Part shown: in pieces, positions 1 to 64,000 of the stretch
How the letters are laid out: each line of letters starts with the position of its first letter
How positions within the stretch are numbered: the stretch's first letter is position 1
NCBI GenBank assembly: GCA_029552945.1
Contig: JAKPDD010000017.1
Location: 1-64,000 of the forward strand
Reading direction: 5' to 3'
Source of the DNA: Spirochaetota bacterium
Lineage (GTDB): Bacteria > Spirochaetota > GWB1-36-13 > JAKPDD01
DNA: 64,000 nt
Translations under genes and position numbers: made by a program
Notes under the pieces: generated by a model
The model's input: the letters and a program-made list of their open reading frames with translations, nothing else
Told to the model about the DNA's origin: nothing
Database searches by the model: none

Positions 1-2168
1 TTTCTGAAGAGCATTTTGATGTTGGAAAAATTGAGGAGATAGAGAGTGAAGAAGAATTTGATGATCTTGGTTTTGATGAAATTGAGAAAGATTATAAGAA
101 CTTGGGATTAGAAGTAGAGGATAAAAAAGTTGAAAGAGAAAGGCCATTTGATAAAAAAACTGGTGGGACTTTAAGGGAAGAAATAAAGGTTGAGAAAAAG
201 GAGGAGAAAAAAGATATTTCTGATAAACTTATTCAGTTTAATCTTAACAAACTCCCGGTTTCACTTTTAATTAGATTTAAAGAGATTATGGGTGACCCTT
301 CTGTATCACCTGCGACTAAACATGCAATAAAGAGTGAACTTAGTAAAGAGAGACTAGACTTTGATAAAATTAAGTATCTACTCGGATATGAGGAGAGAGA
401 GGCTAAAAACTTTGTTCCTGTGTTTAAGTTTGCTACTGTTTTTGTAATATTGGGAATAATTTTATCAATTTTTTATTTTGCATTACTTAAACCTTATTTG
501 AGAAACAGGTCTTTACTAATATCCGGACTTGAAGACATAAAAAATGGTAACTATGTACTTGCTAATGAAAAATTTGAGAGAGCCAGTCCATCACTGTCCT
601 GGTATAATAGATATGCTCTTGAGTTTATGAAATATAATGCTTATAAACAGGCTGAAGAAAAACTTATGGGTATAAGAGGACCTGCTTATGAAGTTATTAA
701 AAAGGGGGCAGTTGATATAGACCCTGATGACAGAGAAACAAGGCTTAATATTGCAAGAGTATTTGAAGAACAGGGTATGTATGAAAAAGTTCTTGAAAAT
801 GATGTTAATCCTAAAATGCAGTTCGATGATAGTCTTTATTATTTATACAAAAAAGACCCGGAAGACTTTAGCATAGTTGATAAAATAGGTCTTACTTATG
901 TAAAATGGGGAAATAGTTTTAGAAAAAGGACTCAGAAAATTGAAAAGTATGAAAAAGCTCAAAAAATATATACTGATTTTTATGAATCTTATAGTAAAGA
1001 ACCAGAAGTTATTTCGAGAATATTGTATACTTCAGCACTTACTGGCGATAAAGTTGAAGAGAAGTTTGATAATGTTCAGTCTCAAGGGATGTTGGAAAAA
1101 ATGCATGACCTTACACTTGCTGAGGTTGGTAATTATTTCATAAATAATGATGAATATAAAAGAACACAAAAAATAATGGAAGTTCTTAACAATATGGATA
1201 CTACTAACCCTTATGTTTATTATATTATGGGCAAGTTTTATTATAATATAGGTAACCTTAAATTAGCAGAGAAAGCACTTGTAAAAGCTGAGAGGTTTAG
1301 CTGGGAAATAGAAAACGAGATAAAGAAAAAGGTTAATGATGAGAAGAACTATTCAAATATAATGAATATGCTTGGGACTTTATATATATCCCTTGCTAAT
1401 GAGTATAAAGGAGAAAATGAAGAGAATAAAAGAAAAAGAGAAGAGTTTATAAATCTTGCATATTATCACTTTAATCAAGCTAAAAAATATGATCCAAATA
1501 ATAAAGAAACATATTATAGATATGCAAATATGATGTATGATTATTATTCGGATTATCTTAAATCATCTGAGAACTATCTTATATCTTACAACCTTTATAG
1601 GGAAGAGGAGGAAATTCCTCCTTTAGATATGTACTATAAGCTTTCAACTTCATTCTATTTTTTAGGTGATTATGATAAGTCTTTAGATTATTTAAATGAT
1701 CTTAGAATGAACCCATCTTTTAGAATAAGACCTGCTATAGAATATCTACTTGGGATGTTATATTTTAAAAAGGGACTTTTGCTTGATTCACGACAAAGGT
1801 TTGTTAATACCCAAGAATATTATAATAAAGAGATTGAATCCTATATAAGAAACCCAAATCCAATGTCTATAAGACAGAATAAAATATTGTTTTTTAACTC
1901 AATACTTTATAACAATATAGGCGTTGTATACCATCTTCTTGCTGATAGAGAAAATAATAATGATTATTATAATATAGCAAGGGTTAATTTTTATAAAGCT
2001 ATTGAACTTGCACATAGATATAATAATAAAACTATACAGGCACTAGCAAGGCTTAATCTCAATGATTCTATTTTTCAGGATAATATGAAATATGTTGAAC
2101 ACTTTAATATAAAAAGAGAACCTATTTTGTATGATTATATACCTAAATATCTTGAGGAGTATGAATGA
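1..2168 (+). CDS. TPR-repeat protein with one TM helix; 5'-truncated by the window edge
   Basis: Reading frame is open from position 3 (SEEHFDVGKIEEIESEEEF...) into the listed ORF, so the TTG at 102 is not the real start. Acidic N-terminus, TM (FATVFVILGIILSIFYFALL), then many TPR-like helices. Confidence 0.8.
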   Translation, partial: SEEHFDVGKIEEIESEEEFDDLGFDEIEKDYKNLGLEVEDKKVERERPFDKKTGGTLREEIKVEKKEEKKDISDKLIQFNLNKLPVSLLIRFKEIMGDPSVSPATKHAIKSELSKERLDFDKIKYLLGYEEREAKNFVPVFKFATVFVILGIILSIFYFALLKPYLRNRSLLISGLEDIKNGNYVLANEKFERASPSLSWYNRYALEFMKYNAYKQAEEKLMGIRGPAYEVIKKGAVDIDPDDRETRLNIARVFEEQGMYEKVLENDVNPKMQFDDSLYYLYKKDPEDFSIVDKIGLTYVKWGNSFRKRTQKIEKYEKAQKIYTDFYESYSKEPEVISRILYTSALTGDKVEEKFDNVQSQGMLEKMHDLTLAEVGNYFINNDEYKRTQKIMEVLNNMDTTNPYVYYIMGKFYYNIGNLKLAEKALVKAERFSWEIENEIKKKVNDEKNYSNIMNMLGTLYISLANEYKGENEENKRKREEFINLAYYHFNQAKKYDPNNKETYYRYANMMYDYYSDYLKSSENYLISYNLYREEEEIPPLDMYYKLSTSFYFLGDYDKSLDYLNDLRMNPSFRIRPAIEYLLGMLYFKKGLLLDSRQRFVNTQEYYNKEIESYIRNPNPMSIRQNKILFFNSILYNNIGVVYHLLADRENNNDYYNIARVNFYKAIELAHRYNNKTIQALARLNLNDSIFQDNMKYVEHFNIKREPILYDYIPKYLEEYE

Positions 2169-2914
2169 AAAAAATTTTTTTTTTAGTAGTGATAGTATTT
2201 ATATTTATTTTTATTTATTTAAGTTTTTTTATTGTTCCAAAAGGTATGATATATTACTTTGATTCAAAAATGAGGGGAAAAGATATTTATTTTGAAAAGT
2301 CAATTTTATTTTGTCCTGAGCTTGTTTTTGGGCTGGGAAACATAACGAAAATTCCTGAAATAAATAAGATATCAAAAATAATTATTTTACCTTTGCCTTA
2401 TATTGAAAATACTTTTATATCTGAACACTATAAGGTAGAGGTTTTTTATGAGGCTAAAATTTTTATTAAAAAATTTTTTAATCTTTTATATAACAAAACT
2501 CTAGATGAATTAATGAAAGAAATCCAAGATAATATAACATTAAAAATGAAAGAGGTTTTATCAAAAAACTCTTCTAATATTTCATTTAATCAAGAATCAT
2601 TTTTGTCAGAGCTCTCAAGTTTAAACAATGATAGTATGCAGGTAGAATTTAAAATTTTATATTTTCCAGATTGGCCTTCCTATATTTCGCTTGTCAATGC
2701 TTTAAACTCTTGGCTGAAAAATGATGCTAAAAAGGTTATAATAGAAGGACTTGAAAAAAAATATAGAACAAAAATTGATATTGAAAACAGGATTGATGCT
2801 TTTGATAGTTATGTCAGAAAGGCAGAGGAGTTTAATAAAAAGGTTGATAATATTAAATTAGATAGAGATCTTATTTTTAATATACTTAAGTTTTTATATA
2901 AGGAAGAGAGATGA
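2165..2914 (+). CDS. Membrane-anchored hypothetical protein (N-terminal TM)
   Basis: ATGA overlap with upstream ORF; hydrophobic N-terminus; no family recognised. Confidence 0.7.
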   Translation: MKKIFFLVVIVFIFIFIYLSFFIVPKGMIYYFDSKMRGKDIYFEKSILFCPELVFGLGNITKIPEINKISKIIILPLPYIENTFISEHYKVEVFYEAKIFIKKFFNLLYNKTLDELMKEIQDNITLKMKEVLSKNSSNISFNQESFLSELSSLNNDSMQVEFKILYFPDWPSYISLVNALNSWLKNDAKKVIIEGLEKKYRTKIDIENRIDAFDSYVRKAEEFNKKVDNIKLDRDLIFNILKFLYKEER

Positions 2915-4278
2915 AAAAAATATGGGCTAAAAAGGGTCTTTCACTTGACCCATTTATAGAAAAGTTTACTGTAGGTGATGACTATATAATAGACAGGTAC
3001 CTGGTTACCTATGATATTATGGGTTCTATTGCACACAGTAGGATGTTAAAAAAAATATCAATATTGTCAGACTCTGAGCAATATTCTATAGAGAAGGGAC
3101 TTAAAGAGATATATAAATCATATAAGATGGGTAATTTTACTATCGAGTATGAAGATGAGGATGTACATAGTAAAATTGAAAGGTTATTGATAGAAAAGAT
3201 TGGTGAATCGGGTGAGAAACTCCATACAGCAAGGAGTAGAAATGATCAGGTTCTAACAGATATAAGGTTGTATACTAAGGATAATCTACTCGATATTTTT
3301 TCTTTAATTATTGAAGTTGTTAACGAGATTGAAGGTTTTGGATTGGAGTTTTTGAATGTTCCTATGCCTGGGTATACTCATATGCAGAGAGCTATGCCTT
3401 CATCTGTTGGTCAATGGGCATTTTCTTTTGTTGAAGAGTTTATTGATTATCTTATAATTGGTCAGGCATGTTATAAGTTAAATGATGCGTCACCTTTGGG
3501 TAGTGGGGCTGGATTTGGGGTATCTATTAACATTGATAGAGAGTTTACAGCAAATGAACTTGGTTTTTCAAGGGTTCAGATAAATCCTATAGCATGTCAG
3601 AACTCACGGGGTAAAATCGAAGCTTCTGTTATTGATTTTATAAACCTTGTAGCACTTGTCTTGAATAGGATAGCTAATGACATTCTTATATTTACTACTT
3701 CTGAGTTCTCATTTTTTGAGGCAGATACAAATATAACTACAGGTTCAAGTATTATGCCACAAAAAAAGAACCTTGATGTTCTTGAACTTATACGGGGAAG
3801 AACTTCTATAATTATTTCAAACTCGATTGCTGTAAAGTCTATTATTACGAATCTTTTATCAGGTTATAACCGTGACCTTCAGGAGGTAAAAAAAATACTT
3901 GTTATATCATTTGAAATGATAAAAGACTTTTTAAAAGCAATAAAAATAGTTTTCAGTAGTATAAGACCAATAGAAGAGAATATTATTAAAGCATTTGATA
4001 AATATATTTTTGCAACAGACTATGCATACAAAAAAGTTGTTGAGGGAGTACCTTTTAGAAGAGCTTACAGAGAGGTTGGAGAGAGTCTTGATAATATACC
4101 TATTATGGATCCGAAGGAAAATATACTTTCTAAGAATCACTTGGGTGCAACAGGTAATCTTGGTATTGATATAATAAAATCTAGGAAAATTGATTTTATA
4201 GATAAATTTCTAAATATTGAAAAAGGAAAATTCACTCAAATTAAAAGGATATTGTTGGGGGATTCTTATGAAGAATAG
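2911..4278 (+). CDS. argH: Argininosuccinate lyase
   Basis: HTARSRNDQVLTDIRLY, GYTHMQRAMPSSVGQW, and GSSIMPQKKN fumarase/lyase signature; 455 aa. Confidence 0.96.
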   Translation: MKKIWAKKGLSLDPFIEKFTVGDDYIIDRYLVTYDIMGSIAHSRMLKKISILSDSEQYSIEKGLKEIYKSYKMGNFTIEYEDEDVHSKIERLLIEKIGESGEKLHTARSRNDQVLTDIRLYTKDNLLDIFSLIIEVVNEIEGFGLEFLNVPMPGYTHMQRAMPSSVGQWAFSFVEEFIDYLIIGQACYKLNDASPLGSGAGFGVSINIDREFTANELGFSRVQINPIACQNSRGKIEASVIDFINLVALVLNRIANDILIFTTSEFSFFEADTNITTGSSIMPQKKNLDVLELIRGRTSIIISNSIAVKSIITNLLSGYNRDLQEVKKILVISFEMIKDFLKAIKIVFSSIRPIEENIIKAFDKYIFATDYAYKKVVEGVPFRRAYREVGESLDNIPIMDPKENILSKNHLGATGNLGIDIIKSRKIDFIDKFLNIEKGKFTQIKRILLGDSYEE

Positions 4279-4798
4279 TTTAATTTATATATCTTTATTT
4301 TTACCATTTTTTTTGTTTTCTCAACAACAGGATAAAGGAATACCTTCAAGTATTGTGGCTAACTTACTTAATATTTATAAGACAGGTAACTTTAAACTTG
4401 GACTTGAAATAACAACCGGAAAAGAGAAAAAGGCTATTCAGGATATAATATCTCTTAAGGATAAAAACTATGGTAAATTGCCGGAGAATTTTCAGGTTTT
4501 TATAAATAGAATAGATGATCTTAGAATAATTGACGAGGTTATAAAAGATAATTATGCAATGGTTGAGGTATTATGGGTTTTAAAAATACCAGATAAAGAT
4601 GATACTTCCAGATATACGCTAAAAGCTAATCAGGTAGCGTATTTACTTGAAAAAATCAATGGTAAATGGTATATAAAAAGTTCTAAAATGATAAAAGAAC
4701 ATGTATTCTATAATTATAAGGAGTTTCAGGAGATTCAGGAAAAAGCAAAAAAATATGATGAAGAGAAAGATAAGCAAGAAAATAATAAAACTAAGTGA
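4268..4798 (+). CDS. Secreted hypothetical protein with signal peptide
   Basis: ATG at 4268 gives MKNSLIYISLFLPFFLFSQQ; listed start 4217 is inside argH. Confidence 0.65.
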   Translation: MKNSLIYISLFLPFFLFSQQQDKGIPSSIVANLLNIYKTGNFKLGLEITTGKEKKAIQDIISLKDKNYGKLPENFQVFINRIDDLRIIDEVIKDNYAMVEVLWVLKIPDKDDTSRYTLKANQVAYLLEKINGKWYIKSSKMIKEHVFYNYKEFQEIQEKAKKYDEEKDKQENNKTK

Positions 4799-4817
4799 TA
4801 ATTTTTAGGAGTTTTTA

Positions 4818-5972
4818 ATGCTTAATAACGAAGAGTGGAAAGAGCTTATAAATACAGGTATAATTTTATCTTCATATACAGAGATGGACCTTATTCTTGA
4901 TAGAGTAGTTGATGATAGTATAAGGATAATAGGCTGTGAAGGAGCAACGATTTATATAAAGAAAGGGAATCACCTTGAGTTTATGATATCTAAAAATATT
5001 ATTATTGACAAAAAGATAGGGGGATTTGAGAATAATGTTAAAAAGTTTACTGTACCTATATCAAATGAAAGTATAGCAGGGTATGTTGCTCTTAATAATG
5101 AACCTTTAATAATATCTGATGTTTACGATATACCTTCAAATAAACCATATAAGTTTTTGAAGGTTTTTGATGAAATGTATCAATACAGAACAAAGTCAAT
5201 GCTCACTCTTCCTATGAACGATAATGATAATAATGTTATTGGGGTACTTCAACTTATAAACCTTAAAGATAAAAATAATAATATTATAGAATTTGATGAG
5301 AGGAGTATGTTTGTTGCCAGGTATTTATCTTCTATTGCAGGTTCAGTTTTAAAAACAACTATTTATAATAGTTTGCTTAGAAACTCATATCTTGAGGCAA
5401 TTGAAAGGCTTGCAATAGCATCAGAGTTTAGAGACCTTGAGACATCTGCACACGTAAAGAGGATAAGTGAATATTCAGCTGTATTTGGAGAGCTTTTAGG
5501 TTTTGACAGAGAAAGAATTATAAACCTTAAGTATGCTTCTCAGATGCATGATATTGGTAAAATTGGTATACCTGATAGGATACTGCAGAAGCCTGGGCCA
5601 CTTACTGTGGATGAAAGAAAGATAATGGAAAAGCATACAATAATAGGCTATAAAATATTTGAGGGGGCGACATCTGATGTTATGAAATTATCTGCAATAA
5701 TAGCACTTACTCACCATGAAAAGTGGGATGGGACAGGTTATCCTAATGGGCTTAAGGGTAAAGATATCCCAATAGAGGGCAGGGTTGTTGCAATAGCAGA
5801 TGTTTTTGATGCACTTGTTTCAAAAAGAGTTTATAAACCAGCATTTGATATAAGTAAAGTCATTTCGATAATGAAAGAGGAGAAAGGTAAACACTTTGAT
5901 CCTGAATTATTAAATTTATTTTTTAAAAACATAAACAGGGTAGTGTCTATATATGATAAATATAGAGAATAA
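4818..5972 (+). CDS. GAF + HD-GYP domain protein (probable c-di-GMP phosphodiesterase)
   Basis: HDIGKIGIPDRIL and HHEKWDGTGYPNGLKG motifs; N-terminal GAF-like region. Confidence 0.92.
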   Translation: MLNNEEWKELINTGIILSSYTEMDLILDRVVDDSIRIIGCEGATIYIKKGNHLEFMISKNIIIDKKIGGFENNVKKFTVPISNESIAGYVALNNEPLIISDVYDIPSNKPYKFLKVFDEMYQYRTKSMLTLPMNDNDNNVIGVLQLINLKDKNNNIIEFDERSMFVARYLSSIAGSVLKTTIYNSLLRNSYLEAIERLAIASEFRDLETSAHVKRISEYSAVFGELLGFDRERIINLKYASQMHDIGKIGIPDRILQKPGPLTVDERKIMEKHTIIGYKIFEGATSDVMKLSAIIALTHHEKWDGTGYPNGLKGKDIPIEGRVVAIADVFDALVSKRVYKPAFDISKVISIMKEEKGKHFDPELLNLFFKNINRVVSIYDKYRE

Positions 5973-5984
5973 TAAGGGGGAATT

Positions 5985-6752
5985 ATGAATATTGATAAAA
6001 ATAAAGCATATATTTTATATGAAAGTGATAAACATAAGTTTATATGGCTTGGCTGGTCAGAAGGTTATGAGGAGGGAATAGTACAGACAAATCAGTATCT
6101 TATTATAAATAATAACAGGGGTATATTACTTGACCCAGGTGGGGTGCACCTTTTTTCTAAGGTTGTATCTGAGGTTACAAAATATATTGACCTTGATAAG
6201 ATTGAGTTTATATTCTATTCACACCAGGATCCAGATGTTTCTTCTGGTATATCACTATGGCTTGGCCTTACTAAGGCTAAGATTTATGTTTCTGATTTAT
6301 GGATAAGATTTTTACCCCATTTTGGTGTAGTTAATTTTGATAGAATTGTTGGTATACCATCAGGTGGTATGTCTTTGTCTTTACTTAATTCTGAACTTGT
6401 TTTTATACCTGCTCATTTTTTGCATTCAACAGGTAATTTTTCATGTTATGATACTGCATCAAAAATACTTTTTAGTGGTGATATAGGTGCAGCTGTATTT
6501 CAAAAGGATACTTATGTTTTTGTTGATGACTTTAACGAACATTTAAAGATAATGGAACCTTTTCATAAAAGATATATGGCGTCAAATATTGTTTGTAAAA
6601 AGTGGGTTTCTTTAGTTAGTAAGTATGATATAAAAATGATAGCACCACAACATGGAGCTATATTTGATAAGGAAAATGTAAAAAAGTTTTTAAACTGGCT
6701 TTCAGAATTAAAGTGTGGTGTTGATATTATAGATCAGATATATAAAGCTTGA
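5985..6752 (+). CDS. Oxygen-binding di-iron protein (ODP)-like metallo-beta-lactamase fold protein
   Basis: SHQDPDVSSG, PAHFLHSTGNF, LFSGDIGA, APQHGAIF metal-ligand motifs; no flavodoxin domain. Confidence 0.8.
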   Translation: MNIDKNKAYILYESDKHKFIWLGWSEGYEEGIVQTNQYLIINNNRGILLDPGGVHLFSKVVSEVTKYIDLDKIEFIFYSHQDPDVSSGISLWLGLTKAKIYVSDLWIRFLPHFGVVNFDRIVGIPSGGMSLSLLNSELVFIPAHFLHSTGNFSCYDTASKILFSGDIGAAVFQKDTYVFVDDFNEHLKIMEPFHKRYMASNIVCKKWVSLVSKYDIKMIAPQHGAIFDKENVKKFLNWLSELKCGVDIIDQIYKA

Positions 6753-6771
6753 TTTTAAAAGGAGGGAATAA

Positions 6772-7611
6772 TTGGATAATTTTAAAAAAGTTATTGAAAA
6801 ATTTTCTGTAAGATTTTATAAGTCACTAGTACTTGATTATATATCAACAAATACTTTTGATAGAATTATATCAGAGATAAATAATATAAGAACTTCTATA
6901 GAAACACTTGTTGCTGCTTTTGAAGAGATAAGGGTTACATCGAAAAATACTTCTGATAATGCAACAAATATTAATAATCAGATGAATTACATACTTTCAA
7001 GCAATAAGGAACTTGAAGAAAATATATCTGGTAGGGTTGATGATATAAAAGCATCATCTGAAAAGATATCAAAAATAGGTAAAGTATTTTCAGATATAAC
7101 AGAAAAGAGTAAGAAGATTAAAGGTATAACATCAAATATTCAAACTATAGCAAAGAGGACTAATGTTCTTGCAATAAACACATCTATTGAAGCATCAAAG
7201 GCAGGAAAATATGGGGTTGGTTTTTCTATTATTGCTGATGAAATAGGTAAACTTGCTCAGCAAACAGGTCTTTTTGCAAAAGATATAGAAAAAACAATAA
7301 ACGAGTTTGTATCAGCTTTTAACACTATGGCAGAATATATAAACAGTTTTTCATCTCTTATAAAGTCTTTTGAAGAGGATATAGTCAATATAAAAAACTC
7401 TTTTGATAAAAATACTAATTATATAAATATGGTTGGGGATTCTATAGCAATGATAACAAATTCTGTTAGTGAACAGTCCCAAGCAATACATGATGGTCTA
7501 AATGGCTTAAGTAAAATATTTGAAGCTGTAAGAGCTACTTCTCACATGGCTGAAGCTATAAATACTGCATATAAAGAGGTTGATAAAATACTTGATTCGG
7601 AAAAAATGTAA
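6772..7611 (+). CDS. Soluble methyl-accepting chemotaxis-type receptor (no TM)
   Basis: TTG start with GGAGGG SD; hairpin-like core IAKRTNVLAINTSIEASKAGKYGVGFSIIADEIGKLAQQT. Confidence 0.85.
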   Translation: MDNFKKVIEKFSVRFYKSLVLDYISTNTFDRIISEINNIRTSIETLVAAFEEIRVTSKNTSDNATNINNQMNYILSSNKELEENISGRVDDIKASSEKISKIGKVFSDITEKSKKIKGITSNIQTIAKRTNVLAINTSIEASKAGKYGVGFSIIADEIGKLAQQTGLFAKDIEKTINEFVSAFNTMAEYINSFSSLIKSFEEDIVNIKNSFDKNTNYINMVGDSIAMITNSVSEQSQAIHDGLNGLSKIFEAVRATSHMAEAINTAYKEVDKILDSEKM

Positions 7612-7798
7612 AACTATTATTAAACCTTGTAAAATAATTATTAAAAGATAGATATTCAATTTTTTAGCTATTAAAAATATTATTATAAAATTTATTATAA
7701 AATTTTCTTACAACAAAATCATATTTTTCTCTTGATTTTTTTAAGAAAATTATTACAATTTTATTTAGGAAGTAAAAATATAAAAAGGGTTCTTTCCA

Positions 7799-8257
7799 AT
7801 GCAAGAAAAGATAGATAACCAAAACTTTATACACCCTTTGGAGGATCTTAAAAAATATGGTCCTTTCTCTTCTTATATGGCAGATGAAAGAAGAAAAATC
7901 ATAGAGTGTTGGCTGAGTCTTAAAGCTAAAAACTTTTTTGGAAAAGTTGGCCAGCATAATGTCTATTTTGAAAAAATAACTTTTAATGGATGCAGTATGT
8001 TTTCAGTTTTCAATCCTGGTAAAATAAATGATCTAATAGACATTAATTTTTGTATTGTAAGTCTTTATTCTAAGGGTTATGATCCATTAATTCTAAAATT
8101 TAGGATAACTGAAGTCGAGTCTTTAAAAGAGGAAAATAATGTTTTTTATAAAATAGGTGCAATATTTGAAGATGTTAAAGATAAAATTAAAGATATAGAA
8201 TATATTATTACATTGCAGGATATGATTAAGAATGCATATTCTTCCATAATGATATGA
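7799..8257 (+). CDS. Hypothetical protein (possibly PilZ-like)
   Basis: 152-aa ORF; beta-rich pattern; no diagnostic motif. Confidence 0.55.
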   Translation: MQEKIDNQNFIHPLEDLKKYGPFSSYMADERRKIIECWLSLKAKNFFGKVGQHNVYFEKITFNGCSMFSVFNPGKINDLIDINFCIVSLYSKGYDPLILKFRITEVESLKEENNVFYKIGAIFEDVKDKIKDIEYIITLQDMIKNAYSSIMI

Positions 8258-8263
8258 ATTAAA

Positions 8264-8290
8264 CCCCTGCGTAATTTATATGTGCAGGGG
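8264..8290. terminator. Hairpin between convergent genes
   Basis: CCCCTGC - loop - GCAGGGG between convergent stop codons. Confidence 0.6.
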
Positions 8291-8301
8291 CATAAGTTAG
8301 T

Positions 8302-9174
8302 TTATTTTTTGAAAATTAAAGGGTATACATTACTGTTAAGTTCTTTTGCCTTCTTTTCTCCAAGCGGATAGAATCCAACCTTTTTAATAATTTCTTGTCC
8401 CTTTTTTGTTAAAGCAAATTGGAAAAACTTTTTTACCTCTTCTCTTTCAAGTCTTTTGTCTGATACATACTGGAAAAGGAACCTTGCTATAGGATACTTT
8501 GCTGTTAAAACTGCTTTTTCATCTTTTGGGCTCATATTGTTTACTGTTATTATTTTTACTTCTCCCTTTACATCACTTAAATAGCCTATACCGACATAAC
8601 CTATTCCACCTTTATCATTTTTTATTGCTTCTACTATTTGAGCATTACCATTCATACCCATCATTTTTGGTGAATAGTCTTTATTATTTAATATGTGTTC
8701 TCTGAAAAATACGTAAGTTCCAGAGTTGTTTTGTCTGCCATATAAAGATATAGGAATATTATCCCCACCAACCTCTTTCCAGTTTGTTATTTCACCTTTG
8801 TATATTGCAGCAATTTGGTCAACTGTAAGATTTTTTACTTTATTTTTTGGATTAGCTATAATAGCTATAGCATCTATTCCAAGTTTTACTTCGTATATCT
8901 TTACTCCTTTTTCTTCAGCTAACTTAATCTCTTTATCTTTCATCTCTCTTGATGAATTAGCTATATCTACAGTATTGTTTATAAGTCTTGCTATTCCAGT
9001 ACCAGAACCACCACCACCTACATTTATCTCTATTCCAGTCTCTTTTGAGAAATCTTCTGCGAGTGCTTGAGCAAGTTCAAGCATAGTGTCAGAACCTGCT
9101 ATCTCTATTGCAACCTTTTGAGCATATAGAGCAATACCAAGTATTGCTAAGACAATAAGTAATATTTTTTTCAT
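8302..9174 (-). CDS. pstS: PstS-like phosphate-binding protein
   Basis: IEIAGSDTMLELAQALAEDF, GGGGSGTGIARLINNTVDIANSSR, YGRQNNSGTYVFFREHIL. Start at 9174 (MKKILLIV) behind TCCTCC (complement of the SD). Confidence 0.92.
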   Translation of the reverse strand: MKKILLIVLAILGIALYAQKVAIEIAGSDTMLELAQALAEDFSKETGIEINVGGGGSGTGIARLINNTVDIANSSREMKDKEIKLAEEKGVKIYEVKLGIDAIAIIANPKNKVKNLTVDQIAAIYKGEITNWKEVGGDNIPISLYGRQNNSGTYVFFREHILNNKDYSPKMMGMNGNAQIVEAIKNDKGGIGYVGIGYLSDVKGEVKIITVNNMSPKDEKAVLTAKYPIARFLFQYVSDKRLEREEVKKFFQFALTKKGQEIIKKVGFYPLGEKKAKELNSNVYPLIFKK

Positions 9175-9271
9175 TTTATTTCCTCCTCTATAGTTCTTTA
9201 AAAATACCACTAAGATAAAGTTAGAATTCTATTGTTAAGGAATTGTTACGTAATTGTTAATAAATGATTAA

Positions 9272-9778
9272 TTATGATTTATTTGAGAGAATATAGTAAA
9301 ACCAATCAAATCTTTCTTTGAAATCAAGATATATTTTTTCTAATATATCTTCTTTTTTTAAGATTTTATTACCCTTAAAAAAGCCTGGACAATTTTTTAT
9401 TGTTTTTTCAAATCTTTCTCTGTTTTTAAATACTGAAACCCAGTAAGGGTATGATGTACATTGATACGGCTTAATCTCGTATATTTTACATCCTTTGAAA
9501 TAAGTGGTTTCATCCCAGAATATACAATCAAGGTTATCTTTTTCTTTAAGTGATAAAAATATATCATCTCTTTTTGTATATTTTTCTATAAACTCCTTTT
9601 TAGATATATTAATTTTTTCGCATATTCTTAAAATATCTTTCTCAAGTAAAAGTACAAATCCTGTATCTTTTCTACAACAGTTACCACAATTCTGGCAATC
9701 AAAAGAAAAATTATCCGGTATGTAAAACTCTTCACTTAGTTTATTAAAAATATTGTTAATACTATTCAATCCTTGCAA
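9272..9778 (-). CDS. YkgJ-family CxxCxxCC cysteine-cluster protein
   Basis: FDCQNCGNCCRKDTGFV ... GCKIYEIKPYQCTSYPYW. Confidence 0.85.
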   Translation of the reverse strand: MQGLNSINNIFNKLSEEFYIPDNFSFDCQNCGNCCRKDTGFVLLLEKDILRICEKINISKKEFIEKYTKRDDIFLSLKEKDNLDCIFWDETTYFKGCKIYEIKPYQCTSYPYWVSVFKNRERFEKTIKNCPGFFKGNKILKKEDILEKIYLDFKERFDWFYYILSNKS

Positions 9779-10151
9779 TATATTTATCCCTTATTATTCT
9801 AGAGTTTATTATAATTGTCATTATTAATGAAACAATAAAGACTAAACCTATTATTAAGTCATTTGATATCAATATACCTGTTATTCCTGAGAGTGTAATT
9901 GATATTATAAGCGGTATTAAAAAGAGTGAGGAGAAAGCTTTTGCCTCATTTTTTTCAGTTATATTTATATTTACTTCCTGATCTATTTTAAGTTCTTTTT
10001 CTGAATATGCTATAACTTCTCTATCATTTTTATGACACATTCTATTTATGGGGCACTTATGACATGACTCCTTTTCATCTTCTTCAATTATTTTTATTAA
10101 ATATATTTTTTTTTCTTTATTAACTAGTTTTTTAACTATACCTTTTTCCAT
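9762..10151 (-). CDS. RseC/MucC-family (SoxR-reducing system) membrane protein
   Basis: CHKCPINRMCHK cysteine motif followed by two TM segments. Confidence 0.75.
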   Translation of the reverse strand: MEKGIVKKLVNKEKKIYLIKIIEEDEKESCHKCPINRMCHKNDREVIAYSEKELKIDQEVNINITEKNEAKAFSSLFLIPLIISITLSGITGILISNDLIIGLVFIVSLIMTIIINSRIIRDKYIARIE

Positions 10152-10162
10152 TTATAGCCTTA

Positions 10163-10654
10163 TTATATATATTTTTTTATAACTTCTCTTAATTTATCTC
10201 TTGTTAAAGTAGGGTCTTCTACTATTAATTTTGATCCACTTATTATGTCTATAAACCCGAGTTCATTTGGATATCTTGGTACAATATGTAAATGCAAATG
10301 GCTTATACTTGCACCAGAAAATTTCCCTATATTGTAACCTATATTAAAGCTTTGAGAATTATATTCCTTTTCGAGAAGATCCATTATCTTTTTTGTATAG
10401 TATGTTATGTTTTTTTCTTCATTATCATTTAATTCTCTTATATCCTCTATGTGCCTATTTGGTAATATCATTATATGTCCTGGATTGTAAGGGTATAGAT
10501 TCAACATTATTGATATTAGAGCATTTTTGTATATAGTAAGATCTTTTTCTATACAACTTCCTTTTATTATTTCACATAAAATACAGTGGTTTATATTCTT
10601 CTTGTTTTTAAGATATGGTATCTTGTTTATTGGGAATAGGTTTTTCCATTTCAT
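10163..10654 (-). CDS. HIT-family nucleotide-binding protein
   Basis: SHLHLHIVPRY (HxHxHxx). Confidence 0.9.
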   Translation of the reverse strand: MKWKNLFPINKIPYLKNKKNINHCILCEIIKGSCIEKDLTIYKNALISIMLNLYPYNPGHIMILPNRHIEDIRELNDNEEKNITYYTKKIMDLLEKEYNSQSFNIGYNIGKFSGASISHLHLHIVPRYPNELGFIDIISGSKLIVEDPTLTRDKLREVIKKYI

Positions 10655-10783
10655 ATATGTTTTATCTTTTAGGTTTTGGTTAAAGAAAATTTATAAAATT
10701 TTTATAATAAAATTTTAAAATCTGCAAGAAAGTTAAAATAAATATTGTTAAATTTTATCTATACAACAATAGAGGAGAAAGCT

Positions 10784-10948
10784 ATGCATGTAATAAGTGA
10801 TGCTTGTATAAACTGTGGTGCTTGTGCAGGTGTTTGTCCTGTTCAGGCTATAAGTGCTGGTGGAAGCCAGTATGTAATAAGTGATGCTTGTATAGACTGT
10901 GGTGCTTGTGTATCTGTTTGTCCAGTAGGTGCTATTTCAGCAAAATAG
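10784..10948 (+). CDS. 2[4Fe-4S] ferredoxin
   Basis: Two CxxCxxCxxxCP motifs; ATG 10784 preceded by GAGGAG. Confidence 0.93.
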   Translation: MHVISDACINCGACAGVCPVQAISAGGSQYVISDACIDCGACVSVCPVGAISAK

Positions 10949-10967
10949 TTTTTACAGTTTTTATAAA

Positions 10968-10997
10968 AACACAGGGTCTTCCTGTGTTGTTTTTTTA
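10968..10997 (+). terminator. Rho-independent terminator
   Basis: AACACAGG-GTCTT-CCTGTGTT followed by T-run. Confidence 0.75.
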
Positions 10998-11013
10998 TTT
11001 TTAGGAGACTTTT

Positions 11014-13416
11014 ATGGAGATATTTGATATTCCTTTTGAGGATGAGCTTAAAGAAAATTATTTGACATATGCAATGAGTGTAATAATAGGGAGGGCTATA
11101 CCTGACCTAAGAGATGGTCTTAAGCCAGTACATAGGAGAATAGTATATTCTATGTATAACAGTGGTCTTAAGGCTAACCAGAAGACAAGAAAATCAGCTA
11201 AGGTAGTAGGTGAGGTTTTAGGTAATTTTCACCCTCATGGGGATGCTCCTGTTTATGAAGCTATAGTAAGGATGGCTCAAGACTTTGCTCAAAGGTATCC
11301 CCTTATAATAGGACAGGGTAATTTTGGTTCTATAGATGGTGATCCACCAGCTGCAATGAGGTATACTGAGTGTAAGCTATCGAAAATAGCAGAGGAACTT
11401 ATTAAAGATATTGATAAAAATACTGTTGACTTTATTCCGAACTATGATAATACTACTGTGGAACCAATTGTATTGCCAGCAAGTTTTCCTAATATACTTG
11501 TTAACGGGGCTGTTGGTATTGCTGTTGGTGTTTCAACAAGTATCCCACCTCATAACATTGTAGAGGTTGTTAGGGGGGTAAAAGCATATATAGATAATCC
11601 AGATATAACAATAGATGAAATTATTAATAAATATATTAAGGCACCAGACTTTCCTACTGGCGGATATATAGTTGGGTATGATAATATAACCAAGATTTAT
11701 AAAACTGGGAAGGGAAGTTTTCAGATAAGGGGCAAGGTTTTAATTGAAGATAGAGATGATAGAACTAATATAGTTATTACAGAAATACCTTATTCTATAA
11801 AGAAGTCTGACCTGATAGCTAAAATAAAGGAACTTCTTGAGACTGAAAAAATAAAAGGAGTTTCATTTTTAAGAGATGAGTCTAACAAAGAGGGAATAAG
11901 AATTGTTTTAGGACTTAAGAAAGGAACAGTGCCTAATATTATTATAAACCAATTATACCATCATACACCTTTACAAATTACATTTAATGTTAACATGCTT
12001 GCTATATTGGATAAAAAACCTATACTTTTTAACCTTAAAGATATAATAAGAGAGTTTGTAGCATTTAGAAAAAGTGTTATAATAAGAAGAACACAGTATG
12101 ATCTTAAAAATGCTGAATCAAGGCTTCATATTGTTGAGGGTCTTTTAAAAGCTATAGATAATCTTGATGAAGTAATAAAAATAATAAGAGGTAGCCAGTC
12201 TGTAAAGGATGCAAAAGATAATCTTATAAAAAGGTTTGATTTATCCGAAATACAGGCCCAAGCTATACTAGACTTAAAATTGCAAAAATTGACAGCACTG
12301 GAAAGGCTTTCTCTTGAAAAAGAATATGATGATCTTTTAAAACAGATAAAGTCTTTTAAAGATATATTATCAAGCGATTCTCTACAGTATAAAATAATAA
12401 AAGATGAACTTACTTATATTGAAGAGACATATAAGGATGAGAGAAGAACTAAAATATTACACAGTGTTGATAAAATAGATGATGAGGACCTTATAAAACC
12501 AGAAGATTGTGTTGTTGTAATATCAAACTCTGGGATGATAAAAAGGATGCCGATTACGCTTTTCAGGTCTCAAAGGAGGGGAGGAACAGGAAAAAGTGGT
12601 GCTAAAACAGGGACAGATGATTTTATTAAACACTTTATTATTACAAACACTCACGATTATATTATGTTTTTTACAAATTTTGGTAAAGTTTATTACATTA
12701 AAGTGTATGAAATACCGGATGCAAGCCTCTTATCAAGAGGTGTAAGTATAAAAACATTTATAAACATTGAAGATAATGAACATGTTCAATCTTATCTTGG
12801 TATTAAGGAGTTCAGTGATAAAGATTATGTTATGTTAGCTACTAAATATGGTAAAGTTAAGAAAACCAGCCTTGATGAGTTTATAAATGCTAAAAGAAGG
12901 GGTATAACTGCTGTAACTCTTGTTGACGGAGATGAACTGGTTGCTGCTATAAAGACAGATAATAAGAGCGAGGTATTTTTAGCAACTTCTCATGGTAAGG
13001 GTCTTAGATTCAGTGAGGAAGAGGTAAGACCTATGGGAAGAAGTGCTGCAGGTGTTACAGGTATAAAACTTAAAGAAAATGATTTTGTTATTGGTATGTT
13101 AAGTGTAGAAAAAGAAAAATCTATACTTGCTGTTACTGAAAATGGTTTTGGAAAGAGAGTTGATTTTGAAGAGTTTACTTCTCATGGAAGAGCTACTGGG
13201 GGCCAGATTTATTACAATATTAATAATAAGACAGGTAGGGTTGTATCTATAATATCATGCAAAGATGATACTGAGCTTATGATTATAACAAGGTCTGGTA
13301 TGGTTATTAGGGTTGAGACTAAAGAGATAAGGATAATGGGAAGAAATACTATGGGAAGTAGAATAATAAAATTAAAAGAGGGCGATACTGTAATAGATAT
13401 AGATGTTATTGATTAA
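11014..13416 (+). CDS. gyrA: DNA gyrase subunit A
   Basis: [42 protein letters not shown]; GyrA-box-like QRRGGTG. Confidence 0.95.
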
Positions 13417-13471
13417 TTATTATAAATTTTAGAATTTACTTAAATTAAAATTTTAGTAACTGGGGCTAAGC

Positions 13472-14362
13472 TTGAACAAGAAAAAAACGCTAGGAAAAGG
13501 ACTTGCTGCATTAATTAATGATTTGCCTGATGAGTTTATTTCGGAATCAGATATCTCTGATATTCAGGATATACCTATAAGTAAAATTAAGGAGAATCCA
13601 TATCAGCCAAGAAAAAGTTTTAATGAAGAAAAAATACGGGAACTTGCCGAATCTATAAAAGAGAATGGTATAATTCAACCTCTTGTGGTAAGACCCAAAG
13701 ATAGTTATTATCAAATTGTTGTTGGTGAGAGAAGGTTTAGAGCTGCAAAACTTGCAAATCTTATGACTGTGCCATGTCTTATAAAAGATGTGAATGATGA
13801 AAAGATGGCTGAAATAGCACTTATTGAAAACCTTCAAAGAGAGGATCTTAATCCACTTGAAGTTGCTTTTTCTTATAATAGACTTATAACAGACTTTGGT
13901 TTGACCCATGAACAGCTTAGCCAGAGAGTAGGTAAAAGCAGGGTAGCTATAACAAATACACTAAGATTACTTAAACTACCAGAAAAGGTTCAGCAGGATA
14001 TAATAAATGGAATTATAACTGAAGGCCATGCAAGAGTCCTTTTGTCACTTGAGGAAATTGATAAAATATTGTTTGCAAGAGATATTATTGTTAACAAAGG
14101 TCTTTCTGTGAGAGAGACAGAGGAACTGGTAAAAAATATTAAAGATAAAGATGTTTTGAAAAAAGAGGATAAGAAAGAGTATTACAAAGACCCAAATATT
14201 TTGAGTATAGAGGAAAATTTGACACGTATTTTTGGAACTAAAGTTGTTATAAAAAACAACAAAAAGAATAAAGGTAAAATAGAGATTGAGTATTACAGTA
14301 AGGAAGAGTTTGAGAGAATAAAGTCAATACTTGAAGGTTCAAACCAAAGGATCTGGATATAA
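13472..14362 (+). CDS. parB: Chromosome partitioning protein ParB
   Basis: LGKGLAALI, NPYQPRKSF, GERRFRAAKLA, IALIENLQREDLNPLE; TTG start. Confidence 0.94.
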   Translation: MNKKKTLGKGLAALINDLPDEFISESDISDIQDIPISKIKENPYQPRKSFNEEKIRELAESIKENGIIQPLVVRPKDSYYQIVVGERRFRAAKLANLMTVPCLIKDVNDEKMAEIALIENLQREDLNPLEVAFSYNRLITDFGLTHEQLSQRVGKSRVAITNTLRLLKLPEKVQQDIINGIITEGHARVLLSLEEIDKILFARDIIVNKGLSVRETEELVKNIKDKDVLKKEDKKEYYKDPNILSIEENLTRIFGTKVVIKNNKKNKGKIEIEYYSKEEFERIKSILEGSNQRIWI

Positions 14363-14363
14363 A

Positions 14364-15605
14364 TTGAGGAAGATAAAGTTTTTAAAAATTTTTAAAATAG
14401 AAAAATATATAACTTCGACTTTACTAAAAAACTTTTTTGTATCATCAATATTTTTTCTTGGTATTTACCTTTTTTCGAATATTTTAGCTGAACTCCCATC
14501 TCTTCTTAAAAGAGCAGATTATAATGAATATATAACGTTTAATAATATTATGCGTTATTATATTTTAAAAATTCCAGAGTATTTTTTCACAGTTGTTCCA
14601 TTTGCTTTTTTATTTGCAACATCATATACTTTAGGAAGATTTTATAGAAATAATGAGATTATAGCCTTCATCTCTTCTGGTTTAAGTATAACAAGAATAA
14701 CATTTGCAGTTGTGATTATTGCTTTTATTCTAAGCGTGGCATTAATGTTTTTAAACTTTAATATAATACCAAATTATAACTATAATTCTGCTCTTGTTGA
14801 GGAGAAACTTTATAGAAAGGTAAGGATAGAAGATGAAGATAGAATTCAGAGTTATGGTGATAATGGTATAAATTATTTTGCAAGAATATTCAACTCCAGG
14901 GAAAAGGTTTTTATAGGTATATTGATACTTAAATCATCAGAGCAAAGCCTGGATGTTAGAAATATAAGTAGAATAAAAGTCGAAGATATTGAAAGTTTGT
15001 CTATAGATGAACAGATAAAAAAAATAACTGCACAGGTTGAGTATTCATTTTCTAATAGTTTTCCCTATCTTTGGGGTATTAAGGCCAGTAAAATGAAATG
15101 GGATGATTCTTCTGAGAAGTGGATTGCAACTGATGGAATTTACTGGGAGTGGGATAACAACGGTAATATAATTAAAATTGAGCAATTTGATGTTAAAATT
15201 CTTGAGAATATAAATGAAAAACCATCTTTTTTTGCAAAGGATACAAAAAATATAAAAGAAATGACAATAAAAGAATGTTTTGACCATATAGAAAAACTTA
15301 AAAAGTCAAAACAACCTTACAAAAAAGACCTTGTTGAGGTTTATTCTGAAAAATACTCAAAACCTTTTAGTATTTTCATACTAGCACTACTTGCCACATC
15401 AATTGGGAAGGCTTTTTCAAGAAAAAATCTTCTAATTATGACACTTTTAATTTCTTTTCTTATTGCTTTGGTATACTATTTGCTTATAAATATTGGTATT
15501 TCAATAGGCAAAGAGGGTATTTTACCACCATTATTAGCTTCTTTTAGTGGCAACCTATTAAGTATTATAATTTTCTTTTATCTTAGGCACAAACAGCTCA
15601 CATAA
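14364..15605 (+). CDS. LptF/LptG (YjgP/YjgQ) family permease
   Basis: N-terminal TM topology ending in LRHKQ; in-frame TTG at 14364 directly after the parB stop is the likely start (listed start 14331 lies inside parB). Confidence 0.8.
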   Translation: MRKIKFLKIFKIEKYITSTLLKNFFVSSIFFLGIYLFSNILAELPSLLKRADYNEYITFNNIMRYYILKIPEYFFTVVPFAFLFATSYTLGRFYRNNEIIAFISSGLSITRITFAVVIIAFILSVALMFLNFNIIPNYNYNSALVEEKLYRKVRIEDEDRIQSYGDNGINYFARIFNSREKVFIGILILKSSEQSLDVRNISRIKVEDIESLSIDEQIKKITAQVEYSFSNSFPYLWGIKASKMKWDDSSEKWIATDGIYWEWDNNGNIIKIEQFDVKILENINEKPSFFAKDTKNIKEMTIKECFDHIEKLKKSKQPYKKDLVEVYSEKYSKPFSIFILALLATSIGKAFSRKNLLIMTLLISFLIALVYYLLINIGISIGKEGILPPLLASFSGNLLSIIIFFYLRHKQLT

Positions 15606-15657
15606 TTGGCATACTTATTGCTAATAAATTATTATCTATTTTTCAGGAGGTAAATCT

Positions 15658-16008
15658 ATGGCAAAAATAGAGGTTTTGAATTCTCTTGAACAGAACAGAA
15701 ATGATTTTGTTCCTATGGACCAGGTTGAAGAGGCTATTAATCTTTGTGCTGAAAATACAAGAAATAGGATAAAAAGATTATGGCAAGCTCTGGATGTTAC
15801 AAGGGATAAGGTTTTTAGTAATCATAATTTGAAGCAGGCTCTGTTATATTTTAATCTTGGTGAAGAATATTTAAAGGAAGGAATAACTGATTTTGCTAAA
15901 ACTTGTCTTGAAATTTCAGCCAACTTATTGGAAGAAGAGTCAAAATTATACAATTCAGTTGTTAATATCTTACAAAAAATAGATTCTTTAGAGATAAGAT
16001 TAAACTAG
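15658..16008 (+). CDS. Small helical hypothetical protein
   Basis: 116 aa, GGAGG SD upstream, followed by terminator. Confidence 0.65.
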   Translation: MAKIEVLNSLEQNRNDFVPMDQVEEAINLCAENTRNRIKRLWQALDVTRDKVFSNHNLKQALLYFNLGEEYLKEGITDFAKTCLEISANLLEEESKLYNSVVNILQKIDSLEIRLN

Positions 16009-16015
16009 ACTAGTT

Positions 16016-16044
16016 TAAAAACAGCCTTTCGGGCTGTTTTTTAT
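16016..16044 (+). terminator. Rho-independent terminator
   Basis: AAAACAGCC-TTTC-GGGCTGTTTTTT. Confidence 0.88.
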
Positions 16045-16225
16045 ATAAAAATAAAAAAAAAATTGATTTTTATTTTTTTATGTTATTATTAGTAGTATAC
16101 TTATTTAATTAATAAAATTTGTTATAAATACTTGATAAAATATATAAGTTTGATTGTAATTAATTGTAATTTTAAAATATAAAAATATTTTAAGGAGGAC
16201 TTTTATGACGAGAAGGGGGTGCTTC

Positions 16226-18148
16226 ATGAAAAAATTATTAACAAATCTTTCTATTTTCTTATTCTTATACTCTTCTTTTTTTATTGGTGGTTGCCAGAAA
16301 AAAGGGGTTGAAATATCTGATGTAAAAAGGGAGCAAAAAGTTGTAGCAACATTTGTATTGGGAAAGGTTGCCAAAAAGTTAAATAATGGCGAATGGGATA
16401 TAGTTAAAGTTGGCGACACTATAGGTTCAAAAGAAGTTGTTAAACTTTCGGAAAAATCACGGCTTGTACTTCAGACAGAAACTGGTTCTGTTATAACACT
16501 TACTGATGAGGCAGAAGTTTCAATTAATTCTATATTGAATCCTTCAAGTGGTGATGAAAATACAGAAGTTAAATTAAGTGAAGGGAAGGCAGTTGTTAAC
16601 CCGAGAGATATAAAAGGTTTGTCTAACTCGAGTTTTTCAGTAAGAACACCGGCAATGGTTGCGGGTGTAAGAGGTACAGTATTCAGTATTGAGTACAAAG
16701 AAGGTAAGTCAAAGGTTATGGTAAAAGAGGGTAAAGTTGCAGTTAAACCAGCAATAAAGGTTGAAGAAAGTAAACAGGAAAAATTACCAGAGATTGAGGT
16801 AACAGAGGGTCAAAAAACTGTAATTAATAAGGATGATGTAAAAGAATTAGAAAAAAAGTTAGAAGAGGGTAAAGTAGAGGTAAATGAAATTACGTCAATC
16901 TCAAAAGTTGATAATATTGTAGATGAAACAGAAAAAAAGATGCTTGAGGATGATGCAAAGCAAATAGTTAAGTTTGATAATATCAAATTTGATGAAAATT
17001 CAGGTAGTGTTGTAAAAGAGGACCTATATTTTGTTACTGTTATTGCTGTTGGTTCTGATATATATATAAATGGAGAGATGAAAGCAAAAGATTATTTATC
17101 AGCTTCTTATCCAAAGGGTAAAATTTTAATAGAGATAAAACAGGATCAAAATATTGTTATGTCAAAAGAGGTTGAACTTAATTCTGATATTACAGTAGAT
17201 TATACACCTGTTGAAAAGATGAAGGAAGAAATAAATAAAACAATAGAAAATAAGGAACTTAGTCCTCTATATAAACTTAATTTAGGTGACAGTAATGTAT
17301 ATATAGCATCAGATAATGTTATTGGTCTTACAGAATCAAAAGTTATTTTTACAGATAACAAGAAGACTATAAAAGAGGTTTTTTATGATAGTAAAGTAAA
17401 ACCGTTTATTACCAATAAAGCAGTATTTACATATGAAGGTGGAAATGTTGCGGTTTACTCTTCAGAAGGTAATATGATAAACAAAATTAAATTAGGAACA
17501 ATAATATTCCCTACAGACTTTGTTTTTAGTAATGGAATCGCATATCTTTACGATTCAACAGGAAAGGTTATAGGAGTAAATACAAAGGGCCAAAAAGTAT
17601 TTGAAGAAAAAGTAAGAGGTTCTATAAGTGGAATAGGAGTAAGTAATAATTATGTAGTTATAGCAACAGTATCTAATGTTTACATTGTTGAGAATGGAAA
17701 AATAATTTCTGAGTTTGGTGTTGATTCTTCATCAAAAATAATAAACAAAGTATCTGTTATTGGAGACACTAAAAAGATGGTTATAGTACCACAGGATAAT
17801 AATATTATCTCTTTAAGAGACTTAAGCGGTAATATCTTGAAAAAGATATCTGCTGTACCTGGAGATATTGAAACTATAAATAATGATGTATTTGCGGTAA
17901 CATATTCTAATAAAGTTGTTTTCTATAACCTTGATGGTTCAAAAATAAAAGAGATAAAAGTTCAACCTAAAATGTATTTTATTGTTAACGGTTATGTATA
18001 TACATGGAGTGAGAAAAAAATATTCAGATATGGAATTGATTCAGAAAAAACAAGAGAAATGCCAGAAGATGTATTAAGTGTATCTCTCTACAATAATAAG
18101 ATGGTAGTATATACTAGAGGTGGAAATATTTATCATATTGACTTTTAG
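16226..18148 (+). CDS. FecR-domain lipoprotein with C-terminal beta-propeller-like repeats
   Basis: Lipobox-like FFIGGC; FecR core VRTPAMVAGVRGTVFSIEYKEGKSKVMVKEGKVAV; start at MKKLL more likely than 16205. Confidence 0.82.
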   Translation: MKKLLTNLSIFLFLYSSFFIGGCQKKGVEISDVKREQKVVATFVLGKVAKKLNNGEWDIVKVGDTIGSKEVVKLSEKSRLVLQTETGSVITLTDEAEVSINSILNPSSGDENTEVKLSEGKAVVNPRDIKGLSNSSFSVRTPAMVAGVRGTVFSIEYKEGKSKVMVKEGKVAVKPAIKVEESKQEKLPEIEVTEGQKTVINKDDVKELEKKLEEGKVEVNEITSISKVDNIVDETEKKMLEDDAKQIVKFDNIKFDENSGSVVKEDLYFVTVIAVGSDIYINGEMKAKDYLSASYPKGKILIEIKQDQNIVMSKEVELNSDITVDYTPVEKMKEEINKTIENKELSPLYKLNLGDSNVYIASDNVIGLTESKVIFTDNKKTIKEVFYDSKVKPFITNKAVFTYEGGNVAVYSSEGNMINKIKLGTIIFPTDFVFSNGIAYLYDSTGKVIGVNTKGQKVFEEKVRGSISGIGVSNNYVVIATVSNVYIVENGKIISEFGVDSSSKIINKVSVIGDTKKMVIVPQDNNIISLRDLSGNILKKISAVPGDIETINNDVFAVTYSNKVVFYNLDGSKIKEIKVQPKMYFIVNGYVYTWSEKKIFRYGIDSEKTREMPEDVLSVSLYNNKMVVYTRGGNIYHIDF

Positions 18149-18179
18149 ATAAGAATAAATATATTTTAAGATTGTTTTC

Positions 18180-18209
18180 CCCCTCTCTTTCAAAGAGAGG
18201 GGTTTTTAA
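18180..18209 (+). terminator. Rho-independent terminator
   Basis: CCCCTCTCTTTCAAAGAGAGGGGTTTTT. Confidence 0.9.
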
Positions 18210-18220
18210 TAGGATGATTT

Positions 18221-19171
18221 ATGCATCTTAAACCTATTATATATTATTACAATAGGTTCCTTCGAGACTTTAATATAAGTGAATCGGTATATGATATTAT
18301 TTTTATTATTATAAATGAAATTCCAATAGTAAATTATTTTTTTGTTATTGTTTCTCAAAAATATTCTAGTGCTCATTTAAATATGCTATTAGCTTTTATC
18401 ACATCTATATTTATTTTGTATTTTATGCATAATTTTGTTAATAAGCTTGATTTTTATAAAAAATATTTTTTTTATTTTAAAATCTCTACTCAAAAGATTG
18501 AAAAATTATTTAAAATAATTAAAGCTCTTGTTGGTATATCTTTGATTATTATAAGTATAATTATATTTTCCTATATGGGAAAATATGTTTTATCCTATCA
18601 AACTAATCTTGATAAAGATACAATTAAAATAATATATTTTATAGTTACACTTTTAGTACTTGTTTTAGGTTTTTTCTTGCTATTTATTGAAAAGAACTTT
18701 TTTTATATATTTGGTTTTTTCTCATTTATAATTGTTATATTACTCTGGTTTTCTTTTTCCTTCTTTCTTGCTTTTAATATTGGTAGTTTAATTGGTGGTG
18801 TTTTGGGAGGTATTGCTGGTTTTTTAGTTTTTTTTATTTCTCCTGTTATTATAGTTGGTTTAGGTATGCTTTTATGGAAAATTTTTGTTAAAAAATTATT
18901 TGATTCTATCAATAATTTTATTTATTTAATGAAAGAAAATAAAAATTATAATTTTTTAAAAAATATTGTTTTATCTATATTAATTTCTTCTATCATTAAT
19001 TTTTATTCTTTAATAATAATTACTACTTTGGCAGGTGTTAATAAAACAAGTTTTTCGATTCTTTTTTATTCCGGTGTTTTGCCTCTAAGAATTATTTTAT
19101 TTTTAACTCCGCCTATAAATGTTTTAAATGTTATAATAATGCTTATTTCATTTATTTTTGTTTTTTATTAA
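18221..19171 (+). CDS. Polytopic membrane protein, unknown
   Basis: Repeated hydrophobic segments. Confidence 0.65.
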   Translation: MHLKPIIYYYNRFLRDFNISESVYDIIFIIINEIPIVNYFFVIVSQKYSSAHLNMLLAFITSIFILYFMHNFVNKLDFYKKYFFYFKISTQKIEKLFKIIKALVGISLIIISIIIFSYMGKYVLSYQTNLDKDTIKIIYFIVTLLVLVLGFFLLFIEKNFFYIFGFFSFIIVILLWFSFSFFLAFNIGSLIGGVLGGIAGFLVFFISPVIIVGLGMLLWKIFVKKLFDSINNFIYLMKENKNYNFLKNIVLSILISSIINFYSLIIITTLAGVNKTSFSILFYSGVLPLRIILFLTPPINVLNVIIMLISFIFVFY

Positions 19172-19220
19172 TTTTACAGAGCTAAATTTTTTTATTCTAT
19201 ATAGTATATAGGAGGTTAAG

Positions 19221-19661
19221 ATGAATAGGAAAAATAGTTTTATTTTTCTTGTAGTGTTATTTATATTCTTTAACTCTGTATTTGCAATTGATGAGTTTAA
19301 TAACTTCAATATTAAAGTTAAAGCAGACCTTAATAATTTTAAGGTTGATATTATTGCTGAGTTTAATGTTAAAGAATCTGTTGTTGATGATCTTATAAAT
19401 AATGTTAAAATGGAACCTGCTGATGTGTATCTTACTTTAAAATTAAAGGAATTAACTAAAAAAGATACTAATGTTATAGTAACAGAGTTTAATAAAAATA
19501 AAGAGAAAGGGTGGGGGGTAATAGCAAAAGAGCTTGGAATAAAACCAGGTTCAAAAGAGTTTCATGAGCTTAAAGCAAAAATTGATCTTATGAAAAATGG
19601 GAAAAGCCCTTTTGAAAAAAAGAAAAAAGATATAAAGAATATTGATAAAAAGAAAAAATAG
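19221..19661 (+). CDS. Secreted hypothetical protein
   Basis: Signal peptide MNRKNSFIFLVVLFIFFNSVFA; Lys-rich C-terminus; GGAGG SD. Confidence 0.65.
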   Translation: MNRKNSFIFLVVLFIFFNSVFAIDEFNNFNIKVKADLNNFKVDIIAEFNVKESVVDDLINNVKMEPADVYLTLKLKELTKKDTNVIVTEFNKNKEKGWGVIAKELGIKPGSKEFHELKAKIDLMKNGKSPFEKKKKDIKNIDKKKK

Positions 19662-19844
19662 TTTTAATATAAAAGGGAAAATTTTTTTGCCATTTTTAAT
19701 TTTATATATAATCCTTGATTAAATCACTAATTATTTTAAGGAATTAAATCTTCTAAATCTTACAATTTTGAATTCTATTTTAATTTCATTTTAAAAAAAT
19801 TTTTTTTATAAATTTATTAACCAGAATATCAGAGTGGGGGAAAA

Positions 19845-21560
19845 ATGAGAAAACTTTTAACAGGTAATGAAGCTATAGCAAGGGGTGCTTATGAAGCTGG
19901 AGTTGAGTTTGCATCTGCGTATCCTGGAACACCAAGTACTGAAATACTCGAAACAATAGCAAAATTATATAAAGACAAAATATACTGTGAGTGGTCTTCT
20001 AATGAAAAGACTGCACTTGAGGCAGGTATTGGTGCCTCTCTTGCTGGTGCAAGGGTAATGGTTACTATGAAACATGTTGGGCTTAATGTTGCAGCAGACC
20101 CATTACTTACTTTATCTTATACTGGAGTAAACGGTGCTCTTGTTATTGTTGTTGCTGATGATCCTGCTATGCACAGTTCTCAAAATGAACAGGACACAAG
20201 ACACTATGCAAGATTTGCAAAAATACCTATTCTTGAGCCATCTGATCCTTCTGAAGCTAAAAAGATGGTAAAACTTGCTGTTAAAATTAGTGAGGAGTTT
20301 GATACTCCTGTAATACTAAGAACAACAACAAGAGTATCACATGTAGAAGGGATAGTTGAGCTTGAGGAGAGATTAGAAAAACAATTAGAGAAAGGTTTTA
20401 AGATAAATAATCAAAAATATGTTATGATCCCTGCATATGCTAAAAAAAGGCATACTTTTGTTGAAGATAGGCTTAAAAAACTTCAGGAATTTTCTGAAAA
20501 ATGTGAATATAATAGAATGGAAATAAACTCAGAAGAGGTAGGAATTATTACAAGCAGTGTTTCATACCTTTACTGTAAAGAGGTTATGAAAGATGCATCA
20601 TACTTAAAGATAGGTTTATCATGGCCATTACCTGTAAATATGATAAAAGAGTTTGCTAAAAAGGTTAAAAAATTATATGTTGTTGAAGAACTTGATAGGT
20701 TTATGGAAGAAAATATAAAGTTGTTGGGAATAGATGTTATTGGTAAGCCAGATAAGTTTATTGAGGGTGAACTTGATCCTGATAAGGTTGATGAGATTCT
20801 TACCGGGCGGCAGATAGTGGTTAAGATGGAAAATGTAAAACCAAGACCACCTGTATTATGTCCTGGGTGTCCTCATAGGTCAGTATTCTGGGTTTTAAAA
20901 AAGTTTAAGTTTATTGTAAACGGTGATATAGGTTGTTATACTCTTGGTACTCTTCCACCGCTTGAAATTTTACACACAACAATATGCATGGGTGCATCGA
21001 TTGGTATGATGCATGGTATGAGTAAAGTTTTGAATGATAAAAAAATAGTGTCAGTAATAGGGGATTCGACTTTTTTTCATACTGGTATAAATAATCTTAT
21101 TTCTGCTGCATATAACAGGTCAAATGGTATAGTTTTTATTCTTGACAATAGGATAACAGCTATGACTGGTGCACAGGATCACCCTGGTACAGGAAAAACA
21201 CTTATGGGTGATGAAACTGTTACAATTTATCCTGAAAAAATTGCTGAGGCTATTGGTGTAAAGGATGTTAAGGTTGTTGATTCATATGATATAAAACAGG
21301 TTGAAGATTCAATAAAAGACAGTTTATCAAGAGAAGGCCTCTCTGTGATAGTTGCAAGGAGAGAGTGTGCTTTAATAGTTAAAAAAGATAAGGCCTATTC
21401 AGTAAACAAAGATTTATGCCGTGCCTGTGGTTTATGTCTTCAAACTGGTTGTCCTGCATTAATAAAAGATAGTGATGGGAAAGTTAGAATAGATGAATCG
21501 CTGTGTAATGGTTGTAGTTTATGTGCAAGAGTTTGCCCTTTTGGTGCAATATCAAGGTAG
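19845..21560 (+). CDS. iorA: Indolepyruvate ferredoxin oxidoreductase alpha subunit
   Basis: GNEAIARGAYEAGVEFASAYPGTPSTEI, CPGCPHRSVFWVL, C-terminal CRACGLC/CNGCSLCARVCP clusters. Confidence 0.94.
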   Translation: MRKLLTGNEAIARGAYEAGVEFASAYPGTPSTEILETIAKLYKDKIYCEWSSNEKTALEAGIGASLAGARVMVTMKHVGLNVAADPLLTLSYTGVNGALVIVVADDPAMHSSQNEQDTRHYARFAKIPILEPSDPSEAKKMVKLAVKISEEFDTPVILRTTTRVSHVEGIVELEERLEKQLEKGFKINNQKYVMIPAYAKKRHTFVEDRLKKLQEFSEKCEYNRMEINSEEVGIITSSVSYLYCKEVMKDASYLKIGLSWPLPVNMIKEFAKKVKKLYVVEELDRFMEENIKLLGIDVIGKPDKFIEGELDPDKVDEILTGRQIVVKMENVKPRPPVLCPGCPHRSVFWVLKKFKFIVNGDIGCYTLGTLPPLEILHTTICMGASIGMMHGMSKVLNDKKIVSVIGDSTFFHTGINNLISAAYNRSNGIVFILDNRITAMTGAQDHPGTGKTLMGDETVTIYPEKIAEAIGVKDVKVVDSYDIKQVEDSIKDSLSREGLSVIVARRECALIVKKDKAYSVNKDLCRACGLCLQTGCPALIKDSDGKVRIDESLCNGCSLCARVCPFGAISR

Positions 21561-21571
21561 GAGAATAAGAC

Positions 21572-22474
21572 TTGAATAGTGAGATTATAAGTAAGATAAC
21601 TGAACTTAAAAAAAAGAAGAATGCAATAATACTTGCTCATAATTACCAATCTCCAGATATTCAGGATATTGCTGACTTTATTGGAGACTCTCTTGAGCTT
21701 GCAAGAATATCAAGTCAGGTAAAAGAGGATATTATTATATTTTGTGGTGTGTTTTTTATGGCTGAAACTGCAAACATACTTGCTCCTCATAAAAAGGTTA
21801 TACTTCCAGTTCCAGATGCAGACTGCCCTATGGCTAGAATGGTTGATAAAAGTCTTGTTATAGAGACTAAGAAAAAATATCCTGATGCAACTGTTGTAAC
21901 TTATGTTAATTCTACTGCTGACGTAAAGGCTTTAACTGATATATGCTGTACATCAAGTAATGCAATTAAGGTGGTTAATTCTGTTGAAACTGATAAAATT
22001 ATATTTTTACCAGATAAAAACCTTGGTAGAAATATTGCCAGGTTTGTCCCAAAGGAGTTTATTTTTATTGAAGGATATTGTCCTGTACATAATTTTATAT
22101 ATGAAAATGAGATAAAGAGTGCAAAGGAGAGGTATCCTGATGCTGAGGTTATTATGCACCCTGAGGTAGAACCTCTAATTGCAAGGTATGCTGATAAACT
22201 TCTTAGCACTGGGGGTATGATAAAATATGCAAAGACAGTTAGAAATAGGAAAATGATTATTGTAACAGAGGAGGGGCTTATTTATAGGCTTAGAAAAGAT
22301 GCACCATATAACGAATACTATAATATAGGGAGAGATATTGTCTGCCAGAATATGAAAAAAATAAGGCTTATAGATGTTCTTAATTCACTTGAAAATGAGG
22401 GTCCTGTTATTAAGGTTGATGATGAGATAAGAGTAAAAGCCTATAATTCTATAGAGAGGATGTTGAAATTATAA
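21572..22474 (+). CDS. nadA: Quinolinate synthase A
   Basis: AIILAHNYQSPDIQDIADFIGDSLELAR, CGVFFMAETANILAP, ADCPMARM; TTG start with AGGAG. Confidence 0.95.
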   Translation: MNSEIISKITELKKKKNAIILAHNYQSPDIQDIADFIGDSLELARISSQVKEDIIIFCGVFFMAETANILAPHKKVILPVPDADCPMARMVDKSLVIETKKKYPDATVVTYVNSTADVKALTDICCTSSNAIKVVNSVETDKIIFLPDKNLGRNIARFVPKEFIFIEGYCPVHNFIYENEIKSAKERYPDAEVIMHPEVEPLIARYADKLLSTGGMIKYAKTVRNRKMIIVTEEGLIYRLRKDAPYNEYYNIGRDIVCQNMKKIRLIDVLNSLENEGPVIKVDDEIRVKAYNSIERMLKL

Positions 22475-22863
22475 TTCTGTATAAAATACTTGACATTTTT
22501 TTAACTATTTTTCATATTTTTATAATTGTTTTTAATCTTATAGGTTGGTATTTTAAAAAAACAAGAAAGTTTCATTTTATAAGTATTTTCCTTGTTTTTT
22601 TTTCATGGATTATTCTTGGTTATTTTTATGGTTTTGGGTATTGTTTTCTTACAGACTGGCATTATAGTGTAAGACTTAAACTTGGTAAAAGTATGAGTGA
22701 CTCTTTTATAAGTTTTATTATTAACGATCTTCTTTGTCTTAATGTGTCTGAGAAACTGATTTATTATGTAACATTTATTATTTTTGCGGTTATTTTTGTT
22801 ATTGCACTTTTTAATTTTGTAATGTTTCTTAAATGTAAGAGATGCAATAACTTAAGAGTTTAA
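22468..22863 (+). CDS. DUF2784-like small membrane protein with non-ATG/GTG/TTG start (not in supplied ORF track)
   Basis: Continuous frame ILYKILDIFLTIFHIFIIVFNLIGWYFKKTRKFHFISIFLVFFSWIILGYFYGFGYCFLTDWHYSVRLKLGKSMSDSFISFIINDLLCLNVSEKLIYYVTFIIFAVIFVIALFNFVMFLKCKRCNNLRV*. Candidate starts ATT 22468 or CTG 22477. Confidence 0.65.
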   Translation: MIILYKILDIFLTIFHIFIIVFNLIGWYFKKTRKFHFISIFLVFFSWIILGYFYGFGYCFLTDWHYSVRLKLGKSMSDSFISFIINDLLCLNVSEKLIYYVTFIIFAVIFVIALFNFVMFLKCKRCNNLRV

Positions 22864-22894
22864 AATAAGTTAGCCCCAGTTTCTATTTCTTTTA

Positions 22895-23737
22895 CTATTT
22901 ACAAGAGAATGTTTTTATGTCTACTTTTGTGAATCTAGTTATATTAGTAGTATCCCCTGTCCCAAGTTGCCCATCTCCATTATACCCTGCAGCCCATACA
23001 GTCCCATCGTTTTTGATTATTAATGAATGCCAGTCTCCCATATCAATCATTTTGACATTGGAGGCTACTTGTGTGAAGTTAGGATGAGGATTAGTATCAC
23101 TATTTCCTAAACCAAGTTTACCGTAGTTATTATATCCTGCAGCCCATACAGTCCCATCGTTTTTAAGGATTAAAGAAGAATCTCCTCCTGCAGCAATCAT
23201 TTTGACATTGGAGGCTACTTGTGTGAAGTTAGGATGAGGATTAGTATCACTATTTCCTAAACCAAGTTGACCTAAGTTATTAGCACCTGTAGCCCAGACA
23301 GTCCCATCGTTTTTAAGGATTAATGAGTGATTATTTCCTGCAGCAATCATTTTGACATCGGAAGCTAATTTTATGAATTTACTTGTAGCAGTAATATCCC
23401 CTGCCCCAAGTTGACCTGAGCTATTATCACCTGTAGCCCATACAGTTCCATCGTTTTTAAGTATTAGTGAATGATACCATCCTGCAGCAATCATTTTGAC
23501 ATTGTCATCTACTTTTGTGAATGTAGTTTTACCAGTAGTATTCCCTGTCCCAAGTTGACCTGAGTTATTATATCCTGTAGCCCAGACAGTCCCATCCTTT
23601 CCAAGAATAAGAGAATGAGAGTATCCTGCCGCTATCATAGCAAAGTTTGTTGGAACAAGACAGACATCAGAATTAGGCAACTTACACGATGTAAATAATA
23701 ATAAAAAAAAAGAAAGAATAATTTTTATCATCTTCAT
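22895..23737 (-). CDS. RCC1-repeat lipoprotein (5 repeats)
   Basis: Five MIAAGxxHSLILKNDGTVWATGxNxxGQLG units; lipobox LLFTSC. Confidence 0.88.
   Translation of the reverse strand: MKMIKIILSFFLLLFTSCKLPNSDVCLVPTNFAMIAAGYSHSLILGKDGTVWATGYNNSGQLGTGNTTGKTTFTKVDDNVKMIAAGWYHSLILKNDGTVWATGDNSSGQLGAGDITATSKFIKLASDVKMIAAGNNHSLILKNDGTVWATGANNLGQLGLGNSDTNPHPNFTQVASNVKMIAAGGDSSLILKNDGTVWAAGYNNYGKLGLGNSDTNPHPNFTQVASNVKMIDMGDWHSLIIKNDGTVWAAGYNGDGQLGTGDTTNITRFTKVDIKTFSCK
23044..23268 (-). repeat. 75-nt perfect repeat at 150-bp offset within RCC1 gene
   Basis: CAATCATTTTGACATTGGAGGCTACTTGTGTGAAGTTAGGATGAGGATTAGTATCACTATTTCCTAAACCAAGTT at 23044-23118 and 23194-23268. Confidence 0.95.
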
Positions 23738-23927
23738 CTTTTTATTCCTTCTATTTTTTATGTTTTAAAAAATTAACAAAAATTTTTTAAAATAAAATTT
23801 TAATATTAAACAAATCCAAATATAAAATTAAGTTTGGAAAAATAAGATTTATATAGTAAACAATTTAATAATTTTAGAGTTGAGTTTACAAAATTTTAAC
23901 TTTTTTTAATCATGATCCATTATTGGA

Positions 23928-25904
23928 TTAGGTCATTTGATACTCTTTTTTTATTTTAAAAATAAGGTCTCTTACTTTTGCTGCCTCCTCAAACATAAGA
24001 CTTTTACTGTATTCATACATCATTTCTTCAAGTTTTTTAAGATATTTTATCCTCTCCTCTTTAATATCAAGCTCATATTTATCTGAAAGTATTTCAAGTT
24101 CATCCTTTTCCTCTTTTTTTATTTTTCTTTCAAGTATATCTATTATATCTTTCTGTATTGTCTGTGGAACAATATTGTTTCTTTTATTGAACTCTATCTG
24201 TTTTTCTCTCCTTTTTTGTGTTATTTCGATTGCTTCTTTCATTGCGTCAGATATTCTGTCAGCATACATTATTACAGTGCCGTTTACATTTCTTGCAGCT
24301 CTTCCTATTATTTGGATTAATGACCTTGTTGATCTTAGGAAACCAACTTTATCAGCGTCAATTATTATAACAAGTGATACTTCAGGTAGGTCAAGCCCCT
24401 CTCTAAGTAGGTTTATACCAACAAGTACATCGAAACTGCCTTTTCTTAAGTCTCTTAGTATTTCAACTCTCTCAACTGTCTCAACCTCAGAGTGTATATA
24501 TCTTGCTTTAACCCCATTTTCACATAAATATTTTGTAAGTTCTTCAGCCATTTTTTTTGTAAGTGTAGTAATTAAAACCCTTTCATTTCTATCAATCCTC
24601 TTTTTTATTTCATTAAATATATCATCTACCTGCCCTTCAGATGGCTTTACTATAACATCAGGATCAATAAGTCCTGTTGGTCTTATTATCTGTTCAACTA
24701 TCTGACTTGATAAACTTATTTCATAGTCACCAGGAGTAGCAGATACAAAAACAAATTGTGGGATAATCTCTATAAACTCTTCAAACTTTAATGGTCTGTT
24801 ATCAAAAGCAGCTGGCAATCTAAACCCATAATCAACAAGGTTCTGTTTTCTGTATCTGTCCCCTTCATACATTGCTCTTACCTGGGGTAGTGTTATGTGT
24901 GATTCGTCAATAAAACATATAAACTCTTTTGGGAAATAGTCTATAAGAGTGTAAGGTCTTTCACCTGGTTTTCTTCCAGAAAGAAAACGAGAATAATTTT
25001 CTATGCCTTTACAGTATCCTATCTCCTCAAGCATTTCTATATCATAGTTTACTCTTGATATAAGCCTTTGAGCCTCAAGGTTTTTGCCTTGAGATTTGAA
25101 AAATTCAACTCTTTCTTTCAGTTCCTCTCTTATCTGTTCAACAATTTTTTTTATCCTTTCTTTCTTTGTTACAAAGTGTTTCGCAGGATATATTATTGTT
25201 CTCTCCAATGTTTCGATTATTTGATTTGTTATAGGGTCAAGTTTTTTTATTTTTTCTATTGTATCATCAAACATTTCTATTCTTAGATAGTGTCGTGAAT
25301 ATGATGGAAATATATCTATAATATCACCCATTATTCTAAAAGTACCGTGGGTTAATACATCGCTTCTTTCATACTGGATTTCTACCAGTTGTTTTATAAA
25401 ATCGGTCCTTTCTATTGCCATACCTGTTTTTATAAATATTGTAAGGTCTTTATAGTCATCGGGTGATCCTAATCCATAAATTGAAGATACTGTTGCAACT
25501 ATTATTACATCTCTCCTGTCAATTAGAGAGGCTGTTGCTGATATTCTTAATCTCTCAATCTCTTCGTTTATTGATGCATCCTTTTCTATGTAAAGGTCTT
25601 TTGTGGGGACATAGGCTTCAGGCTGATAATAATCATAGTAACTTACAAAGTATTCTACAGCATTGCTTGGGAAAAATTCTTTAAATTCTCTGTATAGTTG
25701 GGCTGCAAGTGTTTTATTGTGTGATAAAATTAGTGCTGGTCTTTGAATCTCCTCAATAACTTTTGCCATTGTAAAAGTTTTACCACTTCCTGTTATTCCT
25801 AAGAGTGTCTGGAACCTGTTTTTGTTTTTTATGCTTTCAACAAGCCTTTTAATTGCTTGTTCTTGATCACCTTTTGATTTGTATTTATCACTTATTCTAA
25901 ACAT
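23928..25904 (-). CDS. uvrB: Excinuclease ABC subunit B
   Basis: LLGITGSGKTFTMAKVI, YYDYYQPEAYVP, INLLREGLDLPEVSLV, C-terminal UVR motif. Confidence 0.97.
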   Translation of the reverse strand: MFRISDKYKSKGDQEQAIKRLVESIKNKNRFQTLLGITGSGKTFTMAKVIEEIQRPALILSHNKTLAAQLYREFKEFFPSNAVEYFVSYYDYYQPEAYVPTKDLYIEKDASINEEIERLRISATASLIDRRDVIIVATVSSIYGLGSPDDYKDLTIFIKTGMAIERTDFIKQLVEIQYERSDVLTHGTFRIMGDIIDIFPSYSRHYLRIEMFDDTIEKIKKLDPITNQIIETLERTIIYPAKHFVTKKERIKKIVEQIREELKERVEFFKSQGKNLEAQRLISRVNYDIEMLEEIGYCKGIENYSRFLSGRKPGERPYTLIDYFPKEFICFIDESHITLPQVRAMYEGDRYRKQNLVDYGFRLPAAFDNRPLKFEEFIEIIPQFVFVSATPGDYEISLSSQIVEQIIRPTGLIDPDVIVKPSEGQVDDIFNEIKKRIDRNERVLITTLTKKMAEELTKYLCENGVKARYIHSEVETVERVEILRDLRKGSFDVLVGINLLREGLDLPEVSLVIIIDADKVGFLRSTRSLIQIIGRAARNVNGTVIMYADRISDAMKEAIEITQKRREKQIEFNKRNNIVPQTIQKDIIDILERKIKKEEKDELEILSDKYELDIKEERIKYLKKLEEMMYEYSKSLMFEEAAKVRDLIFKIKKEYQMT

Positions 25905-26034
25905 ATTTTTTTATTTGTGGATAAATTTTTTATAAAATTTATTATAATTTATTTTATTATAAATAAAAACATTTTAATTTTTCAATAAATGATTACCGAA
26001 AATAATTTATACAAAGTGTTGATGAGTTAAAACT

Positions 26035-27030
26035 GTGAAAAAAATAATTTTCTTAACATTCTTAATGTTTTTTATTGTTATATTTGCTTATTCTGAAGAG
26101 GAACAGATTACATTTGAAAAGCCTGAACCTTATACTGATTATGAGTTTGAGGAACTTCAGAGGACTTATCTTAAAAGTAGAAAAATAAAATTATCGTCAC
26201 TTGAAAAATTGCCTCTTAATCAATATCCTGAAGAGTTTATACTTGAGCTTATAAATATGATAAAGTCTGATATAAGAAAAGATATGTATAAAGAGTTTTC
26301 TAAATATAAAAAAGAATTACTTAATTTAAAACCATCCATATCTAATGAAAGTAAAGTAATTACCAAAAAAGAGGAAGAAAAAAATGAGCTTTTTGATACA
26401 AGTAAAATAATTACGTATAATCAAGAAAAACAAAAGATTGAAATAAGGACTGAAAAGAAGGAAAAACAGGATGATAAAGAGATAAAAGTAGACAATATAG
26501 AGCAAAAAAAAGAAAAAGATGTTTCTACTCCTGATAAAATAAAAACTAAAGAGGTTTCTAACTTAAAAGATACAAAAACAAAAGATGTAAAAACAGAAAA
26601 AGACAAAAAATTGAACTTAAAAGAAAGAGTAGAAACAACAAATGATGATAAGAAAAAAGATTTTTCTAAAGAAAATATTATTACTGCTTTTTCTATAAAC
26701 GGTGATGATCCTTTTATAGGTATAAATTATCTTTCAAAGACTCCAGTTAAAATAAAGATAAAATATAGTAGTGTTGTTAAATATGTTGATATAGCTTTTT
26801 ATGTGAAAAATATAACAGACAATATGATATATCTTGTAAAAAGTTTTCCTTTGTCAGAGGCTAAAGAGACATACTCTTTTATATGGGAATCACCTTCAAT
26901 ACCTTTTGGAAAATATAAACCTTATATAGAAGTGAAATTTTATGACTCTAAAAAGAATATTATCTCAACGACTTCACAATACTGGGGAAATAGTTCTTCA
27001 AACAATATATATGTTATATTTAAAAATTAA
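26035..27030 (+). CDS. Exported hypothetical protein with Lys/Glu-rich linker
   Basis: GTG start; signal peptide MKKIIFLTFLMFFIVIFAYS; low-complexity middle; structured C-terminus. Confidence 0.65.
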   Translation: MKKIIFLTFLMFFIVIFAYSEEEQITFEKPEPYTDYEFEELQRTYLKSRKIKLSSLEKLPLNQYPEEFILELINMIKSDIRKDMYKEFSKYKKELLNLKPSISNESKVITKKEEEKNELFDTSKIITYNQEKQKIEIRTEKKEKQDDKEIKVDNIEQKKEKDVSTPDKIKTKEVSNLKDTKTKDVKTEKDKKLNLKERVETTNDDKKKDFSKENIITAFSINGDDPFIGINYLSKTPVKIKIKYSSVVKYVDIAFYVKNITDNMIYLVKSFPLSEAKETYSFIWESPSIPFGKYKPYIEVKFYDSKKNIISTTSQYWGNSSSNNIYVIFKN

Positions 27031-28200
27031 ATGAACTTCTTTAAAGTATTATTGGAATCTTGTTCAATAGAGGATGGATTTTCAAAATTATATGAATATG
27101 TTTATGAGAATTATGGTTTTAATATAATAAGATTTTATATATTATCAAAAAACAGTTTTTTATCACCTATATTTGTAAGAGGTGGAACAAAATTAGGGCA
27201 TCTTTCAATTACAGAAGAAAACAGTCTTGTTGTTAGGTCATATATTGATAATAGAGAGATTATTGTAAGGGAAAATGATGAGGAATATAAAAAAAATAAG
27301 CTTCTTACTTTAAATAACGTAAAGTTTTTTATTGCAGTACCATTTAATCAGCAGGGTGTTATTACTATTGAGTCTAGTAGTAAACTAAATATAGAAGAGA
27401 TGAAAATAAAAGAATTAATTTATTTTATAAAAATTGGTGGCAATATTATTTTAAATCTATTTTTTAAAAAAACTGTTTTAGAAAGTGAGATTGAAGAATA
27501 TTCAAAAAAAATAATTTCTGAAGTTGAGAAATCAAACAAATTAACTACTTTAGGTAAACTTGCAAGTTCCATAGTTCATGAAATAAAAAATCCTCTTACT
27601 ACTATTAATGTCTTGATAAATCAACTTATTGAAGAAAATAAAGATTCTTCTATTTATACTGACCTTACAGTAATTAAAGACGAGGTTGAGAGAATAAACA
27701 GGCTTTTAAAAGAGTTTTTACTTTTTGCAAAACCCAGAGAACCCAGGAAAGAGTTGGTTAATGTTGAACAATTCTTGAAAGATATTCATGTTATTATAAG
27801 ACCATTTATATCACAAAAAAGCATAAATTTTCTTACTAAAACAAATATAGAAAATATCCTGGTTGATAAAGACCAGTTAAAACAGATTCTTTTAAACCTT
27901 ATTTTAAACTCTGTAGAGGCTATAAAAAATAATGGTAGTATAAAAATAAGTTTTGATAAAAAGATTTATTCTGACAAAAAATATTTTGTTATTACTGTAG
28001 AAGATACTGGGCCTGGAATAGATGAGGAGAAAATACCCTATATTTTTGAGCCTTTTTTCAATGAAAACAGTAGTAGTACAGGACTTGGTCTTTCAATAGT
28101 TAATAGATTGGTTCAAAATAATGGTGGTTTTATAGAGTTTAATAATCTGCTTTATGGTGGGGCATGTTTTAATATTTATTTCCCTTTTGATCAGGTTTAA
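27031..28200 (+). CDS. Sensor histidine kinase
   Basis: H-box SSIVHEIKNPLTTINVL; N-box LILNSVEAIKNNG; G-boxes EDTGPGIDEE and STGLGLSIV. Confidence 0.92.
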   Translation: MNFFKVLLESCSIEDGFSKLYEYVYENYGFNIIRFYILSKNSFLSPIFVRGGTKLGHLSITEENSLVVRSYIDNREIIVRENDEEYKKNKLLTLNNVKFFIAVPFNQQGVITIESSSKLNIEEMKIKELIYFIKIGGNIILNLFFKKTVLESEIEEYSKKIISEVEKSNKLTTLGKLASSIVHEIKNPLTTINVLINQLIEENKDSSIYTDLTVIKDEVERINRLLKEFLLFAKPREPRKELVNVEQFLKDIHVIIRPFISQKSINFLTKTNIENILVDKDQLKQILLNLILNSVEAIKNNGSIKISFDKKIYSDKKYFVITVEDTGPGIDEEKIPYIFEPFFNENSSSTGLGLSIVNRLVQNNGGFIEFNNLLYGGACFNIYFPFDQV

Positions 28201-28286
28201 TTAAATTTTAAATTAAAATTTTTGATTAAAAATTATTTCAAAATTTTGTTTAAATTTTTTAAAAAATTAGTATTCAAGAGGAATTT

Positions 28287-31013
28287 ATGCTAAAAAAACT
28301 TTTAATAAATGGTTTTAAATCATTTGCTTATAAGACTGTAATAGATTTTTCTAATGGGATTAATATAATAGTAGGGCCTAATGGTTGTGGAAAGTCTAAC
28401 ATAATAGATGCTATAAGGTGGGTTCTTGGTGAGCAGGGTACAAAAATGTTAAGAGCATCTTCAGGGACTGATGTTATTTTTGGGGGGAGTGATGCTGCAC
28501 CACCTGCTTCTTATGCTGAAGTAAGTATTATTATAGATAATTCTGCCAAAATACTTAATGTTGATTTTGATGATGTTGTGGTAACAAGAAAACTATTTAG
28601 ATCTGGTGAGTCTTATTTTTATATAAATAAGAGAGAGGTAAGACTTAAGGATATACATAACCTTTTTTTCGATACTGGTCTTGGAAAAGGTTCATATTCT
28701 ATTATTCAGCAGGGGCAGATAGATGCTATATTATCAAGTAATCCAGCTGAAAGGAGAGCAATATTTGAAGAGGCTGCAGGAATTGTTTCATCAAAAAAAC
28801 TTATAAATGAGACTCTTTCTAAACTTGAAAAGACTAGCGAAAACCTGTTAAGGCTTGAAGATATTATTAGTGAAGTTCAAAAAAATCTTTTTATATTGAA
28901 AGAGCAGGCTGATAAAGCAAAGCTGTATAAAAGTATTGAAAAAAGTATAAATGATATAGAAAAGTCTATCTTTTTTTCTGAGTATAATAATATTAAAAAT
29001 GAATATAATTCCTTAAAAAATCTTGAAATCACACTTGAAAATGAAATTGAAAGCATTAAAATTAGTATTGCTAATATTGAGCATAATATTGATAATATTA
29101 TAGATAATATTTCTGATTATGAGGCTAAAATTTCTGTATTAAGAAATGAAGAGAAAAGGCTTGAAATAGAAGAGTATAAGTTAGGTGAAAAGATAAATAT
29201 ATTAAGAGGTGAGGACCAGAGGTTAAGAAAAGAGTTTGAAAAATGTAATATATCTAAAGAAAAATTGTTAGCTAAAATTAAAGATACAGAGAAAATACTC
29301 TCTTATATGGAAAATGAACTTAATAATATTAATACTTCTATAAAAGAGTATGAACAAAAGGATCAGGAGTTTTTTTCCAGTATACTTGAGATAGAATCAT
29401 ACATAAACCTAACATTAAAGTCTTTGGAAAATTTAAAAAATGAAAATAAGTCAATAAATGAGCAGATAAATAGTATTTTATCTAATCAATCATTAATATT
29501 GAAGGATCTTTTTAAGAGACTTGAGGATAATAAAGATATAATTGTAAGTAGTTTAAAGGGTAAAAAGGATGCTGTCAATAAAGTATCAAATTATATAAAT
29601 AAGCTTAATATTATATTTTCTTACGATAGTCTTGAATCTAAAAAGAGTGAAGTTATTGAATTATTAAACCTGCTTAAAAAAGAGTTTGAGATTTATAATA
29701 TTGAAATACAGAAGGTTTTTTCAATATTTGAAGAGGCAAATATAATGATTCTTGATGAATATGCTAATCGTGTTAACTTATTAAGGGATACTTATACTAA
29801 AAACCTTAATAGTATTCAAAACCTGGAAGATGATATAAATAAGAGTAAGTCTTCAAAAGATAAAATAACTGAACTTAAAAATCAAAATTATTTGAACCTT
29901 ACAAGGACTAAAGATAAATATATTAATATGCTTTCTGAGATTGATAGAGTTAAAAAAGAGTATAATGAACTTAATAATAGTCTTAAGGATATTGAAAACA
30001 ATTTACTGGAAATTCAAAATAATATTGAAGAAATAGAGTCTCAGGTTTTTTCGGTTATTGATTCCTATGAAGCTGTTAAAGAAAAGTTATCAAAAATACA
30101 GAAAGAAAAAAAAGAACATGAAAACAAGACTTTGAAAATGAGTGATGAGTTAAGAAGGTTTGAAAAGGAAAAAAGTGTTTTTTCCGAAAAATTATCCAGT
30201 GCTTATGAGAGAAAAAATAAGCTTAATTTAAAATTAAGTGAAGTTACAACTAAAAAGAATATTTTACAATCACAATTTTTTGAAAAATATGGGGAAAATA
30301 TTGATTCTATTAATTCAGATATAGTGATAAAAGATTATGATAATTTAAAATTGCAATTGATAGAACTTAAAAAAAAGCAACAGGAGTTATGGCCTGTTAA
30401 TCTTCTTGCAATAGATGAGTATGAGGAGGTTAATAAGCGATATGAGTATCTTAATAACAATAAGAATGATATTTTGAAAGCTAAAAGAGACCTTGAGACT
30501 ATTATAGAAGAGACAAATAAAAAAATGAGAGATGAGTTTTTAAAAAGTTTTGAGCAGATACGAAAAAACCTTGAATATACATTTAAAAGAGCTTTTGGTG
30601 GAGGTGAGTGTATAATAGAGATACAGGATAGGAATGATATTCTTAATTCTGGCATTGAGATTATTGCAAGGCCACCAGGTAAAAAACTAAAAAATATAAA
30701 TTTACTTTCGGGGGGAGAAAGGTCTATGATTGCTCTCTCGATAATATTTGCTATATTTATGAGAAAAATATCTCCCTTCTGTCTATTGGATGAAGTTGAT
30801 GCAGCACTTGATGAGGCAAATGTGAAAAGATTTATAACTCTTGTTGAAGACTTTAGTAAAAACACACAGTTTATTATTATAACACATAACAGGATAACTG
30901 CCCAACATGGGGATGTTTTCTTTGGTGTTACTATGCAGGACCCTGGAATTACTAAAGTTTTTTCCTTTAAACCCGATTATTTAGAAGATACAATAAAAGA
31001 AGGTATATATTAA
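28287..31013 (+). CDS. smc: Chromosome segregation ATPase SMC, short form (908 aa)
   Basis: Walker A GPNGCGKSNIIDAIRWVLGEQ; signature LLSGGERSMIALSIIFAIF; Walker B CLLDEVDAALDE. Confidence 0.93.
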   Translation: MLKKLLINGFKSFAYKTVIDFSNGINIIVGPNGCGKSNIIDAIRWVLGEQGTKMLRASSGTDVIFGGSDAAPPASYAEVSIIIDNSAKILNVDFDDVVVTRKLFRSGESYFYINKREVRLKDIHNLFFDTGLGKGSYSIIQQGQIDAILSSNPAERRAIFEEAAGIVSSKKLINETLSKLEKTSENLLRLEDIISEVQKNLFILKEQADKAKLYKSIEKSINDIEKSIFFSEYNNIKNEYNSLKNLEITLENEIESIKISIANIEHNIDNIIDNISDYEAKISVLRNEEKRLEIEEYKLGEKINILRGEDQRLRKEFEKCNISKEKLLAKIKDTEKILSYMENELNNINTSIKEYEQKDQEFFSSILEIESYINLTLKSLENLKNENKSINEQINSILSNQSLILKDLFKRLEDNKDIIVSSLKGKKDAVNKVSNYINKLNIIFSYDSLESKKSEVIELLNLLKKEFEIYNIEIQKVFSIFEEANIMILDEYANRVNLLRDTYTKNLNSIQNLEDDINKSKSSKDKITELKNQNYLNLTRTKDKYINMLSEIDRVKKEYNELNNSLKDIENNLLEIQNNIEEIESQVFSVIDSYEAVKEKLSKIQKEKKEHENKTLKMSDELRRFEKEKSVFSEKLSSAYERKNKLNLKLSEVTTKKNILQSQFFEKYGENIDSINSDIVIKDYDNLKLQLIELKKKQQELWPVNLLAIDEYEEVNKRYEYLNNNKNDILKAKRDLETIIEETNKKMRDEFLKSFEQIRKNLEYTFKRAFGGGECIIEIQDRNDILNSGIEIIARPPGKKLKNINLLSGGERSMIALSIIFAIFMRKISPFCLLDEVDAALDEANVKRFITLVEDFSKNTQFIIITHNRITAQHGDVFFGVTMQDPGITKVFSFKPDYLEDTIKEGIY

Positions 31014-31351
31014 TGTTTGATTTGTTTATTAAAGCACTTAGAGAGCAGAAAGCTATATTAATAACTGTAATAGTAGGTTTATTTATACTTGGACTTGTTT
31101 TAGGCTTATTTAGGAAAGAGAAGATTAAGGTAAGGGAAATTGATCCTACTATAATTTATAGAGAAGAGGTTTTATCAAAAATTAAAAATGAGGAGAATAT
31201 TAAACCAGAGAGTATAGAGGATATAATTAAAGATGATACAAATAAAGAGAATAAAAGTGATAATATAATAAATGAAAGCAAAAAAGAGGAAACAAAAACA
31301 GATGATCTAAAGATAGAAAAAACACCTATGGATGAACTTATAGAAAAATAA
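31013..31351 (+). CDS. Small single-TM hypothetical protein
   Basis: ATG overlaps smc stop (TAATG); TM ILITVIVGLFILGLVLGLF. Confidence 0.6.
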   Translation: MFDLFIKALREQKAILITVIVGLFILGLVLGLFRKEKIKVREIDPTIIYREEVLSKIKNEENIKPESIEDIIKDDTNKENKSDNIINESKKEETKTDDLKIEKTPMDELIEK

Positions 31352-31462
31352 TAATTAAGTTTATAAGTCTTTAACTTTATAATTTTAGTAAAAAAATTAA
31401 TTCAAAATTTAAAAAATAAAATTTTAATCCCCCTTATTTGATTTATAGTGGGAGTTTATTAC

Positions 31463-32515
31463 CTATTGATTGTTTATTATAATGTTTACCTGAGTTGAAC
31501 CTGTTTCATCCCTTAAAGCAAAATGGTTACCCAAGTGATATGATTTCCATAAGTTATATGTAAAAGTTGAGATAAAGCTGTTTTGGTCATAGGTATAAGT
31601 TTGATCCTCTTGTGGTATTCTACTTGTGTGTATACCTGATACTTCACATAGTAATTCAGAAGGATTATATTGACTTAGGTCATCTCCACCCCATGTTGGT
31701 GTAATATAATCACTTTTGTAATCTTTAGTACATATTATTTCATCATGACTACTTAATATTGAGAATACTTTTGATGCTATTTTTGTTGAGTTTGCAAGGC
31801 TAATTAAATCTGTAATAAATCCACCTGTTTTTTTAAACCCATTTACATTACAGTTATATGAACTAGAGTATATTATTCCATATCCTGTAGCATCACATAG
31901 ATTAACTCCTCTTACACCTCCTGCTATTCCTATAAAGACTTTTATATATGAGGATATAGGTGATCCAAGGTTTGTAGCTCCTCCACTCCTATCGTATGTA
32001 TCATAGGCATTACCCCCAAGTATTGCTTTCATTGTCATAGTAACACCCATACTATGAGATATTATATTTACATTTTTACCAGTATAGTTTTTAACTGCTT
32101 CAATAAATCTTCTTATTTTCCCAATCCACTCTGCTTTATGAAAATTATTTAAATTTTCTCCTGTACCCTTATTTCCCCATCCTATTGCATAGAGTTCGGC
32201 TGGAGTATAGCCATTATTCAAAAAATATTGTCTTATGGTTTGCCAGCTTTGAGAATAGTCATTATTTCCATGTATGAATATTACTGGATTTCTTGATGCT
32301 GTCTCACAGCCTGGTACACCACCTCCCCAACCCTCTGAGTTTGCAAGATCAGGGTAATTTGCTTGAAGGTATGATTTAAAATTTTGTGAGAATGCACTCT
32401 CTGCTAGTGTCCCTACACCAGGGTCATTACATGATAAGCTGTTTTCACTGGTTGATTTACAACTTATGAGAACAAGGGATAGTACTAGAGTAGTAATAGA
32501 TAATAGTTTTTTCAT
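31463..32515 (-). CDS. Lipase-like alpha/beta hydrolase lipoprotein
   Basis: Lipobox VLISC; VIFIHGNNDYSQSW; NIISHSMGVTMTM (GxSxG-type nucleophile region). Confidence 0.82.
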   Translation of the reverse strand: MKKLLSITTLVLSLVLISCKSTSENSLSCNDPGVGTLAESAFSQNFKSYLQANYPDLANSEGWGGGVPGCETASRNPVIFIHGNNDYSQSWQTIRQYFLNNGYTPAELYAIGWGNKGTGENLNNFHKAEWIGKIRRFIEAVKNYTGKNVNIISHSMGVTMTMKAILGGNAYDTYDRSGGATNLGSPISSYIKVFIGIAGGVRGVNLCDATGYGIIYSSSYNCNVNGFKKTGGFITDLISLANSTKIASKVFSILSSHDEIICTKDYKSDYITPTWGGDDLSQYNPSELLCEVSGIHTSRIPQEDQTYTYDQNSFISTFTYNLWKSYHLGNHFALRDETGSTQVNIIINNQ

Positions 32516-32608
32516 AGTTACCCCCCCAATATAAAAAAATTTATTAGTTTAGTTAATTTTAATATATATAAATGTTTGGTTATAAGTCAATAATAAATTT
32601 TAAAAAAG

Positions 32609-32629
32609 ACCCTCAATCTTGTTTGAGGG
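32609..32629 (-). terminator. Rho-independent terminator for the DUF1015 gene
   Basis: CCCTCAATCTTGTTTGAGGG hairpin with T-run on the minus strand. Confidence 0.78.
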
Positions 32630-32643
32630 CTAAAGTTATAAAA

Positions 32644-33849
32644 TTAAAAGAGATGCAAAAATAGACCACTTTTAAGTTTTGGTTCAAACCATGTTGACTT
32701 TGGTGGCATTATTTCACCTGAGTCTGATACAGTGAATAGGTCCTCTATTGTTGTTGGGTACATTGAAAATGCATAATCAAACTCACCGATATCAACAAGT
32801 TCTTTAAGATATTCTGTTCCTTTTATTCCACCGACAAAGTCAATATTTTTATCTTTTCTTGGGTCCTTTATTCCAAATATAGGATCAAGAATATATCTCT
32901 GTAAGATAGCAACATCAAGGTTTTCACTTACTTTTGATGATTTTTGCCCTCTATATATCATTTTATAAGACTTTCCTTTTGAGTATATTATAAACTCACC
33001 TTTTTTTTCTGGGACTTTAAACTCGTATTCTTGTATATCAAAGTTATTTTTTACCTGTTCCAATACTTTATTTATATCTATTGGTGACTTTATAACTCTA
33101 TTGTATGGCATTATCTTTAGCTGTGATGCTGGGAATGCAACAACCATAAATAAGTCATGTTCCCCGTTATATCCTTTCTCTCTAAAATATTTGGATGCAA
33201 GTGATGATGCTTTGGCCCTGTGGTGCCCGTCTGCAATATAGAAGTTTTTTATTTCCTGAAAACCTACCTCTATTGATATAGCGATTGAGTCGGGGACCTG
33301 CCAGACTCTATTTAAAACTCCATCAGAGTTGAATGAAAACATTGGTTCGGTTGTTGATATAATACTTTCAATAATTGTGTTTAAGACACTACTGTCTCTA
33401 TATGCAATAAATACTGGTTCAGCATGAGATTTTGTATAGATTATATGGTTTGTCCTATCCTTTTCTTTATCCTCTCTTGTAAGTTCATGTTTTTTTATTG
33501 AATCATTATCATATTCTTCAACAGATGCAAGTCCAACAATTCCAACCTGTTTATGATAATCTGTTGATTGTTCATATATAAGGTATACTTTTTTATCAAG
33601 TTGTTTAAATATTCCTTTATCCAAATATTCTTCTATTACTTCACCTGCTTTTTTATATACATTTTCAGAGTATGGATTAGTTCCTTCAGGAAAGTTTATT
33701 TCTGGTCTTCCTATTCTAAGAAATGTATTTTTTTTTGTTTTATATACTTCTCTTGCTTCTTTTTCAGATATTACATCGTAGGGTGGAGCAACTACCTCTT
33801 CTACATACTTTAAATCTGGTATTATCGCTTTAAATGGTTTTAATGTCAT
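32644..33849 (-). CDS. DUF1015 family protein
   Basis: VVAPPYDVISEKEA and IADGHHRAKASS. Confidence 0.88.
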   Translation of the reverse strand: MTLKPFKAIIPDLKYVEEVVAPPYDVISEKEAREVYKTKKNTFLRIGRPEINFPEGTNPYSENVYKKAGEVIEEYLDKGIFKQLDKKVYLIYEQSTDYHKQVGIVGLASVEEYDNDSIKKHELTREDKEKDRTNHIIYTKSHAEPVFIAYRDSSVLNTIIESIISTTEPMFSFNSDGVLNRVWQVPDSIAISIEVGFQEIKNFYIADGHHRAKASSLASKYFREKGYNGEHDLFMVVAFPASQLKIMPYNRVIKSPIDINKVLEQVKNNFDIQEYEFKVPEKKGEFIIYSKGKSYKMIYRGQKSSKVSENLDVAILQRYILDPIFGIKDPRKDKNIDFVGGIKGTEYLKELVDIGEFDYAFSMYPTTIEDLFTVSDSGEIMPPKSTWFEPKLKSGLFLHLF

Positions 33850-33876
33850 TATATCTCCTTTATTAATAAATATTTT

Positions 33877-34497
33877 TTAGGAACTTAAAAACTTAACTAC
33901 ACTTTTTATTATCTCCAGCGTCTTAAAGTCAGAAACTACTTTAATAGTTTCATCTTTTTCTTCGATTATCATACTTGAAATAAAAAAGTTTATCATATTA
34001 TTTATTTCATCTTCTGAATAAAGTATTCCATCTTTATGTAGGTGTGAGTTTATTGATTCTCTTGTTATTTCTTCCTTAATTTTTGAAGATAGATATGAGA
34101 GTATTGTTAAAAAAAGACCTACTTTTGATGAACTTGCTAAGTTTTTAAACCTGTCATTTGCCTCTCTTAATCTAGATGATAATCTTCTTACAATCTTTAT
34201 AGCAAACTCTGGTGAAGTTTCTATAAGTCTATAGAATCTATTTTTATTACATGTTATTAATTCAGTTGCACATTCTGCAATAGCAGTTGCGGTTCTGGGA
34301 GAATTATCTATTATAGCCATTTCACCAAAAAAATCACCTTCTTCTATATACCCAATTACTTTTTTTTCGTTGTTAGTGTTTATTTCTATCCTTACTTTCC
34401 CACTTTTTACAATATACATCTCTTTACCAGTATCACCCTGATTAAATATTATATCTTCTTTATTGAATATTTTTATGTAGTGTTCTAAACTTTTCAT
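33877..34497 (-). CDS. Cyclic nucleotide-binding (Crp/Fnr-like) protein
   Basis: GKEMYIVKSGKVRIEI, GDFFGEMAIIDNSPRTATAIA. Confidence 0.88.
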   Translation of the reverse strand: MKSLEHYIKIFNKEDIIFNQGDTGKEMYIVKSGKVRIEINTNNEKKVIGYIEEGDFFGEMAIIDNSPRTATAIAECATELITCNKNRFYRLIETSPEFAIKIVRRLSSRLREANDRFKNLASSSKVGLFLTILSYLSSKIKEEITRESINSHLHKDGILYSEDEINNMINFFISSMIIEEKDETIKVVSDFKTLEIIKSVVKFLSS

Positions 34498-34502
34498 AGT
34501 AT

Positions 34503-34781
34503 TTATATTACTTTAGGAACAGTAATAAAACCATCTTTTTTGTTTTCTGTATTACTTAAAACTTTATCCTGAGAGTAAGGTTCTTTTGCAAGATCTTCTC
34601 TTACAACATTGTGTATGTCCAATATATGGTTTGTTGGTTCAACATCTTTAAGATTAAGTTCATTTATCTTTTCTACAAAACCTAATATTTTTGATATCTC
34701 ATTTTGATATTTTTCTATATCATCGCCTATCTCAAGTCTTGAAAGTTCAGCGAGTTTTAGTATCTCTTCTCTTGTTATCAT
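34503..34781 (-). CDS. gatC: Asp/Glu-tRNA amidotransferase subunit C
   Basis: ILKLAELSRLEI ... VEPTNHILDIHNVVREDLAKE ... GFITVPKVI. Confidence 0.92.
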   Translation of the reverse strand: MITREEILKLAELSRLEIGDDIEKYQNEISKILGFVEKINELNLKDVEPTNHILDIHNVVREDLAKEPYSQDKVLSNTENKKDGFITVPKVI

Positions 34782-34790
34782 ATATCCTCC

Positions 34791-36080
34791 TTAATTTACA
34801 ACTTTAAATTTATCAAATAATACATAAGGACCTACAAAAGAGCCTAGATTATATGTTTCTTTTGAAATATCGATTATCCTTTCTATTGCATCATAGACAT
34901 TACATGTTATCATTGTATCTTTTATTCTTCCTATTATTTCACCTTTATCTATTACAAAGCCAAGGTCTACATTTGCTGAGAACTCACCGGCAAGTACATT
35001 ACTCATACCAGCCCCCAATAACTGATCAACTATTAGCCCTTTATCTATTTCTCTAATAATGTTATTTACATCTTTATTTCCATTTATAAATATTATATTT
35101 CTAAATGATATAGATGGGAGTGATGAAAAAGATCTTGCTGAGTTTCCTGTTGGTTTTTTATTAAGTTTTGAAGCTGTTTTAATATCGAATATTCCACTAC
35201 CAAATACCCCATTTTTTATAAGATATTTTTCATTTGATGTTATCCCATCTCCATCGAAAGGAGAACTTGCAGTAAGTGTTTTCTCTTTTCCACTGTCTAT
35301 GATAGAAAGTTTATCAATTCCTTTTTTCTTGCCCTCAAGTTCAATTAGTGGGGATATACCTTTTTCTATTAGCTTCCCATTAAAGCCAGTTAAAAGTATA
35401 TCTACAAAAGACTCAAGTGCTTTCGGGGTCATTATCAATTTATATTCACCACTTTTAATTGATGCATTTTTTTTTGATAGTTCTATCTTTTCTCTTAATC
35501 TGTCAAGAATACATTCAATACTATCTAGAAAGTTTGAAGATGTACTTTCGTATATCTCTATCATGCCTTCATCACTTGCCCTGGAAGATGATATTGAAAG
35601 CAAGAATGTTGATTTTTTATAAGAACCTTTAAAGTTTTGGGTATTTAAAAGATCGACACTCTCTTTAATAAAACTATAAGTTATATTAAAATAAAAGTCA
35701 GGGAACATAGACTTGAAGTCAGAAATAGTATCATTTGCTTTTTCTATGAATAAATCCAGATTTACGTTCTCAATTTTTTCATCGTAATAGGTTTTATCGT
35801 TTTCTATTGAAATTGAATTGTCTGGTAGTTTATAAACTACTTCTTCTCCAAACTTTGATACTTCAATTGCTTTTTCTATAAGGTTATTATCAAGTTTATT
35901 TGCATATGAAAAACCCTCTTTTTTATTATTGACAACTCTTAGACCATAACCTTCAATATTTTTACTTATTATACCTTTAAAATTGTTATTCTCAAACTCT
36001 AATGAATTAATTTCTATGTTTTGTGAATATATATCAGCCTCTATATTTTTTTCTTTCAGTTTTTTTATTATCTCTTCCAT
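34791..36080 (-). CDS. pmbA: TldD/PmbA family protein (PmbA-like)
   Basis: GYGLRVVNNKKEGFSYAN; SPFDGDGITSNEKYLIKNGV; GEFSANVDLGFVIDKGEI. Confidence 0.87.
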   Translation of the reverse strand: MEEIIKKLKEKNIEADIYSQNIEINSLEFENNNFKGIISKNIEGYGLRVVNNKKEGFSYANKLDNNLIEKAIEVSKFGEEVVYKLPDNSISIENDKTYYDEKIENVNLDLFIEKANDTISDFKSMFPDFYFNITYSFIKESVDLLNTQNFKGSYKKSTFLLSISSSRASDEGMIEIYESTSSNFLDSIECILDRLREKIELSKKNASIKSGEYKLIMTPKALESFVDILLTGFNGKLIEKGISPLIELEGKKKGIDKLSIIDSGKEKTLTASSPFDGDGITSNEKYLIKNGVFGSGIFDIKTASKLNKKPTGNSARSFSSLPSISFRNIIFINGNKDVNNIIREIDKGLIVDQLLGAGMSNVLAGEFSANVDLGFVIDKGEIIGRIKDTMITCNVYDAIERIIDISKETYNLGSFVGPYVLFDKFKVVN

Positions 36081-36159
36081 GTTACCTTCTTTTAAAAGCT
36101 TTGTGAGATAAAATTTATTAAATAAAATTTTAGTATTTGTAAATTTTTAAAATTAAAGA

Positions 36160-36933
36160 TTAAATAGCTATTGAAGTTACAATATAATCTAAAATAAATA
36201 CAGACATATTTCCTGAAACAACAGCTTTTGTTGTTGCAATACCAACTTCTCTTGATCCTCCCATAACATTATAACCATTGTAACAACTTAAAAATGTTAC
36301 TGAAAGTCCAAAGAAAATTGATTTGAATAATCCATGAAATACCTGAGAAAAGTCTATCAATGTTCTTATACCTGAAAAATATATTCCAATAGGCTGCCCA
36401 ACAACTATTGTTGCAATCAGAGCTCCACCTATAATACCCATTAAATCAGCAAAAATAACTAAAAGTGGGAATGATATCATACCAGCTATTACTTTAGGCA
36501 GTACAACATACTGTAATGGATTTATACCCATAACAGTTAGTGCGTCTATCTGTTCTGTTATTTTCATTGTACCAATTTCTGCAGCTATTGCTGAACCTGA
36601 TCGACCTGCAATTAATAATGATGTTAAAACAGGCCCCAACTCTCTTACCATTGTAAGAGCAATACCAGCACCCATATATCTTGCTATACCTTTTATTTTT
36701 GATTCCATATAAGTACCTGTTTGAAAAGCAAGTACCATGCCCGTGAAAAAAGATGTTACCATTATTACAGGAAGAGAACTGTATCCTATTTTGAGTATGT
36801 TTTCTATAAGTTCTTTTTTAGGGAAGTTCTTTTTAGTTATCTGTTTAAATGTGTTTATGAGAAATATTATTGTACTTCCAACTTTTGAAAAAAATAATAA
36901 TAGGTTACTTCCAATATTTTCTATTAATTTCAT
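36160..36933 (-). CDS. mlaE: MlaE-family ABC transporter permease
   Basis: FFTGMVLAFQTG, VRELGPVLTSLLIAGRSGSAIAAEIGTMKITEQIDAL. Confidence 0.93.
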   Translation of the reverse strand: MKLIENIGSNLLLFFSKVGSTIIFLINTFKQITKKNFPKKELIENILKIGYSSLPVIMVTSFFTGMVLAFQTGTYMESKIKGIARYMGAGIALTMVRELGPVLTSLLIAGRSGSAIAAEIGTMKITEQIDALTVMGINPLQYVVLPKVIAGMISFPLLVIFADLMGIIGGALIATIVVGQPIGIYFSGIRTLIDFSQVFHGLFKSIFFGLSVTFLSCYNGYNVMGGSREVGIATTKAVVSGNMSVFILDYIVTSIAI

Positions 36934-38297
36934 GTTATATTTATCTTTTCTTCACTTATATAATCTTCAAATTTAGTATATTCGTTAAAAAATACAAGTT
37001 TTACTTTACCTGTTGGACCATTTCTGTGTTTTGCTATTATTACTTCTGTAATTCTGTCATCCTCATCTTTATTGTAGTAGCCTGGTCTATGTATAAATGC
37101 AACAATATCAGCATCCTGTTCAATTGCACCTGATTCTCTTAAGTCAGAAAGTACTGGTTCTTTATCACTTCTTTTCTCTACTTCTCTTGATAACTGAGAT
37201 AAAGCTATAACAGGTACATTAAGTTCTCTTGCTATTATTTTTAAGTTTCTTGATATTTCTGATACAGCTGTCTGTCTGTTTTCAAATTTTTGTCCGTGTG
37301 GATTCCCTATAAGTTGAAGGTAGTCTACAATTATAACATCAAGTTGCTCTTTTGATTTTAATCTCCTTGCTATTGCTCTCATTTCAGTATATGATAGTGC
37401 AGGGGTTGCTTCTATCCATATTTTTGAATTATTAAGATTATCAACAGCCCTTAATATATTCTGCCAGTCACTTTTTTGAAGTATCCCAGACCTTATTTTT
37501 ACAGAGTCAACTCTTGCTTCTGATGATAATATTCTTTGAACTAGCTGCTCTGATGACATCTCAAGAGAAAATATAAGAACAGATTTTTTATATTTTGTAG
37601 CCATATTTGCTGCTATATTAAGTGCGAATGATGTTTTCCCCATACTTGGTCTTGCTGCTATTATTATCAAGTCTGATGGATGAAAACCATATGTAATATC
37701 ATCAAGGTCTTTAAAACCTGTTGGTATTCCAGTATATACACCTTTATTTCTTATTCTTGCGTCTATAATATCTATTGCTTTTTCAAGCAGTGACTTAATA
37801 TCTATAAGGTTGCCTGATTTTCTATTTTCAGCGACAGAGAATATTAAATGTTCAGCGTAATCAATTATAGACTCGACCTCATCATTGTCCTCTGTTGCCA
37901 TTTGATATATTTTGTTTGCTATGTCCATTAGGGCTCTTAACTGTGACTTATTCTTAACTATTTTAGCATAGTGTTTGATGTTAGCAGATGTTGGGACATA
38001 TGTTGTTAATGAAGCTATGTAAGATGTTCCCCCACATATTTCAAGTTGATTGTTTGTTTTAAGTTTTTCAGTTAGTGTTAATATATCTATTGGTTGGTTA
38101 TTATTGTAAAGTTCAATTAAGTTTTTAAATATTACCTGGTGTCTTGCACTATAAAAGTCTTCTGGTGTTAGTATATCAGCAATTTCAGATATTGAATAAC
38201 CAGGATCTATCAATATAGATCCTATACATGCTTTTTCTGCTTCTATACTATGGGGTGGTACTATATTTTTTTCTTCATTCATTATAATTTTGACCAA
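36930..38297 (-). CDS. dnaB: Replicative DNA helicase DnaB
   Basis: PHSIEAEKACIGSILID; IIIAARPSMGKTSFALNIA; VIIVDYLQLI. Confidence 0.96.
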   Translation of the reverse strand: MVKIIMNEEKNIVPPHSIEAEKACIGSILIDPGYSISEIADILTPEDFYSARHQVIFKNLIELYNNNQPIDILTLTEKLKTNNQLEICGGTSYIASLTTYVPTSANIKHYAKIVKNKSQLRALMDIANKIYQMATEDNDEVESIIDYAEHLIFSVAENRKSGNLIDIKSLLEKAIDIIDARIRNKGVYTGIPTGFKDLDDITYGFHPSDLIIIAARPSMGKTSFALNIAANMATKYKKSVLIFSLEMSSEQLVQRILSSEARVDSVKIRSGILQKSDWQNILRAVDNLNNSKIWIEATPALSYTEMRAIARRLKSKEQLDVIIVDYLQLIGNPHGQKFENRQTAVSEISRNLKIIARELNVPVIALSQLSREVEKRSDKEPVLSDLRESGAIEQDADIVAFIHRPGYYNKDEDDRITEVIIAKHRNGPTGKVKLVFFNEYTKFEDYISEEKINIT

Positions 38298-38376
38298 TAT
38301 TTTTATTTTTGTTTATTTAAATTTAAAATAATATTATTTTATTTTTGTTATATTAATTTTAAGTTATGGAGTTTTT

Positions 38377-38952
38377 ATGGATATAAATGAAATAATACCT
38401 GCCAGTATTATTGATGTTAACTTTTCTGAGATGGGTTTTATAGTGTTTTTAAAACCGGAAAAAGATGAATACAAAGATGTAGCAGTACCAATATTTATAG
38501 GGATCCCTGAGGCTCAAAACCTTGCTATTCAGTTTAATAAGATAAGAACAGCAAGACCTTTTATGATGGATATATTTTATTCTTTTTTAAAGTTACTTGA
38601 TATAAGGGTATCTAAGGTTATTATATCAGACCTTATAGATAAAACTTTTTATGGGACAATATATTTTGAAGATAAAAATAATAAATCCTATAAAATTGAT
38701 AGTCGCTCAAGCGATGCTCTTATTATGGCTTTAAGGTTTGATGCTGATATTTATATTAAGTCTTATATAATTGAGGAGGCTGGCATTAAGATAAAAAAAG
38801 AGATGGAAATTATTAAAGATGCACCTATTAATCTTAAAACAAGGCTTGAGACATTAGAGGAGGAACTTAAAAAAGCTTTAGAAGAAGAGAGATATGAAGA
38901 TGCAGCAAAAATAAGAGATGAAATAAAAAAGTTTAAAGGAGAAATAAACTGA
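38377..38952 (+). CDS. Bifunctional nuclease (DUF151) domain protein with C-terminal UVR motif
   Basis: VPIFIGIPEAQNLAIQFN, SRSSDALIMALRFDADIYI; UVR motif EEERYEDAAKIRDEIKKFK. Confidence 0.9.
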   Translation: MDINEIIPASIIDVNFSEMGFIVFLKPEKDEYKDVAVPIFIGIPEAQNLAIQFNKIRTARPFMMDIFYSFLKLLDIRVSKVIISDLIDKTFYGTIYFEDKNNKSYKIDSRSSDALIMALRFDADIYIKSYIIEEAGIKIKKEMEIIKDAPINLKTRLETLEEELKKALEEERYEDAAKIRDEIKKFKGEIN

Positions 38953-39512
38953 TTGATTATATAAAAGGTGCTATTATAGAAATAACGCCAGTTACGATGA
39001 TTGTTGAGACTGTTGGTATAGGTTATTTTCTTAATATTTCTTATGAGACGTATAATATTTTCAAAGATAAAAAAGAAGCTTTTGTCTTTACGCATTTACA
39101 GTTTATTAATGATAGATTTAATTTATATGGTTTTTCTTCTAAAAGAGAGAGAGAGCTTTTTTACAGATTTATAAACATAGATGGTATAGGCCCTAAACTT
39201 GCAATAAGATTATTTTCACAGGATAGTTACAGGAATATAGAAAATTATATTTTAAATGAAGATGTTAAATCTCTTACATCCTTAAATGGTTTAGGACTTA
39301 AGACTGCTCAGAAAATTATGCTTGAACTTAAAGGTAAAATAATTTCTCATGAGAGTTCTGATACTGAGCTTGTTAGTGTACATGATGCTGTTTTTGCACT
39401 TCAAGAACTTGGTTTTGAACCTAAAAAGGTTGAGAAAGTTGTAAAAGAAATAGCAAGAAAAGAAAGTGACCTTGAAAAAATAATAAAAGAGGCATTAAAA
39501 GTATTAAAATAA
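38949..39512 (+). CDS. ruvA: Holliday junction DNA helicase RuvA (CTG start proposed)
   Basis: CTG-initiated frame gives MIDYIKGAIIEITPVTMIVETVGIGYFLNI, matching the RuvA N-terminus; AAGGAG SD at 38936-38941; HhH regions GIGPKLAIRLF and GLGLKTAQKIMLELK. Confidence 0.9.
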   Translation: MIDYIKGAIIEITPVTMIVETVGIGYFLNISYETYNIFKDKKEAFVFTHLQFINDRFNLYGFSSKRERELFYRFINIDGIGPKLAIRLFSQDSYRNIENYILNEDVKSLTSLNGLGLKTAQKIMLELKGKIISHESSDTELVSVHDAVFALQELGFEPKKVEKVVKEIARKESDLEKIIKEALKVLK

Positions 39513-39523
39513 AAGGAGTTAAG

Positions 39524-39931
39524 ATGCAGGTACAAGAGATTGTAGTAGAAAAAATAAAGGTTTCTTCACACAAAAGAATAAGGAAAAACCTTGGTGATAT
39601 TGAATCGTTGAAAGATAGTATAAGAAAGTATGGATTGTTTCATCCTATAGTAGTAAATCAAGATTATGAATTATTGGCAGGTGCAAGAAGACTTGAAGCT
39701 GTAAAACAGTTGGGATGGAATACTGTGCCGGCAATTATTCTGGATGTTAATAGTAAAAAAGATAAGTTTGAAATAGAGGTTGAAGAAAACATGCTAAGAA
39801 AAGAGTTTACTGTTGAAGAGATACAGGAGATGATAAAAAGAAAGAGAAAAATTATAAGAGGTAATATATTTGTAAGATTTATAAGATTTTTAAAGAGAAT
39901 AATAGAATGGTTAAAAAACTTATTTTCTTAA
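39524..39931 (+). CDS. Stand-alone ParB N-terminal-like domain protein with amphipathic C-terminal tail
   Basis: SLKDSIRKYGLFHPIVVNQDYELLAGARRLEAVKQLGWNTVPAII; C-term NIFVRFIRFLKRIIEWLKNLFS. Confidence 0.83.
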   Translation: MQVQEIVVEKIKVSSHKRIRKNLGDIESLKDSIRKYGLFHPIVVNQDYELLAGARRLEAVKQLGWNTVPAIILDVNSKKDKFEIEVEENMLRKEFTVEEIQEMIKRKRKIIRGNIFVRFIRFLKRIIEWLKNLFS

Positions 39932-41142
39932 TTTTCATATTTCCATTTTATCTTTTTTCTGATAATGTTGGGCTTATAAAGATAGATACTACTATAAATC
40001 CTGTTATTGCTGATTTTATAAAACAGGAAATAAAAAGAAACTCTATTATGTATAAAGGTTTAATAATTCAACTTGATACACCAGGTGGGTTGCTTGATTC
40101 TACACGTGATATAATAACAGAAATATTTAATTCTCCAATACCTGTAATATGTTATGTTGATAAAGGGGGTAGGGCAGCATCAGCAGGTTTTTTTATACTA
40201 ATTTCCTGTGATATTTCTATTATGAATATTAATTCAACTACAGGTGCTGCAACACCAGTTTCTTTTGATAAAGATACAGGTAGTCAGAGCAAAAAAATGG
40301 AAAAGAAGATTATGGAAGATACTCAATCATATTTGAGAGTTCTTGCTGATAGAAAAAAGTTGCCTTTAAAGCCATTACTTGATGCTGTAATTAAGGCAAG
40401 TTCATATACTGCTTTGGAAGCAAAAAAGCTTGAGATAATAGACTATGTTATAAATGATATTCAAGAATTAGGTAAAGTATTATCAAATATTTCTATAAAT
40501 AAGAATAATAAAGTTTATAACTTCTCTGATGTCAGGATAGAACAAATAAATATACCATGGTATAAAAAACTTATGGCATATATTTATAATCCTACTCTTG
40601 TATATATTTTACTTATATTGGGAGTTTATGGGATTATATTTGAGTTTTTTACACCTGGTATAGGATTTCCTGGAATATTTGGTATATTCTCACTTACACT
40701 TTCTCTTGTTGGTCTTTCAATAATTCCAGTAAGCTATGGGGGTCTTTTTCTTATTATAATTGGTATGTTGTTGTTTATAGTAGAAATTTTTGTTGTGTCT
40801 TATGGTCTTTTGGCAATAGGAGGAAGTTTTTTTATTATTTTGGGTTCTTTTCTTTACTTTGATAAAATTTTAAATACTATTACTATAACAATTACTATAG
40901 TTACTATTATTATAAGTGTTTTATTAGTTCTTGTTATAGGGAAGTCTATAAAACTTAAAAAATCTCAATCATTTAGTGATATTGTTGGAAAAGAGGGTGT
41001 TGTGAAAAATGTTTCAGATACTATCTTTGTTATGATAGATGGTGAGATATGGCAGGCTATAACATCTGATAGAGTGAGTGTGGGTGATAGAGTGAGAGTA
41101 AAAAAAATAAAAGATCTTATAGTTGAAGTTGAAAAAATTTAA
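39907..41142 (+). CDS. NfeD family protein with ClpP-class serine protease domain
   Basis: LDTPGGLLDSTRDI; GGRAASAGFFILISCD; TM segments and C-terminal OB-like domain. Confidence 0.92.
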   Translation: MVKKLIFLIFIFPFYLFSDNVGLIKIDTTINPVIADFIKQEIKRNSIMYKGLIIQLDTPGGLLDSTRDIITEIFNSPIPVICYVDKGGRAASAGFFILISCDISIMNINSTTGAATPVSFDKDTGSQSKKMEKKIMEDTQSYLRVLADRKKLPLKPLLDAVIKASSYTALEAKKLEIIDYVINDIQELGKVLSNISINKNNKVYNFSDVRIEQINIPWYKKLMAYIYNPTLVYILLILGVYGIIFEFFTPGIGFPGIFGIFSLTLSLVGLSIIPVSYGGLFLIIIGMLLFIVEIFVVSYGLLAIGGSFFIILGSFLYFDKILNTITITITIVTIIISVLLVLVIGKSIKLKKSQSFSDIVGKEGVVKNVSDTIFVMIDGEIWQAITSDRVSVGDRVRVKKIKDLIVEVEKI

Positions 41143-41178
41143 TTTTTCTATTTTTTATTAAAAAATAAGGGGTATATA

Positions 41179-42495
41179 ATGAATATAACAGTAGTAGGTG
41201 TAGGTTATGTTGGTCTTGTTACTGGAGCAGGACTTGCTGAGATGGGAAATAATGTTTGGTGTATTGATGTTGATGAAAGAAAGATTGAAAACTTGAAAAA
41301 TGGGATTATACCTATTTATGAACCTGGGCTTGAACCTCTTGTAAAAAGTAATTATTATCAAGGTAGACTTAAGTTTTCTACTGAACTCTGCGAAGGTCTT
41401 TTAAATTCTGAAATTGTTATGATAGCAGTTGGTACTCCACCTAATGAGGACGGGTCTGCTGACTTAAAATATGTTATAGGTGTTGCAAAAGACATAGCAA
41501 AACATATGGATAACTATAAAATTATAATAACCAAATCAACTGTTCCAGTTGGGACTGGTGACATTATAGAAAATATAATTAAAGAAGAGCTTGTTAAAAG
41601 GGGTTTAAGTATTGACTTTGATGTAGTATCAAATCCTGAGTTTTTAAAAGAGGGTGAGGCTGTATCAGATTTTCTTAAGCCTGATAGAATAATAATTGGC
41701 GTTAATTCTGAAAGAGCTTATAATATTATGAAAGACCTTTACCTTCCTTTTGAGAGGAATGGTGTTCCTGTTTTTATAATGGATAGATTATCATCTGAAA
41801 TGACAAAATATGCTGCAAATTGTATGCTTGCAACAAGAATAAGTTTTATGAATGAGATTTCAAGATTGTGCGAAAAAGTTGGTGCTGATATAACAAAAGT
41901 TAAACTTGGTATTGGGTCTGATCCAAGAATAGGGATGTCATTTTTAAATGCTGGCCTTGGTTATGGTGGTTCCTGCTTTCCTAAAGATGTTAAGGCACTT
42001 ATAAAAACTTTTGAAGAAAATAATATTGAACCTAAAATATTAAAGAGTGTTGATGAAACTAATAAAGAACAGAGAATGTTTTTTATTGAAAAAATACTTG
42101 GATTTTATAAAAATGATATAAAAGATAAGACTTTTTCTGTCTGGGGGCTATCTTTTAAACCAAAGACTGATGACATGAGAGAGGCAGCATCGATTACTAT
42201 AATAAATTATTTACGAGAAAAAGGTGCTTTTATAAGAGCTTATGACCCTGTTGCAATAGAGAATGCTAGGCTTATTTTTGGAAATGAAAACATAGAATAT
42301 TTTAATGATGAGTATAAAGTTTTGAAAGGTAGTGATGCTCTTATAATTGTTACAGAATGGCCTCAGTTCAGAGAACCTGACTTCAAACTTATAAAAAAGC
42401 TTTTAAATAGGCCGGTTATTTTTGATGGTAGAAATATTTATATACCAGAGAGATTAAAAGAACTTGGTTTTGAATATTTTTCAATTGGTAGATAA
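41179..42495 (+). CDS. UDP-glucose 6-dehydrogenase
   Basis: VGVGYVGLVTGAGLAEMGNNV; PEFLKEGEAVSDFLKPDRIIIG; GYGGSCFPKDVKAL. Confidence 0.95.
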   Translation: MNITVVGVGYVGLVTGAGLAEMGNNVWCIDVDERKIENLKNGIIPIYEPGLEPLVKSNYYQGRLKFSTELCEGLLNSEIVMIAVGTPPNEDGSADLKYVIGVAKDIAKHMDNYKIIITKSTVPVGTGDIIENIIKEELVKRGLSIDFDVVSNPEFLKEGEAVSDFLKPDRIIIGVNSERAYNIMKDLYLPFERNGVPVFIMDRLSSEMTKYAANCMLATRISFMNEISRLCEKVGADITKVKLGIGSDPRIGMSFLNAGLGYGGSCFPKDVKALIKTFEENNIEPKILKSVDETNKEQRMFFIEKILGFYKNDIKDKTFSVWGLSFKPKTDDMREAASITIINYLREKGAFIRAYDPVAIENARLIFGNENIEYFNDEYKVLKGSDALIIVTEWPQFREPDFKLIKKLLNRPVIFDGRNIYIPERLKELGFEYFSIGR

Positions 42496-42553
42496 TACTA
42501 TTTTGTAAATAAAATTTTAGTGATTAAATTTTATTTGTCTTAAATCTGGTTAT

Positions 42554-42635
42554 GCCCGGATGGTGGAATTGGTAGACACGCTATCTTGAGGGGGTAGTGG
42601 GCTCTCCCGTGCGGGTTCAAGTCCCGCTCCGGGCA
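42554..42635 (+). tRNA. tRNA-Leu (GAG)
   Basis: Acceptor GCCCGGA/TCCGGGC; anticodon arm CTATC-TTGAGGG-GGTAG; T-arm GCGGGTTCAAGTCCCGC; CCA not encoded. Confidence 0.95.
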
Positions 42636-42643
42636 CATATTTT

Positions 42644-44554
42644 TTAGAATTCTTCTAATTCACCTTCCTCTTCTATTATATTTTTATCAGTTTCTATTAC
42701 ATTTTCTACTTTAATATTTTTTATGTCTATTTTAGGGCTTTTTTTGATTATATGAGATTTTGCTATATTAAAAAATGAAATAATACTTTCAAGCATTTGA
42801 ATCTTTTCTAGTATATTATTGCTAAGATTAGCTACATTATCTGCAAGTTCAGCGTTTTCCTGATTTATTTTTTGTAAGTCAATTATTGCTATCTGTATTT
42901 CTTCAACACCTTTTCTTTCTTCTTCGAATGCTGCTGTGAGTTCTTCTATAAAGTTTGTAAGTTCAGTTATATTATCAATTATTTTTTGTAAAGCTATACC
43001 AGAGTTATTTACAAGTATTGTTGTGCTTGATATGTTTGATGTTGTGTTTGTTATAATCTGATTTATCTGTTTTGCAAAACCAGATGTTTTTTTAGCAAGC
43101 TTTCTTATCTCTGATGCTACTACAGCAAAACCTTTTCCCTCTTCCCCAGCTCTTGCTGCCTCAACAGATGCATTTAATGCTAATAAATTTGTTTGAAAAG
43201 CTATCTCTTCTATTACACCTATTATATCTTTTATGTCTCTTGAATTTTTTTCAAGTTCATTTATCTTAGAGACTGCCTCGTATACTATTTCTCCACCCTC
43301 TTCAGCACTTAGTTTAGTATCCTGAGCAAGTTTTTTAGCATTTTCCATATTATTAACATTATTTTTTGCTGTTGCTGTAAGTTCTTCAACTGCTGTTCCA
43401 ACCTCTTCTAATGAAGATGCCTGTTTTTGAGTCCTTTCAGATAACTTTTTGTTCCCATCATTTATTTTTTCCATAGATGTAAAAATATTTTTTAATACAT
43501 ACATTAGTTGTAGAATTATCTCTTCAAGTTTAGATATTAAAAGATTTATATTTTTTATAAAGAATCCTATTTTACCCTTTGGTATTTTTGAATCACTTAT
43601 TTTTGTTATTTCACCAGTTCTTGTTTTTTCAACTGCTTTTGTTATATCATTAATATGAATTATGTAAGAGTAATACGAAAATATGGATACCAGTATAAAT
43701 GTAAGTATAACTGTCAATATTCCTAATATTGAACTTTGAATTAAATTATTTTTTATCGATTTTTCTGGTTCTTCTATTATATATGAAACAACCCAGTTTA
43801 ATTTTTCTATTTTTGTAAAACCTATTTTTTTAGGCCTTTCATCTCTATATGATATTATTCCTGATGGTAGTGTATATATATTTGATATTATATTTCTGTT
43901 TTGTATTATATCAATAATACTTTTACCTATGTATGTTCTATCGTTATAGTAGATTATTGTCCCTTTTTTATTATTTTCTTTATCTTCTAGTAAAGTTATC
44001 ATTATGTCTATATTAAGTTCTTTAATTATTTTTTCAGATATTTTTTCGTAGTTTATAGAATCTTTTTCTTTTAAAATTATTATTTTTATATCTTCTTTAT
44101 CTATTTTTGTTATTGAGTAGTTGTTTTTATCTATTTTTATATCTTTTTTATCTTCAATATTTGTAAGATTAATACTGGTTAATAATCTAAAGTTGTTAGT
44201 AAAAATAACTTTATTGTTTTTATTTATTATGAAAACAGGTTCTTTCCACTCGTTAAATATTTTTTTTATTCTATCTATTTTAAACTGATCTAATCTCTGT
44301 AGCCATTCTACTTTTTCTTTTAATTCTTTCATTTTTTCTTGATTTATTTGTTCAATTCTGTCCTCTTCTATTCTGATTATTATATCTATTAATTCATTTA
44401 CACTTTTTATTTTTGTATTTATCATATTTTTGTCAAGTTTTTCTATATTTTCTAGATCTTTTTTATTCAGTAGAATATATGATAATAGAAATAAAATAAT
44501 TCCTGATAGGATGCTAATGATTATTATCTTATCTATTATAGAAAGTTTTTTCAT
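42644..44554 (-). CDS. Transmembrane methyl-accepting chemotaxis protein
   Basis: Two TMs flanking a periplasmic domain; [40 protein letters not shown]. Confidence 0.95.
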
Positions 44555-44657
44555 ATTAACCTTAAAAAAATAGTTTGATTTAACTATTATCGAGATTTAG
44601 TGTTTCTCTCTTTAATCTGATAATATTTTTTATTTGATTTAATAATATTTTTTGAAT

Positions 44658-45787
44658 TTACAATATTTCTATACCAACTATAGAATAATCATCCTCTTGT
44701 GTTTTACCTAGTGTATGTATATTGAGAAAGTTTTCTATTAATCTTATTATATTATTTATGTTATAATTTTTTATTATGTTTTTATCTTGTAATATACCTA
44801 GAATATATTCTCCAAACTCCTCATTTTTTAGATTTGTTGCCTCACTAAGCCCATCAGTGTATATTATGAACTTCTGATTTTTTTCAAGTTTAATCTTTCT
44901 TGTTATTATTTTTGGTCTTCAAATATACCAATGATCTGACTATTTTGGTTTTGAATAAATTTTACATAATTATCATTTATTAATATAGGATATGGGTGTC
45001 CACATAAGACATATTCTAATAACATTTTATCAGTATCAAATATGCCATAGAAACATGTAAGATACATTTCGATATCAAGTTCAATCATTTTTTTATTTAT
45101 TATTTTTATATAATTTTCTATATCTTCATAGTTTTTCTCTTCTTTTATTAATGTTTTTAACATCATTTGTATCATAGCAGCTGGTATACCATGCCCCGAA
45201 ACATCCCCAACAAACACTAATGTTTTATTTTTATCTATTTTTATTATTTCTATGATATCGCCTCCTACTTCATTAAGACTTTTATAAGTATAGGTTATGT
45301 TTAAATTATCTAATTCCGGGATTGGTGGGAGTAATTTTTGTTGGATCTTACTTGCAAGGTAGAACTGACTTTTAATCTCTTTTTCAGTTTTTTCATAACT
45401 TTTTTCATAGTCTATTATTGCTAAAAAATATTCTTTGATTCTCCATATTTTAACAGACTGTTTGTAAATAAAACCATATTTGTTTATATTATATATCTGA
45501 CCTTCAAAATAACCCTTATTTAATATACTTTCCCACATGTATTCATATTCTTCTCTTTTTGTTAAGCCAGACTTTAATATTCTTGGATTTTTTCCTATGA
45601 CCTCTTGTAGTGAATAACCTGTATTTTTTTCAAATGCTTTATTTACCCATTTTATGTTTCCATCAATATCAGTTATTAATATCCCATTTACAGTTGAGTT
45701 TAATATTATATCTATTATATCAGTATTTTGATTATTAAATATTTTCTCTTTTATTTTAATAAAATTATTTTTTGAAATATCTTTCAT
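44658..45787 (-). CDS. PAS + SpoIIE-type PP2C phosphatase, apparent -1 frameshift at A5 (44909-44913)
   Basis: Listed ORF ends in GIFEDQK*; adjacent frame continues IITRKIKLEKNQKFIIYTDGLSEATNLKNEEFGEYIL...QEDDYSIVGIEIL*; GDVSGHGIPAAM motif upstream. Confidence 0.82.
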
Positions 45788-45939
45788 TTTTTAAATAATC
45801 CTCTATAAATTAAATTTTTTATATACATTATAAAAATATAATATTATTTTTAAAATTTTAGATACTGTTAAATTTTGTTTTAAAATTTTATTAAAATAAA
45901 TTTTTTAAAGTTTTTTATTAACATTTAATGGAGGTTGTA

Positions 45940-47088
45940 ATGAAAAGGTTTTTTTATCTCTTATTTTTTATTTTATTAATAATCTCAGCATGTTCAAAGG
46001 GAGACACTATAAAAATTGGTGTAATAGTACCTAAATCAGGGCAACTTGCAACTTATGGTATTGAGGCTATGAATGGTATACAGATAGCAGCTGAAAAGAT
46101 AAATAATCAAGGTGGTATTGAGGGAATAAAAATTGAACTTATAATAGAGGATAATCAGGGAACGACCACTGAATCTATAAATGCTTACAAAAAACTTGTT
46201 ACTCTAAGTGGTGTTAATGCAGTAATAGGACCTGTTACAAGTGGAAATGGAATTGCTGTTAAACCTCTTGTTGCTCAGTATAAGACACCTTTAATTTCAC
46301 CAACTGGTACTGCTGTTGTGCTTACTGAGGGAAATGAATATTTATCAAGAACATGTTTTATTGACCCATTTCAGGGAAAAGCTGCAGCAAGTTTTGCGTA
46401 TAATGAATTAGGTAAAAAGACAGCTGTTATAATGTATGATTCTTCTAATGATTATAGTGTGGAGCTTGCTGATGCTTTTGAAAATGAGTTTAAAAAATTG
46501 GGTGGTAAGATAGTTTATAAAGTAGGATTTAAAGATAATGATAGAGACTTTAATCCTCAACTTACTGAAATTATAAAGTTCAAGCCAGAAATAATTTATG
46601 TTCCAAGTTATCACCCAACTGCAGGGCCAATCATAAATCAGGCTAAACAAAAGAATATAGATGCTATATTTATTGGTGGGGATGGATGGGATTCTCCAAA
46701 ACTTAAAGAGCTTGCTGGTGAGGGATATAGTGGAAACTATTTTACGACTCACTTTTCAGAAGAAGACATAGACCCAATGGTTCAGGACTTTGTTAAAACT
46801 TTTAAATCAAAAACAGGACTTGTACCTGGTGCTATGGCTGCTTTAGGATATGATGCTGTTTATATGCTCTCACATGCTTTAAAGAATACAATAAAAAAAA
46901 TGGGAAAGGAAAAGATAGGAACGCAGGAGTTTAAGGATGAACTTAAAAATAATATAAACTCAACTAAAGAATTAAAAGGTATAACTGGAACTATAACACT
47001 TGATGAGAATAGAAATCCAATAAAGAGTGTTGTTATAATAAAAACAACTCCTGAAGGACCACGTTTTTATAAGAAAATTGATTTATAA
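45940..47088 (+). CDS. Branched-chain amino acid ABC transporter substrate-binding lipoprotein
   Basis: Lipobox IISACSKG; IKIGVIVPKSGQLATYG, IIEDNQGTTTESINAYKKL. Confidence 0.9.
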   Translation: MKRFFYLLFFILLIISACSKGDTIKIGVIVPKSGQLATYGIEAMNGIQIAAEKINNQGGIEGIKIELIIEDNQGTTTESINAYKKLVTLSGVNAVIGPVTSGNGIAVKPLVAQYKTPLISPTGTAVVLTEGNEYLSRTCFIDPFQGKAAASFAYNELGKKTAVIMYDSSNDYSVELADAFENEFKKLGGKIVYKVGFKDNDRDFNPQLTEIIKFKPEIIYVPSYHPTAGPIINQAKQKNIDAIFIGGDGWDSPKLKELAGEGYSGNYFTTHFSEEDIDPMVQDFVKTFKSKTGLVPGAMAALGYDAVYMLSHALKNTIKKMGKEKIGTQEFKDELKNNINSTKELKGITGTITLDENRNPIKSVVIIKTTPEGPRFYKKIDL

Positions 47089-47094
47089 TTTTTT

Positions 47095-47118
47095 AGTAGG
47101 GTTTCTGCCCTACTTTTT
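47095..47118 (+). terminator. Rho-independent terminator
   Basis: AGTAGGG-TTTCTG-CCCTACTTTTT. Confidence 0.8.
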
Positions 47119-47119
47119 A

Positions 47120-47200
47120 TCAATCTTCTGTCCTATATTTTAGTATAAGATATACTATTACTGCTAAAAGAACAGCTATGTGTAGTATAAAAATAAACAT
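47120..47200 (-). CDS. Putative 26-aa single-TM microprotein (not in supplied ORF track)
   Basis: MFIFILHIAVLLAVIVYLILKYRTED*; AGAGG about 6 nt upstream of ATG. Confidence 0.4.
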   Translation of the reverse strand: MFIFILHIAVLLAVIVYLILKYRTED

Positions 47201-47243
47201 CAAAAACCTCTATTTTATAAAAGTTTTTTCCGAAAATATCTAT

Positions 47244-48410
47244 ATGAAAAATATAATTATAAAATTCTTTTTTTTCAAGATATTTTTTATAATTGTTTAT
47301 ACTAATATATTTGCCAATGGGTTAAACGTTAGTATGATATCATCATATTTTGATGAAAAAGAGTTTGTTGTAAAATTATCATGGGAACCAATAAATGAAC
47401 CAAAAGCTGTTTATAAAATATATAGGATTCTAAAACCGATTGATAACAAAGCTATTTATATACCTGATAAGAAAGAGCTTATAACTGTTGTTGATTACAA
47501 TAAAAATTATTTTATTGATGAACCGCCTGAAAAGGGTGATTATTATTATTTTATTACTGTTTCAATAGACAATGATGAAAATTTTAAAGTTATTTATGAC
47601 CAAAATTATACATCAAATCCAGTAACTTTTTATCCTAAACCCCCATCAGTCAAAAATATAAGGTGTAAATTTGTTCCTCAAGGATCAAAAGTTTTTATAA
47701 CATGGATGTTAGAAGATGCATCTAAAGAAAAAATAAAGGAATTGCGAGTTTATAGATCAAATTATCCAATTGACAGGAATAGTATTTTATTATTAGAACC
47801 TGTTATTATAGATAAAAATCAGGATTTTTATATAGATACTCCTAGGACAGGACAGTATTACTATGCTGTAACGAGTGTTTCCTTAGATAATCTTGAGTCT
47901 TTATTTTTTTTACCCGGTCAAAATTATATTGATAAACCTGTACTTGTTATAAATTATCAGGGTTTATTACCAGAGTTTTTTATAAATCTTCCTTTTAATG
48001 AGAAGTTTAATTATAGTATTAATTATAATCTATTTGATCTACCTGATTATATAGATATGATTGATATAGATATTATAAAATATTATGTTGAACCTAAGAA
48101 GGAGGATGATAAAACTATAAAGGAAAAGTTAAAAATTATTAACCTTCAACTTGAAGTGCTTGCTTTAAAAAAAAAGTGGGAAGATTTTATTAAAAAAATT
48201 GATGAAGTTCTTTCTGATACAACCTGGGATAATAATATAAAAAACAGATTTTTGATGTACAAGGCTTATGCACTTATAAATCTTAAAAAAGAAGATGAAG
48301 CATTTTTAATAATCAGTATTTTAAAATCCGATAATGAATTTGTTAAATTGAATTATAAAAAAATAGAGCAACTTATTAAAAAAATAGAGGATAGAAAGAA
48401 AAATAAATAA
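47244..48410 (+). CDS. Exported protein with two FN3-like segments and helical C-terminus
   Basis: Signal-like MKNIIIKFFFFKIFFIIVYTNIFA at 47244; tandem KLSWEP.../ITWMLED... beta segments. Confidence 0.6.
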   Translation: MKNIIIKFFFFKIFFIIVYTNIFANGLNVSMISSYFDEKEFVVKLSWEPINEPKAVYKIYRILKPIDNKAIYIPDKKELITVVDYNKNYFIDEPPEKGDYYYFITVSIDNDENFKVIYDQNYTSNPVTFYPKPPSVKNIRCKFVPQGSKVFITWMLEDASKEKIKELRVYRSNYPIDRNSILLLEPVIIDKNQDFYIDTPRTGQYYYAVTSVSLDNLESLFFLPGQNYIDKPVLVINYQGLLPEFFINLPFNEKFNYSINYNLFDLPDYIDMIDIDIIKYYVEPKKEDDKTIKEKLKIINLQLEVLALKKKWEDFIKKIDEVLSDTTWDNNIKNRFLMYKAYALINLKKEDEAFLIISILKSDNEFVKLNYKKIEQLIKKIEDRKKNK

Positions 48411-48429
48411 TCTATTTTAAGGATTTTAT

Positions 48430-49839
48430 ATGCAAAAAAAGTTTCCCTTCTGGCTTATACCATTTACTCTTTTCCTTTTTATTGCAGTTTTGTTTTTAAT
48501 TTTATATTTTAACAATAAGTTATGGTTTTTTGATAAATATTTTAAAACTACAGTTAAAGACAAAAATTACAATGACTATACACCGGAGAGAAAAGATATT
48601 GTATCAGATGATTTTTTAGTAGCTTCTATAAAAAAAGAGGAAGATAAGCTTAAAATTTCACAAGACAATAAACTGGTTGATTTAAGAAAAGATATTAGTG
48701 ATAAAAATTTAACAGATGAAATTGAGAATAAGTTTAGAAAAGGGATTGATTTTTTTAAATCTGGACAATATAAATATTCAGTTGAAGTTCTGGAAGAATA
48801 TTTAAGACTTACTAAGAACGATAAAAATAGGTTAAAGTCTTATTTTTATATTGCTTATGCTAAGATGTTTGATGGTATTAAGAATAATAACAATGACCTT
48901 ATAGAAGAATCTCGTAATTTTTTTATAAAAGTATATAAAAGTATAAATAAGGAAAGTGATATTTTCTCTAAAACAATAATAGGCCTAGCTCGTACTTCAA
49001 GGTTATTAAAAAATTATCCAGAAAAAATAGATGATTTATTAAAAGAGGCAATATTAATTGAAAAAGATGATAGAGTAAAAAAAGTGGTTTTTTATGAAAT
49101 TTCGTTATATTATTTATATAATAATGATTTTAAAAAGTTTGTTATGTATATAGAAAGGTCAGGGAACTCAATAAAAGAGATGGATATAATAAATACTATA
49201 TTAGAACAACCTTTAAGCTCTATAAGTATAGTAAGTTTGATTGAAAAAAATATTTTAAATTTTAATTATTTCCCATATTTAAAATATAGGATGCAGGAAA
49301 AAATGTTCAATGACGCAAAAACGTTTTATTACAATAATCAGAAAGAAGAGTCTTTATACATATTAAAAAAAATAATTACTCTTTTCCCATATGAACCTAT
49401 TGTTGAGGATGCAAACTATTTTATAGCTACTATTTATCATAAAGAGATGGAGTTTGATAAAGCAATATATTATTATGATCAGGTTTTATCAAATCAGTAT
49501 CCTGATTATGATCCTGCTGCACTTTTCAGAAAGGGTATTATATATTACAGACAGGGTAACTATAAAATGTCAAAGGAATGTTTCTTATCTATAACAACTG
49601 ATTTTGTTAGTTCAAATTATTATAGACCTGCTAAAGACTGGCTAAAGGAAATAGAAAAAGTAATATCTTATAAAAAAGATATTGAGAATCTAAGTAATAA
49701 AAATGACAACACTATAAAAAAAGATGATTCGTTAAAAAATGAAAATAAAAATTTAGATGAAAATAAAATTTTAAAACCCAAAGAAGATGATGGGGATATT
49801 AATATTTTTGATGATGAAGATAATATTTTTACAAAATAA
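48430..49839 (+). CDS. Membrane-anchored TPR protein
   Basis: N-terminal TM FWLIPFTLFLFIAVLFLILYF; TPR helices (EKAIYYYDQVLSNQYPDYDPAALFRKGIIYYRQGNYKMSKECF). Confidence 0.75.
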   Translation: MQKKFPFWLIPFTLFLFIAVLFLILYFNNKLWFFDKYFKTTVKDKNYNDYTPERKDIVSDDFLVASIKKEEDKLKISQDNKLVDLRKDISDKNLTDEIENKFRKGIDFFKSGQYKYSVEVLEEYLRLTKNDKNRLKSYFYIAYAKMFDGIKNNNNDLIEESRNFFIKVYKSINKESDIFSKTIIGLARTSRLLKNYPEKIDDLLKEAILIEKDDRVKKVVFYEISLYYLYNNDFKKFVMYIERSGNSIKEMDIINTILEQPLSSISIVSLIEKNILNFNYFPYLKYRMQEKMFNDAKTFYYNNQKEESLYILKKIITLFPYEPIVEDANYFIATIYHKEMEFDKAIYYYDQVLSNQYPDYDPAALFRKGIIYYRQGNYKMSKECFLSITTDFVSSNYYRPAKDWLKEIEKVISYKKDIENLSNKNDNTIKKDDSLKNENKNLDENKILKPKEDDGDINIFDDEDNIFTK

Positions 49840-49850
49840 AAGGATTGATA

Positions 49851-50768
49851 ATGCAGGATTTTTTAAAAATTATTATGTCTAATATAATATCTAAAATTAA
49901 CATTAACTCTGACATAGAAAATAATTTAGAGTATATAATAAATAATAAAATATATGATATACATAAAATAGTTCAGAGTAAGGGTTATAAAATTGATCCT
50001 GTTAGTTTAAAGGATAATATACTTAGTGTAACCAATCAATTATTTATTGAATATTTATTGTCTTCTGTAAATAAGTTTGTTGATAAAATACTTGAATCAA
50101 ATATATGGGCTGTTCTAGGCGTAGGTCCTATTGTAAAAAGTTCATACATTGAATACTTTAATCTTTTTTATAAAGAGATGCTACTTAATAAAGAATTCAG
50201 ACTCCTATTTTATGATGTTTATTCAGTTATTAATTCTGATATAATTGATAGATACACTAAAAATCTTTACCATAGGAAAGGTTATGGCCATCTTTACATG
50301 TTTGCAAAGCCTATAAGTAATCCTCAATTATTAACAGATCTTCTTAAGTTATCTTCTCTTATATACCCTGTTGTTTTAACCCCGTTTAGAATAGATAATA
50401 AGGTTTATATTATTGATGAATATCTTGTAAGAAAAGACCTTATTGATGAGTTTTTATCTATTCTTGTAAAATATATTAATAGTAGATTGGGTAAAATACC
50501 AAATGAAGTTGTTGAGATAGCATTACATGCATCTATTAATAAAAGAAAACTTATATTTGATATTGGACTTAATGTTAGAGCTGATCTTTTAAGAGCTCTT
50601 ATCACAGTTGCTAAGTTTAAATCAAAACAGGTTGATATAAATAATAAAATGGCTGATACACCTGAAAAAAGTTTAATTACAATTTTTAAACAACAAGTAG
50701 ATTTTCTTGGGCTTGAAAAAAACTTGATATATGAACTTGAAATGGTTACAAGAGAAAATAGGTGGTAG
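49851..50768 (+). CDS. Hypothetical helical protein
   Basis: About 305 aa; no family recognised; ATG at 49851. Confidence 0.65.
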   Translation: MQDFLKIIMSNIISKININSDIENNLEYIINNKIYDIHKIVQSKGYKIDPVSLKDNILSVTNQLFIEYLLSSVNKFVDKILESNIWAVLGVGPIVKSSYIEYFNLFYKEMLLNKEFRLLFYDVYSVINSDIIDRYTKNLYHRKGYGHLYMFAKPISNPQLLTDLLKLSSLIYPVVLTPFRIDNKVYIIDEYLVRKDLIDEFLSILVKYINSRLGKIPNEVVEIALHASINKRKLIFDIGLNVRADLLRALITVAKFKSKQVDINNKMADTPEKSLITIFKQQVDFLGLEKNLIYELEMVTRENRW

Positions 50769-50771
50769 AAT

Positions 50772-51881
50772 ATGAGAAATATTTTTGAAACATTTATAAA
50801 CATATTTATAATTCTGGTAGTAATAAGTACTGTATTGGAAGAAATTTTTTCTCTTAATGTATCTTCTTACAAAGATTTTTTTATCTATATAAACTTTGTT
50901 TTTGACTTTGTATTTACTCTTGAGTTTATAATAAGAAGTGTAATATCAAAAAATAAAAATGGTTTTAGGTATTATTTAACAACAGGTCTTGGATGGATAG
51001 ATTTTGTAAGTTCTATTCCACTCCTAGTATTAAACTCAGGTCCATCTTTATATTCTTATCTTACAAATGATTTTACATCAACTGCTGCATCTTTTATAAG
51101 TTTTGTTAGTGTAATGAAAATAGCAAAGATAATAAGAGTTACAAGAATATTCAGACTGTTAAGATTTTTAAAACTTCTTAAAAACTTGAATTTTCTTGAT
51201 TCAAAAATAGCTCAAAGACATTTAAATTATATTGTATCACTTATAATCTCTATGATAATACTATCGGTACTTGTAATGAACATACTTCAATTTAATATAA
51301 ATAGTTTTATAGAAGATGATATGAAAAATAATTACAAAGATGTTTTAAACTCTGCTTTGATTATTTCTATTAAAACAGGTGTTGATTTTTCTAGTGTTCT
51401 TAAAGATATACTGGTTAAAGATTATAGAATAATTGAAGCTTATTACAGGGAAACTAAAATTTTATCTAAAGATTTTAATATTAATTTTAGTTTTTTAAGT
51501 TATATAGATAAATTCAATTTTAATAATGTTACTATATATTATATTGATTATAATCTTATAAAAAGTGAAGCTATTTTTTCTATTATTATTATAATCATTA
51601 TAATTGTTTTGTCAATTTCAATAATATTCATTTATTCCAGAAAGTTTGCACTTGAGATTTCAGATCCAATTATACTTGTGTCCAAAGGATTTAATGAGTC
51701 AAACTTTTTTATAAGAATTAGGGATGACTACAGACATGATGATGAGATTAAAGAACTTATAAAAGGTTATAATGATATATGGCTTAATACAAAATTAAAA
51801 TATTTTCATGAGATATATGAGGAAAAAATTAATTTAGATATAAGTGAAATAAATATAGATGATATTACTAAAGGATTATAA
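50772..51881 (+). CDS. Voltage-sensor-domain protein without pore filter, with extracytoplasmic insert and HAMP-like segment
   Basis: S2 FVFTLEFIIRSVI, S3 GWIDFVSSIPLLVL, S4 KIAKIIRVTRIFRLLRFLKLLK, TM IIIIIIIIVLSISIIFIY, HAMP-like DPIILVSKGF...DDEIKELIKGYNDIW. Confidence 0.8.
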   Translation: MRNIFETFINIFIILVVISTVLEEIFSLNVSSYKDFFIYINFVFDFVFTLEFIIRSVISKNKNGFRYYLTTGLGWIDFVSSIPLLVLNSGPSLYSYLTNDFTSTAASFISFVSVMKIAKIIRVTRIFRLLRFLKLLKNLNFLDSKIAQRHLNYIVSLIISMIILSVLVMNILQFNINSFIEDDMKNNYKDVLNSALIISIKTGVDFSSVLKDILVKDYRIIEAYYRETKILSKDFNINFSFLSYIDKFNFNNVTIYYIDYNLIKSEAIFSIIIIIIIIVLSISIIFIYSRKFALEISDPIILVSKGFNESNFFIRIRDDYRHDDEIKELIKGYNDIWLNTKLKYFHEIYEEKINLDISEINIDDITKGL

Positions 51882-52328
51882 ATGAGGCCAATACCAATTT
51901 ATAACAGACAAAAATCTACAAGAACATGGTTTAAAGATTCTAATATAATTGTAGAAAGTTTTTTGGAAGACCCTGTCCATTTTATAAGACTTAAAGTAAT
52001 TATTAATTTTGAAACGAGAGTTATAAAAGATATAGAAACTGAGTTTATAAGATCACCTTATGAAGATATATGCCCTCTTACAGGTAATGAGTATAAAAAG
52101 ATAATAGGTCTTAAAATTGAGGAGGGTTTTAACAAAAAAGTATCTGAAATTATTAAGCTGGATAAAGGTTGTACTCACTTAACAACTTTGCTAAGAGAGG
52201 CAGCAGATAGTTTTATTCAGAGTATATTTTACAAAACTGCTGATACAAAAGAGGGTAAGGAGAGGAGAGATTTATTGAAAACAATGTTAAAAGATACTTG
52301 CCTTGCTTACTCAAAAGATTATGTTTAA
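51882..52328 (+). CDS. DUF2889-like protein
   Basis: MRPIPIYNRQKSTRTW...CPLTGNEYKKIIGLKIEEGFNKKV...LKDTCLAYS. Confidence 0.7.
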   Translation: MRPIPIYNRQKSTRTWFKDSNIIVESFLEDPVHFIRLKVIINFETRVIKDIETEFIRSPYEDICPLTGNEYKKIIGLKIEEGFNKKVSEIIKLDKGCTHLTTLLREAADSFIQSIFYKTADTKEGKERRDLLKTMLKDTCLAYSKDYV

Positions 52329-52349
52329 AAAATCTTAGAGGATAAGAAT

Positions 52350-53249
52350 ATGTCAAAAGTTATAAAGTCTGATTACATTAAGGATATTAATAGGCCGGTA
52401 ATAATAGAACCCCCTGTTTTTGAAACTAAGGAGGAGGGGATTGAAGAGGAGAGAAGAGAGGAGATAAAAGGACCTTCTGAAGAGGAATTACAAAAAATAA
52501 TAGAGGAGAAAAAGAGAGAAGCTGAAGAAGAAGCTGAAAAAATAATAAAAAAAGCTAATGAAGATGCTCAGAAAATAAGAGATGAAGCTGAAAATTATGC
52601 GTTTAATAAAGTTAAAAAGATTAATGAAGAGTTTGATTCAAAGATGAAAGAAGCTGAGTTTAAAGCAAAGGTTGTAATTGATGATGCTAACCAAAAAGCT
52701 AAATTGATAATAGAGGATGCTCAAAAAGAGGCTGAAAAAATAAAAAAAGAGTCTTATTCTCAGGGTTTTGAAATCGGAAGAGAAGAAGGATATAAGTCTG
52801 GTCAAGAGGAAGTTAATAGACTTATAGGAGTTCTCCATAAGGTTGTTGGAGAACTTATAAAGAAAAGAGAGAGTATTGTAGAGGAAACTGAAAATCAACT
52901 TGTTGACCTTGTATTACTTATAGCTAAAAAAGTTGTTAAGGTTATTACTGAGTCTCAAAAAAGAGTTATATATGATAATGTTATTGCTGCTATAAATAAA
53001 CTAAGGATAAGATCTGAAATTACAATAAGAGTTAATCCAGAAGATGTATATACAGTTACAAAATATAAGAAAGACTTTATGGAAGCTGTTGAGGGTATAG
53101 AAAACATAAGAATACTTGAGGATCCTAATGTTGACAAAGGTGGATGCATAGTTACAAGTGAGTTTGGTTCAGTTGATGCAAGGATTTCAACTCAATTAGC
53201 TGAAATTGAAGAACAAATAAAAAAACTATCACCAATAAAGAATGAATAA
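52350..53249 (+). CDS. fliH: Flagellar assembly protein FliH
   Basis: Long charged coiled coil then LIAKKVVKVITESQKRVIYDNVIAAINKL...ILEDPNVDKGGCIVTSEFGSVDARISTQLAEIEEQI. Confidence 0.88.
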   Translation: MSKVIKSDYIKDINRPVIIEPPVFETKEEGIEEERREEIKGPSEEELQKIIEEKKREAEEEAEKIIKKANEDAQKIRDEAENYAFNKVKKINEEFDSKMKEAEFKAKVVIDDANQKAKLIIEDAQKEAEKIKKESYSQGFEIGREEGYKSGQEEVNRLIGVLHKVVGELIKKRESIVEETENQLVDLVLLIAKKVVKVITESQKRVIYDNVIAAINKLRIRSEITIRVNPEDVYTVTKYKKDFMEAVEGIENIRILEDPNVDKGGCIVTSEFGSVDARISTQLAEIEEQIKKLSPIKNE

Positions 53250-54390
53250 ACTAGTATTTTATTTTTATTTATTTTTTATTTTTAACATTACTTATTTACA
53301 TGCAAGAGAGGAATATCTTATTCCATTTTTTATAGACTGTGTTGGTAGTGGTTTTACAGGTGTATCTAAAAATACTAATTCAAGAAACTTGTTTTTTAAT
53401 CCAGCTTTTATAAACAAATCAGAGGGTTTTTCTATAATTGATCTTTCTTTTGCTTATAGTAAAATTATAAATGAGATATATTCTGATCCTGATTCACTTA
53501 AACAAAAAATAATGGATGCTTTGGGTGGAAAAGAGTCTTATGGATATATTAATCTAAGTGGTCCTATATTTATTAATTTCAGAATAGAAAATATACAGTT
53601 TTCTGTATTTCATTATTTTATTGACACTTTTAGAGTCTATTATAGCGATAACCCATCTCCTGATGTTTATGCTGATGTAAGATTTAATGATAATATTGGT
53701 GTTGGTGGTGGAGTATCTTTCCCTGTTCCAGTTTATATTTTTGGGAGCAAGTGGGAAGAAGCATATATTGGTGCATCACTCTTTGTTTTTCAGAGAGTAA
53801 AGGCTGTGAATAAACAACTTGGTTTTTCTGAAATTTCTGGTATGGATAACCCATTATCATTTTTAAATGATAAACTTAATCCTGGAAGAGCTTTATCGTT
53901 TACTTTTCATACAGGGTTTTTTTATTCTTATGAAAATCTAACATTTGGTGTATCAATTTATAATCTTCTATCTTTTCCAATGGTATATTATCCAACACAG
54001 ATTCCTTTAATGTATAAGTCAAATTCTTCAACAGAGATTACATCGTATTTTGATCATATGCCTCTTGACTTTGCTTTTGGAATAACCTATTCAACTAAAA
54101 GAATAGGGGCAATTTCTCTTTATTTTGCTAAAGATTTTAAGTTTTCTATAGAATTTTTTGAAATAACAGACACAGAAAATTATCCTAATTTTTTTGACAA
54201 AATAAGGATAGGCATTGAAACAACTCTTGCAAATATTATAAAGTTAAGGATGGGATTATTTCACAGAAATATGACTTTTGGAATAGGTTATGATATATGG
54301 ATCTTTAAAATAAATGCTGCTTACTGGAGTGAAAAGGTAGGTAATAATAAAGCGAATAATCTTGGTTTTTCACTAAGTATAGACCTTTAA
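53242..54390 (+). CDS. Outer-membrane beta-barrel-like protein
   Basis: Signal peptide, alternating beta-strand pattern, terminal NLGFSLSIDL. Confidence 0.7.
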   Translation: MNKLVFYFYLFFIFNITYLHAREEYLIPFFIDCVGSGFTGVSKNTNSRNLFFNPAFINKSEGFSIIDLSFAYSKIINEIYSDPDSLKQKIMDALGGKESYGYINLSGPIFINFRIENIQFSVFHYFIDTFRVYYSDNPSPDVYADVRFNDNIGVGGGVSFPVPVYIFGSKWEEAYIGASLFVFQRVKAVNKQLGFSEISGMDNPLSFLNDKLNPGRALSFTFHTGFFYSYENLTFGVSIYNLLSFPMVYYPTQIPLMYKSNSSTEITSYFDHMPLDFAFGITYSTKRIGAISLYFAKDFKFSIEFFEITDTENYPNFFDKIRIGIETTLANIIKLRMGLFHRNMTFGIGYDIWIFKINAAYWSEKVGNNKANNLGFSLSIDL

Positions 54391-54500
54391 TATTACTATT
54401 GTTTTATTTAATAAAAAATTAACTTCTAAAGATTTTATCTAATATTTTTACCTAATTTTTTAACTTTTATTTAATTGCTCTTAAAAAATCAAATTTAAAA

Positions 54501-54518
54501 AAGGGGATAATCCCCCTT
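54501..54518 (-). terminator. Rho-independent terminator for pta
   Basis: AAGGGG-GATTAT-CCCCTTTTTT on the minus strand. Confidence 0.75.
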
Positions 54519-54539
54519 AAAAATAAAGATTATTTTATT

Positions 54540-55535
54540 TTACTTAGCATTTAATATTGCGAATGCAGCAGTCATTACAATGTCATCTACTGAACATCCT
54601 CTTGAAAGGTCATTATATGGTTTATCAAGACCCTGAATAACTGGACCTAAAGCCTCAGCACCAGCTAGTCTTTGAGTTAGTTTGTACCCAATATTTCCAG
54701 CATTAAGGTCAGGAAATATCAGACAATTTGCTTTGCCACCAACTGGTGAGCCTGGGGCTTTGCTTTTTGCCACTTTTTCAATAATGGCTGCATCTAATTG
54801 CATTTCACCATCAAACTCAAAATCAACCTTTCTTTCTTTTAATATTTCAACCGCTTTTCTAACCTTATCGACAAGCTCATGTTCAGCACTTCCTTTTGTT
54901 GAAAAGGAAAGGAGAGCTACTTTTGGCTCAGCACCAGTCAATTTTCTGCATGTAGTAGCTGTTGCTATTGCTATATCAGCAAGTTGTTCTGAAGTAGGAT
55001 TAGGTATAACAGCACAATCACCAAAAAACATAACTCCATTTATTCCCCATTTTTTATCCGGCATTACCATTACAAATGCACTTGAAACTGTTTTCACACC
55101 AGATGCAGTACCTACTACCTGAATTGCTGCTCTTAGAACATCACCTGTTGTATGGGAAGCCCCAGCAACAACAGAGTCTGCTCTATTTTTCCTAAGCATC
55201 ATAGCAGCGTAATAAAGAGGATCATTTATTGTTTTTTCTGCCTGTTCCTTAGTTATGCCTTTTGATTTTCTTAAGTTGTAGTACTCCTCTATATATTCTG
55301 CTTTAGCAGCGTCTTTTTGTGGGTCAATAATTTCGACTCCAGAGATGTTTACTCCTAATTCTTTTGCTTTTTCCGCAATAGATTCTGGATTTCCTATCAT
55401 AAAGACTTTAGGAGAAAGGCCCTCTTTTATTATCTTTTCTGCTGCAAAATAGGTCCTATCATCCATATGTTCTGGAAGTATAACACTTTTTTTTCTTGCT
55501 TTGGCTTTTTCAAACCATTCTTTTATAAGGTCCAT
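54540..55535 (-). CDS. pta: Phosphate acetyltransferase
   Basis: KSVILPEHMDDRT, ADSVVAGASHTTGDVLRA, SFSTKGSAEHELVDKV, CLIFPDLNAGNIGYKLTQRLAGAEA. Confidence 0.95.
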   Translation of the reverse strand: MDLIKEWFEKAKARKKSVILPEHMDDRTYFAAEKIIKEGLSPKVFMIGNPESIAEKAKELGVNISGVEIIDPQKDAAKAEYIEEYYNLRKSKGITKEQAEKTINDPLYYAAMMLRKNRADSVVAGASHTTGDVLRAAIQVVGTASGVKTVSSAFVMVMPDKKWGINGVMFFGDCAVIPNPTSEQLADIAIATATTCRKLTGAEPKVALLSFSTKGSAEHELVDKVRKAVEILKERKVDFEFDGEMQLDAAIIEKVAKSKAPGSPVGGKANCLIFPDLNAGNIGYKLTQRLAGAEALGPVIQGLDKPYNDLSRGCSVDDIVMTAAFAILNAK

Positions 55536-55555
55536 TTTTTCCTCCTGGAATTTTT

Positions 55556-56068
55556 TTATTTAATTCTTTTTAGTTCATCTGGTTTAATATAATAATCTTT
55601 TATTATTTTTTGAACTTTTTCATTTATCTTTTTATTATATTGATTAAAGATATTTATTCTATCTCTACCTTTGTATATAATATTTAAATCAGGATTTTTT
55701 TTATTTTCAAATCCTTTTTTTATCATGTCAAATCCTTCAATAAGGATATCTATTTTTTCAAGGCTTATATTTCTAAGTTCTTCAATTTCTTTATTTTTTG
55801 AACTATATGAGTTTATTGTTTCTCTTAATTCAATAGTTTTTGGTAAAATGTATGAATTTAGTTTCATCCATAAAATTTCAGACTTAAAGTTCTCACCAGT
55901 AATAAGTTTATTATATTCATTTATTATATTATTTTCTTCTATAGACCAGTTATAGAAATCGTTGTTTAAAAATTCTATTATTATTTTATTTTCTTTAAAA
56001 ACTCTATAAATATCACATGATGTAATAAATATAAGCATAACAAGGATAAGCTTACTTTTGATAAACAA
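55556..56068 (-). CDS. Small lipoprotein, unknown
   Basis: Lipobox FITSC; helical charged body. Confidence 0.65.
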   Translation of the reverse strand: MFIKSKLILVMLIFITSCDIYRVFKENKIIIEFLNNDFYNWSIEENNIINEYNKLITGENFKSEILWMKLNSYILPKTIELRETINSYSSKNKEIEELRNISLEKIDILIEGFDMIKKGFENKKNPDLNIIYKGRDRINIFNQYNKKINEKVQKIIKDYYIKPDELKRIK

Positions 56069-56102
56069 AATAAACCTCTTTAATAAGATGAGGTATAAAT
56101 TA

Positions 56103-56175
56103 TGCCCAGAGGCGGAATCGAACCACCGACACAGGGATTTTCAGTCCCTTGCTCTACCGACTGAGCTATCTGGGC
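56103..56175 (-). tRNA. tRNA-Phe (GAA)
   Basis: GCCCAGATAGCTCAGTCGGTAGAGCAAGGGACTGAAAATCCCTGTGTCGGTGGTTCGATTCCGCCTCTGGGCA; CCA not encoded. Confidence 0.97.
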
Positions 56176-56371
56176 TGGATTAAACATACGATTTAAATTT
56201 ATAATAAACATAATTATAAAACAAAATTTTAATTTAAATTTTTTATAATAATTATTTGGTATTTTTTACCATAATTTTTAATTAATTATTATTTAAATAT
56301 TGTTTTTTTTTATTTTTTTTTTATTATTATAATTTAAATCTTATTTTGAGTACTTTTCAAAAGGGGTTTTT

Positions 56372-58849
56372 ATGTCTGATTTTGAAAATAATAATAATTT
56401 TGAAAAAGCGTCTGAAATTAATCAAATTGGAGTAGACTATTACAATAAAAGTCTGTATGATGAGGCAGAAAAATATTATAAACAAGCTATTCTTATTTAT
56501 CCAAAATATAAATGGAGTTATTATAATTTAGGTCTTCTTTTTTACAAAAAAAAACAGTATGATGATGCTATGTTATGGTATGAAAAGGGTCTTGAAATTG
56601 ATCCGAATTATGGTGATTGTCTTATTGGGCTTGGCATCTGTTATGAGGATCTTGGTAAAATTGATAAGGCAAAAGATTATTATGAAAAATGTATGAAAAT
56701 TGAACCATCAAATCATTTTAGTTATTATAATTTAGCTCTTTTATATGAAAAAGAGGGGAATATAGAAGAAGCTAAAAATAACTACTATAGATGTATACAG
56801 GTTAATAGTAGTTATGGTAATGCTTATAATAATCTTGGGAATATATATCTTAATGAAGGAAAATATGACCTAGCTCAAGAGTATTATCATAAAGCAATAA
56901 ATGCTGAACCTAAGCTTGTTTATCCTTATTACAATATAGGGCTTGTAAATGAAAGGTTGGGGAAGTATGAAGTTGCTTTAAAGTGGTATAAAAAGGCTCT
57001 TGATATTAATCCTAATTATAAGATTGCAATTGATGCTTTAAATCAAATAAAAAAGAAATATAATATTGATGAAACTAGTATTGACTATACTAATGGTGAG
57101 GATGTTAAAGTTAATATAAATAAAGAGAGTATTCTTGAAAAGTTTGGGAGAAATCTTACAAAGCTTGCAAGGGAAAATAAGATAGACCATGTTATAGGAA
57201 GAGAAAAAGAGGTTATAAGTGTTCTTGAAATACTTTATAAAAGGGTTAAAAATAATCCACTTCTTGTAGGACATCCTGGAGTTGGTAAAACTGCTATTGT
57301 TGAGGGGATTGCAAAACTTATTGTTGAAGGAAATGTGCCTGAATATTTTTTGGATAAAGAAATAATAGAGCTTAATGTTGGTTATATAGTTGCAGGGACA
57401 CATTATAGGGGTGATCTTGAAGTCAGAGTAAGACAGATAATTGATGAAATAGTTGAGCGAAAAAATGTTATTATTTTTATTGATGAGATTCACACACTAC
57501 TTGGAGCAGGTTCAACAGAGGGGGGTAATCTTGATATTTCTCAGATGTTGAAACCTGTTTTAGCAAGAGGTGAGTTTCCTTGTATAGGTGCTACAACATA
57601 TGATGAATATAGAAAATATATAGAAAAAGACCCTGCATTTGAAAGGAGATTTTATCCTATAAACATAGAAGAGCTTGATTTAGCTGCTACTTTAGAGGTA
57701 TTAAAATATTTAAAACCAAAAATTGAGAATCATTATAAATTGTCTTTATCTGATGAAATATTGGAATATATTGTTCAACTTGCTGAAACATATATAAAAA
57801 AAAGATATTTTCCAGATAAGGCTCTGGATATACTTGAAAAAACATGTTCTCATTGTGCTATTATTAAGAAAAATATTGTTGAAAAATGTGATGTTGAAGA
57901 TATAGTATCTCAGATGTGTGGTGTTGATTTTTCTAACATAAATGGTTTAAATAATCTTGATAAAATGGAAGAGTTTTTAAAATCAAATATTGTTAATCAA
58001 GATGATGCTATAAATAGAATATGTAATGTTATAAGACTTGCAAAAAGAAGACTTGACCTTAAACCTGAAAGACCTGATGGTGTTTTTTTATTTACTGGTC
58101 CAAGTGGAGTAGGTAAGACTGAACTTGCAAGACAGGTAGCATTGTTTTTATATGGAAGTGAAAAAAAGATGATAAAAGTCGATATGAGTGAGTATTCAGA
58201 TAATATGGCGGTAAATAAGATAATAGGTAGTTCAGCAGGATATGTTGGTTATGGTGATTCTACTTATTTACTTTCAAAAATTCAAGAAAACCCCTCTTCT
58301 GTTGTAGTTCTTGATGAGATTGAAAAGGCACACCCTGATGTTATAAAACTATTTTTACAGGTTTTTGATGAGGGTAAACTTACAAACTCATTAGGTAAAA
58401 CTATCTATTTTAGTAATACAACTATTATAATGACATCTAATTCTGTTATTTCTGCTAAAAAACAGATGGGTTTTTCTCAAACTAATTTTAATATAAATAT
58501 TCTTGAAGAATTATCAAAGTTTTTCCCAATTGAGTTTTTGAACAGGATTGATGAAATAATATTATTTAATTTTCTTTCTGAATCTGATGCATACAATATT
58601 GTTAAAAACAAGTTAATACCAAAAGCTGCTAGAATATTGAACAATTTTGAGCTTAATGTTTCTAATAAAATTGTAGAAAAAATAATTAAAAATGGATTTA
58701 GTAAGGATTTTGGTGCAAGAAATCTCGAAAGAGTCTTTGAGCGGATAGTTATGATACCAATATCTGACTTTATAATTAAAAATAAATTAAGAGATGGTAA
58801 AATATTAGTTGAACTTGAAAATGATAATGTTTTAGTAAAATCACTTTAA
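56372..58849 (+). CDS. TPR-array / Clp-type double AAA+ unfoldase fusion
   Basis: About six TPRs (aa 1-220), D1 GHPGVGKT + [16 protein letters not shown]2 GPSGVGKT + [14 protein letters not shown]. Confidence 0.93.
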
Positions 58850-58862
58850 TAAAAGAAATAAC

Positions 58863-58890
58863 TTTAAAGGGAGATAAATCCCCCTTTAAA
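58863..58890. terminator. Bidirectional hairpin between convergent genes
   Basis: TTTAAAGGG...CCCTTTAAA followed by T-rich sequence. Confidence 0.7.
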
Positions 58891-58892
58891 TT

Positions 58893-59519
58893 TTATGCTT
58901 CCAATACTTTGCTTAGGTATGAATCAACAGGAAGTGCACCTTCAAAAGATATTTTTTCGTTTATTACAACCTTTGGTACAGCTCTTACATTGTATTTGTT
59001 TGCTATTTCTGGGAACTCGGATGCTTCGTACATTTCAGCTTTTATATATTTTGGGTTTAGCATAGCAAACTTAAATGCAGTTATTACAGCTTGAGGACAG
59101 TATGGACAACTTACAGTAACAAAAATTTTAATATTTGTCTCTTTCTTTATCTCTTTTACTTTTTCAACTATATTTGCAGGTATATCTAACTCTCCAGTAC
59201 TTAGAAACTTTATAGATTCTATTAGAGATGAAAACTCGTAACCTGCTGGTATTCCATAAAATCTTATTGGTTTTAAACTATCTGTCTCAAATACTATTGC
59301 TGGGGCAGACTCAATATTGTAAGTTTTTGCCTCATTATCATTAATAGTTTTAGACTCAAACTCAATTTTTTCAGATAAGTCAGCAACTCCTTTGATAAGT
59401 TCAATTGTATCATTACAGTATGTACAATCATTAGAGGTAAAAACTTTTATTTTCACCTTTTCCTTTAGGTTACTAAACTCAGACTTTACCTGCTCTTTTA
59501 TTTCTTCTGGTATTTGCAT
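58893..59519 (-). CDS. Glutaredoxin-like protein disulfide oxidoreductase (two thioredoxin folds)
   Basis: Two CxxC sites: SNDCTYCNDT and VSCPYCPQA; start at MQIPEEI. Confidence 0.88.
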   Translation of the reverse strand: MQIPEEIKEQVKSEFSNLKEKVKIKVFTSNDCTYCNDTIELIKGVADLSEKIEFESKTINDNEAKTYNIESAPAIVFETDSLKPIRFYGIPAGYEFSSLIESIKFLSTGELDIPANIVEKVKEIKKETNIKIFVTVSCPYCPQAVITAFKFAMLNPKYIKAEMYEASEFPEIANKYNVRAVPKVVINEKISFEGALPVDSYLSKVLEA

Positions 59520-59585
59520 ATTATTCCTCCTAATTTTATATAAAAAAAATTTTAACACAAAATTTTACAAACCTTTTATTAAATG

Positions 59586-60563
59586 TTAACTAACTGTTTG
59601 TAGGTATTTATAAGCTGTTATTGCAGCTTTTGCTCCTTCTCCTGCTGCTATTATTACCTGTTTTTCTGGTATATTTGTAACATCTCCTGCTGCGAATAAA
59701 CCATTTATGTTAGTATTACAATAAACATCTACTATTATTTCATCATATCTGTTTTTTTCAATTTTTGGTTCTATATCTATATCTGAGTTGGGTATAAGCC
59801 CTATTTCAACAAATATACCATCTACTTTTATCTCTTTTTCTTTTTTTTGTGATATATCTTCTAATATTATTGATTCAACAAAATTTGATCCTTTTATTTC
59901 ATTTACTTTATGTTTTAATAATATTTCTACATTTTTTAGTTCTTTTAGTCTTTCTATAAGTATTTTATCAGCAAATAGTTTATCCATAACTTCTACAAGA
60001 TATACCTTTTTAGCTATTTTACCAACCTCAATTGCAGCTTCAACACCAGAGTTACCTCCACCCACCACAACAACATTTTTTCCTTTAAAGAGGGGAGCAT
60101 CACATGTTGCACAAAATACTACACCTTTACCAATAAACTCCTCTTCACCTTTAACATTTAAGTGTCTATGTCTTTTACCTGTTGCTATGATTACTGTTTT
60201 TGACCTTGCGATTTTATTATTATCAGTTTTTATTATAAATGTATTACCATCTTTTTTTATAGATACTACTTTAGCATTTTCTATGCTTACTGTGAAACTT
60301 CTCAAATGTTCTTCAAATTTTTTAGCAAGTTCATAACCAGTTATTTTCGAAAAACCAGGATAGTTTTCAATATCCCATGTAAGTGTTACCTCTCCTCCGA
60401 TCTCTTCTGTAATTATACCAGTTTCCATACCTTTTCTTACAGCATATATGCCTGCCGATATTCCAGCAGGCCCACCACCTATTATTATAGTATCATATAT
60501 TTTGTTATAATCAAATTGTTTTGAATTGTCTTTTATTTCTTCTTTGTTTAAGAAGAGTTGCAT
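59586..60563 (-). CDS. trxB: Thioredoxin reductase-like flavoprotein
   Basis: IIGGGPAGISAGIYAVRKGM, VVFCATCDAPLFKGKNVVVVGGGNSGVEAA, GLFAAGDVTN. Confidence 0.93.
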   Translation of the reverse strand: MQLFLNKEEIKDNSKQFDYNKIYDTIIIGGGPAGISAGIYAVRKGMETGIITEEIGGEVTLTWDIENYPGFSKITGYELAKKFEEHLRSFTVSIENAKVVSIKKDGNTFIIKTDNNKIARSKTVIIATGKRHRHLNVKGEEEFIGKGVVFCATCDAPLFKGKNVVVVGGGNSGVEAAIEVGKIAKKVYLVEVMDKLFADKILIERLKELKNVEILLKHKVNEIKGSNFVESIILEDISQKKEKEIKVDGIFVEIGLIPNSDIDIEPKIEKNRYDEIIVDVYCNTNINGLFAAGDVTNIPEKQVIIAAGEGAKAAITAYKYLQTVS

Positions 60564-60613
60564 GTGTGCTCCTATATTTTTTATATATATAAAATTTAAT
60601 ATATTTTAATATT

Positions 60614-62371
60614 TTAATCAAATATTTTTTTCTCTATTTTATATGGGTCTCTCTTTAAATAGTGTGTATGTAGTAATTCATGGGACTTATGTGAGTTTGG
60701 TTTGCCTAAAAACTTCTCGTAAACTAGTTTTACTTCTGGGTTCTCATGAGACTTTCTTAATGGCAAACTTCTATCCTCTTTGTAGAGTCCCTCTAATCTT
60801 TCTTTCTTCTTATCCCAGTCTGTTGGAAGTGGCTGTCCTCCGCCACCAATACATCCACCAGGGCAAGCCATGATTTCTATAAAATGATATAGGATTTCAC
60901 CTTTTTTCTTTGCTTCTACAACTTTTTCAAGCAGTTTCCTTGCATTTCCTAAACCATGAGCAACAGCAACCTTTAATTTTATACCATCAACATCAATACT
61001 TGCCTCTTTTATTCCATCAATTCCTCTTACATCTTCAAAATCTAGTCTTGGGAGGGTTTTACCTGTTTTTACTTCTATAGCAGTCCTTAATGCTGCCTCC
61101 ATTACACCACCTGTAGCACCGAATATTGTAGCAGCACCTGTATAAGATGATAGTAATGGATCTGGTTTTGATTCAGGGAGTTTGTTAAAGTCAATTCCAG
61201 CTTCCCTTATCATTCTTGCTATCTCCCTTGTTGTAAGAACGTAATCAACATCTCTATAACCACTTGCATTCATTTCTGGTCTTGATGCTTCAAACTTTTT
61301 AGCAGTGCATGGCATGATTGATACACTTACTATCTTTGAAGGATCTTTTTTATTTTCTTTTGCGTAGTATGTTTTTATTAAAGCACCTAACATTTGTTGT
61401 GGTGACTTACATGTTGAAACATTTTCAGTAAGTTCATTAAAGTATGTCTCTTCAAACTTTATCCATCCAGGGCTACAACTTGTTATAAGTGGTAATGGTC
61501 CTCCTTTTTCCAATCTTGTTAAAAACTCTGTTCCTTCCTCAAGTATTGTAAGGTCAGCAGAAAAGTTAGTATCGAATACAACATCAAAACCAAGCATCTT
61601 AAGAGCAGTATAAATCTTTCCTACTACAAGTTCTCCTGGTTTCAGGCCAAACTCTTCCCCCAATGTTACTCTTACAGCTGGAGCAATCTGTACGACAACC
61701 TCTTTTTCAGGGTCTTTTAATGCATCCCAGACATAGTCAATAGCCTCTTTTTCATATAGAGCACCAACAGGACAGTAGACTATACATTGACCACAGTTTA
61801 CGCACACACTTTGTTCCATTCCCATCTCAAGTGGTGGAGCAACTATTGTGTCAGCACCTCTTCCATGAAACTCTATTGCTTTTACTGTCTGCATGTCTTG
61901 ACATACAGTAACACATCTACCACAACCTATGCACTTGTTCATATCTCTTACAATACCTTTTGAATTTTTGTCTATTGGAAGTCCTCTGTCATACCATTCA
62001 TAAGGCATTTGCCTGACTGATAGTTTTTCAGCAAGGTTTTGTAGTTCACAATTACCATGCTTTATACATGTAAGACAGTCTTTTGGGTGACTTGAAAGTA
62101 CCAGTTCAAGAATAGTTTTTCTTGTTTCAAGTATTTCAGGTGTTTTTGTTTTTATTTTCATTCCATCTTTAACTGTTGTAATACATGATCTTTTTATTCC
62201 TTGACCTTCTATATCGACTATACAGATTCCACATGAACCTGAGGGAAAAAGGTCTTTATGATAGCATAGTGTAGGGATCTCTATTCCTCCTAATTTTGCA
62301 GCCTCAAGTACTGTTATATTTGGTTTAACCTCGATTTCATTTGAATCTATATAAACTTTTATTTTTTTCAT
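60614..62371 (-). CDS. hydA: [FeFe]-hydrogenase catalytic subunit HydA (multimeric, NAD-linked type)
   Basis: N-terminal [2Fe-2S] and 4Fe-4S clusters; H-cluster motifs TSCSPGW, MPCTAKKFEA, EIMACPGGCIGGGGQP. Confidence 0.95.
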   Translation of the reverse strand: MKKIKVYIDSNEIEVKPNITVLEAAKLGGIEIPTLCYHKDLFPSGSCGICIVDIEGQGIKRSCITTVKDGMKIKTKTPEILETRKTILELVLSSHPKDCLTCIKHGNCELQNLAEKLSVRQMPYEWYDRGLPIDKNSKGIVRDMNKCIGCGRCVTVCQDMQTVKAIEFHGRGADTIVAPPLEMGMEQSVCVNCGQCIVYCPVGALYEKEAIDYVWDALKDPEKEVVVQIAPAVRVTLGEEFGLKPGELVVGKIYTALKMLGFDVVFDTNFSADLTILEEGTEFLTRLEKGGPLPLITSCSPGWIKFEETYFNELTENVSTCKSPQQMLGALIKTYYAKENKKDPSKIVSVSIMPCTAKKFEASRPEMNASGYRDVDYVLTTREIARMIREAGIDFNKLPESKPDPLLSSYTGAATIFGATGGVMEAALRTAIEVKTGKTLPRLDFEDVRGIDGIKEASIDVDGIKLKVAVAHGLGNARKLLEKVVEAKKKGEILYHFIEIMACPGGCIGGGGQPLPTDWDKKKERLEGLYKEDRSLPLRKSHENPEVKLVYEKFLGKPNSHKSHELLHTHYLKRDPYKIEKKIFD

Positions 62372-63680
62372 ACTCTTGCCTCCTTAATATACTTTTGATG
62401 TCTTATAAATGATAGAATTTCACCTTTAAAGTTTTCAAATATGCCTTTTAATGGCATTATTACTGATTGACCTAAAGGACATAATGATGATTTTGCCATT
62501 GCAACTGCTGTTTTTTCCATTATATTTATATATTCTTCTTTTCCTTCACCTATTGCTATTTTTTTTGCCATATGATATAATTGTCTTGTTCCATATCTAC
62601 ATGGAAAACATTTTCCACATGATTCTTCTGCAAAAAATCTTAGTGTAACCTCAAGTACATCAACCATTATAGCATCATTGTTCATTACAACTATAGCACC
62701 TGAACCTAAACTTCCACCTATTTTTTTCATTGATGCAAAGTCAAGGTTAAAGTCAAGTGGTTTAGCACCATATACTATTCCTGGTGTACCTAAAGACCAG
62801 AAATCTGTTGTTGTTGTAAGTGTTAATGACTTTGTAGAATATATTGGTCCTGCTGTTCCACCTATCTGGACTGCTTTCAATACACCATCTACTTCAGCAA
62901 TATTCAGTACATCTCTTAAAGGTACTCCCATTGGAAACTCATAAACACCAGGTTTTTTAACGTTTCCACTTACGCAGTAGAGTTTTGGACCAGGTGAATC
63001 AAGTATACCTATTTTTGAGAACCATTCCCAACCTTCCTGCATTATGAGTGAAACGCATGAGAGTGTTTCAACATTATTTACTATTGTTGGTTTACTCCAT
63101 AGACCTGCTTGTGTTGGATAAGGTGGTTTATGCCATGGGTTGCCCCTCTTCCCCATTATAGAGTTTAGTAAAGCTGTTTCATCTCCGACTACGTAAGAAC
63201 CACCACCTCTTTTTACTTCAATATTGAAACTAAAATTTGAACCCAATATATTTTTACCAAGTAAATTCCCATTTTTTGCTTCTTCTATTGCTTTTTCAAT
63301 TATTTTTGTTTCTTCTGGATATTCCCCTCTTATATATATATATATCCTTTTTCAGCCTGGTTTGCATACCCTGCAATAATTAGTCCTTCTATTACTAGGT
63401 GGGGGGCACTTTCAAGTAATAACCTATCTTTAAATGTACCTGGCTCACCTTCGTCAGCATTACATACAATATATGCTGGCTTTTCATTTGATAGACTTTC
63501 CCATTTTATTCCTGTTGGAAAACCTGCACCACCCCTTCCCCTTAGACCTGAGCTTTTTATTTCCTGTATAACCTCTTTCGGACTCATTTTTATAGCTTTT
63601 TTAAGACCCTCATAACCACCTTTTTCTGTGTATTTTTTTATATTTGATGTATCAAGGAACCTTAATATATAATTAGTCAT
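62368..63680 (-). CDS. hydB: NuoF-like hydrogenase subunit HydB, apparent frameshift at (TA)n 63331-63345
   Basis: N-part [15 protein letters not shown]...[14 protein letters not shown] ends GYIYI*; other frame continues [35 protein letters not shown]-part has [13 protein letters not shown] cluster motif. Confidence 0.9.
63331..63345. repeat. (TA)7.5 dinucleotide tract at the hydB frame break
   Basis: TATATATATATATAT between CCCCTCT and CC. Confidence 0.95.
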
Positions 63681-64000
63681 TTTTTTCCTCCTTTATTATT
63701 TCAGATATTATGTTATCTATTTTTTCTGGAGTAAGATTACCATAAATTTTGTCATTTATCATCATATTTGGAGCTGAAAAACACCTCCCCAGACAGTTTA
63801 CTCTCTCTATGGTAAAAAGGCCATCTTTTGTTGTTTTTCCTTCATCAATACCAAGTTTATTTTGTATATACAATAGTATATCTATTGAGTGCATAAGTCT
63901 ACAGGATAGAGAATCACAGACTCTTATTATATACTTGCCTCTTTTTTCAGTGGAAAACATTGTGTAGAATGTTAAAAGACCTGATACTTCTGACAATGAT
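63673..64000 (-). CDS. hydC: NuoE-like [2Fe-2S] hydrogenase subunit HydC; truncated by window edge
   Basis: [33 protein letters not shown]; frame open to the window end. Confidence 0.88.

Follow-up and report, generated by a model that had tools for sequence, protein, structure and literature searches.

A pore-less voltage-sensor protein joined to a receptor-like module, and its partner gene, in the spirochaete phylum

According to a 2023 review, no prokaryotic voltage sensor is known that lacks a pore (PMC10377628), and the voltage-sensor proteins covered by another review are channels, sNHE, a protozoan cyclase equipped with a K+ channel pore, Ci-VSP and Hv1 (PMC10651576). In the open-licence literature, we found no paper joining a voltage-sensing domain with a HAMP domain. 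The Ion_trans channels Kv1.2 and AtTPC1 share with the gene described here, which we term c0, the sequence and fold of S1–S4, including the F-x-x-E motif of S2, the aspartate of S3 and the charge ladder of S4; however, the last two helices of c0 do not enclose a pore helix or a selectivity filter. Hv1/VSOP and sNHE resemble c0 in that their voltage sensors are found outside classical channels, but these are proteins of eukaryotes; Hv1 lacks transmembrane helices beyond its sensor, and sNHE is a transporter.

The gene c0 was found in the window, that is, the whole stretch of 64,000 nucleotides that was analyzed, as an open reading frame of 369 amino acids on the forward strand (positions 50772–51881, ATG start), and it has relatives well beyond its source genome. 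The encoded protein consists of an S1–S4 voltage sensor, a fifth transmembrane helix (TM5), an extracytoplasmic domain of approximately 87 amino acids, a sixth transmembrane helix (TM6), a divergent HAMP-like segment and a short tail, in this order. These features and those lying upstream of c0 are as follows (positions in the window, strand, description and basis).

47095..47114, +, terminator-like hairpin upstream of the plus-strand gene run 47178–54390 that holds c1 and c0 (pattern scan only)
49845..50768, +, c1, partner gene, 305–307 aa, all-helical (start at ATG 49851 or TTG 49845)
50772..51881, +, c0, putative pore-less voltage-sensor receptor, 369 aa (homologues; AlphaFold, pLDDT 85)
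50775..50858, +, S1 helix, aa 2–29, with terminal acidic residues E23/E24 (AlphaFold helix, family alignment)
50871..50954, +, S2 helix, aa 34–61, with D45, F48 and E51 (AlphaFold, conservation)
50991..51065, +, S3 helix, aa 74–98, with D77 (AlphaFold, conservation)
51117..51182, +, S4 charge array, K/R at 116/119/122/125/128/131/134/137 (sequence, conservation, lowest entropy)
51204..51377, +, TM5 and its extracytoplasmic extension, one unbroken helix, aa 145–202 (AlphaFold)
51288..51548, +, variable extracytoplasmic domain, aa 173–259, a helix and two beta-hairpins in place of the pore loop (AlphaFold, entropy)
51549..51632, +, TM6, aa 260–287 (AlphaFold)
51633..51806, +, divergent HAMP-like segment, aa 288–345, with G306, E325, N334, L338 and K341 (hhalign, conservation, AlphaFold)
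51852..51878, +, C-terminal tail peptide NIDDITKGL, putative partner-docking peptide (tail comparison)

Relatives of c0 were detected in 21 out of 60 genomes by a single-sequence search, and a profile of the c0 family matched 96 out of 393 Spirochaetota genomes (about a quarter, E <= 1e-10), a count that takes in some weaker matches to a sister family. When the contigs of named genomes were scanned with the single sequence, no match was obtained, whereas a scan with the family alignment found the loci; the best 80 of the 155 loci all belonged to spirochaetes, including Leptospiraceae, except for one record named only as 'bacterium'. The c0 family is conserved across the spirochaete phylum, as sampled in these Spirochaetota genomes, and is not an oddity of one genome.

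Voltage sensor and absence of a pore

We obtained an AlphaFold model of c0 using a 40-sequence family alignment as input (mean pLDDT, 85). In this model, helices corresponding to S1 (residues 2–29), S2 (34–61), S3 (74–98) and S4 (118–138) were followed by a long helix (145–202), a short helix, two beta-hairpins (220–232 and 245–258), a second long helix that recrosses the membrane (260–308), a loop and a final helix (324–357). The predicted layout is that of a TM-sensor-TM-HAMP receptor, and not S5-P-S6. Pfam gave a match to Ion_trans (PF00520; residues 3–265, E = 5.8e-14) and nothing else of note, while the sole result from NCBIfam was a weak one below the cut-off (E = 0.0039), in which residues 263–336 aligned with the end of a sensor family of histidine kinases. 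A Foldseek comparison of the whole model with the PDB yielded nothing below E = 0.001 (best E-value, 0.056); the most probable matches were a WalK histidine kinase (probability 0.93) and the AtTPC1 channel (0.80, 136 columns), which split as expected into the receptor half and the voltage-sensor half of c0.

The original prediction had described an S1–S4 layout with eight charges in S4, and both parts of this description proved correct. F48-x-x-E51 and D45 in S2, together with D77 in S3, match the charge-transfer center of Kv channels. Among PDB sequences, the best match to c0 was Kv1.2 (residues 31–165, E = 0.0019). In S4, K or R occupies eight consecutive third positions from 116 to 137; 20,000 shuffled versions of the protein gave at most 6. 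The residues of the sensor were also widely conserved: of 122 homologues, 120 have F48, 116 have E51, 117 have D45 and 118 have D77. Each of the first seven charged positions of S4 was K or R in 111–119 of them, and the eighth position (137) was variable. Thus, c0 contains the features of a voltage-sensing domain, namely the phenylalanine and glutamate of S2 and the aspartate of S3 that belong to the charge-transfer center, and at least four S4 charges at every third residue. In the 122 members, S4 had the lowest mean column entropy (1.36 bits), followed by S3; the value for the HAMP-like segment was 1.93 bits, and the extracytoplasmic domain, with 3.14 bits, had the highest. This pattern indicates that the constraint is strongest on the sensor and the relay. 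Judging from this pattern of residues, S1–S4 of c0 probably responds to voltage in vivo.

No pore helix was found between TM5 and TM6 in the AlphaFold model of c0; the place of the pore loop is taken by the long helix leading from TM5 to the periplasm, the two beta-hairpins and the helix leading from TM6 to the HAMP-like segment. In the 122 members, a search for a Kv/Nav filter motif between the same two helices gave five scattered weak regex matches, none of which was conserved. The model and the motif scan therefore agree that c0 does not have the pore helix and filter between S5 and S6 of a voltage-gated ion channel, in accordance with the earlier claims that the pore loop and a TVGYGD-like filter were missing and that an insert of approximately 100 amino acids stood in their place, which corresponds to the extracytoplasmic domain. 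One member (L083) has lost everything inserted between TM5 and TM6 and retains the sensor and the HAMP-like part. As a control within the genome of c0, a true Ion_trans channel carries TIGYGD. This voltage-gated-type channel (L272, contig C20 of genome G000) has a cyclic-nucleotide-binding-like C-terminus and is the sole other Ion_trans protein in that genome. Two pore-less types of voltage-sensor protein did not fit c0 either: Hv1 is a stand-alone S1–S4, whereas c0 has two more transmembrane helices and a HAMP-like segment, and neither Pfam nor NCBIfam gave a phosphatase match of the kind that a voltage-sensing phosphatase, with its PTEN-like domain after S4, should show. We infer that c0 carries no ions.

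HAMP-like segment, C-terminal tail and partner gene

For the segment after TM6, which the original prediction had called HAMP-like, the outcome depended on the method. The Pfam HAMP model (PF00672) matched none of 23 c0-family members at E <= 10, and the segment is accordingly no HAMP domain by the curated family model. In contrast, when a family profile of residues 284–346 was compared with the HAMPs of the same genome using hhalign, a probability of 68% was obtained, or 87% with the transmembrane helix included, compared with 0.1–3% for control comparisons with other segments of the same protein. The profiles were aligned in the correct register, such that the DE of helix 2 coincided and so did the conserved N, and the model shows the two-helix layout after a transmembrane helix (helices 260–308 and 324–357). 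By profile similarity, the C-terminal segment of c0 is a real but divergent HAMP-like segment. Overall, the sequence, the AlphaFold model and the hhalign comparison support the claim of a pore-less voltage sensor joined to a receptor-like TM-sensor-TM-HAMP module.

This reading of the segment was further supported by a natural fusion (L105:4588–6276, minus strand), the one such case in our survey, in which the same chassis, that is, a voltage sensor, TM-ectodomain-TM and a HAMP-like segment, leads into an HD-GYP domain (HD_5, 6.8e-25; Ion_trans, 1.4e-17), with a HAMP score of only E = 0.069, under the cut-off. It is possible that L105 is a voltage-controlled c-di-GMP phosphodiesterase.

The gene c1 stops 3 nt before c0 in the window and was located directly upstream of c0 in 33 out of 41 loci, where it was the sole widespread neighbor. 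In the phylum-wide lists, c1 was directly upstream of c0 on the same strand in 71 out of 94 c0 places, often overlapping it by a few bases, and in the genomes that were on both the c0 and the c1 lists the two genes were adjacent in all but one. No match to c1 was found among Pfam, NCBIfam and PDB profiles. The AlphaFold model of c1 (pLDDT 90) is all-helical and was read as that of a cytoplasmic protein, for which Foldseek found no significant match. A relationship to HD-GYP or HDOD was considered and rejected, since hhalign gave values below 1% against both and the Foldseek hints were weak (best HD-GYP match, probability 0.35, TM 0.30–0.38). Given the conserved pairing, c1 is likely to be the effector of c0.

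Most c1-linked members of the c0 family end in an acidic amphipathic peptide of the 'LDDL' type (SMDDLM, SLDDFL or KMDDIK), of which NIDDIT at the end of c0 in the window is a variant, and one member (L079) has a long acidic tail carrying several such units. Members without c1 mostly lack the peptide, namely the B subfamily (L017–L019, L073, L074, L228 and L229), four others (L095, L021, L101 and L180) and the truncated L102, L103 and L024, while L078 has the tail and its c1 is located elsewhere in the genome. In Brachyspira-like loci (L085, L086 and L100), the tail is absent and c1 is missing the first ~72 profile positions. There are exceptions, as L222–L225 have the tail and no c1 match in the genome, and the tails of Borrelia-like members are divergent. 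This co-occurrence, read by eye from related sequences, hints that the tail may dock on c1.

Other genes were also observed near c0. In L080 and similar Spirochaetales loci (clusters c3, c4, c6 and c8), the pair lies within a conserved block of genes with DUF503, ComFB, HD and PilZ domains, and this block spans several genera. In front of the tail-less B subfamily lies a protein with a caspase fold (Peptidase_C14), which is lipoprotein-like in both L073 (5847–6704, plus strand, 2.5e-19) and L228 (3330–4190, minus strand, 1.1e-21); the same caspase-fold sequence, partly masked, is present in L074 (6871–7398, plus strand).

Family variants and alternative readings

The sensor charges are not retained in all members. 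In the Borrelia-like loci L084, L098 and L099, which we take to be Borrelia, the S2 glutamate is lost and S4 is shortened, and in the Brachyspira-like loci, presumably Brachyspira murdochii, S4 contains no charges at all; the c1-c0 pair is present in both groups, the members of which have long branches and an unsure placement in the tree. The Borrelia-like copies are found on 0.9 Mb chromosomes beside a cluster of CheY, CheX, CheW-CheR and CheA. We believe this pair to be BB0674/BB0675, and a literature search for these two Borrelia genes found no paper. The retention of c1 next to a degraded or chargeless sensor indicates that voltage sensing is not required for the pair in these genomes and that the role of the pair can outlive it.

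Pore-less architectures were also seen in other proteins. Four open frames of 420–496 aa (L249, L252, L255 and L265) encode a voltage sensor followed by a transmembrane helix, an ectodomain and another transmembrane helix, with no filter motif and with a probable coiled coil at the end instead of the c0 tail. A further pore-less voltage-sensor protein with TM-ectodomain-TM (L243, 322 aa) is distant from the c0 family.

The Borrelia-like and Brachyspira-like members, which keep TM5-TM6-HAMP and c1 and lose the S2/S4 charges, are in line with the possibility that c0 is an ordinary receptor of a periplasmic cue, in which S1–S4 serves mainly as a channel-derived anchor or dimerization unit and voltage only tunes the response or is not sensed, as is the presence of an extracytoplasmic domain in nearly all members. 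Elsewhere in the family, however, the gating charges and the charge-transfer center are the best conserved features, and conservation is lowest in the extracytoplasmic domain, which is deleted in L083. We regard this possibility as unlikely, although it is the least improbable of the alternatives.

Conduction is possible for voltage sensors that are isolated or lack a pore, as in Hv1 and in omega currents (PMC10651576), and acidic residues are located at the end of S1 in c0. The voltage sensor itself might act as a gated leak for protons, as in Hv1, or for cations, which would make c0 a channel that lacks a classical pore. This is improbable, because the conserved HAMP-like segment, the tail and the partner gene point to signaling, a fusion to HD-GYP exists, and the S4 tryptophan that is conserved in Hv1 (PMC10377628) is missing from S4 of c0 in the window.

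The original prediction had also linked c0 to motility on account of fliH, two genes downstream in the window, and a regulator of motility or flagellar export would agree with the Borrelia-like copy lying beside the CheY-CheX-CheW-CheA cluster, on the other strand. When the neighborhoods of 147 loci were searched, however, FliH and DUF2889 were present in the window only and absent from the other 146. No flagellar gene recurs as a neighbor of c0, and the conserved neighbor is the upstream c1, which the original prediction had not mentioned; the proposed link was dropped as an adjacency limited to the window, and such a role is very improbable. The FliH gene (window 52350–53249) is located between the DUF2889 gene and a PorV-like gene, outside any flagellar export operon. 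Finally, that c0 is a silent regulatory subunit of a true channel in the same cell, comparable with the silent Kv subunits that occur in animals, is scarcely credible even though its genome has the pore-bearing Ion_trans channel with TIGYGD, since TM5-TM6 with an 87-aa ectodomain and HAMP is unlike a channel subunit and the gene pairing that is conserved is with c1 and not with a channel.

Proposed mechanism and comparison with known systems

We consider it probable that c0 is a non-conducting membrane-potential receptor that signals, most likely, to c1. In such a receptor, a change in membrane potential would move the charged S4, and this motion could act on TM5/TM6, and hence on the HAMP-like helices, through the link of approximately six residues between S4 and TM5. 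The extracytoplasmic domain may supply a second input, and the output would most likely pass via the acidic C-terminal peptide and HAMP to the cytoplasmic c1. The protein is expected to function as a dimer.

If this is true, some bacteria read the membrane potential as a signal, beyond its use as an energy source or for ion gating, and spirochaetes may read their own membrane voltage in this manner. The family also provides a natural series for the gain and loss of voltage sensing, with chargeless, ectodomain-less and HD-GYP-fused members. Reports from the 1980s are said to have found that spirochaete chemotaxis depends on the membrane potential. We tentatively suggest, with somewhat less confidence than in the receptor itself, that c0 represents a class of pore-less voltage receptors that would be the first in prokaryotes. 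Such a system would be ancient in spirochaetes; in it the potential, perhaps in combination with a periplasmic cue, would act through HAMP on a cytoplasmic effector of a new type, and it could underlie this dependence of chemotaxis.

Ci-VSP and other voltage-sensing phosphatases resemble c0 in having a complete voltage sensor with a non-channel cytoplasmic output and no pore. However, they are eukaryotic and their S4 leads straight into a PTEN-like enzyme, whereas S4 of c0 leads into TM5-ectodomain-TM6-HAMP and a separate partner protein is present. WalK-type kinases and chemoreceptors, like c0, contain a transmembrane helix leading into a small extracytoplasmic domain, a second transmembrane helix and a HAMP-like relay, but c0 differs from them in the voltage sensor placed in front and in having no kinase or MCP output domain in the same chain. 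Each half of c0 is thus known, and there seems to be no earlier description of the receptor that combines them, of its conservation across the phylum or of its partner. Among the known systems, voltage-sensing phosphatases are the closest to c0 in principle, and WalK-type receptors are the closest to its second half.
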